48,487 nt of DNA, taken from a virus. The stretch is taken from the IMG/VR virus record IMGVR_UViG_3300037827_000159, positions 1-48,487 of that record, one strand, 5' to 3'. Both the position numbers and the translations under genes were made by a program. Below are positions 1-48,487 of the stretch, one piece after another (the first letter of the stretch is position 1; each line of letters starts with the position of its first letter). Under the pieces are notes generated by a model. The model worked only from the letters and a program-made list of their open reading frames with translations, had not been told where the DNA came from and did not search any database.

Positions 1-127
1 CGGCAAGTAGCCGACGAAATAAAGCGCCAGCTTACGAGCGGCCACAATGCTGGGCGGTCTATCACGCAAGCGTTGGCGTTTGAAGCCCTCGACACCATCG
101 AGCGGTTGTCATCGCAAGCCCCGCTAC
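1..127. repeat. Terminal direct repeat, left copy
   Basis: These 127 bases are identical to the last 127 bases of the window. A perfect overlap at contig ends is what a circular assembly leaves behind, so the genome is a circle (or a circularly permuted linear molecule) of about 48,360 bp. The length looks like an assembly k-mer rather than a biological terminal repeat, which is an inference. Confidence 0.95.
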
Positions 128-288
128 TAGCTGCGCTGGAAGAATCCGTGAAACTACAAAGCCACTACGCGATGCTCCTCAATAGTTACGACGGTGGAGA
201 ACGGATGCAGTTCGACTCGTCGGAAGCATGGCTCGCACGACTAGCCGCGCTGGCTACACCGAGTGAAGAAGGGAACCAAACCAAGTGA
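1..288 (+). CDS. Small hypothetical protein, C-terminal part of a gene cut by the window ends
   Basis: The reading frame is open from base 1 and is in frame with an ATG at 48331 at the other end of the circle. Joined, the gene encodes 105 residues beginning MANDPIRLTPRQVADEIKRQ and ending in GNQTK. It is predicted largely helical (LDTIERL, LAALEESVKLQ) and I do not recognise a family. The internal TTG at 73 is not needed once the circle is closed. The stop overlaps the GTG of the next gene by 4 bases (GTGA). Confidence 0.75.
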   Translation, partial: RQVADEIKRQLTSGHNAGRSITQALAFEALDTIERLSSQAPLLAALEESVKLQSHYAMLLNSYDGGERMQFDSSEAWLARLAALATPSEEGNQTK

Positions 289-440
289 GTGAGCGGATGG
301 GAACGTGCCCCGAAGGGCCGCATAGCGGAACCGGGCCAGGCGGCGTCTGTACGACGTGCGGGAGTTTCGACCCAACAACCGTCCGCTTCGCTGACGCTTC
401 TGCCCCGCAAGAGCGGGCTGCGCTAAAAGTTACTCACTAG
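285..440 (+). CDS. 51-residue Cys-containing small protein
   Basis: A GTG at 285 overlaps the preceding TGA in a GTGA junction, and the frame stays open to TAG at 440. An ATG at 297 is an alternative start. The product has a CPxGPH segment followed by VCTTCGSFD, a pattern compatible with a half zinc ribbon, although the Cys spacing is not diagnostic. It lies in a compact string of early genes, and a gene here fills an otherwise empty gap. Function unknown. Confidence 0.6.
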   Translation: MSERMGTCPEGPHSGTGPGGVCTTCGSFDPTTVRFADASAPQERAALKVTH

Positions 441-458
441 CAACCAAAGGAGAACCCG

Positions 459-845
459 TTGAAACTCGGATGGAAAGCGAAGGGCCGAAAAAAAGAGCAG
501 GGTCTCAATAAGGAAGAGGCCGACTACCAATCCGAGATCGACCGCCGCATTCACATCGGCGAGATCCTTTGGCGATCGGAGCACGGAGCGGTAAACTTTC
601 GCCTGGCCGCCAAAACCTTCTACCGCCCAGACTGGCTAGTTCTTAATGCTGCGATGGAGCTCGAGGTTCACGAATACAAAGGCGGATGGTTCGCGCAAGA
701 TAACAAATCGAGAACGAAGATTGCTGCCGAGATTTACCCGCTTCGTTTCATAATTGTTCGCCAACTGACGAAAGAGAAAGGCGAGGACAAGGAGGTTTGG
801 CGCGCGCGTAAGGCCGCGACGCCATGGATCTTCGAAGAGGTCTAA
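459..845 (+). CDS. DUF1064-like PD-(D/E)XK nuclease-fold protein
   Basis: The product has 128 residues. The start is a TTG chosen because AAAGGAG sits 6 bases upstream. The central part reads YRPDWLVLNAAMELEVHEYKG and then KIAAEIYPLRFIIV. It has the PD...E-x-HExKG arrangement of DUF1064 phage proteins, which belong to the PD-(D/E)XK nuclease fold and are discussed as Holliday-junction or recombination nucleases. The basic N-terminus (KAKGRKKEQ) could bind DNA. Length is typical of the family. It sits near the end of the early operon, so a role in DNA processing late in replication is an inference. Confidence 0.72.
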   Translation: MKLGWKAKGRKKEQGLNKEEADYQSEIDRRIHIGEILWRSEHGAVNFRLAAKTFYRPDWLVLNAAMELEVHEYKGGWFAQDNKSRTKIAAEIYPLRFIIVRQLTKEKGEDKEVWRARKAATPWIFEEV

Positions 846-869
846 CTTACACAACAGAAAGGAACCGTA

Positions 870-1106
870 ATGGCAAAACTCGACGACGAACGCAACCCGA
901 GACTCATCGAGCTCTCGCTCGAACAGTTGAACCACGAGAAGGCGCTTCTCAAGATACCGATGCGCGAAAAGGGCTCCCAGCTCCGAACGCTCCAAAAAGA
1001 GGTCGGCGACCTGAAGGAGACCTACGAGGAGCTCGATCTGGAGTGTTTACGCCGCGATAAAACCTACAAGCAACTCGAGCTAGACGCGGCCGCCGAATCG
1101 AAGTAG
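870..1106 (+). CDS. Small coiled-coil protein
   Basis: The 78-residue product starts at an ATG preceded by GAAAGGA. Almost the whole chain is charged and helical, with heptad-like leucines (LIELSLEQLNHEKALLKI, LRTLQKEVGDLKETYEEL), so it is probably a dimerising coiled coil. It has no membrane segment and no family I recognise. Its TAG stop shares one base with the GTG start of the next gene. Confidence 0.75.
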   Translation: MAKLDDERNPRLIELSLEQLNHEKALLKIPMREKGSQLRTLQKEVGDLKETYEELDLECLRRDKTYKQLELDAAAESK

Positions 1107-1432
1107 TGCCGCATATCCACGTTTGGCACACGGATGGAGTCGGCGCCGCGGAGATCGAGGACGAAACCGGCGCCGAATACGTCCCTTCCAAAATCTCGTG
1201 CCGGTGCGGCTCGGAACGAGAGGCCGTGATTTATACTGGCCGCATCGTCAAAATAAAGAAAGCAAGAAATGCAAGGATCAAACGTAACCCCGCAGCAGGC
1301 GCTCAAGACGGCGCGAGCGGGACTCCTAACGTCGCTGATAGCGGCGACGAAGGCGCTCGAAAGCGCCGACGCAAGTCCGGGGCTAGTGGCGCAAGCGCTC
1401 CAAGGCGTCGTAAACGCGGAGGTGGGCTATAA
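1106..1432 (+). CDS. Hypothetical protein with CxCG motif and basic tail
   Basis: A GTG overlaps the upstream TAG by one base (TAGTG). The first ~55 residues (VPHIHVWHTDGVGAAEIED..., with ISCRCGSER) look like a real folded segment. The remaining half is Arg/Gly/Ala-rich and overlaps the next gene in another frame for 164 bases. Either the tail is a genuine basic extension or the true gene has been lengthened by a lost stop codon. Function unknown. Confidence 0.5.
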   Translation: MPHIHVWHTDGVGAAEIEDETGAEYVPSKISCRCGSEREAVIYTGRIVKIKKARNARIKRNPAAGAQDGASGTPNVADSGDEGARKRRRKSGASGASAPRRRKRGGGL

Positions 1433-1934
1433 CAACGCGGTCGTGCGTATCCCGTTGTCCGTGATGACGGACGGAACGACCGAGCCCCCAGCGATTGACC
1501 GGACGCTAGAAGAGCCCTATTGGCGACTTAGCGGCGCCGCCACCGTCCCAGTAAAGCCGCTCATGGAAATGGCTGCGGGTCAAACTTCGTCGCGCTATTC
1601 CGAGCAAGTCAAAGAGTTGCGCGAAGCTATTAGTGCAGCTAACGCTTACGCTAATCGGCCCGACAACGATACGGGGCTAGGACCGGTTGACGTTATTACT
1701 ATGGAACAGGCAGAAAAGATGCTGGCAGAGGCGGACGTGGTTCATCAGGTAGGACCGCCAGCGCAACTATTCGGAAACGCTAACCCGCGTAAATGGGCCG
1801 ACACGTTCCTGGCTGAGAACAAAAATCGCACTATCGTTCGCGAGGAGCTTGTAAACTGGTTCGGCGGCGCAATGACGGAGGGCGCCAAGGCTGCACTCGA
1901 GCAGGGCGCTACTGCACCACGCCGAGATCCTTGA
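1269..1934 (+). CDS. Hypothetical protein at the end of the early operon
   Basis: 221 residues, mostly Ala-rich helix (LLTSLIAATKALESADA, VKELREAISAANAYANR). I recognise no family. The ATG has only a weak AAAGAAAG upstream. The gene begins inside the preceding ORF, so its start is less secure than its body. It is the last rightward gene, and its final 26 bases overlap the end of the leftward ejection-protein gene. I see no terminator between the two. Confidence 0.65.
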   Translation: MQGSNVTPQQALKTARAGLLTSLIAATKALESADASPGLVAQALQGVVNAEVGYNNAVVRIPLSVMTDGTTEPPAIDRTLEEPYWRLSGAATVPVKPLMEMAAGQTSSRYSEQVKELREAISAANAYANRPDNDTGLGPVDVITMEQAEKMLAEADVVHQVGPPAQLFGNANPRKWADTFLAENKNRTIVREELVNWFGGAMTEGAKAALEQGATAPRRDP

Positions 1935-4900
1935 GCCTATCGGTGTACTCGTCCCAGGCCGACTTGAGGTAGTCGTTCCCGAAATCGTTATAGCGGTAGT
2001 TGTCGTAGGCTTTCTTGTACTTCGATTGAGCCTTCTTCAACTGCCGCTTCGTAAACGAGTCTAGCTTTGCTTCTCCAAAGTACCCCGCGCCGCCAGCGGT
2101 CATCAGTGCTTGGCCTAGATCGCTCGGCGTCATGCCGCGCCGCACGGCATCCTGAAGCGCGTAAGTAAAGAGCGGGATCGGGATTAAATGCGTCGAGAAA
2201 TATCCCGCGGCTTGCTTCATTTGAACGTCATGCGGCGCGCGCGGGTTCACCACCATATTCCAATCGGTCTCCGGCCCTTTGACGTCGCTCGAGAAGGCGG
2301 CGTTGATAGTTGCAAGCGTATCGGTCACGAGGCGCACGGGCGGAGTCGCGCGTCCCGCGAGCATTTGCTCTCCGGTGCTAGCCGCCCCGAGAACGTCGCC
2401 GCCGATCGCCTGCGCTCCCATTTGCGCAACGTGCCCAATATCACGGCCGACGAACGGCATCGTGTACGGCTTGCCGCCTGGCCCGTAGGTCGTGAAATCA
2501 CCCGTCGGGTAGGCTCCCTGGTAGCTCTCGGGCGATTCCTCCAGGCCATAGTTGCGCATCCCATGCGACGTCCCGGTAACATACTGCGGACGGCGGATGA
2601 GCGTGTTGGCCCAAAACTTCATGTTGCCCTTGAGCCACGGCATAAAGAAGAAGAACATCGACCAGGGCGACTTCGGATCAAAGTTTGAGTAGTCGCCGAG
2701 TGCCTGGCGCACCATTTCACCGGCTTGCGCGTCGCTCATGCCGCCCTTCTCGACGGCATCCTTGAAGAGCGAAACCGCGAACGCCTGCTCGCCTTTTTCG
2801 CCGAACGTCCGCTCGCGGTTAAAATCACCGGCCTTCGTGAGCGCTTTGTCGAGCCGTTGCAGGAGGCTCTTCGGCGGCACGGTCATTACGCGGGCATAGT
2901 CGCCGCCCATCGCCGACGTGCGCGCTTCTCCAAACTCGGCAAGACCGCCAGCCTTCATCGCGCGATCGAGCCAGCTTGCATACGCTTGCGCACCGCCGAC
3001 GAACTGCTCGGGCTTCACGATCCCGGCTTGGAGTGCGAGCGCCTTAGCTGCGTTGTAAGCATAGCCGCCACGCCCAAACATTGGGCCGCCAAGGTTGTAG
3101 ATCCCGCGCGCTACGGCATCGTTGCCGGCGATGTTGACCATCGGATGAAAGAAAAAGTTGGAGATAATCGCGTTGCGCGCCATCGCGATATACTTGCCGC
3201 TCCACGTCTGCTCTTGCCCAGGCATGAACGTCCCGGTGCCGTTGATGTACTTTCCAAACTTGGTGTCGCCTTTGCCGCTCTTGCCGGTCGCGTTGAGGAA
3301 CTTCCAGAACTCAGGTGCGACCATCGACTTCGCGAGTGCCGGCGACGTCGCGGGGTTCGGCATGACGTTCTTCGCCGCGACCCAATTGGGGTTATCTTTG
3401 AGCGTGTAGCGCTCGGGATGACCCTCGGGGAACTTGGCGTTGTTCTCGCCGATCCACTTGTCGAGCGTCTCTTGCACCGAATGGTTGATGTTCTGCTGCC
3501 ACGGCTGTGAGAGCGGCACGCCGAGCTTGTTCTCGAAATCCGAAGCCTCGACGTCGCGGCGGAGAGAGGGCGGAGAGTGCGACACCCAATCCTCGAAGGC
3601 GACGCGCTGCAAGCGCTGGCGACGCCATTCGCGGTAGTTACTCGACGCGAGAAAATCCTTGTCTAGTGTGCCGGACCGAATCGAGTCGTCGAGGTCCTGG
3701 TGCACCTTATGCTGGGAGAGACCGCCACCGCCGGGAGCGCCCTGACCACCCTTGAGCTCCGATTCGAGTTCGGCTTGCGGCCCGAAATCGTAGCTGTTTT
3801 TCATCGGGAAGAACTTCTTGGTGTTGAAGGTCCGCTCGGGAGGAAGAACGTCAACGCGCTTTTGCTCGTGCTCGACCTTCCCCATATCGTCGGCGAGAAT
3901 CTTGGCGCGGCGCGTTAAGTCAGGGTCTGCCTCTATTTTATGTTGACCGACTTTTGCGGCTGGCGGTATAGGCTCGCCGGGGTGAGCGTCCGACCATATT
4001 TTACGATAGCCGTTATACCAGTCGGGCCAGTTTATCTCGTAGGAGCGGCTCTCTAAGTCTGGGTGACGCGAGATAATAAATCGCCGTAATCCTTGCGGGC
4101 TCAAAGGTTCTCGCAGGGCGGCGGCTTCCTGTGTGCTTAGATTCTCAGGACTTCTCGGCGGCATCCCTTCACCTGGAGTAAGGGAATGCGTCTTGCCCTC
4201 GTAAACGTCGCGGAACTGCGAGCGATAGTCTTGGTAAAGCCTTGGAAACTCCGACTCTCTAATCCCGGTACGATGGATACTCAGAGCGCGCTTAAACGAC
4301 TCAAAATCACGCGGAGTGTGGATGCCATCTGACATATCTTCGAGTGCGAGGTCCTGCGATGGTTCAAGCGCGATATTACTGAGATTTCCGCGCCCGGTAT
4401 AGTTTGGCAGATATTGCTCGGCGTCTTCACTACGCGAAAACTTTGGGTCAGGCTTGAGGCCCTGCTTGAGACGTACGACTTCGCTCTGTGCATCGGGCGT
4501 CAGGCCGCCGAAGACTTCCTTCTCGATCTCGCCGCCCGCCGGCAACTTCTTCGACAGGTATGGATTCATGTGCGGCGCGTTGAGCGCAGAGATTCCCGCC
4601 TTCATGTGCTGCGAGGCGTCGACGCCGCCTCGCGCGCGAATGTCGGAAAGCGGAGTTCCCATGCCGACGACCTTTGCGGCTCCCTGCGCCATCGCTTCGG
4701 ACTTCTCTAGGATGCCAAGCGCGCGCGCCGCTTCAGGTACGAGGTCGACGATCTTGCCGGCGATCGCGCCTTCGCCCCATGCCATCGGATTCAACTGCTC
4801 CATTCCGAAGGTCTGAAGCGCATTGAGGAACGGATGCTTGAGTGATTCTTGCGCCGTCTTTTGGTTGACACCGGTTCCGTGCTGCGCCATCCACTGGTCT

Positions 4901-5847
4901 TGAATCGGCGAGCCCGCGCCGTACTCGTCCATAGCTTGCGCGGGGTCTTTCATGTAAAGGTGCCACGCCTGGTAAACGTGCGACTTCGGGTCTTTTAATT
5001 GCTCGGCGACCGTCTTCGGCGACGGAAGGCTCGAGTTGTCGCGCATGAGCGCGTTCGTAAGGATGAACGGCAGGTCTTGGTGCCCGGCGACTTCCATGAG
5101 CCCTGAGTGCGCCATCTGCCCGGTCTGATCGGGGGCTGCGGCCGCCGCGGCTTGCGCAGAGGGAGTCATGCCGCCGGCACGTCCCGAGAGGATGACCGGA
5201 TTGGAAGGCGGCTTGTCTCCAAAGGCCGGTTTCGATTGCGGATCCTTGACGAACCCTTGCGTCGTGTCGGGCTTGAAGCCTGCGGGCGCCACGGTCTGCC
5301 CCGGCATAACCTGTGAGAGTTCGGTGTGGATGTGCGCCGGCGCATCGACGAATGCGCGCTTGCGCTGATCGGCCGGAAGCGCACGGTAGATCGCCAGCGG
5401 CACACCGAGGCGGACATTCGGCGTCGCCAGCGCCGTCGTGATGTAGCTCTTGATTGTAGGCGTGAGCTTGTCTCCGACCATTTCGCCGTTGATCGTGTCG
5501 ACGTCCATCGCTCGCCCGTCTAAGTGCGGATCATTCGGAGCGTAATGGTGCCCCTTATCAAAATCGTAGATCCCAAGGTGGAACGTATTGGCGAGCCCGT
5601 CGACGACGTTTCGGAAGGCGTCGCGGATTCCGCCCGCGCCGTACTTCGTCCATTTCGTGAGGTAGTCGCCGACGACGTTTACGCCAGGGTTTACGCTGTA
5701 GAGCCCCGAGGGCGTCGGCTTCGGTTGCGGCTTTGGATCGGCTTTGAACGACTGGTCCGCCGTGAAGCCTCCCGAATCGGGAGTAAACCCGCCTGGCGAC
5801 TGAGACGGAGACGGTGCTGGCTTATCCGGCGTGAAGCCGACGGTCAC
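1909..5847 (-). CDS. Giant internal virion (DNA-ejection) protein with M15-like peptidase domain
   Basis: 1312 residues, GTG start overlapping the upstream TGA (GTGA). After a Pro/Asp-rich N-terminus (1-50), residues ~55-185 carry PHLDGRAMD and later AHIHTEL. This resembles the zinc site of M15-type peptidoglycan peptidases, with probable ligands H108, D115 and H174. The long middle is hydrophilic. The C-terminal third, with NAIISNFFFHPMVNIAGND, hydrophobic helices and SPWSMFFFFMPWLKG, resembles the LPD38 domain of phage polyvalent and ejection proteins. Size and position match T7 gp16-type or P22-type ejection proteins, which enter the cell with the DNA and locally open the wall. The role is inferred from architecture. 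Confidence 0.75.
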   Translation of the reverse strand: MTVGFTPDKPAPSPSQSPGGFTPDSGGFTADQSFKADPKPQPKPTPSGLYSVNPGVNVVGDYLTKWTKYGAGGIRDAFRNVVDGLANTFHLGIYDFDKGHHYAPNDPHLDGRAMDVDTINGEMVGDKLTPTIKSYITTALATPNVRLGVPLAIYRALPADQRKRAFVDAPAHIHTELSQVMPGQTVAPAGFKPDTTQGFVKDPQSKPAFGDKPPSNPVILSGRAGGMTPSAQAAAAAAPDQTGQMAHSGLMEVAGHQDLPFILTNALMRDNSSLPSPKTVAEQLKDPKSHVYQAWHLYMKDPAQAMDEYGAGSPIQDQWMAQHGTGVNQKTAQESLKHPFLNALQTFGMEQLNPMAWGEGAIAGKIVDLVPEAARALGILEKSEAMAQGAAKVVGMGTPLSDIRARGGVDASQHMKAGISALNAPHMNPYLSKKLPAGGEIEKEVFGGLTPDAQSEVVRLKQGLKPDPKFSRSEDAEQYLPNYTGRGNLSNIALEPSQDLALEDMSDGIHTPRDFESFKRALSIHRTGIRESEFPRLYQDYRSQFRDVYEGKTHSLTPGEGMPPRSPENLSTQEAAALREPLSPQGLRRFIISRHPDLESRSYEINWPDWYNGYRKIWSDAHPGEPIPPAAKVGQHKIEADPDLTRRAKILADDMGKVEHEQKRVDVLPPERTFNTKKFFPMKNSYDFGPQAELESELKGGQGAPGGGGLSQHKVHQDLDDSIRSGTLDKDFLASSNYREWRRQRLQRVAFEDWVSHSPPSLRRDVEASDFENKLGVPLSQPWQQNINHSVQETLDKWIGENNAKFPEGHPERYTLKDNPNWVAAKNVMPNPATSPALAKSMVAPEFWKFLNATGKSGKGDTKFGKYINGTGTFMPGQEQTWSGKYIAMARNAIISNFFFHPMVNIAGNDAVARGIYNLGGPMFGRGGYAYNAAKALALQAGIVKPEQFVGGAQAYASWLDRAMKAGGLAEFGEARTSAMGGDYARVMTVPPKSLLQRLDKALTKAGDFNRERTFGEKGEQAFAVSLFKDAVEKGGMSDAQAGEMVRQALGDYSNFDPKSPWSMFFFFMPWLKGNMKFWANTLIRRPQYVTGTSHGMRNYGLEESPESYQGAYPTGDFTTYGPGGKPYTMPFVGRDIGHVAQMGAQAIGGDVLGAASTGEQMLAGRATPPVRLVTDTLATINAAFSSDVKGPETDWNMVVNPRAPHDVQMKQAAGYFSTHLIPIPLFTYALQDAVRRGMTPSDLGQALMTAGGAGYFGEAKLDSFTKRQLKKAQSKYKKAYDNYRYNDFGNDYLKSAWDEYTDRLKDLGVVQ

Positions 5848-7757
5848 TGATTAGGCGCCCGAGTCCCGTCGTCGTAAAAGTAGGCGTTGCCGAGCTTGTA
5901 TCCGTGCCGACCGTTCTTAAAGGTTCCTGCTGTCGCTCCAGCCGGAATCTTCGGAGCCGCTGCGCCTGGCGTGCTCTGACCCTGTGAGCCGACCGCGCTG
6001 CCGGCGGTCGCGGCTGCCGTGTTGGATTGGAGCGCCGACTGGTCCGGCCCGGTGTAGTGCTTGAAATAGTGCATTCCGCGAGCGTCCATCTGATCCACGA
6101 GGCTATTGTAGGCGTCGATCTGATTTTGAATGTCCGCTTCCATCGGCGCGTTCACGCCGCCGCCCTTTCCGGGATTCTGGAGCGCGGTTTGGAGCGTCGT
6201 GTTGTACTCGTGCACAGCCGACTGGATCGACGAGAGTAAGCCGCGAGCCGTGGTGATCATTTCGCCCGGCTTGATACCGCCGCCACCCTTGATCGGCCGG
6301 CCCTGATCGTCGACGAGCCCGTTGGCCTGATCGCGCGAGAACTCTTCTTGATAGCGCTGATACTGCGTGTTGGCGTTCTGCTGGCGAGTCGCTTGCGCCG
6401 TCGACCACTGAGCGTTCTTGTCATTGAGTACGGTGTACCGAAAATCGTGATCCCAGGCCGTATTTTTCTCGGAGTCGCTGAGCCGGCGGTTCATCAAGTC
6501 GAGCGTGCGCCCTCGCAGGAAGCCCGTGCTCGTGACCTGAGCCTGCCGAATCTGGAGCTCGTGATCGAGTGAGTCCTTGATATTCGAGTCGAGCTCGGCG
6601 TTCTGCGCGGGAGTCAGGTACGGCCGATAGGTAGAGACCGAGAGTTTCACCTGATCGGGCGTCGCACCGGCTTTAATGTCTGCTGTGATTGCTTGCGCCG
6701 CGTCGTGCGCGATCGTGATTTGCTCGCCAGGCGAGAGCGACGGTTCGCTATGGAGCCACTTCTGGTCGAACCCGTTGAGGTCGCGGCCTTGCTGGCGCAA
6801 CGCAGCGATACGCTCGTCGGGCGTCATCCCCGAAAGCGTCGAGAAATCCTGAAGCGAGAGCGGCCCGAGGTAGGCGTTGACGTCGAATCGTTCCGGGCCT
6901 TCGGACGCCGCGCTCGGGTTCATGTAGCCCTGTGTCTCGCCGGGAGCGGGCGCGGGCGATGCTGCCGTTCCGCCTTGCGGCTGTTGAGCCGGGTTCTGCG
7001 TCGCCATAGCGGGCGATTGCGGGGCCGTAGCGCCTGCCGGTGCGCCTTGTGCGGGTTGAGCCACGCCAGCCGCCGGAGACGCACCAGCGGGTGCGCCAGC
7101 CTGCGGAGCCGCGGCAGGATGACCGGCCCCCGGCTGTACGCCAGCCTTCATCTTCTGAAGATAGGCCGCTATGTCGCCCTTGACTTCTTGCGGGCCGCGA
7201 CCGACCGCCGCCGCCGCGCGAATAAGTTGTGCGTGAAAGGATTGGTCGCGCAGTTTCGACGGGTTCTCCGCGGCTTGGTGCAAGAGCGCGGAATAGGCTT
7301 GCGCGCGGCCTTGAAGACGCGGGTCGTCCCAGCGCTGCGGCGAAGCGGAGCCCGATGGAGAAGCACCCCCAAAGCTCATCGGCTTCGCAGGACCGGTTTG
7401 AACCGCTCCGCCGGGTGCTGCTGGCGCTGGCGCAGCGCCGGCTGCTGAAGGAGATTGAGGAGTCGCTCCAGCCGCGGGTCCGCTTTGAGCGCCGCCTTGC
7501 GGGTTGGGTGCTGAGCCCCCCGATCCGGTAACGAGCGGCGGAATCCCGTACTGCTTGGAGATTTGTTTGATCCGAGCGAGTAGCTGCGGGTTCGTAGGGT
7601 CCGTTAGTAACTTCTGATAGTACGGCGCGAGTATCTGCTGCCCGATTTGCTGCCTCTGCGCTTGCTGCGCCGGCATATCGGCGACGGCGGCACCGACGGC
7701 AGAAGCTAACTGCTCGCCGGGGTTAGGTCCGAACGCTCCAAAATTTACCTCGGCCAT
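5844..7757 (-). CDS. Low-complexity internal virion protein candidate
   Basis: 637 residues, ATG overlapping the previous stop by one base (TAATG). Residues ~80-280 are a long Pro/Ala/Gly/Gln linker. The N-terminal 75 residues and the C-terminal half (SLQDFSTLSGMTPDERIAAL, then long Gln-rich helices such as NANTQYQRYQEEFSRDQANG) look structured. Its place directly before the giant ejection protein suggests a partner ejection protein. I recognise no named family, so the role is contextual. Confidence 0.65.
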   Translation of the reverse strand: MAEVNFGAFGPNPGEQLASAVGAAVADMPAQQAQRQQIGQQILAPYYQKLLTDPTNPQLLARIKQISKQYGIPPLVTGSGGSAPNPQGGAQSGPAAGATPQSPSAAGAAPAPAAPGGAVQTGPAKPMSFGGASPSGSASPQRWDDPRLQGRAQAYSALLHQAAENPSKLRDQSFHAQLIRAAAAVGRGPQEVKGDIAAYLQKMKAGVQPGAGHPAAAPQAGAPAGASPAAGVAQPAQGAPAGATAPQSPAMATQNPAQQPQGGTAASPAPAPGETQGYMNPSAASEGPERFDVNAYLGPLSLQDFSTLSGMTPDERIAALRQQGRDLNGFDQKWLHSEPSLSPGEQITIAHDAAQAITADIKAGATPDQVKLSVSTYRPYLTPAQNAELDSNIKDSLDHELQIRQAQVTSTGFLRGRTLDLMNRRLSDSEKNTAWDHDFRYTVLNDKNAQWSTAQATRQQNANTQYQRYQEEFSRDQANGLVDDQGRPIKGGGGIKPGEMITTARGLLSSIQSAVHEYNTTLQTALQNPGKGGGVNAPMEADIQNQIDAYNSLVDQMDARGMHYFKHYTGPDQSALQSNTAAATAGSAVGSQGQSTPGAAAPKIPAGATAGTFKNGRHGYKLGNAYFYDDGTRAPNQ

Positions 7758-9109
7758 TATGCCACCTTTTCTTCTGCGCTCTTGAGGATCGCCGGGTGAG
7801 TATCGATCCCCAGGGCTTCAAGTTTCCGCGCGTCCTCTTGGATGACCGCTGCGCCGTCACTTCGGCACTGTAGTTTCGAGACCGAATCGTGCAAGTCGTC
7901 ACAGAACATGCGAACTCCGTCGGCCATCGTCTCGAGGTCGTCCCCAATGGCAACTGCGCAGCCAATGATTCCGTCGTGTCCGGCCACGCGATACTCACCC
8001 TCTCGTTCGCTGCGTACTTGTCCGGCGATGAACGGCGGGCTGTAGCCGTCTCCGAGATCGCCGAGTAAGAGGCCGTCGGGAGTGTGCTTGCCGTCGGTAG
8101 GCGGGTACTCGAACGGGTACGGCGGCACGGAGAGCCGCACGGAGTAGGAGAGATCGTCCGAAACGCCCGTCCCGCCCTGCCCAGTAGCAACGCGCCATAG
8201 CATTTCCGAAAGCGAATCGTAGAGAAGCGCGACCGTCGTGCAGCAATCGTAGCCCATGCGCGGCGTCCATTCCAAAAAGTACGGCTTGCCGTCTTCGTCG
8301 GAGATTCGAAAGTTGACCGAGTACGGAGCCGCCGGCGCCTCGTGATCGCGTAGTAACTCAGCGAGACGAGCGTAGTCGAGGTCTTCCTCGAGCGGGTTGT
8401 CCTCCTGGAACCAAACAGCGTTGAGCGCACAGCCCGTCGACGGCCCAAAGTCGTCGTTCAGAAAGCGCTTCTTCTCGAGCGCGATCTCGTGCGGCCCGAC
8501 GAACTCGTTGCCGTCCCACCACCGAGTAACGTCGAGGTCGACGCTACGCTTGCCGCCGATGAGCTCCTGGATGATGCACGAGACGCGATCGTGGTAGCGC
8601 TCGCGCAGATTCTTGATGTACGAGACGAGCTCTTCGCCGGTCTTTTTGACTTGCGTCGCGTCGGCCTCGATGTAGGTGTTGGTCTTGAATACGCCGCCGT
8701 CAGGACGGTTGCGGCACCCGTCGATCGCATCGGAGAGCGTCTTGAACGACTGAAACTCCGGGATCGCAAAGCCAATCCGCTCGGCGACGTTCTGTCCGAA
8801 CTCCCGGTCCTTCTCGAGCTTATCGGCAAACGAGCCGCCGCCCACGACTTTGAGGCCCGCGCGCCGCAGCTCGTCCGCCTTGTCGCCGTAGAGGCTTTGA
8901 CAGAACAGTACGACCGTATCCTCGGGTGATTCCTTCGCCCACGACACGAGTCGATCGTACGAAGGCTCCTTGCGCACGAGCCCGTCGCCCGTCGCGCCGA
9001 CGTTGCAGTCTTCGGACTTCATGTAGACGCGCACGTCGCAGCCCTCGGCTTGCAGCCGAAGCCACCAGCTTGTAGCCATGCCCCACGAATCGACGCACGC
9101 AACGCGCAT
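7757..9109 (-). CDS. PurD-like ATP-grasp ligase
   Basis: 450 residues from an ATG that shares its first base with the upstream TAA (TAATG). A longer frame to 9223 exists but would run 114 bases into the neighbour. The N-terminus MRVACVDSWGMATSWWLRLQ and the segment KLEKDREFGQNVAERIGFAIP resemble the preATP-grasp domain and the start of the A domain of phosphoribosylamine-glycine ligase. VFKTNTY supplies a probable ATP-binding lysine. FGPSTGC parallels the PurD GPNTGGMG loop, and YFLEWTPRMG is the metal-binding Glu segment. The family forms acyl-phosphate intermediates and ligates amines or amino acids. The substrate is unknown. It is embedded among virion protein genes, not purine genes. Confidence 0.75.
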   Translation of the reverse strand: MRVACVDSWGMATSWWLRLQAEGCDVRVYMKSEDCNVGATGDGLVRKEPSYDRLVSWAKESPEDTVVLFCQSLYGDKADELRRAGLKVVGGGSFADKLEKDREFGQNVAERIGFAIPEFQSFKTLSDAIDGCRNRPDGGVFKTNTYIEADATQVKKTGEELVSYIKNLRERYHDRVSCIIQELIGGKRSVDLDVTRWWDGNEFVGPHEIALEKKRFLNDDFGPSTGCALNAVWFQEDNPLEEDLDYARLAELLRDHEAPAAPYSVNFRISDEDGKPYFLEWTPRMGYDCCTTVALLYDSLSEMLWRVATGQGGTGVSDDLSYSVRLSVPPYPFEYPPTDGKHTPDGLLLGDLGDGYSPPFIAGQVRSEREGEYRVAGHDGIIGCAVAIGDDLETMADGVRMFCDDLHDSVSKLQCRSDGAAVIQEDARKLEALGIDTHPAILKSAEEKVA

Positions 9110-10071
9110 TAGGCGGCGATACCAAGGAGCGGCAGAATCGACGTGAGGCCGGACGCCATGCCCGAGAAGGGATTGGACTGGTTCTGCGTATCGCCCATTT
9201 CTTGCTCGAGTAGCGAGGTCCAATCGGAAGCGCCGTACTCCTGTCCGCTCATGCCAGCTTGCCCCATCGTGCCCTCTTCGCCAAGCGCCGACTCGAGCTC
9301 GCCAATATCTTGCTCCGACAGGCCAGCCATGCCGGTTCCCGCGGCGCCTGAAAGCTGCCCGGCCGCTTCGGTCGCGCCGACGGTCCCCGAGGCTTCCGCA
9401 AGCTGCTGGCCGGCGACGGCGCCGTACTCTTGTCCGGCGGCTTCCTTGGCTCCGAGTTCTTGCTCTTGCGCCATCGCGCCGAGTTGCGTTCCGGTCTGCA
9501 TCCCCGCCTGAGCGGCTTGGTTCGTCGCCTCTTCGAACGCCGCGCCCGCATTGGGAACGCCACCCGACTGAGCCTTCATCGTATTGGCCGCCGAGAGCGC
9601 CGCGTCGGACGCAACGGTCGTCGCCTCTCCAAGCTCTTTCGGTTGCAAACCGTGCCAGTTTTCGAGTTGTGCGGCGTTGGCATCTTCGCTTGCGATCGAT
9701 CCAGCCGGCAACGCTTCGAACAACCCGCCTTCGCCAGCGACTTGTGAGCCGTAACCGGCTTCCGCTCCAAAATCGCCAGCCGCGCCGCCTTGATAGCCTT
9801 GGATCGCGCTCGGCAACTGAGAGATTTCCGCGTTTAGTTGCGGCTGCGCGTGGCCTGCGTAGTTTTCTTCGAGCGCCGTACCTTCGCCAGTGAGCGCGCC
9901 GAGGTCGCCTTGGAGCTCGTCGCCGGTCTGCGTCATCGCTTGGTCCTGCTGCTGCTGCTGGCTGAACTCCATGCTTGAGCCAAGAATATCTCCGAGGCCG
10001 CCAGCGCCACCGCTAATCTCAGACGAGAGACCGGGTTTGCTTGAAGTTCCTGCGCCCGGTGCTACGCTCAC
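9109..10071 (-). CDS. Gln/Glu/Ala/Gly-rich virion-associated protein
   Basis: 320 residues with a GTG start overlapping the upstream TGA. It carries a QQQQQDQ run near residue 40 and is then composed mostly of A, G, Q, E, T and S (GMQTGTQLGAMAQEQELG). It has no Cys and few aromatic residues. The end (SGLTSILPLLGIAA) is hydrophobic. Such composition is seen in phage internal or ejection proteins that must unfold. I cannot name a family. It is translationally coupled to the ATP-grasp gene that follows it. Confidence 0.6.
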   Translation of the reverse strand: MSVAPGAGTSSKPGLSSEISGGAGGLGDILGSSMEFSQQQQQDQAMTQTGDELQGDLGALTGEGTALEENYAGHAQPQLNAEISQLPSAIQGYQGGAAGDFGAEAGYGSQVAGEGGLFEALPAGSIASEDANAAQLENWHGLQPKELGEATTVASDAALSAANTMKAQSGGVPNAGAAFEEATNQAAQAGMQTGTQLGAMAQEQELGAKEAAGQEYGAVAGQQLAEASGTVGATEAAGQLSGAAGTGMAGLSEQDIGELESALGEEGTMGQAGMSGQEYGASDWTSLLEQEMGDTQNQSNPFSGMASGLTSILPLLGIAA

Positions 10072-10481
10072 GCTTTGCCTCCATACTGGTACACGACGCT
10101 CGTGGGCTCAATCCCGAAATAGCGCTCGGCGCGGCGCTGTCCCTTTTTGTTGCGCGCGACGACGCCGCCGATCCAAAACGGGATAATCTTTTCGTCAACG
10201 AGCAACTTGAGCATGCGCAATCCGACGTAACCCGCCTTTACTCCGTCACGAGTTGGCGCGGGATAGAAGTCCGTTATCTCGATTGCGTTATCTGGACGCA
10301 CGAAAAGGCCAACCACGAGATCAAGCGGTGCGCCTTTTGCAAAACCTAGCCACTTTATTGCCGGATGACGCCACGGTTTCGGCACGCCGACGCTCTTAAA
10401 GAACGCATCTATGCGCTCTTGAACCGCAGCGTCTTTCTCGCGCAGTGCGACAATTTCGAAACCGTCGAGCAACGCGCTCAC
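10068..10481 (-). CDS. Small hypothetical protein, possibly GNAT-like
   Basis: 137 residues, GTG start. The chain reads HPAIKWLGFAKGAPLDLVVG, then EITDFYPAPTRDG, then RMLKLLVDEKIIPFWIGGVV and RRAERYFG. A small domain ending in ARNKKGQRRAERYFGIEP recalls the end of GNAT acetyltransferase-fold proteins, which occur among podovirus internal virion genes. The match is weak and I saw no clear acetyl-CoA loop. It overlaps the next gene by 4 bases (GTGA). Confidence 0.55.
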   Translation of the reverse strand: MSALLDGFEIVALREKDAAVQERIDAFFKSVGVPKPWRHPAIKWLGFAKGAPLDLVVGLFVRPDNAIEITDFYPAPTRDGVKAGYVGLRMLKLLVDEKIIPFWIGGVVARNKKGQRRAERYFGIEPTSVVYQYGGKA

Positions 10482-10484
10482 GCG

Positions 10485-11042
10485 CTAGATCGTTCCTTGC
10501 CGTCGCTGCGGCTGAGGCTGCACGCGACCGCGCTGGATCGGATTCTGTATCGGGCCGCCTTGGCCGCCGCGCATCGTTCCGCCGCCTGGAGCCCCGGAGA
10601 TCGGGGGAACCGGTCTAGGCAGCGGACGCGGCAGCGGACGCGGGCCTCCCATGATCGGACGCCCTTGAATCGGGCCGTGCCTTGGGTCTCGGCCCTGCCC
10701 GTTTCCACCTAGCCCGCGACGCTGGCCCTGAGGGCCTTGCGGCGTCATCCCGAGCAACTGCGAGAGCATCGGCTTGAGACCGCCCTGCGAGGCGTTCCCG
10801 GTAGAGCGATCCATCCCGCGTCGGCCGGGAATCCCTTGCCCTGGTGCCATGCCGCCGCCTCCGAACTGGATCGGATTCGTTACGGGTCCGCCGCCACCGG
10901 GAGCCGCCGTTGAGCCGCCGCCGTACGAGATCGGCGGCTGCGCTGGATTGCCACCAAAGAGCGAACCTTCGTAGCCTTGTCCGTAGCCTTCGGAGCCGTT
11001 CCCGTAGCCGTCGGCGCCGCTCTGTGAAATCGAGTCGTACAT
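10485..11042 (-). CDS. Gly/Pro/Gln-rich low-complexity protein
   Basis: 185 residues dominated by G, P, Q and R (GNGSEGYGQGYEG, GPRPLPRPLPRPVPP, QPQPQRRQGTI). A short hydrophobic patch (LKPMLSQLLGM) occurs mid-chain. It is probably disordered. Position in the ejection-protein block suggests a virion component or assembly factor, but nothing in the sequence fixes this. Confidence 0.55.
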   Translation of the reverse strand: MYDSISQSGADGYGNGSEGYGQGYEGSLFGGNPAQPPISYGGGSTAAPGGGGPVTNPIQFGGGGMAPGQGIPGRRGMDRSTGNASQGGLKPMLSQLLGMTPQGPQGQRRGLGGNGQGRDPRHGPIQGRPIMGGPRPLPRPLPRPVPPISGAPGGGTMRGGQGGPIQNPIQRGRVQPQPQRRQGTI

Positions 11043-11076
11043 TTCGCTATCCTCTCATAAAAGGCGAGCTATTGCC

Positions 11077-11289
11077 CTACGCGGGTGCCTTTTTTGGGTT
11101 GCGGGCGGTATGGTACTGCGCGCAAATCGGACACCGGTACACGTGGAGCCTCTCGGCAAAGGCGCCGCGAGCCTGAAGCACCTGTTCGAACGCCTCGTCG
11201 AACGTCGCGAAGGGCTGCTTTGGTTGGCCGTGCGCAAGTAGGCACTGGCGCTCCTCGAACCTTACGACTGTACTATTGGCGGCGAGCAA
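11077..11289 (-). CDS. 70-residue protein with C-terminal zinc-finger motif
   Basis: The frame ends HVYRCPICAQYHTARNPKK, a CxxC...H pattern of small phage zinc fingers (HxYxCPxCxxWHxT-like). Upstream is QPFATFDEAFEQVLQARG. I placed the start at a TTG overlapping the previous gene by 28 bases because no ATG or GTG lies after that gene's stop. A longer frame running to 11481 is mostly a shadow. Function unknown. Confidence 0.5.
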   Translation of the reverse strand: MLAANSTVVRFEERQCLLAHGQPKQPFATFDEAFEQVLQARGAFAERLHVYRCPICAQYHTARNPKKAPA

Positions 11290-11786
11290 ACCAATAGAAT
11301 CCAGCCGCCGACGGTAAGCGATTGCGCATCGCAACCAGCCGGCGAGAAGAAGCGGATTGACCCTTGGATCGATGCTGCCTGATAGGTCTGCCGCGCAACG
11401 AGGGTCCAAATCGGAGATCCCGGCTGCTGAGGCGGTCCGATCGCAAAGACGAGCGACTTGGAGTATCCCAGGATGCCGCATCCTGTCGGGAGCGTCGGCA
11501 AGAGTATGTCGCCGAAGACTTGTCCGGTCGCGCCGGCAACGAGAGAAAAGTTGACCTTGAAGGTCGCCGGGCTGTAGATGTACGGGACGTCAGCCGTAGC
11601 GCCCGCAGCGATCGCCGGCACGTCGAGACTGAAGCTGTCGGAGCTAAACCCTAGCGCCTGGAGTTCCACGGCCCCGACGATCGCTGGCGGGCGAATAGGG
11701 ATCGAGTTGGCCGCGCCGCCGGTGATCGGCATAAAGAAGCCGCCGCCGGGGGTGTAGGCAATCGGAACGCGCTGGACGTTGCTCAT
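11262..11786 (-). CDS. Hypothetical structural protein
   Basis: 174 residues, ATG start four bases after the previous stop. The sequence is beta-rich and small-residue-rich (FSLDVPAIAAGATADVPYIY, WTLVARQTYQAAS), like minor virion proteins or decoration domains. No catalytic motif. Its place just downstream of the tail hub gene supports a tail or virion role. Confidence 0.6.
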   Translation of the reverse strand: MSNVQRVPIAYTPGGGFFMPITGGAANSIPIRPPAIVGAVELQALGFSSDSFSLDVPAIAAGATADVPYIYSPATFKVNFSLVAGATGQVFGDILLPTLPTGCGILGYSKSLVFAIGPPQQPGSPIWTLVARQTYQAASIQGSIRFFSPAGCDAQSLTVGGWILLVCSPPIVQS

Positions 11787-11787
11787 G

Positions 11788-11988
11788 CTATACTGCGCCT
11801 ATCGTTTCCGTGGTGTAGGCCGAGAGCGAAACTGCTTGCAGAGCGCACGTGCGTGAGGATGCGGGGAGCCTGGATAGGACGGGACTGCCGCCTGCTGGGT
11901 CCGCCGCTCGGCTAGGGACCGCCAACGGCTTGCGCGCAAGCGCCCCAATGGAGCGGAGTCGAGGACCGCAACGGAAACGACTAAACAC
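11788..11988 (-). CDS. Possible small Arg/Ser/Ala-rich protein
   Basis: 66 codons from a GTG that overlaps the tail hub stop by 8 bases, ending one base before the next ATG. The frame fills the gap between two real genes exactly, which is the main argument for it. The composition (many R, S, A, P) is also what a non-coding frame in GC-rich DNA gives, so it may be spurious. Confidence 0.4.
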   Translation of the reverse strand: MFSRFRCGPRLRSIGALARKPLAVPSRAADPAGGSPVLSRLPASSRTCALQAVSLSAYTTETIGAV

Positions 11989-13963
11989 GAAGCGCGTACT
12001 CTCTCTTGATCGTGCCGTGTGCCTCGGCTTTCCAAATCTGCACGGGAGACGTCGCGCCGACAGTCGGTTGGAACTTCACCTCGAGCGACAGCATCGTGCA
12101 CTCTTGATACTCTTGCGGAACCTTCTGTAGATTCGGATACGGCACGCTCAAATCGAAGGTCGCCGTGTACGGCTTATACTGGCCGGTCTTCGTCGGCTGA
12201 TCGAGGTTTCGGTGCAGGGTAACGGTGCACGATCCCGGTTGCGGCGGCGCTTCCACGAGCAGATAGGAAACGGTCTTTGTGAACGCGGGCGTCCCAACGT
12301 CGCTGGCCGGGCCTTGCCAATCGGATTCCACCGGTAGGCCGAGATCAAAGATCGGATCGGAGAACCACGAGTCGAGGATATTGGTGCCCGGCCGCACGCC
12401 GACGACCTGATTGAACGTCGCGCTCCCGGTGACGTTTGCGGGGTTCGAGCCGACGCTGCGCAACGCCGAAGCGTTCGAGAGCGCGTACGGGAGCGTGCTC
12501 CACTGCTGTGTCGGCGCGTGCCAGCATAGGGTGATATTGTTTGCGGGAAAGCTCCAGCAGAAATAGTTTTGCCAGTAGAATCCGACCGCCGTCGTCTGCG
12601 TTCCAGGCGTGAAGGTAAGCAAGAGTTCCCAAATGTCGTCGCTGATGTAGTTGAGATTGGTCCCATCGAAGGTCCAGAAGCCGCTATCGGCAAGCCACGC
12701 CCAAATTCCGCGTCCGACCACGCCGCCGTTCGGCGCGATGCTTCCGACCGAATCGAAGAGCGTAATGACCTGAAACGTATTCTGATCCTGGCCGGTGACG
12801 AACCACGAGTCACCTTCGCGCTGCGCGATAAGGAGCGACCCGAACTTCGTTAGCGAGACGGGCTGCTCGCCGTAAGGCACCGCATAGTTTACCGCCGTCT
12901 GCGCCGGAGTCGTCGCCTCGTTTCCGACTAAGAGTACCTGCGCGACGTCATCGAAATTCCATGTCTGCCCGACGTTGCTATACCAAAGCTGCGTCTGCGG
13001 CTGCTGCTGCGTCGCGGCGTTCTGCACGACGGCGAAGACCCAACCGCGATCGAGATACTCGGCGACTGGCCAGGTCTTTCCCGAGCCAACCGGCGGCCGC
13101 TGCCCCGAGAAGGGGAGTTGCGCGTTCCCTGAGATCGATTGATCCGTCGCCGTGTCGATGTACGTCGCGAGCGTCGTCGTCGTCACTTCGAACCATATCG
13201 GCTGATTGGTCGATTGCCGGTAAATGCGGATCGCATAGGTCGTGCCGTCGGCGTTCGTTCCGCCGCCAAGTCCGCTGATTTGGATAGCCGCGGGCTCGTC
13301 TTCTTGGTGAATAATATGGTGATACGGATACGGAGCGTCGGCCCCGATCGGGGCGCTCTCCTGTTTGATCGGACCGTTGATCGTCGTGAGCGTCGTAACG
13401 ACCGTGAAGGCGTAGTAGTACGTCTGCGGCGCGAGTTCGTCTTCGGGAGGCACGGATACGTCCTCAAGCGTCGGCGTTCCGGCGTACTTCGGAAACTGCC
13501 ACTGCGTGATCGCAAGCGACTGCTTCGGCATACCGGGGTAGTCCGCGTCGGGGGTGACGTAGATTTGCATGCCGTTGTTCAGGAAGATATTTCCGTCGCA
13601 CTGGAAGCCTTCGGTGAACGGCGTGCCTTGAACGCCAAGGTCCGTGATGAGATTATTCTTGAGATCGTAATAGTTGAGCCGTCCGGTAGAGTCTTGCGCG
13701 ATCCAGTACGGACGAATCGAATCTACGTCGTACCGAATGAGGCCCTCGATTCCGATGAGGTTCGGGAACTGGATAAACTCCGTGCGCCCGTATCCTCCGG
13801 TCGCCGCCATGTGGAAGCGCTGCGTGTCGATGAAACTCGTAAAGTACGCATCCGAAGGCCCGTCGGTCATCGGCCTCACGGGAACGAAGACTCCTGGACG
13901 GCCGTACTTCATGCCGCCGAATGGTCCTAGACCGTAGAGAAGCTGCGAGTCGGTAGCGGCCAC
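11981..13963 (-). CDS. Tail hub / tail tubular protein B-like
   Basis: 660 residues, GTG start directly after the upstream TAA. The N-terminus GLGPFGGMKYGRPGVFVPVRP and a beta-rich body with Trp-containing turns (YRQSTNQPIWFEVTTTT, RQGEDSWFVTGQD-like repeats, IWAWLADSGFWTFDG) suggest a propeller-like fold. Large beta-propeller proteins of this size form the tail hub (P22 gp10, T7 gp12-type) in podoviruses. Assignment rests on length, repeat-like beta architecture and position next to fibre genes. Confidence 0.6.
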   Translation of the reverse strand: MAATDSQLLYGLGPFGGMKYGRPGVFVPVRPMTDGPSDAYFTSFIDTQRFHMAATGGYGRTEFIQFPNLIGIEGLIRYDVDSIRPYWIAQDSTGRLNYYDLKNNLITDLGVQGTPFTEGFQCDGNIFLNNGMQIYVTPDADYPGMPKQSLAITQWQFPKYAGTPTLEDVSVPPEDELAPQTYYYAFTVVTTLTTINGPIKQESAPIGADAPYPYHHIIHQEDEPAAIQISGLGGGTNADGTTYAIRIYRQSTNQPIWFEVTTTTLATYIDTATDQSISGNAQLPFSGQRPPVGSGKTWPVAEYLDRGWVFAVVQNAATQQQPQTQLWYSNVGQTWNFDDVAQVLLVGNEATTPAQTAVNYAVPYGEQPVSLTKFGSLLIAQREGDSWFVTGQDQNTFQVITLFDSVGSIAPNGGVVGRGIWAWLADSGFWTFDGTNLNYISDDIWELLLTFTPGTQTTAVGFYWQNYFCWSFPANNITLCWHAPTQQWSTLPYALSNASALRSVGSNPANVTGSATFNQVVGVRPGTNILDSWFSDPIFDLGLPVESDWQGPASDVGTPAFTKTVSYLLVEAPPQPGSCTVTLHRNLDQPTKTGQYKPYTATFDLSVPYPNLQKVPQEYQECTMLSLEVKFQPTVGATSPVQIWKAEAHGTIKREYALRV

Positions 13964-15190
13964 TTAGTACCCGATGCAGATGACGTCGAAGTTAATGTTG
14001 CCCGCGCCCGTTCCGCCCGTGCCGTATCCGACCACGGTGAAGCCGCCCGCCGTGAGCGAGTTGGCCTCGAGAACGAGGACCGGCGGCCCGCTGCCCGTGA
14101 CGCCCTGGATCGCGAAGATGACTGCGTAGCTTGCCCCGCTCGTAAACTGCGCGGCGCCAACGAACGAGACCGTCGTCGACCCGATCGTATTGCCACTGAA
14201 GCTCACACTGTAGGCGGCCGCGCGGCTTGCAACGATGTGCGGATTGTTTAACTGTGAGCCTCCGGGCGCGTAGACCGGCAGCGATGACACCGCTGCAGAG
14301 GTTTCCAGGTTGATCTTGTTCCCGGTCGGGTTGGTAATCGCGATCGTTCCGCCGGTCGAGTCCAATAGGATCGCTCCGGTGAGCGCTCCGAGAGAAGCCG
14401 GGTTTATGCTTAGTATCCCCGTGTTGCTGATGATCCACTGGAACGAAGAATCATTGACGCCACTGCTGCCGTTGACGTCGATGCCCGTGCCGCCCTTAGA
14501 CCACGGGTTGGCGATTCCCGTACCGCCGTAGTTTTGCGGCAAAGGCGTCTCCAATCCGATGATCGGATTCGAAGCCGTGCCGCTTAGGATAATCGGCGCA
14601 TCGACTCCAACGCTCTGCACGCCGCCGGCGCCCTGGATGACCGAGATCGTTTGGTTGGGCCACGAGCCGGTTATCACGACGTTTGTGCCGGCGAGGAGCG
14701 ACGGATCGACCGAACCGCTGCCGCCGTACATAACGGCGAGCGGAGTCGCAAGCCCGAGGATCGGCGCCGCGCCGGTTCCCGAGTTGGTGATCGGAGCGGT
14801 AACGGTAACGTCGACCGTCGGGGGAGTCGCCGTACGAAACGGCGTGTACGGAATAGTCGAAGCGTAGAAATAGAAGGCCGTCGCCGGCCCGGTGATCGTG
14901 ACCACCGGCGCGTCGTTCGGAATCGAGACGAGCTCGGCCACGGAACCGTCGGTCGCATAGAACGGCGTGCCCGTAGCGCTGTCGCCCGCGTAGAAGCTCA
15001 TCGGGCCTTGCGGGTCAGGGAACCATAAGCTCTTGACCGCTAGCCCCGAGACGAACGATACGGTGAGCGCTCCGAAGGTGGGATTGCCAGGTCCGCCCCA
15101 CTGAAGCCATGCGTCGCTGCCGAGCGGCCCGGCTTGGCCGAGCGCGTAGACTTGGACGTCGTAGTTTGTCGGTTGAATCGGCGCGGTCAT
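13964..15190 (-). CDS. Tail fibre protein
   Basis: 408 residues, ATG overlapping the upstream TGA (ATGA). An N-terminal domain (1-125) is followed by repeats typical of phage fibres: APILGLATPLAVMYGGSGS and later NPIIGLETPLPQNYGGTGI, then WSKGGTGIDVN. The GLxTPLxxxYGGTG motif is common in trimeric phage fibre shafts. The C-terminal ~120 residues form a distinct domain, probably the receptor- or tip-binding part. Confidence 0.8.
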   Translation of the reverse strand: MTAPIQPTNYDVQVYALGQAGPLGSDAWLQWGGPGNPTFGALTVSFVSGLAVKSLWFPDPQGPMSFYAGDSATGTPFYATDGSVAELVSIPNDAPVVTITGPATAFYFYASTIPYTPFRTATPPTVDVTVTAPITNSGTGAAPILGLATPLAVMYGGSGSVDPSLLAGTNVVITGSWPNQTISVIQGAGGVQSVGVDAPIILSGTASNPIIGLETPLPQNYGGTGIANPWSKGGTGIDVNGSSGVNDSSFQWIISNTGILSINPASLGALTGAILLDSTGGTIAITNPTGNKINLETSAAVSSLPVYAPGGSQLNNPHIVASRAAAYSVSFSGNTIGSTTVSFVGAAQFTSGASYAVIFAIQGVTGSGPPVLVLEANSLTAGGFTVVGYGTGGTGAGNINFDVICIGY

Positions 15191-15561
15191 GTCGAGGAAC
15201 TCCCTTCAATCAAAAGCCGGGCGATTCCCGACGTGGTTACCACATAGTACGTCTCTGCGCTCGTCGCCGTAAGCGTGACCTGTATCGTTCCAGGCGGAAG
15301 CGGGATCGTCTGCGGGTTGTTCCCGCCGTCGGGCGGCGTCGCCGTATAAAACGGGTTGCCGAGCGGAGGCACCGGTTCTGCGCTTAACGCAATCGGGACG
15401 TCAACCTTCGAAATATAGACAGCCCCGATCGGCTGATTGCCAGCAAACGAAATCACGAGAGGCCCGTCGCTTGGAATCCACGCATAGGCCTGCGTGTAGA
15501 GCGGCCCATTCTGCGGCTGCGATTTGAGCGCCGCCAGCATATCCGCTACCCCGGAGAACAT
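15187..15561 (-). CDS. Small hypothetical structural protein
   Basis: About 124 residues from an ATG preceded by GGAAG five bases upstream. ATGs at 15573 and 15540 are alternatives, and the open frame extends to 15711 inside the neighbour. The body is beta-rich (YAWIPSDGPLVISFAGNQP, TIQVTLTATSAETYYVV), like a small virion domain. It lies between the repeat protein and the fibre. Confidence 0.55.
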   Translation of the reverse strand: MFSGVADMLAALKSQPQNGPLYTQAYAWIPSDGPLVISFAGNQPIGAVYISKVDVPIALSAEPVPPLGNPFYTATPPDGGNNPQTIPLPPGTIQVTLTATSAETYYVVTTSGIARLLIEGSSST

Positions 15562-16217
15562 AGCTGCTTCCATAGCGGCATGATGAGCGATGACGCATAG
15601 ACCGGGATCTGCGGTGGCGACGAGCGCGCGAGGTTCGTGACTACCCAAAGCGTTCGCACCGGAAAACCATTCGACAACGAGACTTCGAGCGCTCCGCTCT
15701 CCGGAAGCCACGTTATCCAGGTTCCATCGGCGGCCAGAGTCTGAGAGACGCCCGTTTCGATTCCGTTACTCACGATGACGGAAGAGTCTGCAAACCCCAC
15801 CGGAATGGTCTCCGCGCCCATTTCGGTCATCCGGTAGAACGCGCCCGAGACGTTACCCGTAAAGATGAGCGGGTACGGCAGCAGGCACGCCACCGCTGCC
15901 ACCGGACCGAGCGCCTCGATAACCAATTGAGTGATACGCGCGAACGTCTTCGGCGGACCGAGAACTTCCGCGATAAGCTGCGTGATCCGTGCTGAAACGT
16001 CGGGTGGCGTCGGCGGACCGAGGGGCTCCGCGTAGAGTTGCGTAACACGCGCTCTCGCTTCGACTGGCGCGAGAACTTCGGCGTACAGTTGCGTAATGCG
16101 CGCGGTCGAGGTAGTCGGCCCGAGAGCCTCGGCGATCTCCTGAGTTATCCGGCCAAAGCCTTCGTCCGGCCCAAGGACCTCGATCGTCTCTTGGGTGATT
16201 CGGCCAAAGCCGCTCAT
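15546..16217 (-). CDS. Structural protein with six N-terminal 17-residue repeats
   Basis: 223 residues. Residues 4-107 contain six copies of a unit close to ARITQLxAEVLGPxxx, with the Arg at positions 6, 23, 40, 57, 77 and 94 (spacing 17, 17, 17, 20, 17). Each copy alternates polar and hydrophobic residues and ends in Gly-Pro, like a beta strand plus turn. The remaining ~115 residues (PYPLIFTGNVSGAFYRM, WITWLPESGALEVSLSN) form a separate beta-rich domain. Location in the fibre cluster suggests a virion surface role. Function unknown. Confidence 0.7.
   Translation of the reverse strand: MSGFGRITQETIEVLGPDEGFGRITQEIAEALGPTTSTARITQLYAEVLAPVEARARVTQLYAEPLGPPTPPDVSARITQLIAEVLGPPKTFARITQLVIEALGPVAAVACLLPYPLIFTGNVSGAFYRMTEMGAETIPVGFADSSVIVSNGIETGVSQTLAADGTWITWLPESGALEVSLSNGFPVRTLWVVTNLARSSPPQIPVYASSLIMPLWKQLCSPG
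15897..16208 (-). repeat. Coding tandem repeat, six ~51-bp units
   Basis: DNA encoding the six 17-residue units of the repeat protein. Units share the core for RITQ and the ending for LGP, but differ at synonymous and linker positions, so the array is old and selected at protein level rather than a recent slippage product. Confidence 0.8.
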
Positions 16218-16218
16218 A

Positions 16219-17301
16219 TTAGCTCGCTAACTTAGCCGAGACTTGAAGCCCGGTCATCGCGCCAAGCGTCCAGGCCGACGACGTAAATGGATTCTCGCTG
16301 AACGGCGTCGTGTTCATCGCGTAGGTCGTGCCGAGCCCCCACGCCGATCCGTACGAGCGCGTCGTCCCATTTCCAAGTCCAAGCTCGATCGTGCGACCGC
16401 CGCCCGACGTATCCTGGCGCTGATCGCTAATGACGGAGACGCAGTAAACGCCGCTGATGCCGACTGGCGGAGAAAGCGCGCACGCCTCTTCCTGCGTCGG
16501 CGTATCACTGCTGATGTACGTCGTGTCGCCGTCAGGCGGAATCTCACTGATGCACTCCCAACCGAGAGCGGCGCCGTTCGGAGCCCAGGTGGATTCTTGC
16601 CCAGGGGCGTTCGGAATCATCGGGACGGAGATTGCCGGGCCGACTGGAGCGTTGCAGAACGATCCGGACGTATCGAAAGCGTAGGTAGAGTCCATAACGA
16701 TCGGCGTTGCCTGCGGTTGGAATCCCGAGGACACTTCCTGGTTAGTACAGCCAGAAAGCACTGAGTGGATGGTGGCTCCATCTTGCAATGAGGCGAGGTT
16801 TGAAACAGCCACGTTAATAAGGTTCGCGACTGGAACTCCGTCCAGATACACCGTCGCCGTGCCAGCGCTCGAAAAAGCTGAAATAACAAATTCGACTTCA
16901 TGTCGATTTCCGAACGTAAATGTTCCGGACGCAGACGAAGCCAGCACGGTCGGTGCTCCGCTACTATTCGTAGAGACTACTTGTAACGACCCATCCGCTC
17001 CTAGGACCAAGGAAATCACCGCGGTTAGCCCGAGATTTGACCCGATAGCGTATAGACCCGTGCCGCCGCTTCCAAATGCCGTTACATTGAAGCCAGCTCC
17101 CAGGATGAGACCGTTGCCGTTGATGCTGATAGCGACGTTTGGAAGATAAACACCCTCCGTGGCGCCGTTGCAGTGAATCGTGTTGATACCCTGCGGTCCG
17201 TCACCCGATCCTACCGTGGGCGATCCGAAAAGGTTTGCGTAAGCGCCAGGCAGCGACGCCGTAACGATATTATTGCAACTATAGTTAAACAACGCTGCCA
17301 T
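16219..17301 (-). CDS. LamG/concanavalin-like virion protein
   Basis: 360 residues. The ATG has AAGGAG eight bases upstream. The N-terminal half contains an all-beta segment ending FGNRHEVEFVISAFSSAGTATVYLDGVPV, the hallmark of LamG/concanavalin A-like sugar-binding domains in phage fibres. The C-terminal half has paired cysteines (WECISE, EEACALSPPVG, GVYCVSV) and ends AWTLGAMTGLQVSAKLAS. A host-surface binding role is likely from the fold but not shown. Confidence 0.65.
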   Translation of the reverse strand: MAALFNYSCNNIVTASLPGAYANLFGSPTVGSGDGPQGINTIHCNGATEGVYLPNVAISINGNGLILGAGFNVTAFGSGGTGLYAIGSNLGLTAVISLVLGADGSLQVVSTNSSGAPTVLASSASGTFTFGNRHEVEFVISAFSSAGTATVYLDGVPVANLINVAVSNLASLQDGATIHSVLSGCTNQEVSSGFQPQATPIVMDSTYAFDTSGSFCNAPVGPAISVPMIPNAPGQESTWAPNGAALGWECISEIPPDGDTTYISSDTPTQEEACALSPPVGISGVYCVSVISDQRQDTSGGGRTIELGLGNGTTRSYGSAWGLGTTYAMNTTPFSENPFTSSAWTLGAMTGLQVSAKLAS

Positions 17302-17316
17302 GGTGAGTTCTCCTTT

Positions 17317-17565
17317 TTAGCTCGGAACTGCCTTGACGTCGACGCTGCCGTCGACCGTCTCAGTGAACGTGTAGGTGTTACCGAGAATGTCGCCGGTTTG
17401 GGACTTGCTGTAATTTCCGCTTAGGCTCAAGTTTCCGCCGACTCCGGTCAGGATGCCGATGAGGAAATCGAGGACCTTCTGCAAGATCGGCGAGATCGTC
17501 GGTCTGATTTTCTGGAGCGTTGCGACGGTCGTCGCGACTTCGGGAGTTTGTGCTACTGGTTCCAT
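17317..17565 (-). CDS. Small hypothetical protein, lysis/fibre boundary
   Basis: 82 residues with AGGAGG upstream of the ATG. A hydrophobic helix (VLDFLIGILTGVGG) follows an amphipathic N-terminus, and the end is polar beta (TFTETVDGSVDVKAVPS). One weak membrane or amphipathic segment next to the holin candidate makes a lysis role possible. No family recognised. Confidence 0.6.
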   Translation of the reverse strand: MEPVAQTPEVATTVATLQKIRPTISPILQKVLDFLIGILTGVGGNLSLSGNYSKSQTGDILGNTYTFTETVDGSVDVKAVPS

Positions 17566-17567
17566 AG

Positions 17568-17879
17568 TTAGGAGCCTCCTATTAGGCGCCTTGCTGGCGC
17601 CTGGATTGGGTCGGTTGTGGTAGTGGTTACGTTCTCTGCGCCCGTCGGCATCCCGCTCGGCGTCACGATCGGAGCGTTGGCAACGATCGCTTGCGCGGGC
17701 GCATTCTTCGCCTTGTAGTAGAGCAATGCGAAACCGGCCAGCGCCACGATGCAGCCGACGACGCTGGAGATAATCGCGGTTTGCTTCGGAAGTAGGGCCC
17801 CGAGAGCGGTCTGTAGCTGTGTTAGGCCGCCCCCGACGATGATGGTTGCAAAGATAACCCAGTCAGGTGTCTTATTCAT
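17568..17879 (-). CDS. Holin candidate, two membrane segments
   Basis: 103 residues from an ATG with CAGGAG upstream. A longer frame to 17957 is discarded. Two hydrophobic stretches, WVIFATIIVGGGLTQLQTAL and TAIISSVVGCIVALAGFALL, are followed by a polar tail rich in Thr. Two segments and this size fit a class II holin, which would open the inner membrane at lysis. It overlaps the upstream coiled-coil membrane gene by ATGA. Confidence 0.65.
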   Translation of the reverse strand: MNKTPDWVIFATIIVGGGLTQLQTALGALLPKQTAIISSVVGCIVALAGFALLYYKAKNAPAQAIVANAPIVTPSGMPTGAENVTTTTTDPIQAPARRLIGGS

Positions 17880-18151
17880 TGGTGAACTCCTGGAAGAAAG
17901 TAGTGCGATGCGATGACGGATGTGATCACTGTGGCCGTAGCAATGATAACCGCCCATAGGTTCTTGTAGCGATCGTCATAGAGGCGGTCTATGGCGGCGA
18001 CTAGCTTAGGAAGAACGTCGAGTTTTGCGTTTAGCTGCACGATTTCGTTCTCAATGCGGCGCACGCGCAGTTCCCGATCTTCGCCCTCCCGCTCAAGTCT
18101 AAGTATCCGAAATTCAAAGAGAGATTGAGATTCCGCCCACTCATCAGGCAT
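17876..18151 (-). CDS. XhlA-like coiled-coil membrane protein
   Basis: 91 residues: an acidic and basic helix (RILRLEREGEDRELRVRRIE, then LNAKLDVLPKLVAAIDRLYD) followed by one C-terminal membrane segment (LWAVIIATATVITSVIASHY). This order is that of haemolysin XhlA-type proteins, which assist holins at lysis. Overlaps its neighbours on both sides by 4 and 8 bases. An i-spanin-like role is an alternative, though the topology is reversed. Confidence 0.65.
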   Translation of the reverse strand: MPDEWAESQSLFEFRILRLEREGEDRELRVRRIENEIVQLNAKLDVLPKLVAAIDRLYDDRYKNLWAVIIATATVITSVIASHYFLPGVHQ

Positions 18152-18239
18152 CTCGCGCTTTCACGCGACGGCGTGAACTGCACCACACCATCGTCGGGAA
18201 CAAGAGGAACGCCGCTGCGATGACGAGCGCGTTTATCAC
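18144..18239 (-). CDS. Tiny single-pass membrane protein
   Basis: 31 residues from a GTG that overlaps the upstream TGA (GTGA), or 33 from a GTG two codons earlier. One hydrophobic helix (VINALVIAAAFLLFPTMVWC) is followed by a strongly basic tail (SSRRRVKARDA). It overlaps the next ATG by 8 bases. Placement in the lysis cluster suggests an antiholin or small lysis regulator. The Cys is not in a canonical lipobox. Confidence 0.5.
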   Translation of the reverse strand: MINALVIAAAFLLFPTMVWCSSRRRVKARDA

Positions 18240-19516
18240 GTGCACCAATAGTCCGCCGCCGCCGTTCCGGTTGCGGTCGCAGCGCCTTGCATCGCCACAG
18301 TCATTGTCGTCGTAACGACCTTCACCGTGAGTGGTAATAGTAGTGCTGCAGTAACCGTTGTGGCTGTTCCATCGTATGCGGCAACGCAGGTAGCTCCCGA
18401 GCGTACCGTTGCCGTAGCCGAGCATACGAGCGTGGAGAGCGTGCAACTCACCTGTCCAACGTTCTGCGTACTGTTACTAAAGTTTACCGGACAGCCGATA
18501 TTAAAATAGCCGCTTGTCGCACGATTCCAATCCGCCTGGCAGTAGTTCGTACCGGCGCTTCCAGGACCGCCAAGCTCGACCACGCCGAAGTTGTTACCAC
18601 CCGTGCAAGCGTATAGTCCGTACTGCCCCGTAGCGGGGCAGTCGCCGCTCCCCTCTCCAGGTTGGTCTGCGTAGACTATGCCAGAGGCCGCATAAAGATT
18701 TCCAACTGCCGCTATATCGCCGTTTTGTCCAATAGCCGCCTTGAAAACTCCCCCGCAATAAAACGAGGCCGTGTTTCCTATAATAGCAGCAGCGGTACTC
18801 GCACTCGTACCTAACGATGACGTAATGCAAGATGTCGTTGACGACATTTGATAGGCAAATGCGTTAGGACTTACGCTCGGAGCGGTTGCGGGACCAACAT
18901 AAAACCCGCCATTAACCTGCGCGAAGCCCGGCTGCGGGGATGGATTTGAGGTGGGAGCGGAAGAAGCAAGGGTCAAGCCTGTTTGATTACCTGTATTCGC
19001 AATAACACAAGTCGGGCAAGAAATGTTTACCTGGCCCGCAGGCGTAGCGACGACAATCGGGGGCGACGCAGATGTACTCGGAAGCGCGGCCGCTCCGGCA
19101 GTCGGGCAAGCAAAAGTTTGCGACGGCCACGTTCCCGTTACTGTGCATCCGTTGCTGGATGTGGGGGCGGGAGCCGCAGTCCCGGTGCCGCCGTTTGCAA
19201 TCGAAAGAGGGAGTGATGGACCTGGAGAAGCAGTCGCGCAAACGGGAACTTCGACGATTGGCGAAGGTGTTGGATTCGTAACGATAGGCGGTGCACCGCA
19301 GGCCGTAGCCGTCGCCTGAACGGTAGTTACTCCACCAGGACCAGGCGTTCCACCAGGGCCGGGATAGTTCGGGCCGCAGACCGGAAGGCCACTCGAATCG
19401 GTGTAGCACCCGCTCGGAAGCGGTGTCGCAGCTTCGAGGCTCCCGCGCGGCGTTAGGTAGCTGACGACTGAGGCCGCAAGCGCGACCCCCATCAGCGCGG
19501 TAAAAAGACGTTTCAT
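18236..19516 (-). CDS. Secreted fibre-like protein with Sec signal peptide
   Basis: 426 residues. The N-terminus MKRLFTALMGVALAASVVS, continuing to LEAA, is a good signal peptide with cleavage near residue 30. Pro/Gly/Thr/Ser-rich stretches follow, with many cysteines, and a fibre-type motif LSIANGGTGTAAP occurs near residue 110. The second half resembles phage fibre or head domains (FAQVNGGFYVGPATAPS, AAIGQNGDIAAVGNLY). Virion proteins normally lack export signals, so this product may act in the periplasm or outside the infected cell. Function unknown. Confidence 0.7.
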   Translation of the reverse strand: MKRLFTALMGVALAASVVSYLTPRGSLEAATPLPSGCYTDSSGLPVCGPNYPGPGGTPGPGGVTTVQATATACGAPPIVTNPTPSPIVEVPVCATASPGPSLPLSIANGGTGTAAPAPTSSNGCTVTGTWPSQTFACPTAGAAALPSTSASPPIVVATPAGQVNISCPTCVIANTGNQTGLTLASSAPTSNPSPQPGFAQVNGGFYVGPATAPSVSPNAFAYQMSSTTSCITSSLGTSASTAAAIIGNTASFYCGGVFKAAIGQNGDIAAVGNLYAASGIVYADQPGEGSGDCPATGQYGLYACTGGNNFGVVELGGPGSAGTNYCQADWNRATSGYFNIGCPVNFSNSTQNVGQVSCTLSTLVCSATATVRSGATCVAAYDGTATTVTAALLLPLTVKVVTTTMTVAMQGAATATGTAAADYWCT

Positions 19517-20038
19517 CTAAGGCACTTCCTTCCGTCGTGCGAGTCGGAATAGTTCGCTAACATGGTGACTGGTTACGCCGAACTCTTTAGCGAGGGCTTG
19601 CGCGTTTCCGAGATCGAAACGATTTTTTCCTGGAACGTACCGTCGGCGTATTTCTCGAACCTGATCGTTTGAGAGTTTGTGTGGCGCCCGCAGTTTCCGA
19701 GCCTTATCCCGGTGATTGACGATATGTGTTCCAAGAAACAGATGCGAGGGACGGCAGCACGGAGGGTTATCACAGGTGTGAAGCACCTGTAACCCTTCTG
19801 GAACTGGACCATTTACAAGCACCCATGCGGCGCGGTGAGCAAGGTGCTGATGCCTATTCTCGCCAGCCACGACTTCTATTCCGGCGCCAGTAGCCTGTCC
19901 GTACCCAAGGCCCACGGTGTGCGCCCGCCAAAGCCAGCATCCTTTCGGAGATAAATCAACCTTATTCCAAAATCTCTGCTCGCGGGCAGCCATAGAAGTG
20001 TCCCAAGTCATGCTAGGGGTATCCGCTGTAAGCGCCAT
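19517..20038 (-). CDS. HNH endonuclease (homing type)
   Basis: 173 residues. RFWNKVDLSPKGCWLWRA opens the domain. LAHRAAWVLVNGPVPEGLQV, then LHTCDNPPCCRPSHLFLGT, forms the HNH zinc and active-site core. The C-terminus (LSNDQVREIRRRYVPG, LAKEFGVTSHHVSELFR) is a helix-turn-helix-like DNA-binding tail, as in HNH homing enzymes. GGAGG lies close to the ATG at 20038. The start overlaps the tail adaptor gene by 26 bases, and an ATG at 20011 is the alternative. Free-standing insertion among late genes is typical of mobile endonucleases. Confidence 0.85.
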   Translation of the reverse strand: MALTADTPSMTWDTSMAAREQRFWNKVDLSPKGCWLWRAHTVGLGYGQATGAGIEVVAGENRHQHLAHRAAWVLVNGPVPEGLQVLHTCDNPPCCRPSHLFLGTHIVNHRDKARKLRAPHKLSNDQVREIRRRYVPGKNRFDLGNAQALAKEFGVTSHHVSELFRLARRKEVP

Positions 20039-20909
20039 TTCGCCTCCACCGAGAGCCTACATATTTTCCGCGATTCGTCTGCATATTTATTCGGTCGTAA
20101 GAGCGATAGCTCTTGGCCCAAAACAGCATCTTGTTCGTTTGGTCGCGGTACTGCTCGGCCGCCCAATCGCGCGTGCGCGAGTTGGCCGAGTCATCGGCTG
20201 CGAGCATTCGGTCGACGAGCCCGGCGACGAGCAGGTTGAGAAAGTTGTTCGGGAACCAGATACGCTGTCCGACGTTGGTGAGGCAGCGCGGTTGCACCGT
20301 CGCCGCGTTCCAAGTGTACGGCCCGACGTAGGCGTCGCTGATGCACATGTCGACCACGAGGTTCGGGATCGGATTTCCGTGCGTATCGAGTTGCGCCGAG
20401 GCGTTCGGGGGCGGGACGACGATGAGGTCGCCGCCGTGAATCGCGTACTTTCCGCGATTGCATCCTGGAGACCATGGGGCCGTGAACGATACGAGGTTCG
20501 AGTAGTTCGGCATCGGAAAGCTCGTCGGCGGAGCCACCGTCCACGAGGGAACGAACATTCCCGCGTTCGCGGTCGGGCCGTCGCTATTGGCGTTCGGAGT
20601 ACCGAATCCGGTCGAATCGTAGTATCCGATCTGCTGGCCCTGCAAGGTCTCAATATCGGTCTTAGTGAGAAGCGCTCCGTTGAGCCATACGCATCCGGTG
20701 CCGTCATCGATCGGAGTCTCAGGCAACAGATAGGCTCCCTGGCCGGCGATCGTCGACGTACTGATGCGCGCGAACGGAAACTTGATATTCGAAATGACGT
20801 CGAGGCAAACGAGGTCGAGTTGCCCTAGGAGCGCATCGTTCGAATAGGTTCCCGGTTCAGGGTCCTTCGCCAGCGTGCGGGCCGGTTTGATTACTTGCGA
20901 CACAAGCAC
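20013..20909 (-). CDS. Head-tail adaptor / tail accessory factor-like
   Basis: 298 residues from GTG. The N-terminus LVSQVIKPARTLAKDPEPGT, then YSNDALLGQLDLVCLDVISN, matches the helical start of P22 gp4-type or T7 gp11-type adaptors that bind the portal. The C-terminus is helical and basic (LLVAGLVDRMLAADDSANSR, YDRINMQTNRGKY). Size and late-operon position agree. Assignment is by pattern and context. Confidence 0.6.
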   Translation of the reverse strand: MLVSQVIKPARTLAKDPEPGTYSNDALLGQLDLVCLDVISNIKFPFARISTSTIAGQGAYLLPETPIDDGTGCVWLNGALLTKTDIETLQGQQIGYYDSTGFGTPNANSDGPTANAGMFVPSWTVAPPTSFPMPNYSNLVSFTAPWSPGCNRGKYAIHGGDLIVVPPPNASAQLDTHGNPIPNLVVDMCISDAYVGPYTWNAATVQPRCLTNVGQRIWFPNNFLNLLVAGLVDRMLAADDSANSRTRDWAAEQYRDQTNKMLFWAKSYRSYDRINMQTNRGKYVGSRWRRNGAYSGYP

Positions 20910-20912
20910 GGG

Positions 20913-21467
20913 CTATTGCCCCAGGTCTGCGGGTGTCTCCAGCGCCGTATAAACGATGACGTTTCCGGCTTCGAGCGGTTGGAGCCACGCTGCGAGCTCG
21001 CGCCAATCGGCGTTGAGCATCCGCGTACAGCCGAAGGTACGATAGAGACCCTGGTTGTCCGCCAGCGGATCGGGAGCGTTACTCCCTCCGCAGTGAATCA
21101 TTATGCCGGAGCGATCGTACTGCGACAACTGCGCGAGCGGCGCCTCGATGCCGCCGATGACAGCCGTTAGGCCGTTGACCGTCGCGTATCCGCCTTGAAC
21201 GAGCTTCGCGAGAGTTCCAGCGTCGACGTCGAGCACCGGGATTTGCCCATAGCCTTCGCTGTCGATCGGCGTGTCAAATACGTCAACGGGACCGAGAATG
21301 TAGTGCCCAATCGGCATCCAGCAATCGTATCCCCACGGCGGCAGAGCCCCGTCGGTTCCGTGATTGCCCCAAGCGTCGAATCCCGCCTCGAAATACTCCC
21401 ATAGTGACCCGTCGCGCGTGAAAACCTTCAGCGTGTTTTGGCTACGGGGCGCTACGAGGTGGATCAC
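20913..21467 (-). CDS. L,D-transpeptidase (YkuD)-like cell-wall enzyme
   Basis: 184 residues from a GTG sharing a base with the upstream TAG. It starts NTLKVFTRDGSLWEYFEAG and continues PIGHYILGPVDVF, the YkuD beta core. SGIMIHCGG then LYRTFGCTRM give the catalytic His (H125) and Cys (C147) in the usual H...GCxRM order, although Ser/Thr-His before GC is replaced by Thr-Phe. These enzymes act on peptidoglycan tetrapeptides. There is no signal peptide. No other obvious endolysin exists, so it could be the lysin or a virion-associated wall enzyme. Confidence 0.7.
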   Translation of the reverse strand: MIHLVAPRSQNTLKVFTRDGSLWEYFEAGFDAWGNHGTDGALPPWGYDCWMPIGHYILGPVDVFDTPIDSEGYGQIPVLDVDAGTLAKLVQGGYATVNGLTAVIGGIEAPLAQLSQYDRSGIMIHCGGSNAPDPLADNQGLYRTFGCTRMLNADWRELAAWLQPLEAGNVIVYTALETPADLGQ

Positions 21468-21736
21468 TACTTCTTCTTGCGGCTCTTTTTCATGCCGGCC
21501 ATCTTACCACCCATGGCCTTTTTCATCGCAGGCTGCGACTTGCGTGCGCCGGGAGCTTTGGTCGCTCCAAACGGCATCTTCTTCGATCCGCCCTTCTTGC
21601 GCGACGTCTTCTTCATGCCGCCCTTTTTCATGCCGCCCTTGCGACCGCCGAACTTGACGCCACGCGCGGCCTTTCCGCCGGAAGGCTTGTGCGCTTTGGG
21701 CATCGAGGGCTTCTTGGTTTTCTTAGTTGCAGCCAC
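21467..21736 (-). CDS. Lys/Gly/Met-rich basic protein
   Basis: 89 residues. I chose the GTG at 21736 because AAGGAG sits seven bases upstream, and an in-frame GTG at 21760 lacks a site. The chain is dominated by K, G, M and A with near-repeats (GGMKKGGMKK, MKKAMGGKMAGMKKSRKKK). It is histone H1-like in composition and should bind nucleic acid. A role in DNA condensation or packaging is inferred. Confidence 0.65.
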   Translation of the reverse strand: MAATKKTKKPSMPKAHKPSGGKAARGVKFGGRKGGMKKGGMKKTSRKKGGSKKMPFGATKAPGARKSQPAMKKAMGGKMAGMKKSRKKK

Positions 21737-21760
21737 TTTTGAACTCCTTGTCGCAAACAC

Positions 21761-22222
21761 TTACGGGATACGGGTGCACGTGATAGCTATGTCGCCGGTC
21801 GCCGAGGTTGCCGTTGCGACGACGCGGACCGCGACCCACGGTTCGGGCGAGAACGCCGTGACTCCGAACGCCACGATCGGGTTCGTCCAAGTTGGAGTTG
21901 TCTCGCTTTGCGGAAGCGCGATCTTGACCCACGACGTATCGGGAAGCGTGAAGCCTGGCGGGATTGCTGCCGGATCGACGTTCGGACTTTGATTCATCAG
22001 ATAAGCGCGATAGTCGTGCGTTCCGTAGCACGCGACGCTCCAGCCGGACATAGTGGCGGTCGCGCCTTGAGCTAAGATTTGGAAGCTCGTCTTGGAGAAG
22101 AAAGCCGCTTCCCAAAGTAGCGGTCCGTAAAGAACGGCGGAGTCATAGACCTCCGAAGTCGCCGCAGCGCACTTCAGTAGAACCTTGACCGCGTAGTTTA
22201 GTCCGGCTCCGCTACCTGGCAT
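21761..22222 (-). CDS. Hypothetical structural protein
   Basis: 153 residues, ATG start. It is beta-rich with short motifs (AVKVLLKCAAATSEVYDSAV, FQILAQGATATMSGWSV, EPWVAVRVVATATSATGDIA). A closely similar ending (TTASTGDITGLVVTLLIQVL) occurs in the next upstream gene, so the two may share a virion-surface fold. No catalytic motif. Confidence 0.6.
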   Translation of the reverse strand: MPGSGAGLNYAVKVLLKCAAATSEVYDSAVLYGPLLWEAAFFSKTSFQILAQGATATMSGWSVACYGTHDYRAYLMNQSPNVDPAAIPPGFTLPDTSWVKIALPQSETTPTWTNPIVAFGVTAFSPEPWVAVRVVATATSATGDIAITCTRIP

Positions 22223-22234
22223 GGGATAAGCCCA

Positions 22235-23020
22235 TCACCAAGTAAGGCAAGGAATCGGGCGAGTTGGGTTCCCGATATACTTGTCGAGGACTTGAATGAG
22301 TAGCGTGACGACCAGGCCCGTAATGTCGCCGGTGCTTGCGGTCGTAACCGCGCGCAGCGACAGGATCGTTCCGGGGCAGTAAACCGTATCCCATTCGGTC
22401 GTCGGGAAAACTTGCGCACCGCCGGCGGTCGTACCCGCGGACGGGCTCGTGAAAAACACGGGTCCGATGCCAATGTCGGTTCCGAAGAGGCAGGTTCCGG
22501 GTGCGGCGTACTGCGCCGGATAACCGGCCCAACCCGAGTTGTCGCCAGGTCCGGTCGTCTGCGCGATGCCCGGCGTATAGGTTACGCCGTAGCCTTTGCC
22601 GGCGCCGAGGGGTGAACCGTTCGCCATCGCGGCGTTCGGATAGCCGGTTCCCGCGATGATCGCCGGGTTGTAATCGCCGGCCGATTCGACCACGATGTTG
22701 AGCGTCTCGGTTCCGTTGAAAAGATCGGCGGTCGCAAAGCCGATCGCGACCTTTGGAATCTTGCAATACTGCGGCAGGATGATCGATCCGGATACCGCGG
22801 AGCCAGTAAGACCGGCACCAAGCACGCCGTCGACCACCATCGGGACGGTCGCAAGCTGGCCGAAGCCCCATGCCTTTACCGCACCGTGCGCTTTCGCGTT
22901 GATGTACGCGCCGATGTTACCCGGGGCGTTTTGGTACGGGTTCTGCGGACCGGCGGGCGTGCCGCCTTGGCCCGTGTTGGCGGGTCCGGTCGGCGGAATG
23001 TTGACTACTGGAAGCGTCAA
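22235..23020 (-). CDS. Head-associated structural protein
   Basis: 261 residues. The TTG start has GGAGG five bases upstream. After a Pro/Gly/Asn-rich N-terminus comes a beta-rich domain (KIPKVAIGFATADLFNGTET, LNIVVESAGDYNPAI). The gene follows the capsid gene immediately, the usual place for decoration or head-stabilising proteins. That role is inferred from position only. Confidence 0.6.
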   Translation of the reverse strand: MTLPVVNIPPTGPANTGQGGTPAGPQNPYQNAPGNIGAYINAKAHGAVKAWGFGQLATVPMVVDGVLGAGLTGSAVSGSIILPQYCKIPKVAIGFATADLFNGTETLNIVVESAGDYNPAIIAGTGYPNAAMANGSPLGAGKGYGVTYTPGIAQTTGPGDNSGWAGYPAQYAAPGTCLFGTDIGIGPVFFTSPSAGTTAGGAQVFPTTEWDTVYCPGTILSLRAVTTASTGDITGLVVTLLIQVLDKYIGNPTRPIPCLTW

Positions 23021-23029
23021 GACGCCCTC

Positions 23030-24019
23030 CTAGACCGAATACGGGCCGGCGCCGGCGCTTGCGTTGATACCGCGCCAGTCGCGCGCCATCCACAGCGCTC
23101 GGAATCGGATCGCGATGTTCCACGAAAGCGTTGCCGGTTCGAACCAGGCCCGCATGTGATTGCGGAACTGGAAGCTCGCGATGAGCGACTGGCCGCTCTT
23201 AGGATCGACGCCCTGCGGCGCCGCCGAGAGATACCAGGCATACGGGTTCGTGAGGTACTGATCCGCGACGACTTCCTGGATGCCGTACTGGACGTTCGTC
23301 CGATTGTCCGACGTCATCGGAGCGCTTACCGATCCGACGATTTCCTTGAGCACCTTCTCGATGAAGGGGTGCCCAACGACGTAGACCGGGATGCGGTTGG
23401 ACGGCAGGCCGCGATCGGAGCGCAGCAAGCTCATGTTGAGCAGCGCGTCTTGGATCGCTTCGGCCGTCGGCGCGACGTTGCCGATGAGGTTCGAGTAGGT
23501 CTGATTGATCGCCGAGACCGGACCGTTCGGCCCTGGAACCGGCGCGAGCAAATGGTTTGCCGAGAAGAGCGGCTGGCCGTCGTACAGTGGAAACGACGGA
23601 TCGAACCCAAAGTTGATGACGGAGTGGATGTAGGTGTCTTCCGTGACCCGCTCCGAGTCGACGAGCATCGGCGCGGCCTTGCCCATCATGTCGTACGGAT
23701 CTTCGTACTGCGCTTCGTGCGAAATCGACGTCATTAACGCGAACGTCTGGAACTCGCCGTGCGACGGCACGAGCTCGATCGGCACGTCGTAGGCCGGAAC
23801 TTCGCCTTCTGCCTTCGGTTGGAGTAGACCGATCTCGGCGAACTGACCGTACTCTACGAAAGATTGGTTGACCGGGGGCTCTGCCATCGCGAAGAGCTTA
23901 GGCCAAAACGGCGGCTCCTCGAGCGATCGGTTCGAGACGATCTGAGCGATCCGGTGGGCTTGGGCAACCTTTGAGGATTTAGTTTGCCACTGGCCAGTTC
24001 CGTAGTTTCCGCCCGCCAT
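23030..24019 (-). CDS. Major capsid protein, HK97 fold
   Basis: 329 residues. The segment FPLYDGQPLFSANHLLAP is the strong signature of Mu gpT-like capsid proteins. TYSNLIGN, LRSDRGLPSNRIPVYVVGHP and YLTNPYAWYLSA follow in the expected order. The N-terminus contains helical and spine-type sequence (FVEYGQFAEIGLLQPKAEG). Length and position after portal and scaffold genes agree. No protease gene is evident nearby. Confidence 0.85.
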   Translation of the reverse strand: MAGGNYGTGQWQTKSSKVAQAHRIAQIVSNRSLEEPPFWPKLFAMAEPPVNQSFVEYGQFAEIGLLQPKAEGEVPAYDVPIELVPSHGEFQTFALMTSISHEAQYEDPYDMMGKAAPMLVDSERVTEDTYIHSVINFGFDPSFPLYDGQPLFSANHLLAPVPGPNGPVSAINQTYSNLIGNVAPTAEAIQDALLNMSLLRSDRGLPSNRIPVYVVGHPFIEKVLKEIVGSVSAPMTSDNRTNVQYGIQEVVADQYLTNPYAWYLSAAPQGVDPKSGQSLIASFQFRNHMRAWFEPATLSWNIAIRFRALWMARDWRGINASAGAGPYSV

Positions 24020-24020
24020 T

Positions 24021-24977
24021 TTATGCTAACCCCGCTATGAAGATGCCCGTGACAGGCTGGTAGACGTTACCGGGCTGCACCCCGCTTGGATTGTACGGAC
24101 CTGCCAAACCTCCGTAGGGACGCTGGATCGAAAAGATGCCGTTGCTCTGCGTCGTGTCCAGATAGAAGACGCCGTAGGTCGTCGAGTAGACGATTCCGGC
24201 CGTGCCTGTCTGATACGCCCAGGGCTGCAAGAGCGAGATCGTGACCGGGACGTTTTGCAGTTTGACCACCGCGGCCATGTACTGCTCGAGCAACGCCTGG
24301 TTGCCCGAAAGTGATTGGTCGACGCCGAAGAGCGCGCGCCAGTTGTACCCGGCGGCGAGAATGTCTCCCTCACGCTGCGCGTAACCGCTGCCGGCATCGT
24401 TGGCCGCGTAGCCGACGATTCCCGAAGACGGGTCGTTCGCGGACCGGTTGACTCCAGTGTTGTTTGTGAGCGGATAGGCCGGAATCGTTGCGGCCGAACC
24501 GAGCGCCGTCGTCGCGACCTGGAGCCACTGCTGGCCCGGAAGCGTTCCGACGTAGAGCGCAAAGTGTGTTGCCGCGGCCGGATAGTTGCCGTCGGCCAGG
24601 ACTTCGACCGTTGCGTTGTATCCCGCCGGGTTGACGATCGGGCCGATCTCGTAGGGCAGCGACTCGATCACGCCCACGCCGCCGGTTCCGATTAAGGTGT
24701 ACCAGGCGTAGAGCGTATGCGCCGAGTTGGCGGCGCTTGCCGAACCGGCTTGCACGACCGTCGGCGCCGAGGTCGGCTGAAAAGTTGCGAGTGAGCCCGC
24801 GGGCGTCGGGTAGGTTATCGTGCCGGTCGTGTAAACCTGAAGAAAATCGCCGGCGCTAAAGATAGCTCCGGGTTGCTCCGGGTAAATCGTGTACGGCTGA
24901 TACTCGCCACCCTGTACGAGTCCAAGCGCGGGGCGGATAGGATTCAACGTAATTCCCATTGGAACCAAATAAAGCAT
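24021..24977 (-). CDS. Structural protein upstream of the capsid gene
   Basis: 318 residues (312 if the in-frame ATG at 24959 is used, and neither start has a clear ribosome site). It contains Ser/Ala/Thr-rich beta segments (TLYAWYTLIGTGGVGVIESL, THFALYVGTLPGQQWLQVAT) typical of virion Ig-like domains, and ends with repeated Pro-Gly turns. It is the first gene after an intrinsic terminator, so it probably starts a transcript with the capsid gene. Confidence 0.65.
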   Translation of the reverse strand: MLYLVPMGITLNPIRPALGLVQGGEYQPYTIYPEQPGAIFSAGDFLQVYTTGTITYPTPAGSLATFQPTSAPTVVQAGSASAANSAHTLYAWYTLIGTGGVGVIESLPYEIGPIVNPAGYNATVEVLADGNYPAAATHFALYVGTLPGQQWLQVATTALGSAATIPAYPLTNNTGVNRSANDPSSGIVGYAANDAGSGYAQREGDILAAGYNWRALFGVDQSLSGNQALLEQYMAAVVKLQNVPVTISLLQPWAYQTGTAGIVYSTTYGVFYLDTTQSNGIFSIQRPYGGLAGPYNPSGVQPGNVYQPVTGIFIAGLA

Positions 24978-25009
24978 CTAGCGAGCAGCGGTCGAGAGCC
25001 TCGCGTAGC

Positions 25010-25020
25010 GCGGTAGGGGT
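25010..25020 (-). promoter_or_regulatory. 11-bp motif ACCCCTACCGC, copy 1
   Basis: On the minus strand this motif lies between the terminator and the first gene of the capsid transcript. The same 11 bases occur at 35337-35347 and 36584-36594, all in non-coding gaps and all in late-gene orientation. A regulator-binding site is a possible explanation. Confidence 0.35.
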
Positions 25021-25057
25021 AAAAAAGAAAAAGCCCGGCCTTTTTTAAGCCGAGCTT
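25019..25057 (-). terminator. Intrinsic terminator ahead of capsid operon
   Basis: On the minus strand, AAGCTCGGC pairs with GCCGGGCTT (one G-U pair) around a 9-base A-rich loop and is followed by TTTTTCTTTTTT. The other strand also has a short T run, so it may work in both directions. It separates the scaffold-side genes from the capsid-side genes. Confidence 0.8.
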
Positions 25058-25082
25058 TTCCCCTCACGGTAAACGGGTGTGT

Positions 25083-25796
25083 CTATCGGCCGCCTTTCGC
25101 CGCGTCCGCAAACGGAGCCCCTGGTCCGATCGGATTTCTAATCTCCTGAGCGACGGTTTGATTGTCGCCCTCCTCGACACCGAGCGACGACCCGTGAACG
25201 CGCATTCCGCGGTTGCGCGCCGCGAAGTCTTCGGCGTCCTGTTTGAACCCTGGCTCGAGACTTTGAAGCCGAGAAAACGCCTCGTCGACCGCGGCGTCGT
25301 ACCATTCATACGCCCAACGCGGCGCGACTTCGAAGAGCGCCATATCGCCGACCGCGACGAGGCCGACGATCTGCGGTTCCTTCGTGTCCGGATCGTTGCC
25401 GCCGGAACCGGAGTATTCGTAACACCACATGCGAAGTTCGGATGCCTCGTCAACTTCGCTCATTTCCACCGGGCGCAAGCAGCCGCGGCCGACGAGCGCT
25501 TCGGTTGAATGCTTTGGATCTTCGCGCGGCCGCCAAACGTACTTGCAGCGCTCGTCCGGATGAAGCAAGAGCTCTTCGGGCCGGTTCATTACGAAGGTCT
25601 GGACCTGCACCGAGTGCTTGAAGCCGCGCCACGGGCGGCCGTCGATGACGACACCGGCCGGCAGCACAACGCCGCTGCCTTCTTTGAGTAGCTTTCGCCC
25701 GGCGTAGCGTTGATACGTCCGATAATTGGCGTCGTTCAGACGCATATCCGGCCGTTCGATCGGCCGGCGCGCGTTTTGATTAAACTCTGTCGTCAT
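25083..25796 (-). CDS. Hypothetical head-region protein
   Basis: 237 residues, ATG with GGAGG seven bases upstream. It has charged and aromatic segments (YRTYQRYAGRKLLKEG, LLLHPDERCKYVWRPREDP, VAPRWAYEWYDAAVDEAFSR) and a polar tail with AQEIRNPIGPGAPFADAA. It lies between the scaffold-like gene and a terminator. No family recognised. Confidence 0.65.
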   Translation of the reverse strand: MTTEFNQNARRPIERPDMRLNDANYRTYQRYAGRKLLKEGSGVVLPAGVVIDGRPWRGFKHSVQVQTFVMNRPEELLLHPDERCKYVWRPREDPKHSTEALVGRGCLRPVEMSEVDEASELRMWCYEYSGSGGNDPDTKEPQIVGLVAVGDMALFEVAPRWAYEWYDAAVDEAFSRLQSLEPGFKQDAEDFAARNRGMRVHGSSLGVEEGDNQTVAQEIRNPIGPGAPFADAAKGGR

Positions 25797-25799
25797 CTA

Positions 25800-26774
25800 T
25801 TATCCTCCGAATCCGACGGCTTCGCCAAAGCGGACCGATTCGCGCGTGAGCGCTCGCACCGTCGGGTTGCCGGTCATGCTGTGTTCGATCTCCCAAACCT
25901 GCCGGCGGAAGCGCTTTTCACCTTCTTCTCCTGAGAAGAGGCGCGGGGACGCTGCACGGAGGTCTTTTTTCTGCTGATCGGTCATCTTGATTACGACGCG
26001 CCCAACGCCGGGTGCGCCAGGTCGCGCGCCTGCGCCGCGAGCAACGCCGGGAGACGGGGCCGCTTTCGTGACCGCCTTGCGAGAGTACGCGCGGCCCGTC
26101 GCGCGCTCCCACTGTTCGTCGAACCACGCCGTGCGATCGGCTTGGTTCATACTCGCGAGCTCGGCCACGTTGTACCCGGCGAGAATCTCTTTGAAATACG
26201 GCTTGATCGCCTTTGCGTATTTCTCTTTTGGATCGTCGAGCCGATCCTCGAGGTAATCATTGACGAAAACTCGGCCCGAGGACTGCAGCGCGGACTGCCC
26301 CTCGGATGAATTTGCCATCCGCGCCATCGCACGCTTGTCGCCGATGTTGACCGCCGCTGCGATTAGCTTGGCGATTCCGCCCGGCTCGGTGAGCGCTTTG
26401 TCCGTGAGCCGCTGCGCTTGCTCTTCACTGAGAACGAAGGGCTGCAACTCGGCCGGCACGCGGCGATCTTGCTCTCGCGGTTGCGCCGCCGGTTGCTCTT
26501 GACGCAGCCCTTGAAAGATTTCGCGAAGCTCCGCGACGACGGCGCTACGATCTTCGGTTTCGCGAACTGGCGCAACCGGGGCACGGCCCGCGCGTTCGCG
26601 AGTCCGCTCGGCGCGCTCCTCGTCCGTGAGGAGGTCATCGGGCATTTCCTCGGCTTCATCGTCGGACTCGCCGCCCTCCGGTGCGCCGCCTTCCGGTATT
26701 TCCTGCTCGTCGAGTGTCGTTTCGTCGAGCTCTTCCTCTTCGTCGCCGCCAACCGGCGTTAAGTCTTGACTCAT
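25800..26774 (-). CDS. Scaffolding protein candidate
   Basis: 324 residues. AAAGGA seven bases upstream supports the ATG at 26774 over an earlier in-frame start. The first ~60 residues are extremely acidic (GGDEEEELDETTLDEQEIPE). Long charged helices follow, then a basic C-terminal region (TDQQKKDLRAASPRLF, EKRFRRQVWEIEHSM). Acidic helical proteins with a basic capsid-binding end, placed between portal and capsid genes, are typical scaffolds. Confidence 0.65.
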   Translation of the reverse strand: MSQDLTPVGGDEEEELDETTLDEQEIPEGGAPEGGESDDEAEEMPDDLLTDEERAERTRERAGRAPVAPVRETEDRSAVVAELREIFQGLRQEQPAAQPREQDRRVPAELQPFVLSEEQAQRLTDKALTEPGGIAKLIAAAVNIGDKRAMARMANSSEGQSALQSSGRVFVNDYLEDRLDDPKEKYAKAIKPYFKEILAGYNVAELASMNQADRTAWFDEQWERATGRAYSRKAVTKAAPSPGVARGAGARPGAPGVGRVVIKMTDQQKKDLRAASPRLFSGEEGEKRFRRQVWEIEHSMTGNPTVRALTRESVRFGEAVGFGG

Positions 26775-26787
26775 TGAGGGGTCCTTT

Positions 26788-27069
26788 CTACTTAAACAAC
26801 GCCACAACTTGCGGCGGCACTTCTTTATTGGCTCGACGGTAGACGGCGAGCACGATGTTTTTTAGGACTTTCAGTGATCCTCGCGCGAACGATTGCTCTT
26901 TCTCGGACTTGGTATCGTCGAAGATAACGCCACGGGCGGCTTCGGCTTCACGCGCCGCGTCTTTGAGAACGTCGCCAAACCCTGGATGCTCGAGGACGTC
27001 GGCCGCTGCCGCCGAGTCTCGCCGCTCGCGCTCTTGCGCGGTCATGCCGCCGCCAGCAACGGCCGTCAT
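26788..27069 (-). CDS. Small helical protein between portal and scaffold
   Basis: 93 residues, ATG overlapping the portal stop (ATGA). The chain is helical and charged (TAQERERRDSAAAADVLEHP, KVLKNIVLAVYRRANKEVPP). I recognise no family. Its place makes a head-assembly role likely. Confidence 0.6.
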   Translation of the reverse strand: MTAVAGGGMTAQERERRDSAAAADVLEHPGFGDVLKDAAREAEAARGVIFDDTKSEKEQSFARGSLKVLKNIVLAVYRRANKEVPPQVVALFK

Positions 27070-29177
27070 CCCGCACCTGCTGCGGCGGGCTGTGGCGCAA
27101 CGTTCTGCGACGGCTGTCCGTTCTTCCCCGGTTGCCCCGGTTGCTGTTGACCCGGCGGTGGTTCGAAGAGCTTGGCAATATCGTCGGGTCCGAGAAGCGA
27201 CATACCGGCCTGCGGACGACCGCGGTTATAGCGCGTCGCGATCTCGCCATACGCCTGTTGCTTCTCGATTGCGGATTTCTCTTGGCCCTGTTTCTCTTGC
27301 TCTTGCTGCATCTTCGTAACGTCGTCGGGCGTACCGAAGATTCCGTCGAGCCCGCCGATGCCAAACTTGCTCGCGATCGCGCGCTCAAAGTTGTAACGGT
27401 GCATGAGATTTCCTTGGATGAACGGCGAGTCCTCGAACGTCTTTTTGAACCCGAGCATTTCCTCGAGTTGCGCCTGCTTGTCGAGCGGATCGTCTTCGCC
27501 TGATACGGACCGCTTGTACGGAAGCTGCATCATCTGTTTGGTGAGCGGCTTCGCGCCTTGCGGCGGGTTGCGTTCCGTTCCGTCGAGATTGAAACCGTAC
27601 TGTAATCTCAGGCTCCAGAGCGCGTCGAAAATCTGATGCGAGACGTACCGGAGCTCCATCGCAATATCGTTTGTGCCGAGGTCTGACTCGCCCGCTCGAG
27701 TCTTGACTCCGGCCGCGCTTTCGCGGCTTGTCGCGGGCTGCGAAGACCCTCCGAGAACCGAGTCGGCATCCGATCGAACCTGCTGATCTTGCTGATACGA
27801 CGAGAGCGGAACTTCGGGAAGCTGCGGATAGTACAGGACGTTTTGCAGCGAGCCTTGCTGCGCGTTACCAAGAACCCACCACACGCGCCCGTTGCCCCAC
27901 GACATTCCCGAATCTTTGATCTGGATACTCGTATCGGTAAGGAGCGGCACTTCGAGGCGCGTCGAGACGGCATCGTTACGCTGATTCCACGATAACGTCG
28001 CTTCGGCTTGGAATGGTCCGATGAGCTCGGGCACGCCGAAACCATAAGGCGAATCGGGCCGCGGATACGGAGCGAATGCGACGATCAAACGCATCGGTGC
28101 CATATCGGTATCCGGACAGTGACCGATCATAAAACCCGAGACTTCATGGATAAATAGGATGTTGGGCTCTTCGATCTTGTCGCCATCGAAATCGTACTGG
28201 CGCGAGTAGACAACCCAACAGCCGAGCGGCCCGCGATTCACGAACTCCTTGGCCGCGATCCCTTGGCCTTGGCCGACTCCGACGTCGATCTGTCCGCCGG
28301 CCGTCCAGTTGTAGACTCCTTGAAAGCGAGAAGCGTAATCGCTATAGCCCTGCAGATCGTACTCGAGCGCGCGGTTCACCCACTCTTCGTCGAGAATATC
28401 GTCCTCGATCATCGCGCGCAGGTCACTCTCGTAATAGAGGTGATAGATTGCGACCGCGGCGGCCGTCTCGACGCTCGTACTTTCGTTTGGCATAAGGAGC
28501 ACGTCTTTGAGGAGGCACGGGTTGAGAACGCCGTCGTCGTACACCGTGACCGGCATCGTAACGTACTCGGGCTTCGTTGAAATCTCGCCGCTCTCTTCGT
28601 CGACGGTCGGCATACCGGTCTCGTCGGTTACGGGAGACTCGACTTTGTAACGCTGCATCCGATCGTCTTTGACCCACGAGCATTCCATGAACGCCGTGCC
28701 GTCGCGCAACGCCATGTGCAGCATTTTGTCGTGCGCCTTCTGCCACGACATATAAGGTCCGCGCAGCCGGTGAAAATCGCTATTCCATCGGACTTGCATA
28801 TCGCTGGCTTGCGCCTGCGAACTCTCGTCTTGTCCCGTGAAGAGGTAGAAATCGGGGACGAAGGTGAGCGACGCGACTTCGGTTTTCTGCTTGCGCAGTT
28901 TAGAGAAGACGAGCGGAATCGTTAGGTCGGAGGAGTCGACGTACGGATCGTCCTCGACCCCTTCGTCGCGGTTGTCTCGCTCGTAGAGCGCGTAGGCGGT
29001 TCGAAGATTGGCTTCAAGCGCAGATCGCGTACCGATCGCGGAAATGATCGACTGCCACGCATCTGACGCGACAATGCCCCAATCTTCTTTCGATAACTTT
29101 CCGGCGCCCGCGTCTCGAACGACCTGGGACTTCGGACTCCTAGTTATCGTCCTTGTGAGTTTTTTCTTCCTCGGCAC
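27066..29177 (-). CDS. Portal protein
   Basis: 703 residues, GTG start. The N-terminal region has TIPLVFSKLRKQKTEVASLT and LHMALRDGTAFMECSWVKDD, and the middle has ATLSWNQRNDAVSTRLEVPL and QQDQQVRSDADSVLGGSSQP. These are patterns of P22-like portal proteins of large podovirus type. The C-terminus is a Gln/Pro-rich tail. The size and its place after the terminase agree. The portal forms the dodecameric DNA gate at the capsid vertex. Confidence 0.75.
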   Translation of the reverse strand: MPRKKKLTRTITRSPKSQVVRDAGAGKLSKEDWGIVASDAWQSIISAIGTRSALEANLRTAYALYERDNRDEGVEDDPYVDSSDLTIPLVFSKLRKQKTEVASLTFVPDFYLFTGQDESSQAQASDMQVRWNSDFHRLRGPYMSWQKAHDKMLHMALRDGTAFMECSWVKDDRMQRYKVESPVTDETGMPTVDEESGEISTKPEYVTMPVTVYDDGVLNPCLLKDVLLMPNESTSVETAAAVAIYHLYYESDLRAMIEDDILDEEWVNRALEYDLQGYSDYASRFQGVYNWTAGGQIDVGVGQGQGIAAKEFVNRGPLGCWVVYSRQYDFDGDKIEEPNILFIHEVSGFMIGHCPDTDMAPMRLIVAFAPYPRPDSPYGFGVPELIGPFQAEATLSWNQRNDAVSTRLEVPLLTDTSIQIKDSGMSWGNGRVWWVLGNAQQGSLQNVLYYPQLPEVPLSSYQQDQQVRSDADSVLGGSSQPATSRESAAGVKTRAGESDLGTNDIAMELRYVSHQIFDALWSLRLQYGFNLDGTERNPPQGAKPLTKQMMQLPYKRSVSGEDDPLDKQAQLEEMLGFKKTFEDSPFIQGNLMHRYNFERAIASKFGIGGLDGIFGTPDDVTKMQQEQEKQGQEKSAIEKQQAYGEIATRYNRGRPQAGMSLLGPDDIAKLFEPPPGQQQPGQPGKNGQPSQNVAPQPAAAGAG

Positions 29178-29184
29178 GCGGCGT

Positions 29185-29436
29185 TTAGCCGCCCTTGCCG
29201 ACTACCTTGACTCCGGGGCCGAAACCCTTCCCTTTACCTTCGCCGGGATACTCGACGATGTGCACGCCCTTGGGGAGCTCGACGGTTCCGTGGCCGCCCT
29301 TACCTTTGGCGGTCTTCTCTTTCTGCTGGCTGAGGCCGTGCACGTGCTTCACGCCACCCTTGCCGCCGCCGACCTTCTTGGCCTTGGCGTTGCTCTTCTT
29401 GGTGACTTTCGGGCGCTGTTTGATCGACGTCGCCAT
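29185..29436 (-). CDS. Basic Gly/Lys-rich small protein
   Basis: 83 residues with alternating K, G and V (KKVGGGKGGVKHVHG, KGKGFGPGVKVVGKGG). Net charge is strongly positive. It is probably nucleic-acid binding, and is one of several such proteins in the late operon. No family recognised. Confidence 0.6.
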   Translation of the reverse strand: MATSIKQRPKVTKKSNAKAKKVGGGKGGVKHVHGLSQQKEKTAKGKGGHGTVELPKGVHIVEYPGEGKGKGFGPGVKVVGKGG

Positions 29437-29439
29437 CGT

Positions 29440-29649
29440 CTACAGCCCCATCGAGTCGCGCAGTGAGTTGCGACCGATCTTGGTCGCCTTGCGCTTCATG
29501 GTCTGCCCGGTTTTGAGGCTATCGACGAGCGTTTGCGTTGCGGCGCCGCGGCCGGGGAGCGACTTGGGACCGGTGACTCCGAGCGACGTCTGGAGCGTCT
29601 GAACGGTATTCACCCTCGCTTTGGCCTTTTGACTGACGTTAGCTGGCAC
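29440..29649 (-). CDS. Small basic protein
   Basis: 69 residues from a GTG with GAAAGGGG upstream. The sequence is basic and Thr/Gln-rich (NTVQTLQTSLGVTGPKSLPG, TMKRKATKIGRNSL). It is the first gene after a strong extended -10 promoter. Function unknown. Confidence 0.6.
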   Translation of the reverse strand: MPANVSQKAKARVNTVQTLQTSLGVTGPKSLPGRGAATQTLVDSLKTGQTMKRKATKIGRNSLRDSMGL

Positions 29650-29689
29650 TTGCGCACCCCTTTCGGGCGAGTCGGTACATAGTGAGGCG

Positions 29690-29698
29690 ATTATACCA
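29690..29698 (-). promoter_or_regulatory. Extended -10 promoter TGGTATAAT
   Basis: A perfect TATAAT preceded by TG-n lies on the minus strand just past the terminase stop. The -35 region is poor, as allowed for extended -10 promoters. It would start transcripts about 35 bases before the GTG at 29649 and feed the portal and head genes. Confidence 0.6.
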
Positions 29699-29700
29699 CC

Positions 29701-31500
29701 TCATCCCGCCCTTTTCCGCCTTTGAAGGTACGATCTTGTCGCCGAACCGGGCCGATAGGTTCCCGGATCGGAACCAAACTCGAGCGTCTCGAGCCAGCGG
29801 GCGGCGTCGGCGCCGGGCGGCGGACCCATCGCAAGGCGCGAAACTTTGTCGGCCGATAGCCCATGCACGTTGCCGTCGGAGTCCGTCCATGACATATCCC
29901 ACTCCGGCGGGTTGGCCGTCGGTAAGTCTTCCTGGTAATCTCCCTCGTCGGCCGGCACGAACGGAAGAACGTAGTGGCCCATCGCCCAGGAATCGATCGC
30001 GTCGTTTCGGATGAGCGACGGCCACTTGTCGATCTGCTGCAAAAGGTCGTAGCAGTATCCGCCGTAGTGATCGACCTGGCTCGGATCGTCGGCCATGCGG
30101 AAGAAGCACTGGTCACTTGAGACGTAGGTCTCCATCCGCCTGATCCGTTGGTGCTTGGCGCGGTGTCCGGACTTCTCGTGCTGCAGGGCCGAGAAGGGCT
30201 GCACGACGCAATCGAGCGCCTCTTTTTGGATGAACTTTCCGATCTCCACGATGAGCCAAGCGTCTCCGCCGGCCGATTCGATGACGACCCGGTTAGGCCG
30301 ATAGGTCAGGAGCATCTGCTTAATAATCTCAAGCGCGCGCGACGGGAGCAGAACGCGCTCGCGAGACTCAAGCGTAAACTGCCGCCGGTCGCGAGCGAAC
30401 CCCGTGACCGTCAACCCGTAGCCGCACGATCCGGTCTCGTCGGTGAGCGCCGGGTCGACGATGAGCGCGACGTAGAGCCGCACCTTCTCGCCGGCATACT
30501 GCGGGTCCAGGAGCGTGAGCGTCCGCTTGTACGGATACGAGAACTCGTACTTTCCCGAGAACTTGTGAATGTTTTGCGGCTTAAACGGTTTCTCGGCCGG
30601 ATCGACCATCCGGTTATACATCCAGGCATTGAAGCGCCGCACGTCGGTCTTGAGGCGCATGGACTCGAGTCGCTCTTCGTCGAGGTAGTCAGGAAAGTAA
30701 TACTGCCACGAACCGTCGGCGACTTGCCACTTGGCTTCGAAAACGTAGCTCTGCCACGGCAGGTCGTTCTCGGCGACGCCCGAGCGGCGCGCGGCTTCGT
30801 TGAGGTTCTCGATTCGACCGTAGCAATCGATTTCCGACCAGCGTGTTCCGGTAAGCAACACGGCGCCCCACGACGGAAGCTGCGGATCGAACGCCTCGAT
30901 ATAACTCCACAGGTTCTCTTGCTCTTTGATCGAGTCGCAGTTGACTTCCGTTACAAGGTCGTCGCCGTAGATAAAATCGGGATGGTTGCCCGTCGATGTG
31001 CCACTGGTTCCCATCGTGAAGACCGTCGGGTCCGCGCGCGATATCGTGCGCCACGGAATGACGATCGCATCTTGGTTCCACACCTCTGCGCCAAAGTAGG
31101 GGTCGCCGAAATAATGCACGACCTTCGGGCTGCGTAAAATGTTTTGCACCAGCCGCAAGAGCTTGCGCGCTTCTTCGCGGGTCGAGCGGAAAATGCCAAT
31201 GGAGATATCAGGGTTCTCGAGCACGCGGCGCGCGATACTCTTAGCAACGCCGTAGGTCTTATTTGAAAACCGCGGCGCGAGAAACATTGAAGAGAGCGGC
31301 TTGCGGCGTAGCCTCGACATATCCGGCCCGGCCGAATCGAAGATGTCGAACATTTGCTTGTGTGGCTGATCGTAGACCGGCCACTTATCGGTCGCCTGCC
31401 AAAAGGCAAACGTGCTCTTGGTCATCCGGCGCGCTTCGGCCCATTCTTTTGGGCCGAGCTCGGGTCGCGGTATCGCCGCCGCTCGCGGTCCGCGGGGCAT
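29701..31500 (-). CDS. Terminase large subunit
   Basis: 599 residues. The ATPase part has an atypical Walker A, APRFSNKT (75-82), then ISIGIFRSTREEARKLLRLV. Walker B is FIYGDD (176-181) and the coupling segment is AVLLTGTRWSE, an order like T7 gp19-type terminases. The nuclease part has LIVDPAL, VIESAGGDAW and RNDAIDSWAMGHY, supplying the three acidic residues. It drives DNA into the prohead and cuts it. The ATG shares a base with the upstream TAA. Confidence 0.88.
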   Translation of the reverse strand: MPRGPRAAAIPRPELGPKEWAEARRMTKSTFAFWQATDKWPVYDQPHKQMFDIFDSAGPDMSRLRRKPLSSMFLAPRFSNKTYGVAKSIARRVLENPDISIGIFRSTREEARKLLRLVQNILRSPKVVHYFGDPYFGAEVWNQDAIVIPWRTISRADPTVFTMGTSGTSTGNHPDFIYGDDLVTEVNCDSIKEQENLWSYIEAFDPQLPSWGAVLLTGTRWSEIDCYGRIENLNEAARRSGVAENDLPWQSYVFEAKWQVADGSWQYYFPDYLDEERLESMRLKTDVRRFNAWMYNRMVDPAEKPFKPQNIHKFSGKYEFSYPYKRTLTLLDPQYAGEKVRLYVALIVDPALTDETGSCGYGLTVTGFARDRRQFTLESRERVLLPSRALEIIKQMLLTYRPNRVVIESAGGDAWLIVEIGKFIQKEALDCVVQPFSALQHEKSGHRAKHQRIRRMETYVSSDQCFFRMADDPSQVDHYGGYCYDLLQQIDKWPSLIRNDAIDSWAMGHYVLPFVPADEGDYQEDLPTANPPEWDMSWTDSDGNVHGLSADKVSRLAMGPPPGADAARWLETLEFGSDPGTYRPGSATRSYLQRRKRAG

Positions 31501-31766
31501 TAGCTCGCCGCGGCGGTCGCGGCCTTCTTGACCCTAAAGGTTCGTTGCTCGCCGTTGCCTGGAATCGGCGCGGGGGCTTCGGGTGCGTCCCGGCGGAGTT
31601 TCGTCCTTTCGGTCGGCGACATTTGCTTCATGTAGACCATAACGGCTGCGATGAAGGCAGACTCCGTGACCTGCATTTCTCTAGGGACGAACGCTCCGCC
31701 GGCTAACTTGCAGAGAGTCACGACCCCGGCGTACGGGTGGTTTCGCCGAATCGTGAATGTCGCCAT
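31500..31766 (-). CDS. Small protein preceding the terminase
   Basis: 88 residues. The N-terminus TFTIRRNHPYAGVVTLCKLA is beta-like, a helix follows (ESAFIAAVMVYMKQM), and the tail is Ala/Pro/Lys-rich. It is coupled to the large terminase by TAATG. It could be a small terminase component, but I see no helix-turn-helix. Confidence 0.55.
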   Translation of the reverse strand: MATFTIRRNHPYAGVVTLCKLAGGAFVPREMQVTESAFIAAVMVYMKQMSPTERTKLRRDAPEAPAPIPGNGEQRTFRVKKAATAAAS

Positions 31767-31768
31767 CG

Positions 31769-32107
31769 CTAAGCTATCGCGAACTCAGTTGACGGAGCTT
31801 CGCGAACCGGAAGCCCGTCTTCGAAATCGGTTGTCGTTGCGAAATAGTGCGTGATGCAATCGTACGCCGCGTTTCGCGCCGCGACGACATGCGGGCGAAC
31901 TTCGGGATCGTCGTACTCGGGCTCTTGCCGAATCACGCCGTCCTTAGTCTGAAGCGGGAGCAAGATGAAGTTGATTGCGTTCTTGACTTTTGTGTCTCGC
32001 GCATTCTGTGAGAACTGAATAGCGGCGAGGTCCTTTTGAGCGTCGATGACTCTGCCTTGCGCTGCGAGCGCTGCCACATCGGCGACCGGTCGTGGGCCCT
32101 GGTGCAT
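31769..32107 (-). CDS. Hypothetical protein, possible small terminase position
   Basis: 112 residues, GGAAGG upstream of the ATG. It is helical at the N-terminus (ADVAALAAQGRVIDAQKDLA) and continues NARDTKVKNAINFILLPLQT. It sits two genes before the large terminase. No recognised domain, so a terminase role is only positional. Confidence 0.55.
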   Translation of the reverse strand: MHQGPRPVADVAALAAQGRVIDAQKDLAAIQFSQNARDTKVKNAINFILLPLQTKDGVIRQEPEYDDPEVRPHVVAARNAAYDCITHYFATTTDFEDGLPVREAPSTEFAIA

Positions 32108-32110
32108 TGG

Positions 32111-32392
32111 CTACCTTCCTTTATTGCGAGATTTGCGGTTTGCCGCTTTTCGTTTCGGCTTGGTTTTCGTTTCGATATTACGCCCCTGAGAATCGGCGCT
32201 CGACTTCTTGGCGCCCTTCTTCTTGCCGGCGGCCTTCTTCTTTTTGGCTTTGTTTTTGTTGACCGTCGCGTATCCGATCGACTTAGCATCCTTCGCGCTC
32301 TTGCCGCTCTTCTTCATCGACTTGGCAACGTGCGAAGCCATGCGGTCCTGTTTAGCAGTAAACCGTTTTTTCTTACCCTTGGTCGTCGGCAT
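32111..32392 (-). CDS. Lys-rich DNA-binding-like protein
   Basis: 93 residues from an ATG with GGAGG upstream. The longer frame to 32587 lacks support. The motif KSGKSAKDAKSIGYATVNK is a version of the GKS-x-x-A-x-x-I-A-x-ATVNK segment seen in many small phage proteins. The rest is Lys/Ala-rich (NKAKKKKAAGKKKGAKKS). Nucleic-acid binding is likely. Confidence 0.65.
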   Translation of the reverse strand: MPTTKGKKKRFTAKQDRMASHVAKSMKKSGKSAKDAKSIGYATVNKNKAKKKKAAGKKKGAKKSSADSQGRNIETKTKPKRKAANRKSRNKGR

Positions 32393-32873
32393 GGTGGCCC
32401 TCCTTCGGTTGATAGTCGAGCCGTTCAACGGCGGCGCAGTAGTCCCCCCAATCGGCGCCGAGCTCGCGGAGCAAGAGACGCTCGACTCCATCGGCAAACA
32501 TGTGCTCGTCGTGATAGGGCGCGTGCCTGTCTTCGCCGGGCTCGGAGTCGGCGGTAATTTCACAACTGCATCCAAAGACCCTGACAAGCGTCTGACAAGC
32601 GCACTCGCCAGGAAACTCCACCGGCTTGTGGCCTTTCCGTAGTCGCTCGTAGAGCTTGTCGAACTCCGTCGAGCGGTCTTTCTTGCCGTTGGCGACCTGG
32701 AGCGCCGCCTCGATCTGCTCGTGAATCGCGCAAGCGAAGCCGAAGCGCCAGTCGTCCATCCGGGAGACGAGGACTCCCAGGTCCGACTCGTGTATCCCGT
32801 AATCGCCGATCGTGTCGTACTCTTGATCGTTGTGCGGGATTGTCGTTACCTCGACGTTGCGAATCTCTTGCAT
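32373..32873 (-). CDS. Hypothetical acidic protein with Cys cluster
   Basis: 166 residues, ATG start. The sequence is acidic and rich in His/Asp. It contains VEFPGECACQTLVRVFGCSC, whose four cysteines might bind metal. The N-terminus is EVTTIPHNDQEYDTIGDYGI. It overlaps the next gene by 20 bases. No family recognised. Confidence 0.6.
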   Translation of the reverse strand: MQEIRNVEVTTIPHNDQEYDTIGDYGIHESDLGVLVSRMDDWRFGFACAIHEQIEAALQVANGKKDRSTEFDKLYERLRKGHKPVEFPGECACQTLVRVFGCSCEITADSEPGEDRHAPYHDEHMFADGVERLLLRELGADWGDYCAAVERLDYQPKEGHHADDQG

Positions 32874-32874
32874 G

Positions 32875-33075
32875 TTAGCCTTTCACTGGAACGCGCTGGA
32901 ACTCGTGACCGCGACGCCACGAATGCTCCTGGCTTGGAATGCACGGGTCGGCCGCGTGCGACTCGGGCTTGCGGCACCAATGGCACGACCGCCCCTCGCG
33001 GCAGGTCATCTTCTCGCCGATCCTCGAGTTGCAAAAAATACAGCGAGTCTCGATGACCTCAAACTGAAAGCTCAT
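32875..33075 (-). CDS. Small zinc-finger protein
   Basis: 66 residues from an ATG overlapping the upstream TGA (ATGA). ETRCIFCNSRIGEKMTCREG and then SCHWCRKPESHAADPC give a row of CxxC pairs suited to one or two zinc sites. No known family. A longer frame beyond 33075 is a shadow of the neighbour. Confidence 0.6.
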   Translation of the reverse strand: MSFQFEVIETRCIFCNSRIGEKMTCREGRSCHWCRKPESHAADPCIPSQEHSWRRGHEFQRVPVKG

Positions 33076-33443
33076 CCTGTCGTCACCCACAGCCCCGAGG
33101 GAAGAAGCGTCGGCTCGGGCGGCTTGGAAAACTCTTCGTCGCGCCCGGCGCAGTTGCGCTCGGTAATATGAAAGAACGTCTCGCCAAGCTGCGTCGTGAT
33201 CTCTTCGCCGCGGCCCATATCGAAACAGATAAGGTCGCCGACCTCGACGCGCTTCGTCTTGTTGACCGATACGACCAGCCCTTGAAACTTGTGGCGAGCC
33301 TTGTAGGTCGGTACGTCGACTCCGCCTGCCGTGCCTTCGTCGACCAGCGGCACACACAGGATGCCCTCGGCGTACGACGGCTTCCAGAACGCTTCCGTGT
33401 TGCACGATTCAAGCGCCGCCTCGAGTTTATCCAGCGACAGCAC
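33072..33443 (-). CDS. GroES-like co-chaperonin, copy 1 (divergent)
   Basis: 123 residues, GTG with GGGAG upstream. The core reads VDEGTAGGVDVPTYKAR, FQGLVVSVNKTKRVEVGDLI, then EEITTQLGETFFHITERNC. This follows the GroES order: mobile loop with AGG and V-P, G-x-V-V-x-V, VxVGDxVxF, GxEI, GExxxxIxExDI. The N-terminal ~28 residues are extra. GroES caps GroEL, and phage versions (such as T4 gp31) help fold capsid protein. No GroEL gene is present, so it would act with the host chaperonin. Confidence 0.6.
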   Translation of the reverse strand: MLSLDKLEAALESCNTEAFWKPSYAEGILCVPLVDEGTAGGVDVPTYKARHKFQGLVVSVNKTKRVEVGDLICFDMGRGEEITTQLGETFFHITERNCAGRDEEFSKPPEPTLLPSGLWVTTG

Positions 33444-34008
33444 GTTTTCTCCCTGGAAGGTGGAGCCTCGCCGCGGCTTCGTCTCGCTCGCGTTCGATCT
33501 CTTTCTCGACTTCGGTATCGGCGATAACGGCCTCCTCGATCGCCGCTCGGGCGCGGGCTTCGTCGTTCGTTGCCGCCGGACGGCCCAACGGCGTTACACT
33601 CGCACGCGGCTTAAACTGCGACCCCGCCATTTGCACGATCCCGAGCTCCATGCAGTGTACCGCGAGGTCCGTTATCTTTTCCGGGCCGACGGCTTCAGCG
33701 ATCGCGACGAGCGACTCGTGCGTCTCGAGCGAGACGGCCAAGCGCAGCGGTATCCGAATCTTCTGCTCTTGCGAGAGCTTGCGCGCCTTGGCCTTGGTCG
33801 CCGCGAGGCGTTGCTCGACGGTCTGCGCTTTGGGCTCAGGCTCCGGCGCCGCGGCCGGTGCGCGCGGGACGCGAGGCTTCTTTGGAGGCGGTGCTTTCGG
33901 GGCAGCCTTAGGCGTTAACGGTTTCGGTTCACTGGCGACAACCTCGGCCGCAATCTTTTCTATCTCGGTACTAAAGAGAAGCGTGGTGGGGGTTCTATCC
34001 TCATCCAT
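33427..34008 (-). CDS. Hypothetical protein with Pro/Ala linker
   Basis: 193 residues, TAATG start. Residues ~25-65 are a Lys/Pro/Ala linker (TPKAAPKAPPPKKPRVPRAP). A domain follows with IRIPLRLAVSLETHESLVAI and ITDLAVHCMELGIVQM, whose strand-helix-helix look recalls ribbon-helix-helix proteins. A charged C-terminal helix ends the chain. Function unknown. Confidence 0.55.
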   Translation of the reverse strand: MDEDRTPTTLLFSTEIEKIAAEVVASEPKPLTPKAAPKAPPPKKPRVPRAPAAAPEPEPKAQTVEQRLAATKAKARKLSQEQKIRIPLRLAVSLETHESLVAIAEAVGPEKITDLAVHCMELGIVQMAGSQFKPRASVTPLGRPAATNDEARARAAIEEAVIADTEVEKEIERERDEAAARLHLPGRKRAVAG

Positions 34009-34286
34009 TACGCCAACCCGAGCTTCTCGTGCTGCCCTTTATACCGTTCGGCCGGGCGCACGATCCGATCGACGTCGCGAAACTTCGGGTCTTCCCAATT
34101 GATAGCACTCGCCAGATAGCACTCTATGACCGTACGGCACAAGCCACTTATCCCGCCGCTGTCGGTGAGCGCAGAGAGTAGCTTTATGGCGGCGCTCGTA
34201 TTGGAAGAAAAGTGGACGTTGTGTAGCACGTCGACGCGCGGCCGTGGCCCCTTCTTCCGCCGAACCTTCTCCGCCGTTGCCGTCAT
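34008..34286 (-). CDS. Small protein, possible ribbon-helix-helix
   Basis: 92 residues. The basic N-terminus KVRRKKGPRPR is followed by VDVLHNVHFSSNTSAAIKLL and SGLCRTVIECYLA, a short strand then two helices that would suit a ribbon-helix-helix fold. It overlaps both neighbours (ATGA and TAATG). Weak assignment. Confidence 0.5.
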   Translation of the reverse strand: MTATAEKVRRKKGPRPRVDVLHNVHFSSNTSAAIKLLSALTDSGGISGLCRTVIECYLASAINWEDPKFRDVDRIVRPAERYKGQHEKLGLA

Positions 34287-34600
34287 TGAATCTGAGCCTT
34301 CTGTTTTCGGATGAAGTCCATAAGGAAGGCGCGCGCCTCCTCGGTATCATCCTTACCGAACTTTGCGTCGACAACCACATCTTCAGCAACGCTAACAGCT
34401 TTCTCTAGGAGGTCTCGGGCAACGGTTGCATGGTCGTATTCTACGGCCTTCTCGTAGCAGGCGCAGCAATGGAAACTCATGTGCGCGGTTCCAACCTCTA
34501 GCGACTTATGGGAATCGTCACGCATATTAGGCGTGTGCGTGTCGGACCGTGTCGTATCGAAAGGCCCGCTTCCCGTTCCCTGATCCTGCCCCTTAGCCAT
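34283..34600 (-). CDS. Hypothetical protein
   Basis: 105 residues. The N-terminus is polar. FHCCACYEKAVEYDHATVAR, then LEKAVSVAEDVVVDAKFG, gives a Cys-rich turn and a helical hairpin. No recognised family. ATG start three bases after the stop of the GroES-like gene. Confidence 0.55.
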   Translation of the reverse strand: MAKGQDQGTGSGPFDTTRSDTHTPNMRDDSHKSLEVGTAHMSFHCCACYEKAVEYDHATVARDLLEKAVSVAEDVVVDAKFGKDDTEEARAFLMDFIRKQKAQIQ

Positions 34601-34603
34601 CGC

Positions 34604-34990
34604 CTAGCGCCGCTGCTGCTGCGCCGGCTGCGGGATCGGGCGCTGGATGACCTCGACCTTCTCGCCTTCGTCGACGATCGCCAGCACGTCGCGCTCGGGA
34701 GTCAACTGATGATCGATCCCGTCTATCCGGATCTCGAGACCCGTCCAGGAACGATAGAGAACGCGGTCTCCCTCTTTAATAGAGATTTTTACGTCGTCGC
34801 CGAGCGCGCGGACGATCCCCTCCGACGGCTTACTCTGAACCTTGTTATCCTTACCGGGAGCCAAGAGCGACGAGCCTGGTATGGCTTGCGCCGTGACCGC
34901 AACGTCCGAGCCAGCGAAGGCGACGCTCTCCGTCTTGTCGGCGGCCGTATCGGCCGGAACGATGAGCACGTTAACCGCGAGTGGCTTCAA
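34604..34990 (-). CDS. groES-like: GroES-like co-chaperonin, copy 2
   Basis: 128 residues from a TTG preceded by AGAGGGA. An ATG at 35041 would add 17 residues and overlap the neighbour by 71 bases. MKPLAVNVLIVPADT matches the GroES N-terminus. IPGSSLLAPGK stands for the mobile loop, SKPSEGIVRALGDDV for the next strand, and IKEGDRVLYRSWTGLEIRID, then PERDVLAIVDE, for the C-terminal half. A ~20-residue insert precedes the loop, and a tail of Gln/Pro/Arg follows. It is likely to replace host GroES for folding a phage protein. Confidence 0.75.
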   Translation of the reverse strand: MKPLAVNVLIVPADTAADKTESVAFAGSDVAVTAQAIPGSSLLAPGKDNKVQSKPSEGIVRALGDDVKISIKEGDRVLYRSWTGLEIRIDGIDHQLTPERDVLAIVDEGEKVEVIQRPIPQPAQQQRR

Positions 34991-35321
34991 AGTTTTTATT
35001 TCCCTCTTGGCAAGCAGCGTCGAACTCCCGCTCGTTGGCATAGCGAGCCCGACGCTTGGCGGTAAGTTGTCCGATCGGCCGGACCGGTACGGGAACCCCG
35101 TACGTCTCAGGATCGGGAAGACCATTAATGAACGTGTCGCGCATCAACGCGCGCAGTGGAGCGATCTTCTTGGCGTCTTCCATTTCAAAATACCGCTCGA
35201 TCCCCAAACGAAGAAGCCCGGCGCATAAACGCGACCGGGACTTCTCTTCATACCGAGCGATACGGTCTATATCACGCCGCAAAGCGCGAGGGACCCAAAG
35301 AGTAATCTGCACCTCGGACAC
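34971..35321 (-). CDS. Ribbon-helix-helix DNA-binding protein
   Basis: 116 residues, GTG start. VQITLWVPRALRRDIDRIAR, then SRSRLCAGLLRLGIERYFE, is a classic strand-helix-helix of the CopG/Arc type. The remainder is charged and may contact other proteins. A copy of the ACCCCTACCGC motif lies 16 bases before its start. It is probably a transcription regulator of the phage. Confidence 0.65.
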   Translation of the reverse strand: MSEVQITLWVPRALRRDIDRIARYEEKSRSRLCAGLLRLGIERYFEMEDAKKIAPLRALMRDTFINGLPDPETYGVPVPVRPIGQLTAKRRARYANEREFDAACQEGNKNFEATRG

Positions 35322-35336
35322 AGGTGCCCCACTACG

Positions 35337-35347
35337 GCGGTAGGGGT
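35337..35347 (-). promoter_or_regulatory. 11-bp motif ACCCCTACCGC, copy 2
   Basis: Minus-strand copy of the shared motif, between the small membrane protein gene and the ribbon-helix-helix gene. It is a candidate operator for a phage regulator. Confidence 0.35.
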
Positions 35348-35360
35348 AACGGCTCCTTCG

Positions 35361-35522
35361 CTAGCGGTGAACGGCAGCCCCGAAAACTTCCCACCCGAGA
35401 ATCCCCGTGCAGATGAAGAGCGGCCACCAAGCCCACCGCACAAGATTCGGCTGCGACGGAGCCCACGCCCCAAACAACAGCGACAGCACGTAGATCACCC
35501 AAAACCAAATACCTAGCGACAT
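35361..35522 (-). CDS. 53-residue two-pass membrane protein
   Basis: ATG with GGAGG four bases upstream, TAG at 35361. SLGIWFWVIYVLSLLFGAW and LVRWAWWPLFICTGILGWEV are two membrane segments rich in Trp, joined by a short loop. It fills a gap that would otherwise be empty. It could be a second holin or a membrane-remodelling protein. No known family. Confidence 0.65.
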   Translation of the reverse strand: MSLGIWFWVIYVLSLLFGAWAPSQPNLVRWAWWPLFICTGILGWEVFGAAVHR

Positions 35523-35538
35523 TTTTCCTCCAACGGCT

Positions 35539-35730
35539 TCAGCCGATAGGGTCGCCCTTCGACAGACGAGCCTGATTGTTCTGCTGCCGACGAGCGGCCA
35601 CGTGCGCCGGCACCGGCTTCCGATTCGCTACCGCCATCGAGACACGATCGGCAATCGATGGATCCAAACGAATCGACTTCTCCACCGGCGGAACAGCCAT
35701 CGCGCGCGGAACTGAGAAGTCCTCGTTCAT
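35539..35730 (-). CDS. Small hypothetical protein
   Basis: 63 residues, ATG overlapping the upstream TGA (ATGA). SIRLDPSIADRVSMAVANRK resembles a short strand-helix, and the tail is basic (ARRQQNNQARLSKGD). No family recognised. Confidence 0.5.
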   Translation of the reverse strand: MNEDFSVPRAMAVPPVEKSIRLDPSIADRVSMAVANRKPVPAHVAARRQQNNQARLSKGDPIG

Positions 35731-35903
35731 GCCTTCCTCGCCGGAAACTTCGACGGCGGCATCGGCCGGCGCGTCTTCATCCGCTTCGCAAGACGAGCCA
35801 TCGCTAACCGCTCCAACCGAGCCTCACGCTTGGCAGCCTGCACTTGCGCTTGCACGCGACGGCCAGCCAACAACGCCTCAGCCTCCACTAACCGAGAATC
35901 CAT
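35727..35903 (-). CDS. Small basic helical protein
   Basis: 58 residues. GGAAGGG eight bases upstream supports the ATG at 35903 over a GTG at 35912. One long basic helix (AQVQAAKREARLERLAMARL, AKRMKTRRP) could bind nucleic acid. Function unknown. Confidence 0.5.
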   Translation of the reverse strand: MDSRLVEAEALLAGRRVQAQVQAAKREARLERLAMARLAKRMKTRRPMPPSKFPARKA

Positions 35904-35908
35904 TCCAC

Positions 35909-36241
35909 TCACCCTTCCACCTCATAGACGTTCCCCCATTGCGCAAATTGCAGGCTTACCCTTATTCCCCCTCTGCGCGAATGCCAGGCATACCAACCGG
36001 AATTTGCGCCCACCCCCGCCCCCTCGGGGGGACCCGCCGCCCCTCGCCACCGATCCACCGCGCTCGCCAACGCGTTCCTATCGCTATCGACCTGTTGGAG
36101 GGCGTTACGGATACGATTCGAGCGTGATTGAGCGTGCTTGCGTACCGAACCTGTTAGCGCTGCGTCGCCGTTGTGGCTAGCGTTGGTTACGGTTGACGGT
36201 GGCTTGCTCTTCGGTTGGCGGTTGGCTAGCGATCGCCTCAT
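35909..36241 (-). CDS. Possible first late gene
   Basis: 110 codons open from an ATG without a ribosome site. The product is basic and polar (RKHAQSRSNRIRNALQQVDS) and ends SLQFAQWGNVYEVEG. The stop lies just before the next gene's ribosome site. It is the only long minus-strand frame between the late promoter and the first secure late gene. It may instead be leader RNA. Confidence 0.35.
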   Translation of the reverse strand: MRRSLANRQPKSKPPSTVTNASHNGDAALTGSVRKHAQSRSNRIRNALQQVDSDRNALASAVDRWRGAAGPPEGAGVGANSGWYAWHSRRGGIRVSLQFAQWGNVYEVEG

Positions 36242-36344
36242 GCTTCTTGCTAGTGGCGCTTCGCTGACTCCCTTCGGTCGTGGGCTGCCGCTGCGCTCGG
36301 CCCAAAGGTAGTTTAATTGCGCGCGCGAGGGTATCGCGTTTGCT

Positions 36345-36485
36345 TTGGAATCCGAATCCTGGTGGCGAGCTCAGGCGGTCGCCGGCGAGCTCAAGCGCTT
36401 CTCAGGGAGCATTCGGTCGTGGGTTGCGCTAGGACGTAAAGAGGCCGCCTTCCTTGCGGTGCTGGCGGTCTTCGTGCTACAGTGA
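36345..36485 (+). CDS. Possible tiny protein ahead of tandem terminators
   Basis: 46 codons from TTG. The product starts MESESWWRAQAVAGELKRF and ends in a hydrophobic stretch EAAFLAVLAVFVLQ. A TTTAAT -10-like box lies ~30 bases upstream (no good -35), and the stop is 5 bases before the first of two terminators. The compact layout suggests a separate small transcript, but start codon and ribosome site are weak. Confidence 0.3.
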   Translation: MESESWWRAQAVAGELKRFSGSIRSWVALGRKEAAFLAVLAVFVLQ

Positions 36486-36490
36486 GCGCG

Positions 36491-36511
36491 GGTCGTGCCA
36501 GCGACCTTTTT
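36491..36511 (+). terminator. Intrinsic terminator 1 of a tandem pair
   Basis: GGTCG pairs with CGACC around a 6-base loop, followed by TTTTT on the plus strand. The stem is short, but a second terminator follows within 10 bases. Confidence 0.5.
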
Positions 36512-36516
36512 GAGAG

Positions 36517-36543
36517 CCGGCCCTTTTTGCGGGGGCCGGTTTT
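36517..36543 (+). terminator. Intrinsic terminator 2 of a tandem pair
   Basis: A 7-bp all-GC stem (CCGGCCC with GGGCCGG), a 9-base loop and TTTT. On the minus strand no T run follows, so it acts on plus-strand transcripts and would shield the late promoter from them. Confidence 0.65.
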
Positions 36544-36546
36544 CGC

Positions 36547-36576
36547 ATTCTGCGCCCGCGCGCGATAGATTGTCAA
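36547..36576 (-). promoter_or_regulatory. Late (leftward) promoter candidate
   Basis: TTGACA (perfect -35), 18-base spacer, CAGAAT (4 of 6 matches). It points into the late operon. The ACCCCTACCGC motif sits 7 bases upstream of the -35 box. The weak -10 could make it activator-dependent. Confidence 0.55.
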
Positions 36577-36583
36577 GAGCAGA

Positions 36584-36594
36584 GCGGTAGGGGT
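36584..36594 (-). promoter_or_regulatory. 11-bp motif ACCCCTACCGC, copy 3
   Basis: The copy just upstream of the leftward -35 box. Part of it also pairs as an inverted repeat with CGACCCCT at 36630-36637, beside the rightward promoter. Confidence 0.4.
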
Positions 36595-36603
36595 CGCCGG
36601 CGA

Positions 36604-36613
36604 ATCGGCCGAT
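36604..36613. promoter_or_regulatory. Palindromic operator candidate ATCGGCCGAT
   Basis: A perfect 10-bp palindrome centred at 36608.5, within about two bases of the midpoint between the two divergent -35 boxes. It is flanked by the half-sites AGGGGTCG (36589-36596) and CGACCCCT (36630-36637). This symmetry is what a regulator controlling both promoters would use. Confidence 0.45.
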
Positions 36614-36636
36614 CCGGATTATTTTCAGTCGACCCC

Positions 36637-36665
36637 TTGACGTGGCGTATGCTTTGGCGTATTCT
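36637..36665 (+). promoter_or_regulatory. Early rightward promoter 1
   Basis: TTGACG, 17-base spacer, TATTCT. Start of transcription expected near 36672, about 47 bases before the first early ATG. It matches sigma70 promoters well. Confidence 0.75.
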
Positions 36666-36675
36666 CGTGTCAGTA

Positions 36676-36722
36676 ACACAACGCGCCGGCACCTAGCCGG
36701 CAGAAGGGCAGAAGCCTGATGA
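36676..36722 (+). promoter_or_regulatory. Early leader, copy 1 (hairpin plus conserved start region)
   Basis: The leader reads ACACAACGCGC, then a hairpin GCCGGC-ACCTA-GCCGGC (36685-36701), then CAGAAGGGCAGAAGC and CTGATGA, which includes the ATG. The same order recurs at 37855-37898, with 19 of 22 matches across the last part. It is probably a shared translation-control element. Confidence 0.6.
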
Positions 36723-36871
36723 CCATCACCCAGAAGATCGACGTCGCGAAGAGGGAGCTCGCCGATGCGTGCTCGATGCTTTGCGAGCGGCCGTCCGATT
36801 CGAGCGTATGGCGCGAAGTCTGCCGAGCGAAGGCGACCCTGGTCGCGCTTCGGAATTGCGCTGTCCGCTAA
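36719..36871 (+). CDS. Small hypothetical early protein
   Basis: 50 residues, ATG within the conserved leader. The chain is helical with several cysteines (DACSMLCERP, VWREVCRAKATLVALRNC). First gene behind early promoter 1. Its TAA shares a base with the next ATG (TAATG). Function unknown. Confidence 0.65.
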   Translation: MTITQKIDVAKRELADACSMLCERPSDSSVWREVCRAKATLVALRNCAVR

Positions 36872-37140
36872 TGCCTGACCTATTCGGGAACGAAGACCGG
36901 CTCGAGACGTCCCCTAGCAAGGGCGTCTCGGTCTCCCTGTTCGAGCATACGGCCGAGCGGATATCCTACGAAGGCGGCCGGAACGTCGAGCAAGTTCGAA
37001 TCGAGCTCGTGCATGGGACGATCGATTCGCACGTGCAATCCTGCGAGCGCTGCGGGGGCCGGTTCTTGGCGAAGCCTCGAGTCCCCGCGGTTTGCAACCT
37101 ATGCGAGCGCGGTACGCGAAGGACGATTCAAGTCGGATGA
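36871..37140 (+). CDS. Small zinc-ribbon protein
   Basis: 89 residues. SHVQSCERCGGRFLAKPRVP, then AVCNLCERG, forms a four-Cys zinc ribbon at the C-terminus. The N-terminus is polar (PDLFGNEDRLETSPSKG). Coupled to both neighbours (TAATG, ATGA). It may be a host-takeover or DNA-binding protein, by context only. Confidence 0.7.
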   Translation: MPDLFGNEDRLETSPSKGVSVSLFEHTAERISYEGGRNVEQVRIELVHGTIDSHVQSCERCGGRFLAKPRVPAVCNLCERGTRRTIQVG

Positions 37141-37823
37141 CTCCTCGACGTCGCGCGGTTCGCGCTATCCTAGCGATCGCGGAGCTCGAGCGTGCTCGGC
37201 CGGCGTCTACCGTCGACGATGACGCGCTCGAGCGCTCCCTTCGCGCGCAACCGGTCCACCCTGGCTATTATTGGGACTCGAAGACCAAGCGCTTCGAGCT
37301 CCGCGGGGAGTACGTCGATATACCGAAGCGCTTCCTGGCGCTGGCGACCCGCAAAGAGCGCGCGCGCCCTGGGTTTGCGTCACAAGCGCTTGGCGACGTC
37401 GACGACCGCGCGGGCGAGCTCGGTTTCGAAGACGGAGACGCCTTGCGCGCATGGATGCTCGAGCGGCCGGATCGTGGCTACTACGTTCGATCCGGTTCGC
37501 GCACCGTTCGCGCCTATAGCGTGCGCAACGCCCTGGCGGTAAAGCGCATCCTCGAGGCGCATGGCGAGCTCGGCGTCACGATCGCGCGGGCCGAAGGCGA
37601 GCTCGAGCACGCAATCGCGGCTCCGCGGGATTATGGCGCCTATCGTTCGGCCAAGCGTACGGCTAAGGCACGCGCCAAGGCGCGCGAAGCCGGCCGGTGC
37701 ATTGTGTGCCGGCGCGAAGAGGCGCGCAAAGGTCGAAGGACTTGCTTCCTGTGCAATGCTCGCGCGTGCGAACGCATGGCGCGGCGTCGGGAAGCGGAAA
37801 AGGAATCCAAGCGAAACGCTTGA
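37137..37823 (+). CDS. Early protein with C-terminal four-Cys motif
   Basis: 228 residues, ATG overlapping the upstream TGA. Two similar segments, HPGYYWDSKTKRFELRGEYV and DRGYYVRSGSRTVRAYSVRN, suggest an internal duplication. The basic C-terminus has RCIVCRREEARKGRRTCFLC, a CxxC...CxxC zinc site. Last gene of the first early operon. Function unknown. Confidence 0.65.
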   Translation: MTPRRRAVRAILAIAELERARPASTVDDDALERSLRAQPVHPGYYWDSKTKRFELRGEYVDIPKRFLALATRKERARPGFASQALGDVDDRAGELGFEDGDALRAWMLERPDRGYYVRSGSRTVRAYSVRNALAVKRILEAHGELGVTIARAEGELEHAIAAPRDYGAYRSAKRTAKARAKAREAGRCIVCRREEARKGRRTCFLCNARACERMARRREAEKESKRNA

Positions 37824-37849
37824 CAATGGAATACCTTAGAGCATACAAT
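37820..37849 (+). promoter_or_regulatory. Early rightward promoter 2
   Basis: TTGACA, 18-base spacer, TACAAT: a near-consensus sigma70 promoter overlapping the end of the preceding gene. Start expected near 37856. Confidence 0.8.
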
Positions 37850-37854
37850 GCGAC

Positions 37855-37898
37855 ACACAACTCGCTCCAGTAGGAGCAGAAGGACAGTAGTCTGATGA
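37855..37898 (+). promoter_or_regulatory. Early leader, copy 2
   Basis: ACACAACTCGC, then hairpin GCTCC-AGTA-GGAGC (37864-37877), then CAGAAGGACAGTAGT and CTGATGA with the ATG. The hairpin differs in sequence from copy 1 but keeps its place, so the structure seems to matter. Confidence 0.6.
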
Positions 37899-38041
37899 TT
37901 GACGCATACACGGACGCGCTCCGCTCCCTCGAATCGCACGCCTTCGCTGGCGTACGCTGCCAGCACGGGATTGCGCTGCTCGAAGATTGCGACGAATGCG
38001 AGCCAATACTCGACCCCAACTTTTACGCGGAGGAGTTTTAG
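37895..38041 (+). CDS. 48-residue early protein with Cys/His motif
   Basis: The ATG lies in the second leader. VRCQHGIALLEDCDECEP has a CxH...CxxC pattern like a small zinc knuckle. The tail is acidic. The stop is followed directly by the next ATG. Function unknown. Confidence 0.65.
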   Translation: MIDAYTDALRSLESHAFAGVRCQHGIALLEDCDECEPILDPNFYAEEF

Positions 38042-38359
38042 ATGAAGAACGATGCTCTCTCCAAAGCCGTTGCCTACCTTGGCGCGGTCGAGGTTGCGCC
38101 TAACAAGTACGCGCTAACCTGGGGGAAGCGTTGGTATGTTACCGATGCCGAAGGCGTCGAGTTGACGCGCCTACTCGGCGGCGGCGAAATGATCGCCAGC
38201 ATCCCGACAAAGATGCCCGCTTGGTGGACGCCGGAGCAGCGGTTCGCGTGGCGTGACGCCAAGGGCTTCATGTATTTTCACGCCGAGCGTGCGAAGGCTT
38301 ACAACGCGACGGAGCGCATCACCGCCGACCTCGTCTCCGGCGCGGAGGTTCCGGCATGA
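38042..38359 (+). CDS. Hypothetical early protein
   Basis: 105 residues. LGAVEVAPNKYALTWGKRWY and WTPEQRFAWRDAKGFMYFHA, then a helical end. It looks like a small folded domain with aromatic residues. No family recognised. ATGA overlap with the next gene. Confidence 0.65.
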   Translation: MKNDALSKAVAYLGAVEVAPNKYALTWGKRWYVTDAEGVELTRLLGGGEMIASIPTKMPAWWTPEQRFAWRDAKGFMYFHAERAKAYNATERITADLVSGAEVPA

Positions 38360-38484
38360 CGATCGAGGCGATCCGCTCATGGTTCGAAGCCGGTCCTCAT
38401 ATCGCGGTATGCGTGGGCCTGCTGCTGCTGGCGTTCATCGGAGCGCTGGCCTGTAGCGGGCAGAACGTAGGGGCCGGAAGATGA
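38356..38484 (+). CDS. 42-residue single-pass membrane protein
   Basis: ATG overlapping the upstream TGA. One hydrophobic helix (HIAVCVGLLLLAFIGALAC) ends in a Cys, so a lipoprotein is possible although the -3 residue is Ala. It precedes a second membrane protein by a 4-base overlap. Confidence 0.6.
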   Translation: MTIEAIRSWFEAGPHIAVCVGLLLLAFIGALACSGQNVGAGR

Positions 38485-38738
38485 GCGACAAGCAGTTTGT
38501 CGGCAATATCGCGGCCGTCCTAGCCTTCGCGATCGGCGTCGGGCTAGGAGGGTTCTGCGTCGACCTAGTTTCACATACGACCGCGATCGCCGACTTTAAC
38601 ATGCGTTCAAACTACGAAGCGTCGATGGTGCCGCCAAACGGGCACGGGGATATTTGCCGCACGCCCGCCGTCCCACGTCGTGCGGACTTTGACGATCCCG
38701 AAGGTAAGCCGCTCGCGGCGCCGGACTTGAGGTTTTAG
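38481..38738 (+). CDS. Membrane-anchored early protein
   Basis: 85 residues. One N-terminal membrane segment (NIAAVLAFAIGVGLGGFCVD) is followed by a soluble Pro-rich region (RTPAVPRRADFDDPEGKP). It may be periplasmic or an envelope-modifying early protein. Unknown family. Confidence 0.6.
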   Translation: MSDKQFVGNIAAVLAFAIGVGLGGFCVDLVSHTTAIADFNMRSNYEASMVPPNGHGDICRTPAVPRRADFDDPEGKPLAAPDLRF

Positions 38739-38969
38739 GTGACTCACAAAATCGGGCGCGAAGACGTTTACGAAACGTGGGACCGCTGCCGAAACGTGAC
38801 GCGCTGCGAAGGAATACTCACGCGAGACGGCGCTTCGTGGCGGATCGCCGGCGGCCCACCGAGCCTCTCGGGTTGGCTGTACGGAGCGGCGTCGATGGTG
38901 CTCGCGCTGCGTGCGTATATCCAAGGGTGGAAAGATGCTAGGAAGATCGAGGACGAGTCGATAAGGTAG
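38739..38969 (+). CDS. Hypothetical early protein
   Basis: 76 residues, GTG directly after the previous TAG. It includes YETWDRCRNVTRCEGILTRD and a helix SMVLALRAYIQGWKDARKI. Last gene before a terminator. No family recognised. Confidence 0.6.
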   Translation: MTHKIGREDVYETWDRCRNVTRCEGILTRDGASWRIAGGPPSLSGWLYGAASMVLALRAYIQGWKDARKIEDESIR

Positions 38970-39004
38970 CAACCAAGAGGTCGCGGAAACCCTCCTGCGA
39001 ACGG

Positions 39005-39032
39005 CCCTGCTCGGCATTTGAGCGGGGTTTTT
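39005..39032 (+). terminator. Intrinsic terminator of early operon 2
   Basis: CCCTGCTC pairs with GAGCGGGG (one G-U pair) around a 7-base loop, followed by TTTTT. It lies 35 bases past the stop of the last gene of the operon. Confidence 0.8.
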
Positions 39033-39044
39033 CGTTTGCCTCAC

Positions 39045-39073
39045 TTGCGCTTTCGTACTCTCTACGGTATGCT
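39045..39073 (+). promoter_or_regulatory. Early promoter 3
   Basis: TTGCGC, 17-base spacer, TATGCT. The expected start site is 39079-39081, at or within two bases of the ATG of the next gene, so its mRNA would be leaderless. Confidence 0.6.
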
Positions 39074-39080
39074 GTCCTGT

Positions 39081-39248
39081 ATGGCAATAAATATAGAGCG
39101 GAAGCCCGAGCGCGATAACATCGTAAGCGTTCGGCTATCCGACAAGGAGATCGAGCGCGCCAAGCGCGCGGCGCGGAAGCTAAAGACGAAGCCGGGCGTC
39201 TTCAATCGGGCGGCGATCGTGCAGGTGTCCGATGAGGTACTTGGATGA
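39081..39248 (+). CDS. Ribbon-helix-helix protein, probably leaderless
   Basis: 55 residues from an ATG with no ribosome site. NIVSVRLSDKEIERAKRAAR, then RAAIVQVSDEVL, is a CopG-like strand-helix-helix. As the first gene after a promoter it is a likely autoregulator of the replication operon. The downstream gene overlaps by ATGA. Confidence 0.65.
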   Translation: MAINIERKPERDNIVSVRLSDKEIERAKRAARKLKTKPGVFNRAAIVQVSDEVLG

Positions 39249-39358
39249 AATGGCCGACCTTCGACCAAGTTCTCGGCGTCGTGATAACGACGTACGTCTC
39301 CGCCGTTATCCTGGGATTTGGCCTACTGATAGCGCGAGCGTCATGGCGGCCAAAGTGA
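39245..39358 (+). CDS. 37-residue membrane protein
   Basis: ATGA overlap with the regulator. One hydrophobic segment (VLGVVITTYVSAVILGFGLL) is followed by a basic end (ARASWRPK). Function unknown. Confidence 0.55.
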   Translation: MKWPTFDQVLGVVITTYVSAVILGFGLLIARASWRPK

Positions 39359-39377
39359 TCGCGGCGATGCTGCACCG

Positions 39378-39581
39378 TTGCGGGTCGCGGATACCATCGT
39401 GACCGCTTACGAGGCGCAGCAACGCCGCAAGGCGCTCGAACCTAAGCCGCGCGACTGGCCTACGGTGCGCGCGGCCGTCATCGCGGCACGGCTAACCTGC
39501 CACCGCTGCGGCGCCAACGCCGAAACCCTTTGGAACGGCGGATGCGAAAACTGCCAGCACTACGACGAAAGAGGAGAGTAA
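39378..39581 (+). CDS. Small zinc-ribbon protein
   Basis: 67 residues from TTG, or 60 from the GTG at 39399. Neither start has a clear ribosome site. TCHRCGANAETLWNGGCENC is a four-Cys ribbon. Its TAA shares a base with the exonuclease ATG (TAATG). Confidence 0.6.
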   Translation: MRVADTIVTAYEAQQRRKALEPKPRDWPTVRAAVIAARLTCHRCGANAETLWNGGCENCQHYDERGE

Positions 39582-40402
39582 TGACGATCGACACCCTCGA
39601 GATCCAGCAAGGACTCGAGGCGCACTTTCGAACGCTCGTAAAGCCTCGAGGCGACGAGCGTTTCGCTCACGTTTCGGATATGTACGCCTGCGACTTTGAG
39701 ACGCACACGCGGCGCCAACCAGGATACAAGCCGAGCGGCAATCGGGACGGCGAGGGAAGCCTCCGTATGGCGCTCGGAAACAATATCGAGGGCTACATCG
39801 CCGAGGGGCTCGCGGCGCTCTATAAGGACTTCGACACAGTAAACCGCGGCGAGCGGATTGCATGGAACCCAGCTACTGGAGCCGCGCGGCGCGGTCTATA
39901 CGAGCACGGTCACAGCGTTCGGCGCGGCAAGGCCACAAAGTGTACGGGTTGCACCGATTGCACCGCGCTCGAGGGCGAGCTAATTGGGCACATTGACTTT
40001 AGCGCCGTAAGTTTCGACGGGGAAGACCTGTACGAGGTCAAGTCGACGTCGTTCTACGGCAAGCCGCCGTCGACGCCGAAGGAGCATTACGTCGAGCAAG
40101 CCGCAGGCTACGGCGTCGCAATCAAGGCCGCGCGCGCCGGAATACTTATCGCGGATCGCACGTCGTGCAAGATCGCCGGGCCGTTTTGGCTCGACTTCGA
40201 CGCGCTGCCGCCGGTAGGCGTCTTCGAGGATCGATCCGGGGAGCGGATGACGCTGCGAGAGGCGGCGATCGAACGCGGCCGCAACGTGCTCGCGCTCACC
40301 GATCCCGAGGCGTTCCCGCCGTCTCCGAAGCCGCGCTTTTCGTGGCAACCAAAATACTGCAACCTAGCCGTATGCGCGTGCGCAGGAGGCACGACGAAAT
40401 GA
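39581..40402 (+). CDS. Cas4/RecB-like PD-(D/E)XK exonuclease
   Basis: 273 residues. GAGGAG precedes the ATG. GHIDFSA (Asp) and LYEVKSTSFYG (E-x-K) are the nuclease core. EHYVEQAAGYGVAIKAARAG is the conserved QxxxY helix. Cysteines in CTGCTDC and near the C-terminus (YCNLAVCAC) may hold an Fe-S cluster, as in Cas4. It is paired with a RecT-like gene, as in phage recombination modules, where it would make 3' single-stranded ends. Confidence 0.75.
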   Translation: MTIDTLEIQQGLEAHFRTLVKPRGDERFAHVSDMYACDFETHTRRQPGYKPSGNRDGEGSLRMALGNNIEGYIAEGLAALYKDFDTVNRGERIAWNPATGAARRGLYEHGHSVRRGKATKCTGCTDCTALEGELIGHIDFSAVSFDGEDLYEVKSTSFYGKPPSTPKEHYVEQAAGYGVAIKAARAGILIADRTSCKIAGPFWLDFDALPPVGVFEDRSGERMTLREAAIERGRNVLALTDPEAFPPSPKPRFSWQPKYCNLAVCACAGGTTK

Positions 40403-41445
40403 ACGAGTTACAGCAAGAGTTACTGCCGCCCGAGGGCGAGGAGCCCGCAAGCGCCGCCTTAGTCGTTCAAGAGACCGCCAATAAGGTCGCGCGCACCATC
40501 AACGAGGCCGAGCCTGCCGTCTCGACGGTCGACTCCAAGGCATTCAAATACTCGCTGCCCGAGCTCCGTAAAATCGGCGAAATAATGTTCCAAAGCGGAA
40601 TGTTCAAGGATTTGCGCAGCGTTCAGCAGGCGATGGTGAAGCTACTCGCCGGCGCGGAAATGGGGTACGGCCCGTTCCAATCCTTGCGCGCGTATCATGT
40701 CATCGAAGGCAAGCCGGTCGAGACGAGCGGCGAGATTAGCGCGCGTATCAAGCGCAGCCCGCGGCACGATTACCGGCACTACTGGATCGACGTCGCGCGT
40801 GAGCCGTGGGATCCGGTGAGGCATTCCGTCTCGACGCTGTTCGGTTGCGTGATCGTCGTGCGCCTGAAGAAGGCGAAGAAATGGGAGGAGCAGGAGCCCG
40901 TCGTCTTCACGCTCGAGGATGCAAAACTCGCAGGGCTCGCCGGAAAGACTAACTGGAAGAGCTATCCGCGCGCAATGCTCTTCGCTCGAACGATTACCGA
41001 GGCCGCGCGCGCGCACTGCGCAGACCTGTTCGGCGGCCCGATCTACACGCCCGAGGAGCTCGGCGCCGAGGTCGCGATCGACGCGAACGGCGATATGGCC
41101 GTCACGGGAACGCTCTCGCCGGCTCCTGCCGATAACGGCAACGGGGAGCCGAAGGCCGACGTCGACAACGCGCAGACTCGGAATGCCGGGATCGAAGCGG
41201 TGACGCGCTTTGCCTCAAACCGTAAGATTCCCGACACACACCGGCACGAGATCGCGCAAGCGTTCTTCGGGCACTCATCGAGCAAAGAGCTCTCGACGCC
41301 CGAGCTCCGTAAACTCTACGCCCTGCTCGTCAAGTACGTCGGCGATCGCGCAAAGGAAGCGGATCCAGAGGTCTTCGCGGCCGGGTTCGATTCGTGGCTC
41401 GAATATCACGTCGCTCTCGAGAAGGAAGCCGCCGCGGGTGGGTAG
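40399..41445 (+). CDS. RecT-like single-strand annealing protein
   Basis: 348 residues, ATG with AGGAGG upstream and ATGA overlap. The core VQQAMVKLLAGAEMGYGPFQ, the segment with VIEGKPVETSGEISARIKRS, and WKSYPRAMLFARTITEAARA followed by GPIYTPEELG are patterns of phage RecT-type recombinases. A variable acidic linker precedes the C-terminal helical domain. It anneals homologous strands during replication and recombination with the exonuclease upstream. Confidence 0.75.
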   Translation: MNELQQELLPPEGEEPASAALVVQETANKVARTINEAEPAVSTVDSKAFKYSLPELRKIGEIMFQSGMFKDLRSVQQAMVKLLAGAEMGYGPFQSLRAYHVIEGKPVETSGEISARIKRSPRHDYRHYWIDVAREPWDPVRHSVSTLFGCVIVVRLKKAKKWEEQEPVVFTLEDAKLAGLAGKTNWKSYPRAMLFARTITEAARAHCADLFGGPIYTPEELGAEVAIDANGDMAVTGTLSPAPADNGNGEPKADVDNAQTRNAGIEAVTRFASNRKIPDTHRHEIAQAFFGHSSSKELSTPELRKLYALLVKYVGDRAKEADPEVFAAGFDSWLEYHVALEKEAAAGG

Positions 41446-41809
41446 TATCCCCTCATCGAGCGCCGCCCTCGGCCGAGGGTCGCGACTCGCGATATGGCGC
41501 CGCAGAGGGCTACGCCTAATCGGTCCGAACGGCGCAAGCGCGCTCCTCGAACCCGTTAGCCTCCACGACGCAATAGTTAGTGTTGGGGAGGCTTTGTCGT
41601 ACCTTGAACCGAGAGGCGATTATCCGAGCATCGTTCTTCATGGCGAAGGCGCTCGGCAAACGCACGTCCCGGCGCGAGGTCAACGAGATCATTTCCAAGC
41701 TAACCGGGAAGGGTTTCCGCCCCGCGGAGGTCGCCGTAGTCCTAGCTTCTCTCCGGGAACCACTTCGGAACCAGCACGGAACCAGCACGGAACCAGCTTC
41801 AGTGCCTAA
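41438..41809 (+). CDS. Possible small protein overlapping the initiator gene
   Basis: 123 codons from a GTG overlapping the annealing-protein stop by 8 bases. The first ~65 residues (LRLIGPNGASALLEPVSLHD, AIVSVGEALSYLEPRGDYPS) look protein-like and fill a gap. The rest overlaps the initiator gene in another frame and looks like a shadow. A lost stop codon or frame change near 41640 would explain this. Confidence 0.4.
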   Translation: MGSIPSSSAALGRGSRLAIWRRRGLRLIGPNGASALLEPVSLHDAIVSVGEALSYLEPRGDYPSIVLHGEGARQTHVPARGQRDHFQANREGFPPRGGRRSPSFSPGTTSEPARNQHGTSFSA

Positions 41810-42284
41810 AATGGCACGTTCGGGAACCAGCACGGGAACCATGCCGGAACCCGCTACCCTAATACCCGTACTAGATAACTACTCTAAACCTACGGTTTCG
41901 AGTAAGCCTCCACGGCTTGACACCCGTACCGAATCCGAGAAGGTGGCTGATACCGCTCTCGCCGCGCTTAGGGAGTCCATCGAGCCCTCCCTCAAAGCCG
42001 GGACCTGGACCGGATGGAAGGCCCGGAACCGTAAGGCGACGATCGAAATGGCGCGCGCCGGGATGACGGCGGAACAGATAGTCGGGGTGGCGACGTCATG
42101 GCGCACGAAGAAGGGTCGAGACAATATCGTGATGGCCTGGGTAGCCGAATGGGTCGAAGGCGGCGGTGGGAAGGCAGCGAGAGGCCGAGATTGCCCCGGC
42201 TGCGAGTTGACGCCGGCGGAATGCGAGCGACTCCATAACGACCCGAACGATATTTACCAAAACTACTACGAGCTCGAAGCGTGA
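41640..42284 (+). CDS. Replication initiator-like protein carrying the origin
   Basis: 214 residues. The N-terminal KRTSRREVNEIISKLTGKGF, then RPAEVAVVLASLREP, looks like a winged-helix segment. The middle is a low-complexity linker encoded by iterons. A helical domain follows (RKATIEMARAGMTAEQIVGV) and a Cys pair near the end (DCPGCELTPAECERL). As in lambda O, the origin repeats lie inside the gene just upstream of the helicase. The start is uncertain (GTG at 41580 possible). Confidence 0.6.
   Translation: MAKALGKRTSRREVNEIISKLTGKGFRPAEVAVVLASLREPLRNQHGTSTEPASVPKMARSGTSTGTMPEPATLIPVLDNYSKPTVSSKPPRLDTRTESEKVADTALAALRESIEPSLKAGTWTGWKARNRKATIEMARAGMTAEQIVGVATSWRTKKGRDNIVMAWVAEWVEGGGGKAARGRDCPGCELTPAECERLHNDPNDIYQNYYELEA
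41755..41905 (+). other. Probable replication origin: seven iterons plus AT-rich segment
   Basis: Copies of an 11-base unit near SGGAACCAGCA begin at 41755, 41766, 41777, 41788, 41822, 41834 and 41845. The first four are exactly 11 bases apart, one helical turn. An AT-rich run (about 41855-41905, with CTAATACCCGTACTAGATAA) follows. Initiator-binding repeats beside a melting region inside the initiator gene are the lambda-type origin plan. Confidence 0.7.
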
Positions 42285-43336
42285 CCGCGCAAGCCGCCGA
42301 CGCGCCGCTCTGGAGCGACGGTGAGACCGAGACCTTAGCGCCGCCGGAAAAGAGCTACTCCGGGAAGGCCGCATGGAAGGCGACGGAGGGCCTGCGGATC
42401 GAGGACACCGAGGCATGGATGCTCCAGCACCCGACCGAGGCGAACGCCCTCTTGAACGTCGCGCACGGGTTCATGGGCGAGACGGACGCGGACCGCACGG
42501 ACATTCGATTCGGAACGATCCCGACGACTCGGCACCTCGACCCGCGACGTTACGGAACCGGACTCGCAGGCATCACGACGCACATGGGCGAGTTACGTCC
42601 TGGCGAGCTCGTCGTCGTCGGCGCTCGCGAAGGGCATGGTAAGTCGGCCTGGGCGGAAATGATGGCGCTCTCCAACGCGCGCGATCACAAAGTCCTGTAC
42701 GCGACACTGGAAATGACGCCCGAGGAAGTCCGCGATCGGATGCTAGCTAAAAAACTCGGATGGTCGCTGGACCGACTCGAGTACGAGCAAATGGAAAACA
42801 CCGAGCTTTACCAGCAGGGAAAGATGCTCGTTAGTAGCTTCGACTTGCTCGTTTGGCAACCGTCGAAGAAGGAGCGAAGCCTCGCCGGCATAACGAAGCG
42901 CGCCGTCGACGTAAGCGCGTCCCTGTTGTTTATCGACTACTCGCGCCGGATCGCCGGATGGAAACCTGGAGACGCTGCCGGCGAGATTATGGATGCGCTT
43001 TCGGAGTTTGTGCGCTCGTCTTTTATTACGACCGTTCTTATCGCGCAGTTGAACCGCGACGCCGCCGGGCGCCGGCCAACGAACGCAAACTTTCAGGACT
43101 CGGGAAAGATCGAGCAGGCCGCGGATCGTTGCATACTGCTGCATCGGCCGTTCCTCGGACAGCCCGCGAAGGATACGGTCTGCGAGATCGTCGTGAGCAA
43201 GAATAGGCAAGGCCCATGCTTCAAACAGCATAGCTTTTGGGGTGGTGCAACGATGAGTTTCGGATCGATGGACGAGAACGACGAGGCGATGGTTCAATGC
43301 TGCAAGCATAAACGCAAGAAAGGTGACGCCGAATGA
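42281..43336 (+). CDS. dnaB-like: DnaB-type replicative helicase
   Basis: 351 residues, GTG overlapping the upstream TGA. Walker A GAREGHGKS (114-122), catalytic Glu in LEM (144), Walker B LLFIDY (215-220), LIAQLNR (Q256) and the arginine-finger region DSGKIEQAADRCILLHRP are the RecA-fold helicase motifs in order. The usual DnaB N-terminal domain is missing, being replaced by ~100 unrelated residues. It would unwind DNA at the adjacent origin with host polymerase. Confidence 0.85.
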   Translation: MTAQAADAPLWSDGETETLAPPEKSYSGKAAWKATEGLRIEDTEAWMLQHPTEANALLNVAHGFMGETDADRTDIRFGTIPTTRHLDPRRYGTGLAGITTHMGELRPGELVVVGAREGHGKSAWAEMMALSNARDHKVLYATLEMTPEEVRDRMLAKKLGWSLDRLEYEQMENTELYQQGKMLVSSFDLLVWQPSKKERSLAGITKRAVDVSASLLFIDYSRRIAGWKPGDAAGEIMDALSEFVRSSFITTVLIAQLNRDAAGRRPTNANFQDSGKIEQAADRCILLHRPFLGQPAKDTVCEIVVSKNRQGPCFKQHSFWGGATMSFGSMDENDEAMVQCCKHKRKKGDAE

Positions 43337-43470
43337 AGATGCGAGCGATTGTCTGCGCGGGCGAGCCGATGTTTGAGGTTTACGACGCTAGCGACAAGTG
43401 GGTAGCCTCGTTCGCGATCGAGAGCGACGCGCTACTGTTCATCGCGACGAAAGCTAAAGGTAAACTATGA
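43333..43470 (+). CDS. 45-residue hypothetical protein
   Basis: ATGA overlaps at both ends. A small beta-hairpin-like chain (VCAGEPMFEVYDASDKWVAS) and a helical end. No family recognised. Confidence 0.55.
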   Translation: MKMRAIVCAGEPMFEVYDASDKWVASFAIESDALLFIATKAKGKL

Positions 43471-43703
43471 TCGCGCTTCTGCTGGCTCTGACCGTTCTGC
43501 CGACCCCTATACCGACGAGCACATTGCCCCTTTCCTACGATTCGTTCTGTGAGGGGAAGCACGCGGGGCACGTAGCGCGTCGGCTGTACGTTGCGGGCGT
43601 CGGAACGTATGTTGTCTGCGACCGCAATCCGGCGCGGGCGTGGCTGTTCACGAAGGTCGGCGTTCCGGTGGAAAGTACGCCGCTGCCTGGGTTGCCACAA
43701 TGA
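43467..43703 (+). CDS. Small secreted protein
   Basis: 78 residues. MIALLLALTVLPTPIPTSTL is a short signal peptide-like start. The mature part (DSFCEGKHAGHVARRLYVAG, then YVVCDRNPARAWLF) has two cysteines that could form a disulphide. Possibly periplasmic. Unknown function. Confidence 0.55.
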   Translation: MIALLLALTVLPTPIPTSTLPLSYDSFCEGKHAGHVARRLYVAGVGTYVVCDRNPARAWLFTKVGVPVESTPLPGLPQ

Positions 43704-43909
43704 CAGAACGTCAAGCAATGCTTATCGTATGGGGCGTCGTCACTGGAAAGCGCAAGCGCGTCGTTCTAAACTTTCGCACAAAAGGCGAAGCTAAACGATG
43801 GCTGAGTTTTATCGCGCATAAGATTGAACAGTTCACTCGCCCAGCCGCAGGCAGCATGACGCCCCTCTCTCTGCACCCAGACTCCCCGGCTATGAGGAAA
43901 ACTAAGTGA
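43700..43909 (+). CDS. Small basic hypothetical protein
   Basis: 69 residues, ATG overlapping the upstream TGA. It includes VWGVVTGKRKRVVLNFRTKG, then AKRWLSFIAHKIEQF, and is basic and amphipathic. No family recognised. Confidence 0.55.
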   Translation: MTERQAMLIVWGVVTGKRKRVVLNFRTKGEAKRWLSFIAHKIEQFTRPAAGSMTPLSLHPDSPAMRKTK

Positions 43910-44118
43910 GCGAACTGACCAAGCTCCTTATAGAACTTGTCGAGAAAGAGGCCGCGATGCGTGCGGAGATTATTCGTCGTCGCTGGGATGAATCTCAGGT
44001 TCGAGCGCTGTGCTGCGACCCCGATGAAGCGAAGTCGTTGCGGGAGGTCGTGCGAGATGCGCTTCTGAGCGCGGTTGGGTCGCGCGACCCGCGAAACCGT
44101 CCAGGACGCTTCACGTAA
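43906..44118 (+). CDS. Small helical protein
   Basis: 70 residues from a GTG (GTGA overlap). Helical N-terminus (LTKLLIELVEKEAAMRAEII), a Cys pair, and a basic end. No family recognised. Followed by a 40-base gap before the methyltransferase. Confidence 0.55.
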   Translation: MSELTKLLIELVEKEAAMRAEIIRRRWDESQVRALCCDPDEAKSLREVVRDALLSAVGSRDPRNRPGRFT

Positions 44119-44158
44119 TGGTGATCGCCTCTCCTACCCTCACCGTTGAAAGGACCAA

Positions 44159-45205
44159 ATGAGCGAGAGGCCGCGATTGCGTGTCGTGGATTTGTTCTGC
44201 GGCTGCGGCGGGTGGGCGATGGGCCTGCACCGAGCGGCGAACGAGTTAGGCATCGAGGTAGAGGTCGTGGCGGCTTACGACTCATGGCCCAAGGCGGTCG
44301 AAATATACAACCGCAACGCCCCGCACCCCGTGGCCGTCGTGCGCGATCTGAAAACCATGCAACGCTCCGAACTGCCGCCGCATGACTTGGTGATCGGAGG
44401 GCCACCGTGCCAGCCGTTCTCGATGGCCGGCAAACGCCAGGGGCACAGCGACGAGCGCAACTGCCTGCCCGACTTCGTGCGGCTTGCGGGCGATTCGCCT
44501 TACGTCATGGAGAACGTGGTGTCGCGGCTGATTAACGCACCCTGGAGCGAGAAGCTGTGTGCCGCGGACTTCGGGGATGTAACAAGCCGCAAGCGTTGGT
44601 TTTACTCGAACTACCTGCTGCACGTTATCCCGACGCCTGGGCCGCGCCGCATCCGCGACATACGCGACCACGCCGAAGATGAGCGGGTGCTGAAGAAGCG
44701 CCGCATCGGCCAGAAGAACCCCGCGACCGATAGCGACTTCATGGGCACCGTTACCTCATCGCCGCACGGCGGCGTGAGCGGCTTTAACCAAATCGCCTGC
44801 AAGGCGGGCGCACACGGGCACTACGACTCCCTCGACTCCCTCTCTGCCCACTCATGGCACGGGCACGACATACGGGGAAGCGGGAAGCTGCTCGGGATTG
44901 GAATACGCGGCCATTCGGGGCGATTACCTTCGGTTAGATTCGACAACGATTTCATGGGCGTAACGACGGCTAACGATTTTCACCGCGAAAGCGAGCCTAA
45001 TCTCCGCATCGTCGCCTGCCGCAATCCCTCCCTGCTCGAAATGGCGCGAGCGCACAGCATCCCCGACTCGTTCGACTTCTGCGGCGCGACCAAGAGCGAT
45101 CACGGCAAGATGATCGCCAACAGCGTACCATGCGGGCTAGCTGCCGGTGTATCGTCCGCGATCTTACGGTCACTCGTTTCTGAGAGATTGGGGGCTTCAG
45201 CATGA
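44159..45205 (+). CDS. Orphan C5-cytosine DNA methyltransferase
   Basis: 348 residues, AAAGGA before the ATG. Motif I DLFCGCGG (11-18), motif IV GGPPCQPFS with catalytic C84, motif VI ENV (118-120), motif VIII-like SRKRWF, and motif X NSVPCGLA near the end are all present. The region between is the target-recognition domain. No restriction enzyme lies nearby, so it probably protects phage DNA or alters expression. Recognition site unknown. Confidence 0.9.
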   Translation: MSERPRLRVVDLFCGCGGWAMGLHRAANELGIEVEVVAAYDSWPKAVEIYNRNAPHPVAVVRDLKTMQRSELPPHDLVIGGPPCQPFSMAGKRQGHSDERNCLPDFVRLAGDSPYVMENVVSRLINAPWSEKLCAADFGDVTSRKRWFYSNYLLHVIPTPGPRRIRDIRDHAEDERVLKKRRIGQKNPATDSDFMGTVTSSPHGGVSGFNQIACKAGAHGHYDSLDSLSAHSWHGHDIRGSGKLLGIGIRGHSGRLPSVRFDNDFMGVTTANDFHRESEPNLRIVACRNPSLLEMARAHSIPDSFDFCGATKSDHGKMIANSVPCGLAAGVSSAILRSLVSERLGASA

Positions 45206-45528
45206 GCAGCACACCACAAGCCAGCGGCGAGGCGAAGGTGACGCAGTTCCCGATAATCCGCGACGACTACCATCGCGAGCCAAAGGTCCGCTCTATTCCG
45301 TGGGCGATGATTGCGCCCCACGAATCCCAGGCAATGCGAAACCATTGCAGCCAAGACCTGGAGGCACTTGCGAGACGCGGCGGCCTTAGTTGCGGTGAAG
45401 CGGTCGCCGTACTTACCGGCAAGGGGATTCGCGATATTGTTCCTGATGCCGAAGCCGAGGATACGCTCCTCGCTCTCATCGCCGTATACCTATCGTCGCG
45501 CACCCCGCACAATGGAGGGAAAACCTAG
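45202..45528 (+). CDS. Hypothetical protein after the methyltransferase
   Basis: 108 residues, ATGA overlap. It includes PKVRSIPWAMIAPHESQAMR and CSQDLEALARRGGLSCGEAV. The helical middle resembles small phage proteins found near replication genes, but I cannot name a family. Confidence 0.6.
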   Translation: MSSTPQASGEAKVTQFPIIRDDYHREPKVRSIPWAMIAPHESQAMRNHCSQDLEALARRGGLSCGEAVAVLTGKGIRDIVPDAEAEDTLLALIAVYLSSRTPHNGGKT

Positions 45529-45755
45529 TGCCAAGAGCACGAATATCGACTAGCGACACAACGCTACGAGTTAGAGGCGATAAGACGGGCGTTACCATCG
45601 AGGAATACGACGCGCTCGGAGTCATCCAGGATTTCAAGATGGACCCCCGCGAGGCGTTTTGGTTCGCTGACGAGTTGGTAAAAGCTGCGCGTGTCGCTAA
45701 AGACGCGATGCTTGCAGAGATTACCCGCACCCCGAAAGGCGAGAACAATGGCTGA
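45528..45755 (+). CDS. Small hypothetical protein
   Basis: 75 residues, GTG sharing a base with TAG. It includes TLRVRGDKTGVTIEEYDALG and a C-terminal helix (REAFWFADELVKAARVAKDA). No family recognised. It overlaps the next gene by 8 bases (ATGGCTGA). Confidence 0.55.
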   Translation: MPRARISTSDTTLRVRGDKTGVTIEEYDALGVIQDFKMDPREAFWFADELVKAARVAKDAMLAEITRTPKGENNG

Positions 45756-46020
45756 CACCCCTACGCCCAACGCGAAGCTCGCCGACGAGTTGGAACGGTT
45801 CAGCAACTATGACCACGCTGATTTCTCGCCGTATCAACGCACGGTTTTTATGCAAGCAGCCGCCGCGCTTCGAGCCCCGACGATAGCGAGTGCTGGGATT
45901 AGCGACGAAACACTAGCTTCTGCGTTACTTAATGAGCAAGAGTTGGCGCGGCTAAGGGCGGAACTATGGAAAGCGCAACACCCCAACATCGAGATTAACG
46001 AAGGGAAAACCAATGGCTGA
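45748..46020 (+). CDS. Repeat-family protein 1 (LADELE...AALRAPTIA)
   Basis: 90 residues. It starts MADTPTPNAKLADELERF and contains FMQAAAALRAPTIASAG, the two signature segments shared with two other genes in this region. The C-terminal part differs. The arrangement recalls modular Ea22-like phage proteins. It overlaps both neighbours by 8 bases (ATGGCTGA). Confidence 0.6.
   Translation: MADTPTPNAKLADELERFSNYDHADFSPYQRTVFMQAAAALRAPTIASAGISDETLASALLNEQELARLRAELWKAQHPNIEINEGKTNG
45862..45888 (+). repeat. Dispersed repeat copy 1
   Basis: GCCGCGCTTCGAGCC then CCGACGATAGCG. Other copies lie at 46136-46165, 46280-46297, 46511-46529, 47329-47358, 47459-47478 and 48078-48104, with a degenerate one at 46866-46883. 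All are on the plus strand within 2.3 kb, and one is out of frame with the rest. Confidence 0.7.
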
Positions 46021-46297
46021 CAATCCCAGGAGCCTCGCGAGCCTTGCTGACGAGTTGGAACGCCTCAACCCTTGCACGACCGAGCGCGGATTCAAGTACC
46101 GTGCCGTTGGCGACGACCTATGGGAAGCGGTCATTGCCGCGCTTCGAGCCCCGACGATAGCGGCTGTCGCCGTTGAGAGTTTCAAGAAGGGCGACGACGC
46201 GATACTACGCGGGCTAGCGTTCGTGATAGGCGCTCCAGACGCGAAAGCACGGCTACACGCCATTGCGGCGCTCTCGCAACGCCTAGCCCGACGATAG
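46013..46297 (+). CDS. Repeat-family protein 2
   Basis: 94 residues: MADNPRSLASLADELERL, then VIAALRAPTIAAVAV, then a helical segment. It ends at a copy of the dispersed repeat read in a different frame from the others (LARR then stop). A one-base change could join it to the next gene. Confidence 0.6.
   Translation: MADNPRSLASLADELERLNPCTTERGFKYRAVGDDLWEAVIAALRAPTIAAVAVESFKKGDDAILRGLAFVIGAPDAKARLHAIAALSQRLARR
46136..46165 (+). repeat. Dispersed repeat copy 2
   Basis: Same left arm as copy 1, core CCGACGATAGCGGCT. Encodes ALRAPTIAA. Confidence 0.7.
46280..46297 (+). repeat. Dispersed repeat copy 3, different frame
   Basis: CGCCTAGCCCGACGATAG. Here the core supplies the stop codon of a gene instead of coding for PTIA, so conservation is at DNA level. 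Confidence 0.65.
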
Positions 46298-46311
46298 TCG
46301 TCAACGACGAA

Positions 46312-46560
46312 ATGGTGGATGCGATTGTCGGGAGGCTCCACGCCTGGCTTGCGGCGCACCCTGGCGAGTTCAAGAGTGAGCGAGAGCGCGAAGACTACAA
46401 GATGGTCGAGGATGCAGCCGCGGCGCTCAAGGATGCCTTGCGAGAACTTGATAAACGAGCCAACGCCTACAATGGGCTATCGGTGCAACTTCGTAAAGCC
46501 GCTCTCTCGACGCCTAGTCCGACGATAACTGAGAACAAGGAGACTTATTTCAATGAGTGA
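46312..46560 (+). CDS. Repeat-family related protein 3
   Basis: 82 residues, mostly helical (YKMVEDAAAALKDALRELDK), with STPSPTITEN near the end from another copy of the repeat. The same frame stays open upstream of its ATG, through the preceding repeat copy. It may be the detached half of the gene before it. Confidence 0.55.
   Translation: MVDAIVGRLHAWLAAHPGEFKSEREREDYKMVEDAAAALKDALRELDKRANAYNGLSVQLRKAALSTPSPTITENKETYFNE
46511..46529 (+). repeat. Dispersed repeat copy 4
   Basis: CGCCTAGTCCGACGATAAC, with two changes from copy 3. Encodes TPSPTIT. Confidence 0.6.
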
Positions 46561-46690
46561 CTACGAACGCGATTTGACCGAAGCCACCGCCGAAGAAGCG
46601 CAAGGACCGCCACCACGAAACTTCTTTATGCGCTGGCTTTACAACTTACTTAATCGAATACTGCCCACCATCGGTGGGGGAGGAAACTAA
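46553..46690 (+). CDS. 45-residue amphipathic protein
   Basis: ATG overlapping the upstream TGA by 8 bases. Acidic N-terminus (DYERDLTEATAEEAQ), amphipathic helix (NFFMRWLYNLLNRIL) and a Gly tail. It may associate with membrane. Unknown function. Confidence 0.55.
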   Translation: MSDYERDLTEATAEEAQGPPPRNFFMRWLYNLLNRILPTIGGGGN

Positions 46691-46691
46691 G

Positions 46692-46847
46692 ATGACACTA
46701 CAAGAGATAGCAAAGAACCTGCTACACGCTTTTGGCCGTCCCCACGGAAGAGACTCAGCCGAACGGCGCATCGCGATGGACGACTTACACAATCTAGCTA
46801 AGGGGCACAACCGCGCCTCGGCGCTGACCCGCTCGCTGCTGCAATGA
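46692..46847 (+). CDS. 51-residue helical protein
   Basis: ATG with GGGGGAGG upstream. Helical and His/Arg-rich (LQEIAKNLLHAFGRPHGRDS, DDLHNLAKGHNRASAL). ATGA overlap with the next gene. No family recognised. Confidence 0.55.
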   Translation: MTLQEIAKNLLHAFGRPHGRDSAERRIAMDDLHNLAKGHNRASALTRSLLQ

Positions 46848-47329
46848 AACCCTCTGAGCCTAGGCTGATGATAGCGGCTCCCTTTCCCCCGAATGAAGAT
46901 GCCCTGACGCTTGCCGTGAACGCCTATGACGAGGCGACCAAGAGGTTCGACGCGCTCAGTACCGACACGGAACCGCAGCCGGCAGATGAAGTGATGGCTG
47001 ACCCTGTAGAGCAGAACACGCTGGTTGCAGCTAAAGCCGAGCACGACGAATATCACGTCGTCTACTTCGAGGACTGTGTTTGGTGCCGGTCGTGGGCTCT
47101 CGATAAAATACGCAAGACAATCACAGAAAGCGAGAAAGAAATGAAGGATTCAAATAAGATATTGAAAGAGGCCGAGATAACCGGCGGTAACGAGGAACTC
47201 TTCATCGCCGAGTACGACCGATTCTTCGAGTGGCTTACCGAGGGCGACCCACACACCTACGAACAACGTGATGTAGAATCGGCTTTCAAGGCTGGCTGGA
47301 GGGCTGGTAGGGGCGAAGAAGGATGGTAG
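46844..47329 (+). CDS. Hypothetical acidic protein
   Basis: 161 residues. It begins KPSEPRLMIAAPFPPNEDAL, which includes a degenerate copy of the dispersed repeat. CVWCRSWALDKI is a CxxC turn. The C-terminus EQRDVESAFKAGWRAGRGEE matches the xxAFxAGWxAG ending common in phage proteins of the accessory region. Exact role unknown. Confidence 0.6.
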   Translation: MKPSEPRLMIAAPFPPNEDALTLAVNAYDEATKRFDALSTDTEPQPADEVMADPVEQNTLVAAKAEHDEYHVVYFEDCVWCRSWALDKIRKTITESEKEMKDSNKILKEAEITGGNEELFIAEYDRFFEWLTEGDPHTYEQRDVESAFKAGWRAGRGEEGW

Positions 47330-47646
47330 CGCCTAGCCCGACGATAGCGGCTCCTTCGTGCGATGAGTGTGGCGGCACGACCAAGGTACTGACACTTTGC
47401 CAAAAATGCTGGTTCGATGCCGACCAGGAAAACATTCGCGCAGACAACGCGTACATCGCGACGATAGCGGCTCCTTCGCCCTCGCATGAAGTAACACCGG
47501 AAATGCTTGTGGCGTTTTGGGAAGTATGGAAGGCCGAGCAAGATATTTTCGGCCAGCCGGATGACGCCAAACTTTTGGCAATCGCAGATGGACTCGAAGC
47601 CGCCCTGAAAGCACGTAAGCCAGCAGATGACGGTGCAGGCCAATGA
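47323..47646 (+). CDS. Small protein with CxxC pairs, repeat-derived segments
   Basis: 107 residues. SPTIAAPSCDECGG and LTLCQKCWFDADQE form a four-Cys motif. TIAAPSPSHEVTPEMLVAFW includes a second repeat copy. The last part is helical (DAKLLAIADGLEAALKARKP). Overlaps both neighbours. Confidence 0.6.
   Translation: MVAPSPTIAAPSCDECGGTTKVLTLCQKCWFDADQENIRADNAYIATIAAPSPSHEVTPEMLVAFWEVWKAEQDIFGQPDDAKLLAIADGLEAALKARKPADDGAGQ
47329..47358 (+). repeat. Dispersed repeat copy 5
   Basis: GCGCCTAGCCCGACGATAGC then GGCTCCTTCG. It lies at the start of a Cys-rich gene. Confidence 0.65.
47459..47478 (+). repeat. Dispersed repeat copy 6
   Basis: CGACGATAGCGGCTCCTTCG, sharing its right arm with copy 5 in the same gene. 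Confidence 0.65.
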
Positions 47647-48338
47647 CTGATGACACCAAGGCGCTCGTAGCGAGGCTACGCAATAGCCACGGGCAGATTG
47701 TACATGCGTTCTCCAGTAAGGACGGCAAACTCTATTGCGACTGCGCGATATGTGACGCCGCTGACCTCATCGAGCGCCAAGGCATGGCTTTGAGAGCGGT
47801 GGCTGAGTTGTGCGAAAAGCCCGACCACTATGGCGAAGGCATCGCATACGGACACGTTTTCGTTGACGCCTGCAAAATCATGGCAGCCAATCCCAAGAGC
47901 CCCGCGAGCCTTGCTGACGACTTGGACGAGTTTGCGCTCGACATGGAACGCACCATCCTCGATCACCGCCTGCGTTTCGCCGACTACATCGAAGGCGACC
48001 GAAGCGTGGCGATCGTGGAGTACCAACTCAACAAGCGCAACCTCGGCGAGGAGTCGCGCCTTCTTCGAGCAGCAGCCGCCGCGCTTCGAGCCCCGACGAT
48101 AGCGCACTTCGAATTTACCGACGCCTACGCGTTGACGCTGTTCCCCTCCTCAAAGCCGGGCTACGAAACGCTCTCCATCTACGAAGGCGAAACGGCCCTG
48201 AAGATTCGACTGACACCCGAAGCGAAAGACGCGCTCGCCGCGACAATCGCACCCGTGTTCGAGTGCATTTGCGCGACGTGTGAGGACCAACGCAACGAGG
48301 TTGACAGATTCAAACGTGAGGCTTCGGGGAATGGCTAA
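47643..48338 (+). CDS. Repeat-family fusion protein
   Basis: 231 residues. N-terminal module (TKALVARLRNSHGQIVHAFS, CDCAICDAADLIERQGMALR) resembles Ea22-like phage proteins. An internal module starts at an ATG at 47880 (MAANPKSPASLADDLDEF) and ends AAALRAPTIAHFEF, matching repeat-family proteins 1 and 2. A beta-like C-terminal part follows with CICATCEDQ. It looks like a fusion made by recombination between family copies. Confidence 0.65.
   Translation: MTDDTKALVARLRNSHGQIVHAFSSKDGKLYCDCAICDAADLIERQGMALRAVAELCEKPDHYGEGIAYGHVFVDACKIMAANPKSPASLADDLDEFALDMERTILDHRLRFADYIEGDRSVAIVEYQLNKRNLGEESRLLRAAAAALRAPTIAHFEFTDAYALTLFPSSKPGYETLSIYEGETALKIRLTPEAKDALAATIAPVFECICATCEDQRNEVDRFKREASGNG
48078..48104 (+). 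repeat. Dispersed repeat copy 7
   Basis: Identical to copy 1 over its left arm and core. Encodes ALRAPTIA in the fusion protein. Confidence 0.7.
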
Positions 48339-48487
48339 CGATCCAATACGACTAACCCCACGGCAAGTAGCCGACGAAATAAAGCGCCAGCTTACGAGCG
48401 GCCACAATGCTGGGCGGTCTATCACGCAAGCGTTGGCGTTTGAAGCCCTCGACACCATCGAGCGGTTGTCATCGCAAGCCCCGCTAC
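48331..48487 (+). CDS. N-terminal part of the gene that crosses the cut
   Basis: The ATG at 48331 overlaps the previous stop by 8 bases (ATGGCTAA). The frame continues without a stop to the window end and on into position 128 of the left end, giving 105 residues in all. Confidence 0.75.
   Translation, partial: MANDPIRLTPRQVADEIKRQLTSGHNAGRSITQALAFEALDTIERLSSQAPL
48361..48487. repeat. Terminal direct repeat, right copy
   Basis: Exact second copy of the first 127 bases. A gene reads into this copy from its left side and continues in the left copy, as expected if the two ends are the same locus. Confidence 0.95.

Follow-up and report, generated by a model that had tools for sequence, protein, structure and literature searches.

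Phage T4 produces a GroES-type cap, gp31, and relies on no phage-encoded GroEL. Gp31 lacks the roof, has a mobile loop of 22 rather than 16 residues and encloses a chamber enlarged for the 56 kDa protein gp23 (PMC6318259). Two GroES-like ORFs, CBB_131 and CBB_268, have been described in Pectobacterium phage CBB (PMC5259590). A search of 50,697 phage records using E. coli GroES as a query returned a match in 90, and 14 of them contained two GroES places, all jumbo phages of at least 355 kb; the query would miss genes as diverged as the two described below, so this search may have passed over pairs in small phages. Pfam analysis of GAP32 and XbC2 identified two Cpn10 genes in each (47-60 bits), located more than 120 kb apart, and GroEL (PF00118) was found in neither. 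The original prediction for the locus studied here held that two phage GroES genes without GroEL would be unusual. The claim is partly right: CBB and the 14 jumbo records provide a precedent, but no small phage in the collection searched showed such a pair. No literature report of viral chaperonins in metagenomes was found.

The DNA analysed here (hereafter the window), a linear virus record from IMG/VR, is 48,487 bases long, may be incomplete and comes from a small, uncultured, soil-type phage. The two ORFs proposed as GroES-like, designated P1 and P2, were found at exactly the predicted coordinates; the strand, which had been left unstated, is the minus strand. The features relevant to the analysis are as follows.

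33072-35321, minus strand: gene cluster made of 34971-35321, P2, 34283-34600, 34008-34286, 33427-34008 and P1 (ORF map; order kept in related contigs)
34604-34990, minus strand: P2, GroES/Cpn10 family co-chaperonin gene, 128 residues, TTG start (Pfam Cpn10, 41 bits; start deduced from stops in relatives)
34838-34903, minus strand: extra stretch in the P2 mobile-loop region, residues 30-51, about 22 in all (seen on alignment to GroES of Eremiobacterota and phages; gap placement approximate)
33072-33443, minus strand: P1, probable diverged GroES/Cpn10 relative, 123 residues, GTG start (Pfam Cpn10; hhalign to GroES profiles; relatives at the same place, 68-70% identical)
33384-33443, minus strand: P1 N-terminal extension, residues 1-20 (kept in relatives, not in cellular or phage GroES alignments)
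33309-33326, minus strand: P1 putative mobile-loop segment, residues 40-45, GGVDVP in the window and GGVEVV in relatives (acidic at a position that is hydrophobic in GroES; alignments)
33075-33140, minus strand: P1 C-terminal tail DEEFSKPxEPTxLPSGLW (kept in relatives, not in GroES alignments)
29701-31500, minus strand: terminase large subunit, downstream of P1 and P2 (phrog_38, E 8e-42)
27066-29177, minus strand: portal or head-tail connector, 703 residues (phrog_332, E 1.4e-11)
23030-24019, minus strand: probable major capsid protein, 329 residues (phrog_4523, E 4.6e-5; Phage_capsid_4 at 26.1 bits, narrowly missing the cut-off of 27)

Genes within the cluster abut or overlap, and the cluster, which is probably expressed as one transcript, leads into the terminase, portal and probable capsid genes on the same strand. 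The P1 start is the GTG at 33443, with GGGAG just 5' of it. P2 starts with the TTG at 34990, as originally predicted: three relatives carry an in-frame stop a few codons 5' of the matching TTG, and these stops exclude the alternative 173-residue product initiated at the ATG at 35125. Inspection by eye suggested that the small ORFs around P1 and P2 (33427-34008, 34008-34286 and 34971-35321) encode ribbon-helix-helix or regulator-type proteins, and weak PHROG matches to Arc/CopG were obtained for 34971-35321; one of the three could be a small terminase subunit or a late regulator. Upstream of the terminase gene, 32111-32587 encodes a very basic, Lys-rich product, possibly DNA-binding, whose last 27 residues are kept in relatives. 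Elsewhere in the window, the plus strand between 39530 and 45205 encodes a RecT-like annealing protein, a DnaB-like helicase and a C-5 cytosine DNA methyltransferase. The 19517-20038 gene, HNH-type endonuclease-like by eye, shares 37% identity with a homologue located elsewhere in a related contig (L182, 9542-9916), beside the terminase region, and is possibly mobile.

Profile searches placed P2 securely in the GroES/Cpn10 family. Its only Pfam match was PF00166 (Cpn10; 41 bits, E 2e-10, curated cut-off 21.1), its relatives scored 38-39 bits against the same model, and many NCBIfam GroES models matched, each under its strict cut-off. Against the chains of solved structures, P2 retrieved co-chaperonins (best E 1e-11), with the chloroplast-type Cpn20 7ekq at the top. 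The strands IKEGD (71-75, the V/I-x-x-GD segment) and DVLAIVD (101-107, the final strand) are both invariant in relatives, and a G-x-EI segment is also present. The loop region is lengthened, with VAF (23-25) and SLL (41-43) as candidate tripeptides and no clear GG before either, and the C-terminal tail is longer than that of cellular GroES in the alignment. The long insert originally predicted in P2 is thus present; the alignment sets it, with some ambiguity, after the putative GroEL-binding tripeptide and not before the mobile loop as proposed.

P1 is far more diverged and is probably a GroES/Cpn10 relative, judging from sequence comparisons. PF00166 was again the sole Pfam match, at 22.6 bits (E 1.1e-4) for a cut-off of 21.1, and its four relatives (68-70% identical) were unreported by this model even at E 10. 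GroES profiles were therefore built from phage and cellular sequences. Using hhalign, columns 36-96 of the P1 family aligned with columns 21-90 of the GroES profiles in the correct register (P 1.5e-5 to 2e-5), a result equalled by none of 120 shuffles; the relatives alone gave P 1.7e-4 to 1.9e-3, and the real score was reached by none of 270 column shuffles, either of the whole P1 alignment or of the relatives alone. The spacing between K/R-P and G-G is 18 residues, equal to that of E. coli GroES. GGV (40-42) and VEVGD (66-70) are recognisable, and the extra N-terminal residues first noticed in P1 correspond to the 20-residue extension listed above. The loop keeps GG and the outer hydrophobic residues of the tripeptide; its middle residue is D or E, and the aligned GroES sequences have no acidic residue there, a substitution that may weaken GroEL binding. 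The original prediction that both proteins keep the GroES order of segments is borne out by GGV and VEVGD in P1 and by IKEGD, G-x-EI and DVLAIV in P2, except that the final I/L-A is poor in P1, where the last strand reads NCAG; it is better in the relatives (MLSG). Searches of named phages by tblastn gave no match to P1, and scans found no homologue outside its near relatives. Weak P1-profile matches in Eremiobacterota genomes (E ~1e-3) lay in, or antisense to, short-chain dehydrogenase-like and other unrelated genes and were discarded as noise.

When the phage GroES profile was compared with the 44 window proteins, P2 (51.2) and P1 (31.4) ranked first and second, the next of the 42 other window proteins, which served as controls together with column shuffles, scoring 17.6; none of 150 shuffles of the P1 and P2 alignments matched the real scores. 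The PHROG search also gave Cpn10/GroES matches. Alignment with cellular GroES indicated that 8-10 residues of the typical roof hairpin are missing in P1 and P2 alike. The roof is not required for membership of the family, gp31 having none and one GAP32 copy being short there too. BLAST detected no similarity between P1 and P2, and defence-system models matched neither. AlphaFold models, with 4-5 close sequences per alignment, had pLDDT values of 41.8 (P1) and 36.5 (P2) and were too poor for a fold call. Collectively, Pfam matches, profiles and shuffles gave strong support for P2, and moderate support for P1, as the two divergent GroES-like genes that had been proposed. GroEL (PF00118) had no match in the window or in any of four related contigs. 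All these records may be incomplete; with that caveat, a GroEL partner, if any, has to come from the host.

Both genes, in the same order, are conserved in IMG/VR contigs 3300050118_17, 3300037233_55 and 3300027692_7 and in PMUK01000233.1; 3300050130_29 contains P1 and stops before P2. Since 3300050118_17, 3300037233_55 and PMUK01000233.1 gave equal match figures for P1 and P2, they are near-copies and not independent, 3300027692_7 being distinct. Identity to relatives is 96-98% for P2 and 68-70% for P1. P1 and P2 are under purifying selection: dN/dS values against two relatives were 0.03 and 0.06 for P2 and 0.24 and 0.23 for P1, and about 0.04 between the P1 genes of these two relatives, for comparison with 0.03-0.05 for portal and 0.13 for terminase. 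Nucleotide identity to 3300037233_55 is 97-100% as far as about codon 14 of P1, where it falls abruptly to 52-78%, indicating that the window carries a different P1 allele from this point, as after recombination. The low-identity stretch covers 33072-33405 and continues to about 32130; no match to 32373-32873 or to most of 32111-32587 was found in the larger relatives, and this stretch with its adjoining genes is a recombined variable block. Both P1 alleles are GroES-like, keeping the GG-V-x-V loop, the GD strand and the overall register. Beyond these contigs, no Cpn10 was found in 44 distant terminase relatives, many of them fragments, so the pair is not general across the wider terminase group. 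Other phage matches to P2 were weak and restricted to unannotated human fecal phage fragments.

P2 similarity and one binned contig suggest that the host is likely a member of Candidatus Eremiobacterota. The C-terminal half of P2 scored 59-66 bits against Eremiobacterota GroES and at most 45 against the other GroES tried, a thin set from other phyla that included GroES of E. coli, B. subtilis and T. thermophilus. With the P2 profile, cellular GroES of Eremiobacterota scored as high as 52 bits, versus at most 36.5 in 59 Patescibacteria. PMUK01000233.1, which carries both genes and a terminase 90% identical to that of the window, is binned in the Candidatus Eremiobacterota genome palsa_1485, a MAG that has its own GroES. 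This 28.5 kb contig matches the window phage over most of its length and has no recognised bacterial flank; binning alone is therefore weak evidence for the host, and an integrated prophage in an Eremiobacterota genome is left unproven by it. Two other Eremiobacterota genomes contain distant relatives (26% identity) of the probable capsid protein, at G064:C3:15328-16152 and G065:C20:47560-48216. These loci are possible prophages, and reading of the adjacent stretches turned up no GroES-like gene.

We lean towards a model in which P2 is a gp31-like cap replacing host GroES, and P1 acts as an additional, diverged co-chaperonin. P2 probably derives from a GroES resembling the Candidatus Eremiobacterota protein, captured by the phage and then remodelled by loss of the roof hairpin and extension of the mobile loop by about 22 residues. 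P2 would probably form a heptameric ring capping host GroEL in place of host GroES, as gp31 does, and the GroEL chamber so capped would help to fold phage virion proteins. P1 would be another roofless Cpn10-type protein, far more diverged and bearing an extended N terminus and a conserved tail; most likely it would act as a separate cap for other clients or at another stage rather than as an obligatory partner of P2. The original suggestion of a cap tuned to the capsid protein has a weak rationale. The probable major capsid protein has only 329 residues, far below the 56 kDa gp23 that is the client of gp31, and the reason given for gp31, a chamber enlarged for gp23, consequently does not carry over. 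The portal (703 residues) or tail proteins could be clients instead.

A serious rival to this model, though we consider it unlikely, is that P1 descends from GroES but has given up capping GroEL for a new role, such as blocking or diverting host GroEL/GroES or serving as an accessory in the virion or in packaging, which would leave P2 as the sole working cap. The acidic loop-tripeptide residue, the N-terminal extension and the conserved C-terminal tail outside the barrel are consistent with such a change, as are the faster evolution of P1 (dN/dS 0.23-0.24 versus 0.03-0.06 for P2) and its position nearest the terminase block. Retention of the loop, the GD strand and the register in both P1 alleles argues against it.

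A capping function shared by the two proteins appears about equally unlikely. In its broader form, P1 and P2 would be dedicated subunits of a phage-made hetero-heptameric cap, or interchangeable caps, that reprogramme the GroEL of the uncultivated phylum Eremiobacterota into chambers differing in size or surface, with labour divided between them; this is a speculative reading. The last strand is part of the GroES subunit contact, and it is poorly kept in P1. This weighs against the mixed cap in the strict sense, originally envisaged, in which P1 and P2 would build a single hetero-heptamer and the mix of subunits would tune the chamber, and which we regard as doubtful. Co-inheritance in one gene cluster favours it, as do the top match of P2 to a chloroplast-type Cpn20 and the functional hetero-oligomers of seven GroES domains that chloroplast Cpn10 and Cpn20 make (PMC5780408). 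However, P1 and P2 have no BLAST similarity, P1 evolves much faster, and a divergent P1 allele next to a nearly unchanged P2 would be awkward for an obligate partner. Finally, it is very improbable that the likeness of P1 to GroES is due to chance and P2 is the only co-chaperonin: the marginal Pfam score, the unreported relatives and the noisy profile matches to dehydrogenase genes would fit, but Cpn10 is the only Pfam family of P1, no shuffle reproduced its score, the register is right along the protein and the next window protein scores well below it.

Returning to the model of a gp31-like P2 with P1 as a second co-chaperonin, the locus can be compared with known systems. Like gp31, P2 is a predicted GroES-type cap encoded by a phage in which no GroEL was found, lacks the roof and has a longer mobile-loop region. 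T4 has one such gene and two are present here; the loop exceeds that of GroES by 6 residues in gp31 and by about 22 in P2; and P2, unlike gp31, keeps clear sequence similarity to cellular GroES. Its C-terminal half is 41-48% identical to Eremiobacterota cellular GroES (about 101 residues), sharing EG-x-x-RA-x-G, GDRVLYR and D-V/I-LAIVD, and differs from it by the absence of the roof, the loop insert and the longer C-terminal tail. P2 also hints at the host of this uncultured lineage of phages. Chloroplasts likewise contain two types of GroES subunit within a single compartment; Cpn20, however, has two GroES domains per chain, and mixing, demonstrated for the chloroplast proteins, would be a hypothesis for P1 and P2. 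Xanthomonas phage PBR31 and Shewanella phage 1/44 resemble the window phage in size (40-50 kb), in carrying GroES amid genes for terminase or head/tail proteins and in lacking GroEL, but have one Cpn10 gene each. The Mimasvirus-type jumbo phages CBB, GAP32 and XbC2 share two distinct Cpn10 genes per phage. Their genomes are far larger and, in GAP32 and XbC2, both copies match Cpn10 well and lie far apart, whereas in this record of about 48 kb a distance of 1.2 kb separates the two genes and one copy is far more diverged. The locus thus brings the pattern of two GroES genes in one phage from jumbo phages down to a phage of about 48 kb. Both genes lie in a single cluster, and P2 has a predicted GroEL-binding loop region of unusual length. 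Both proteins are short, and the use of two caps, separate or mixed, is directly testable.
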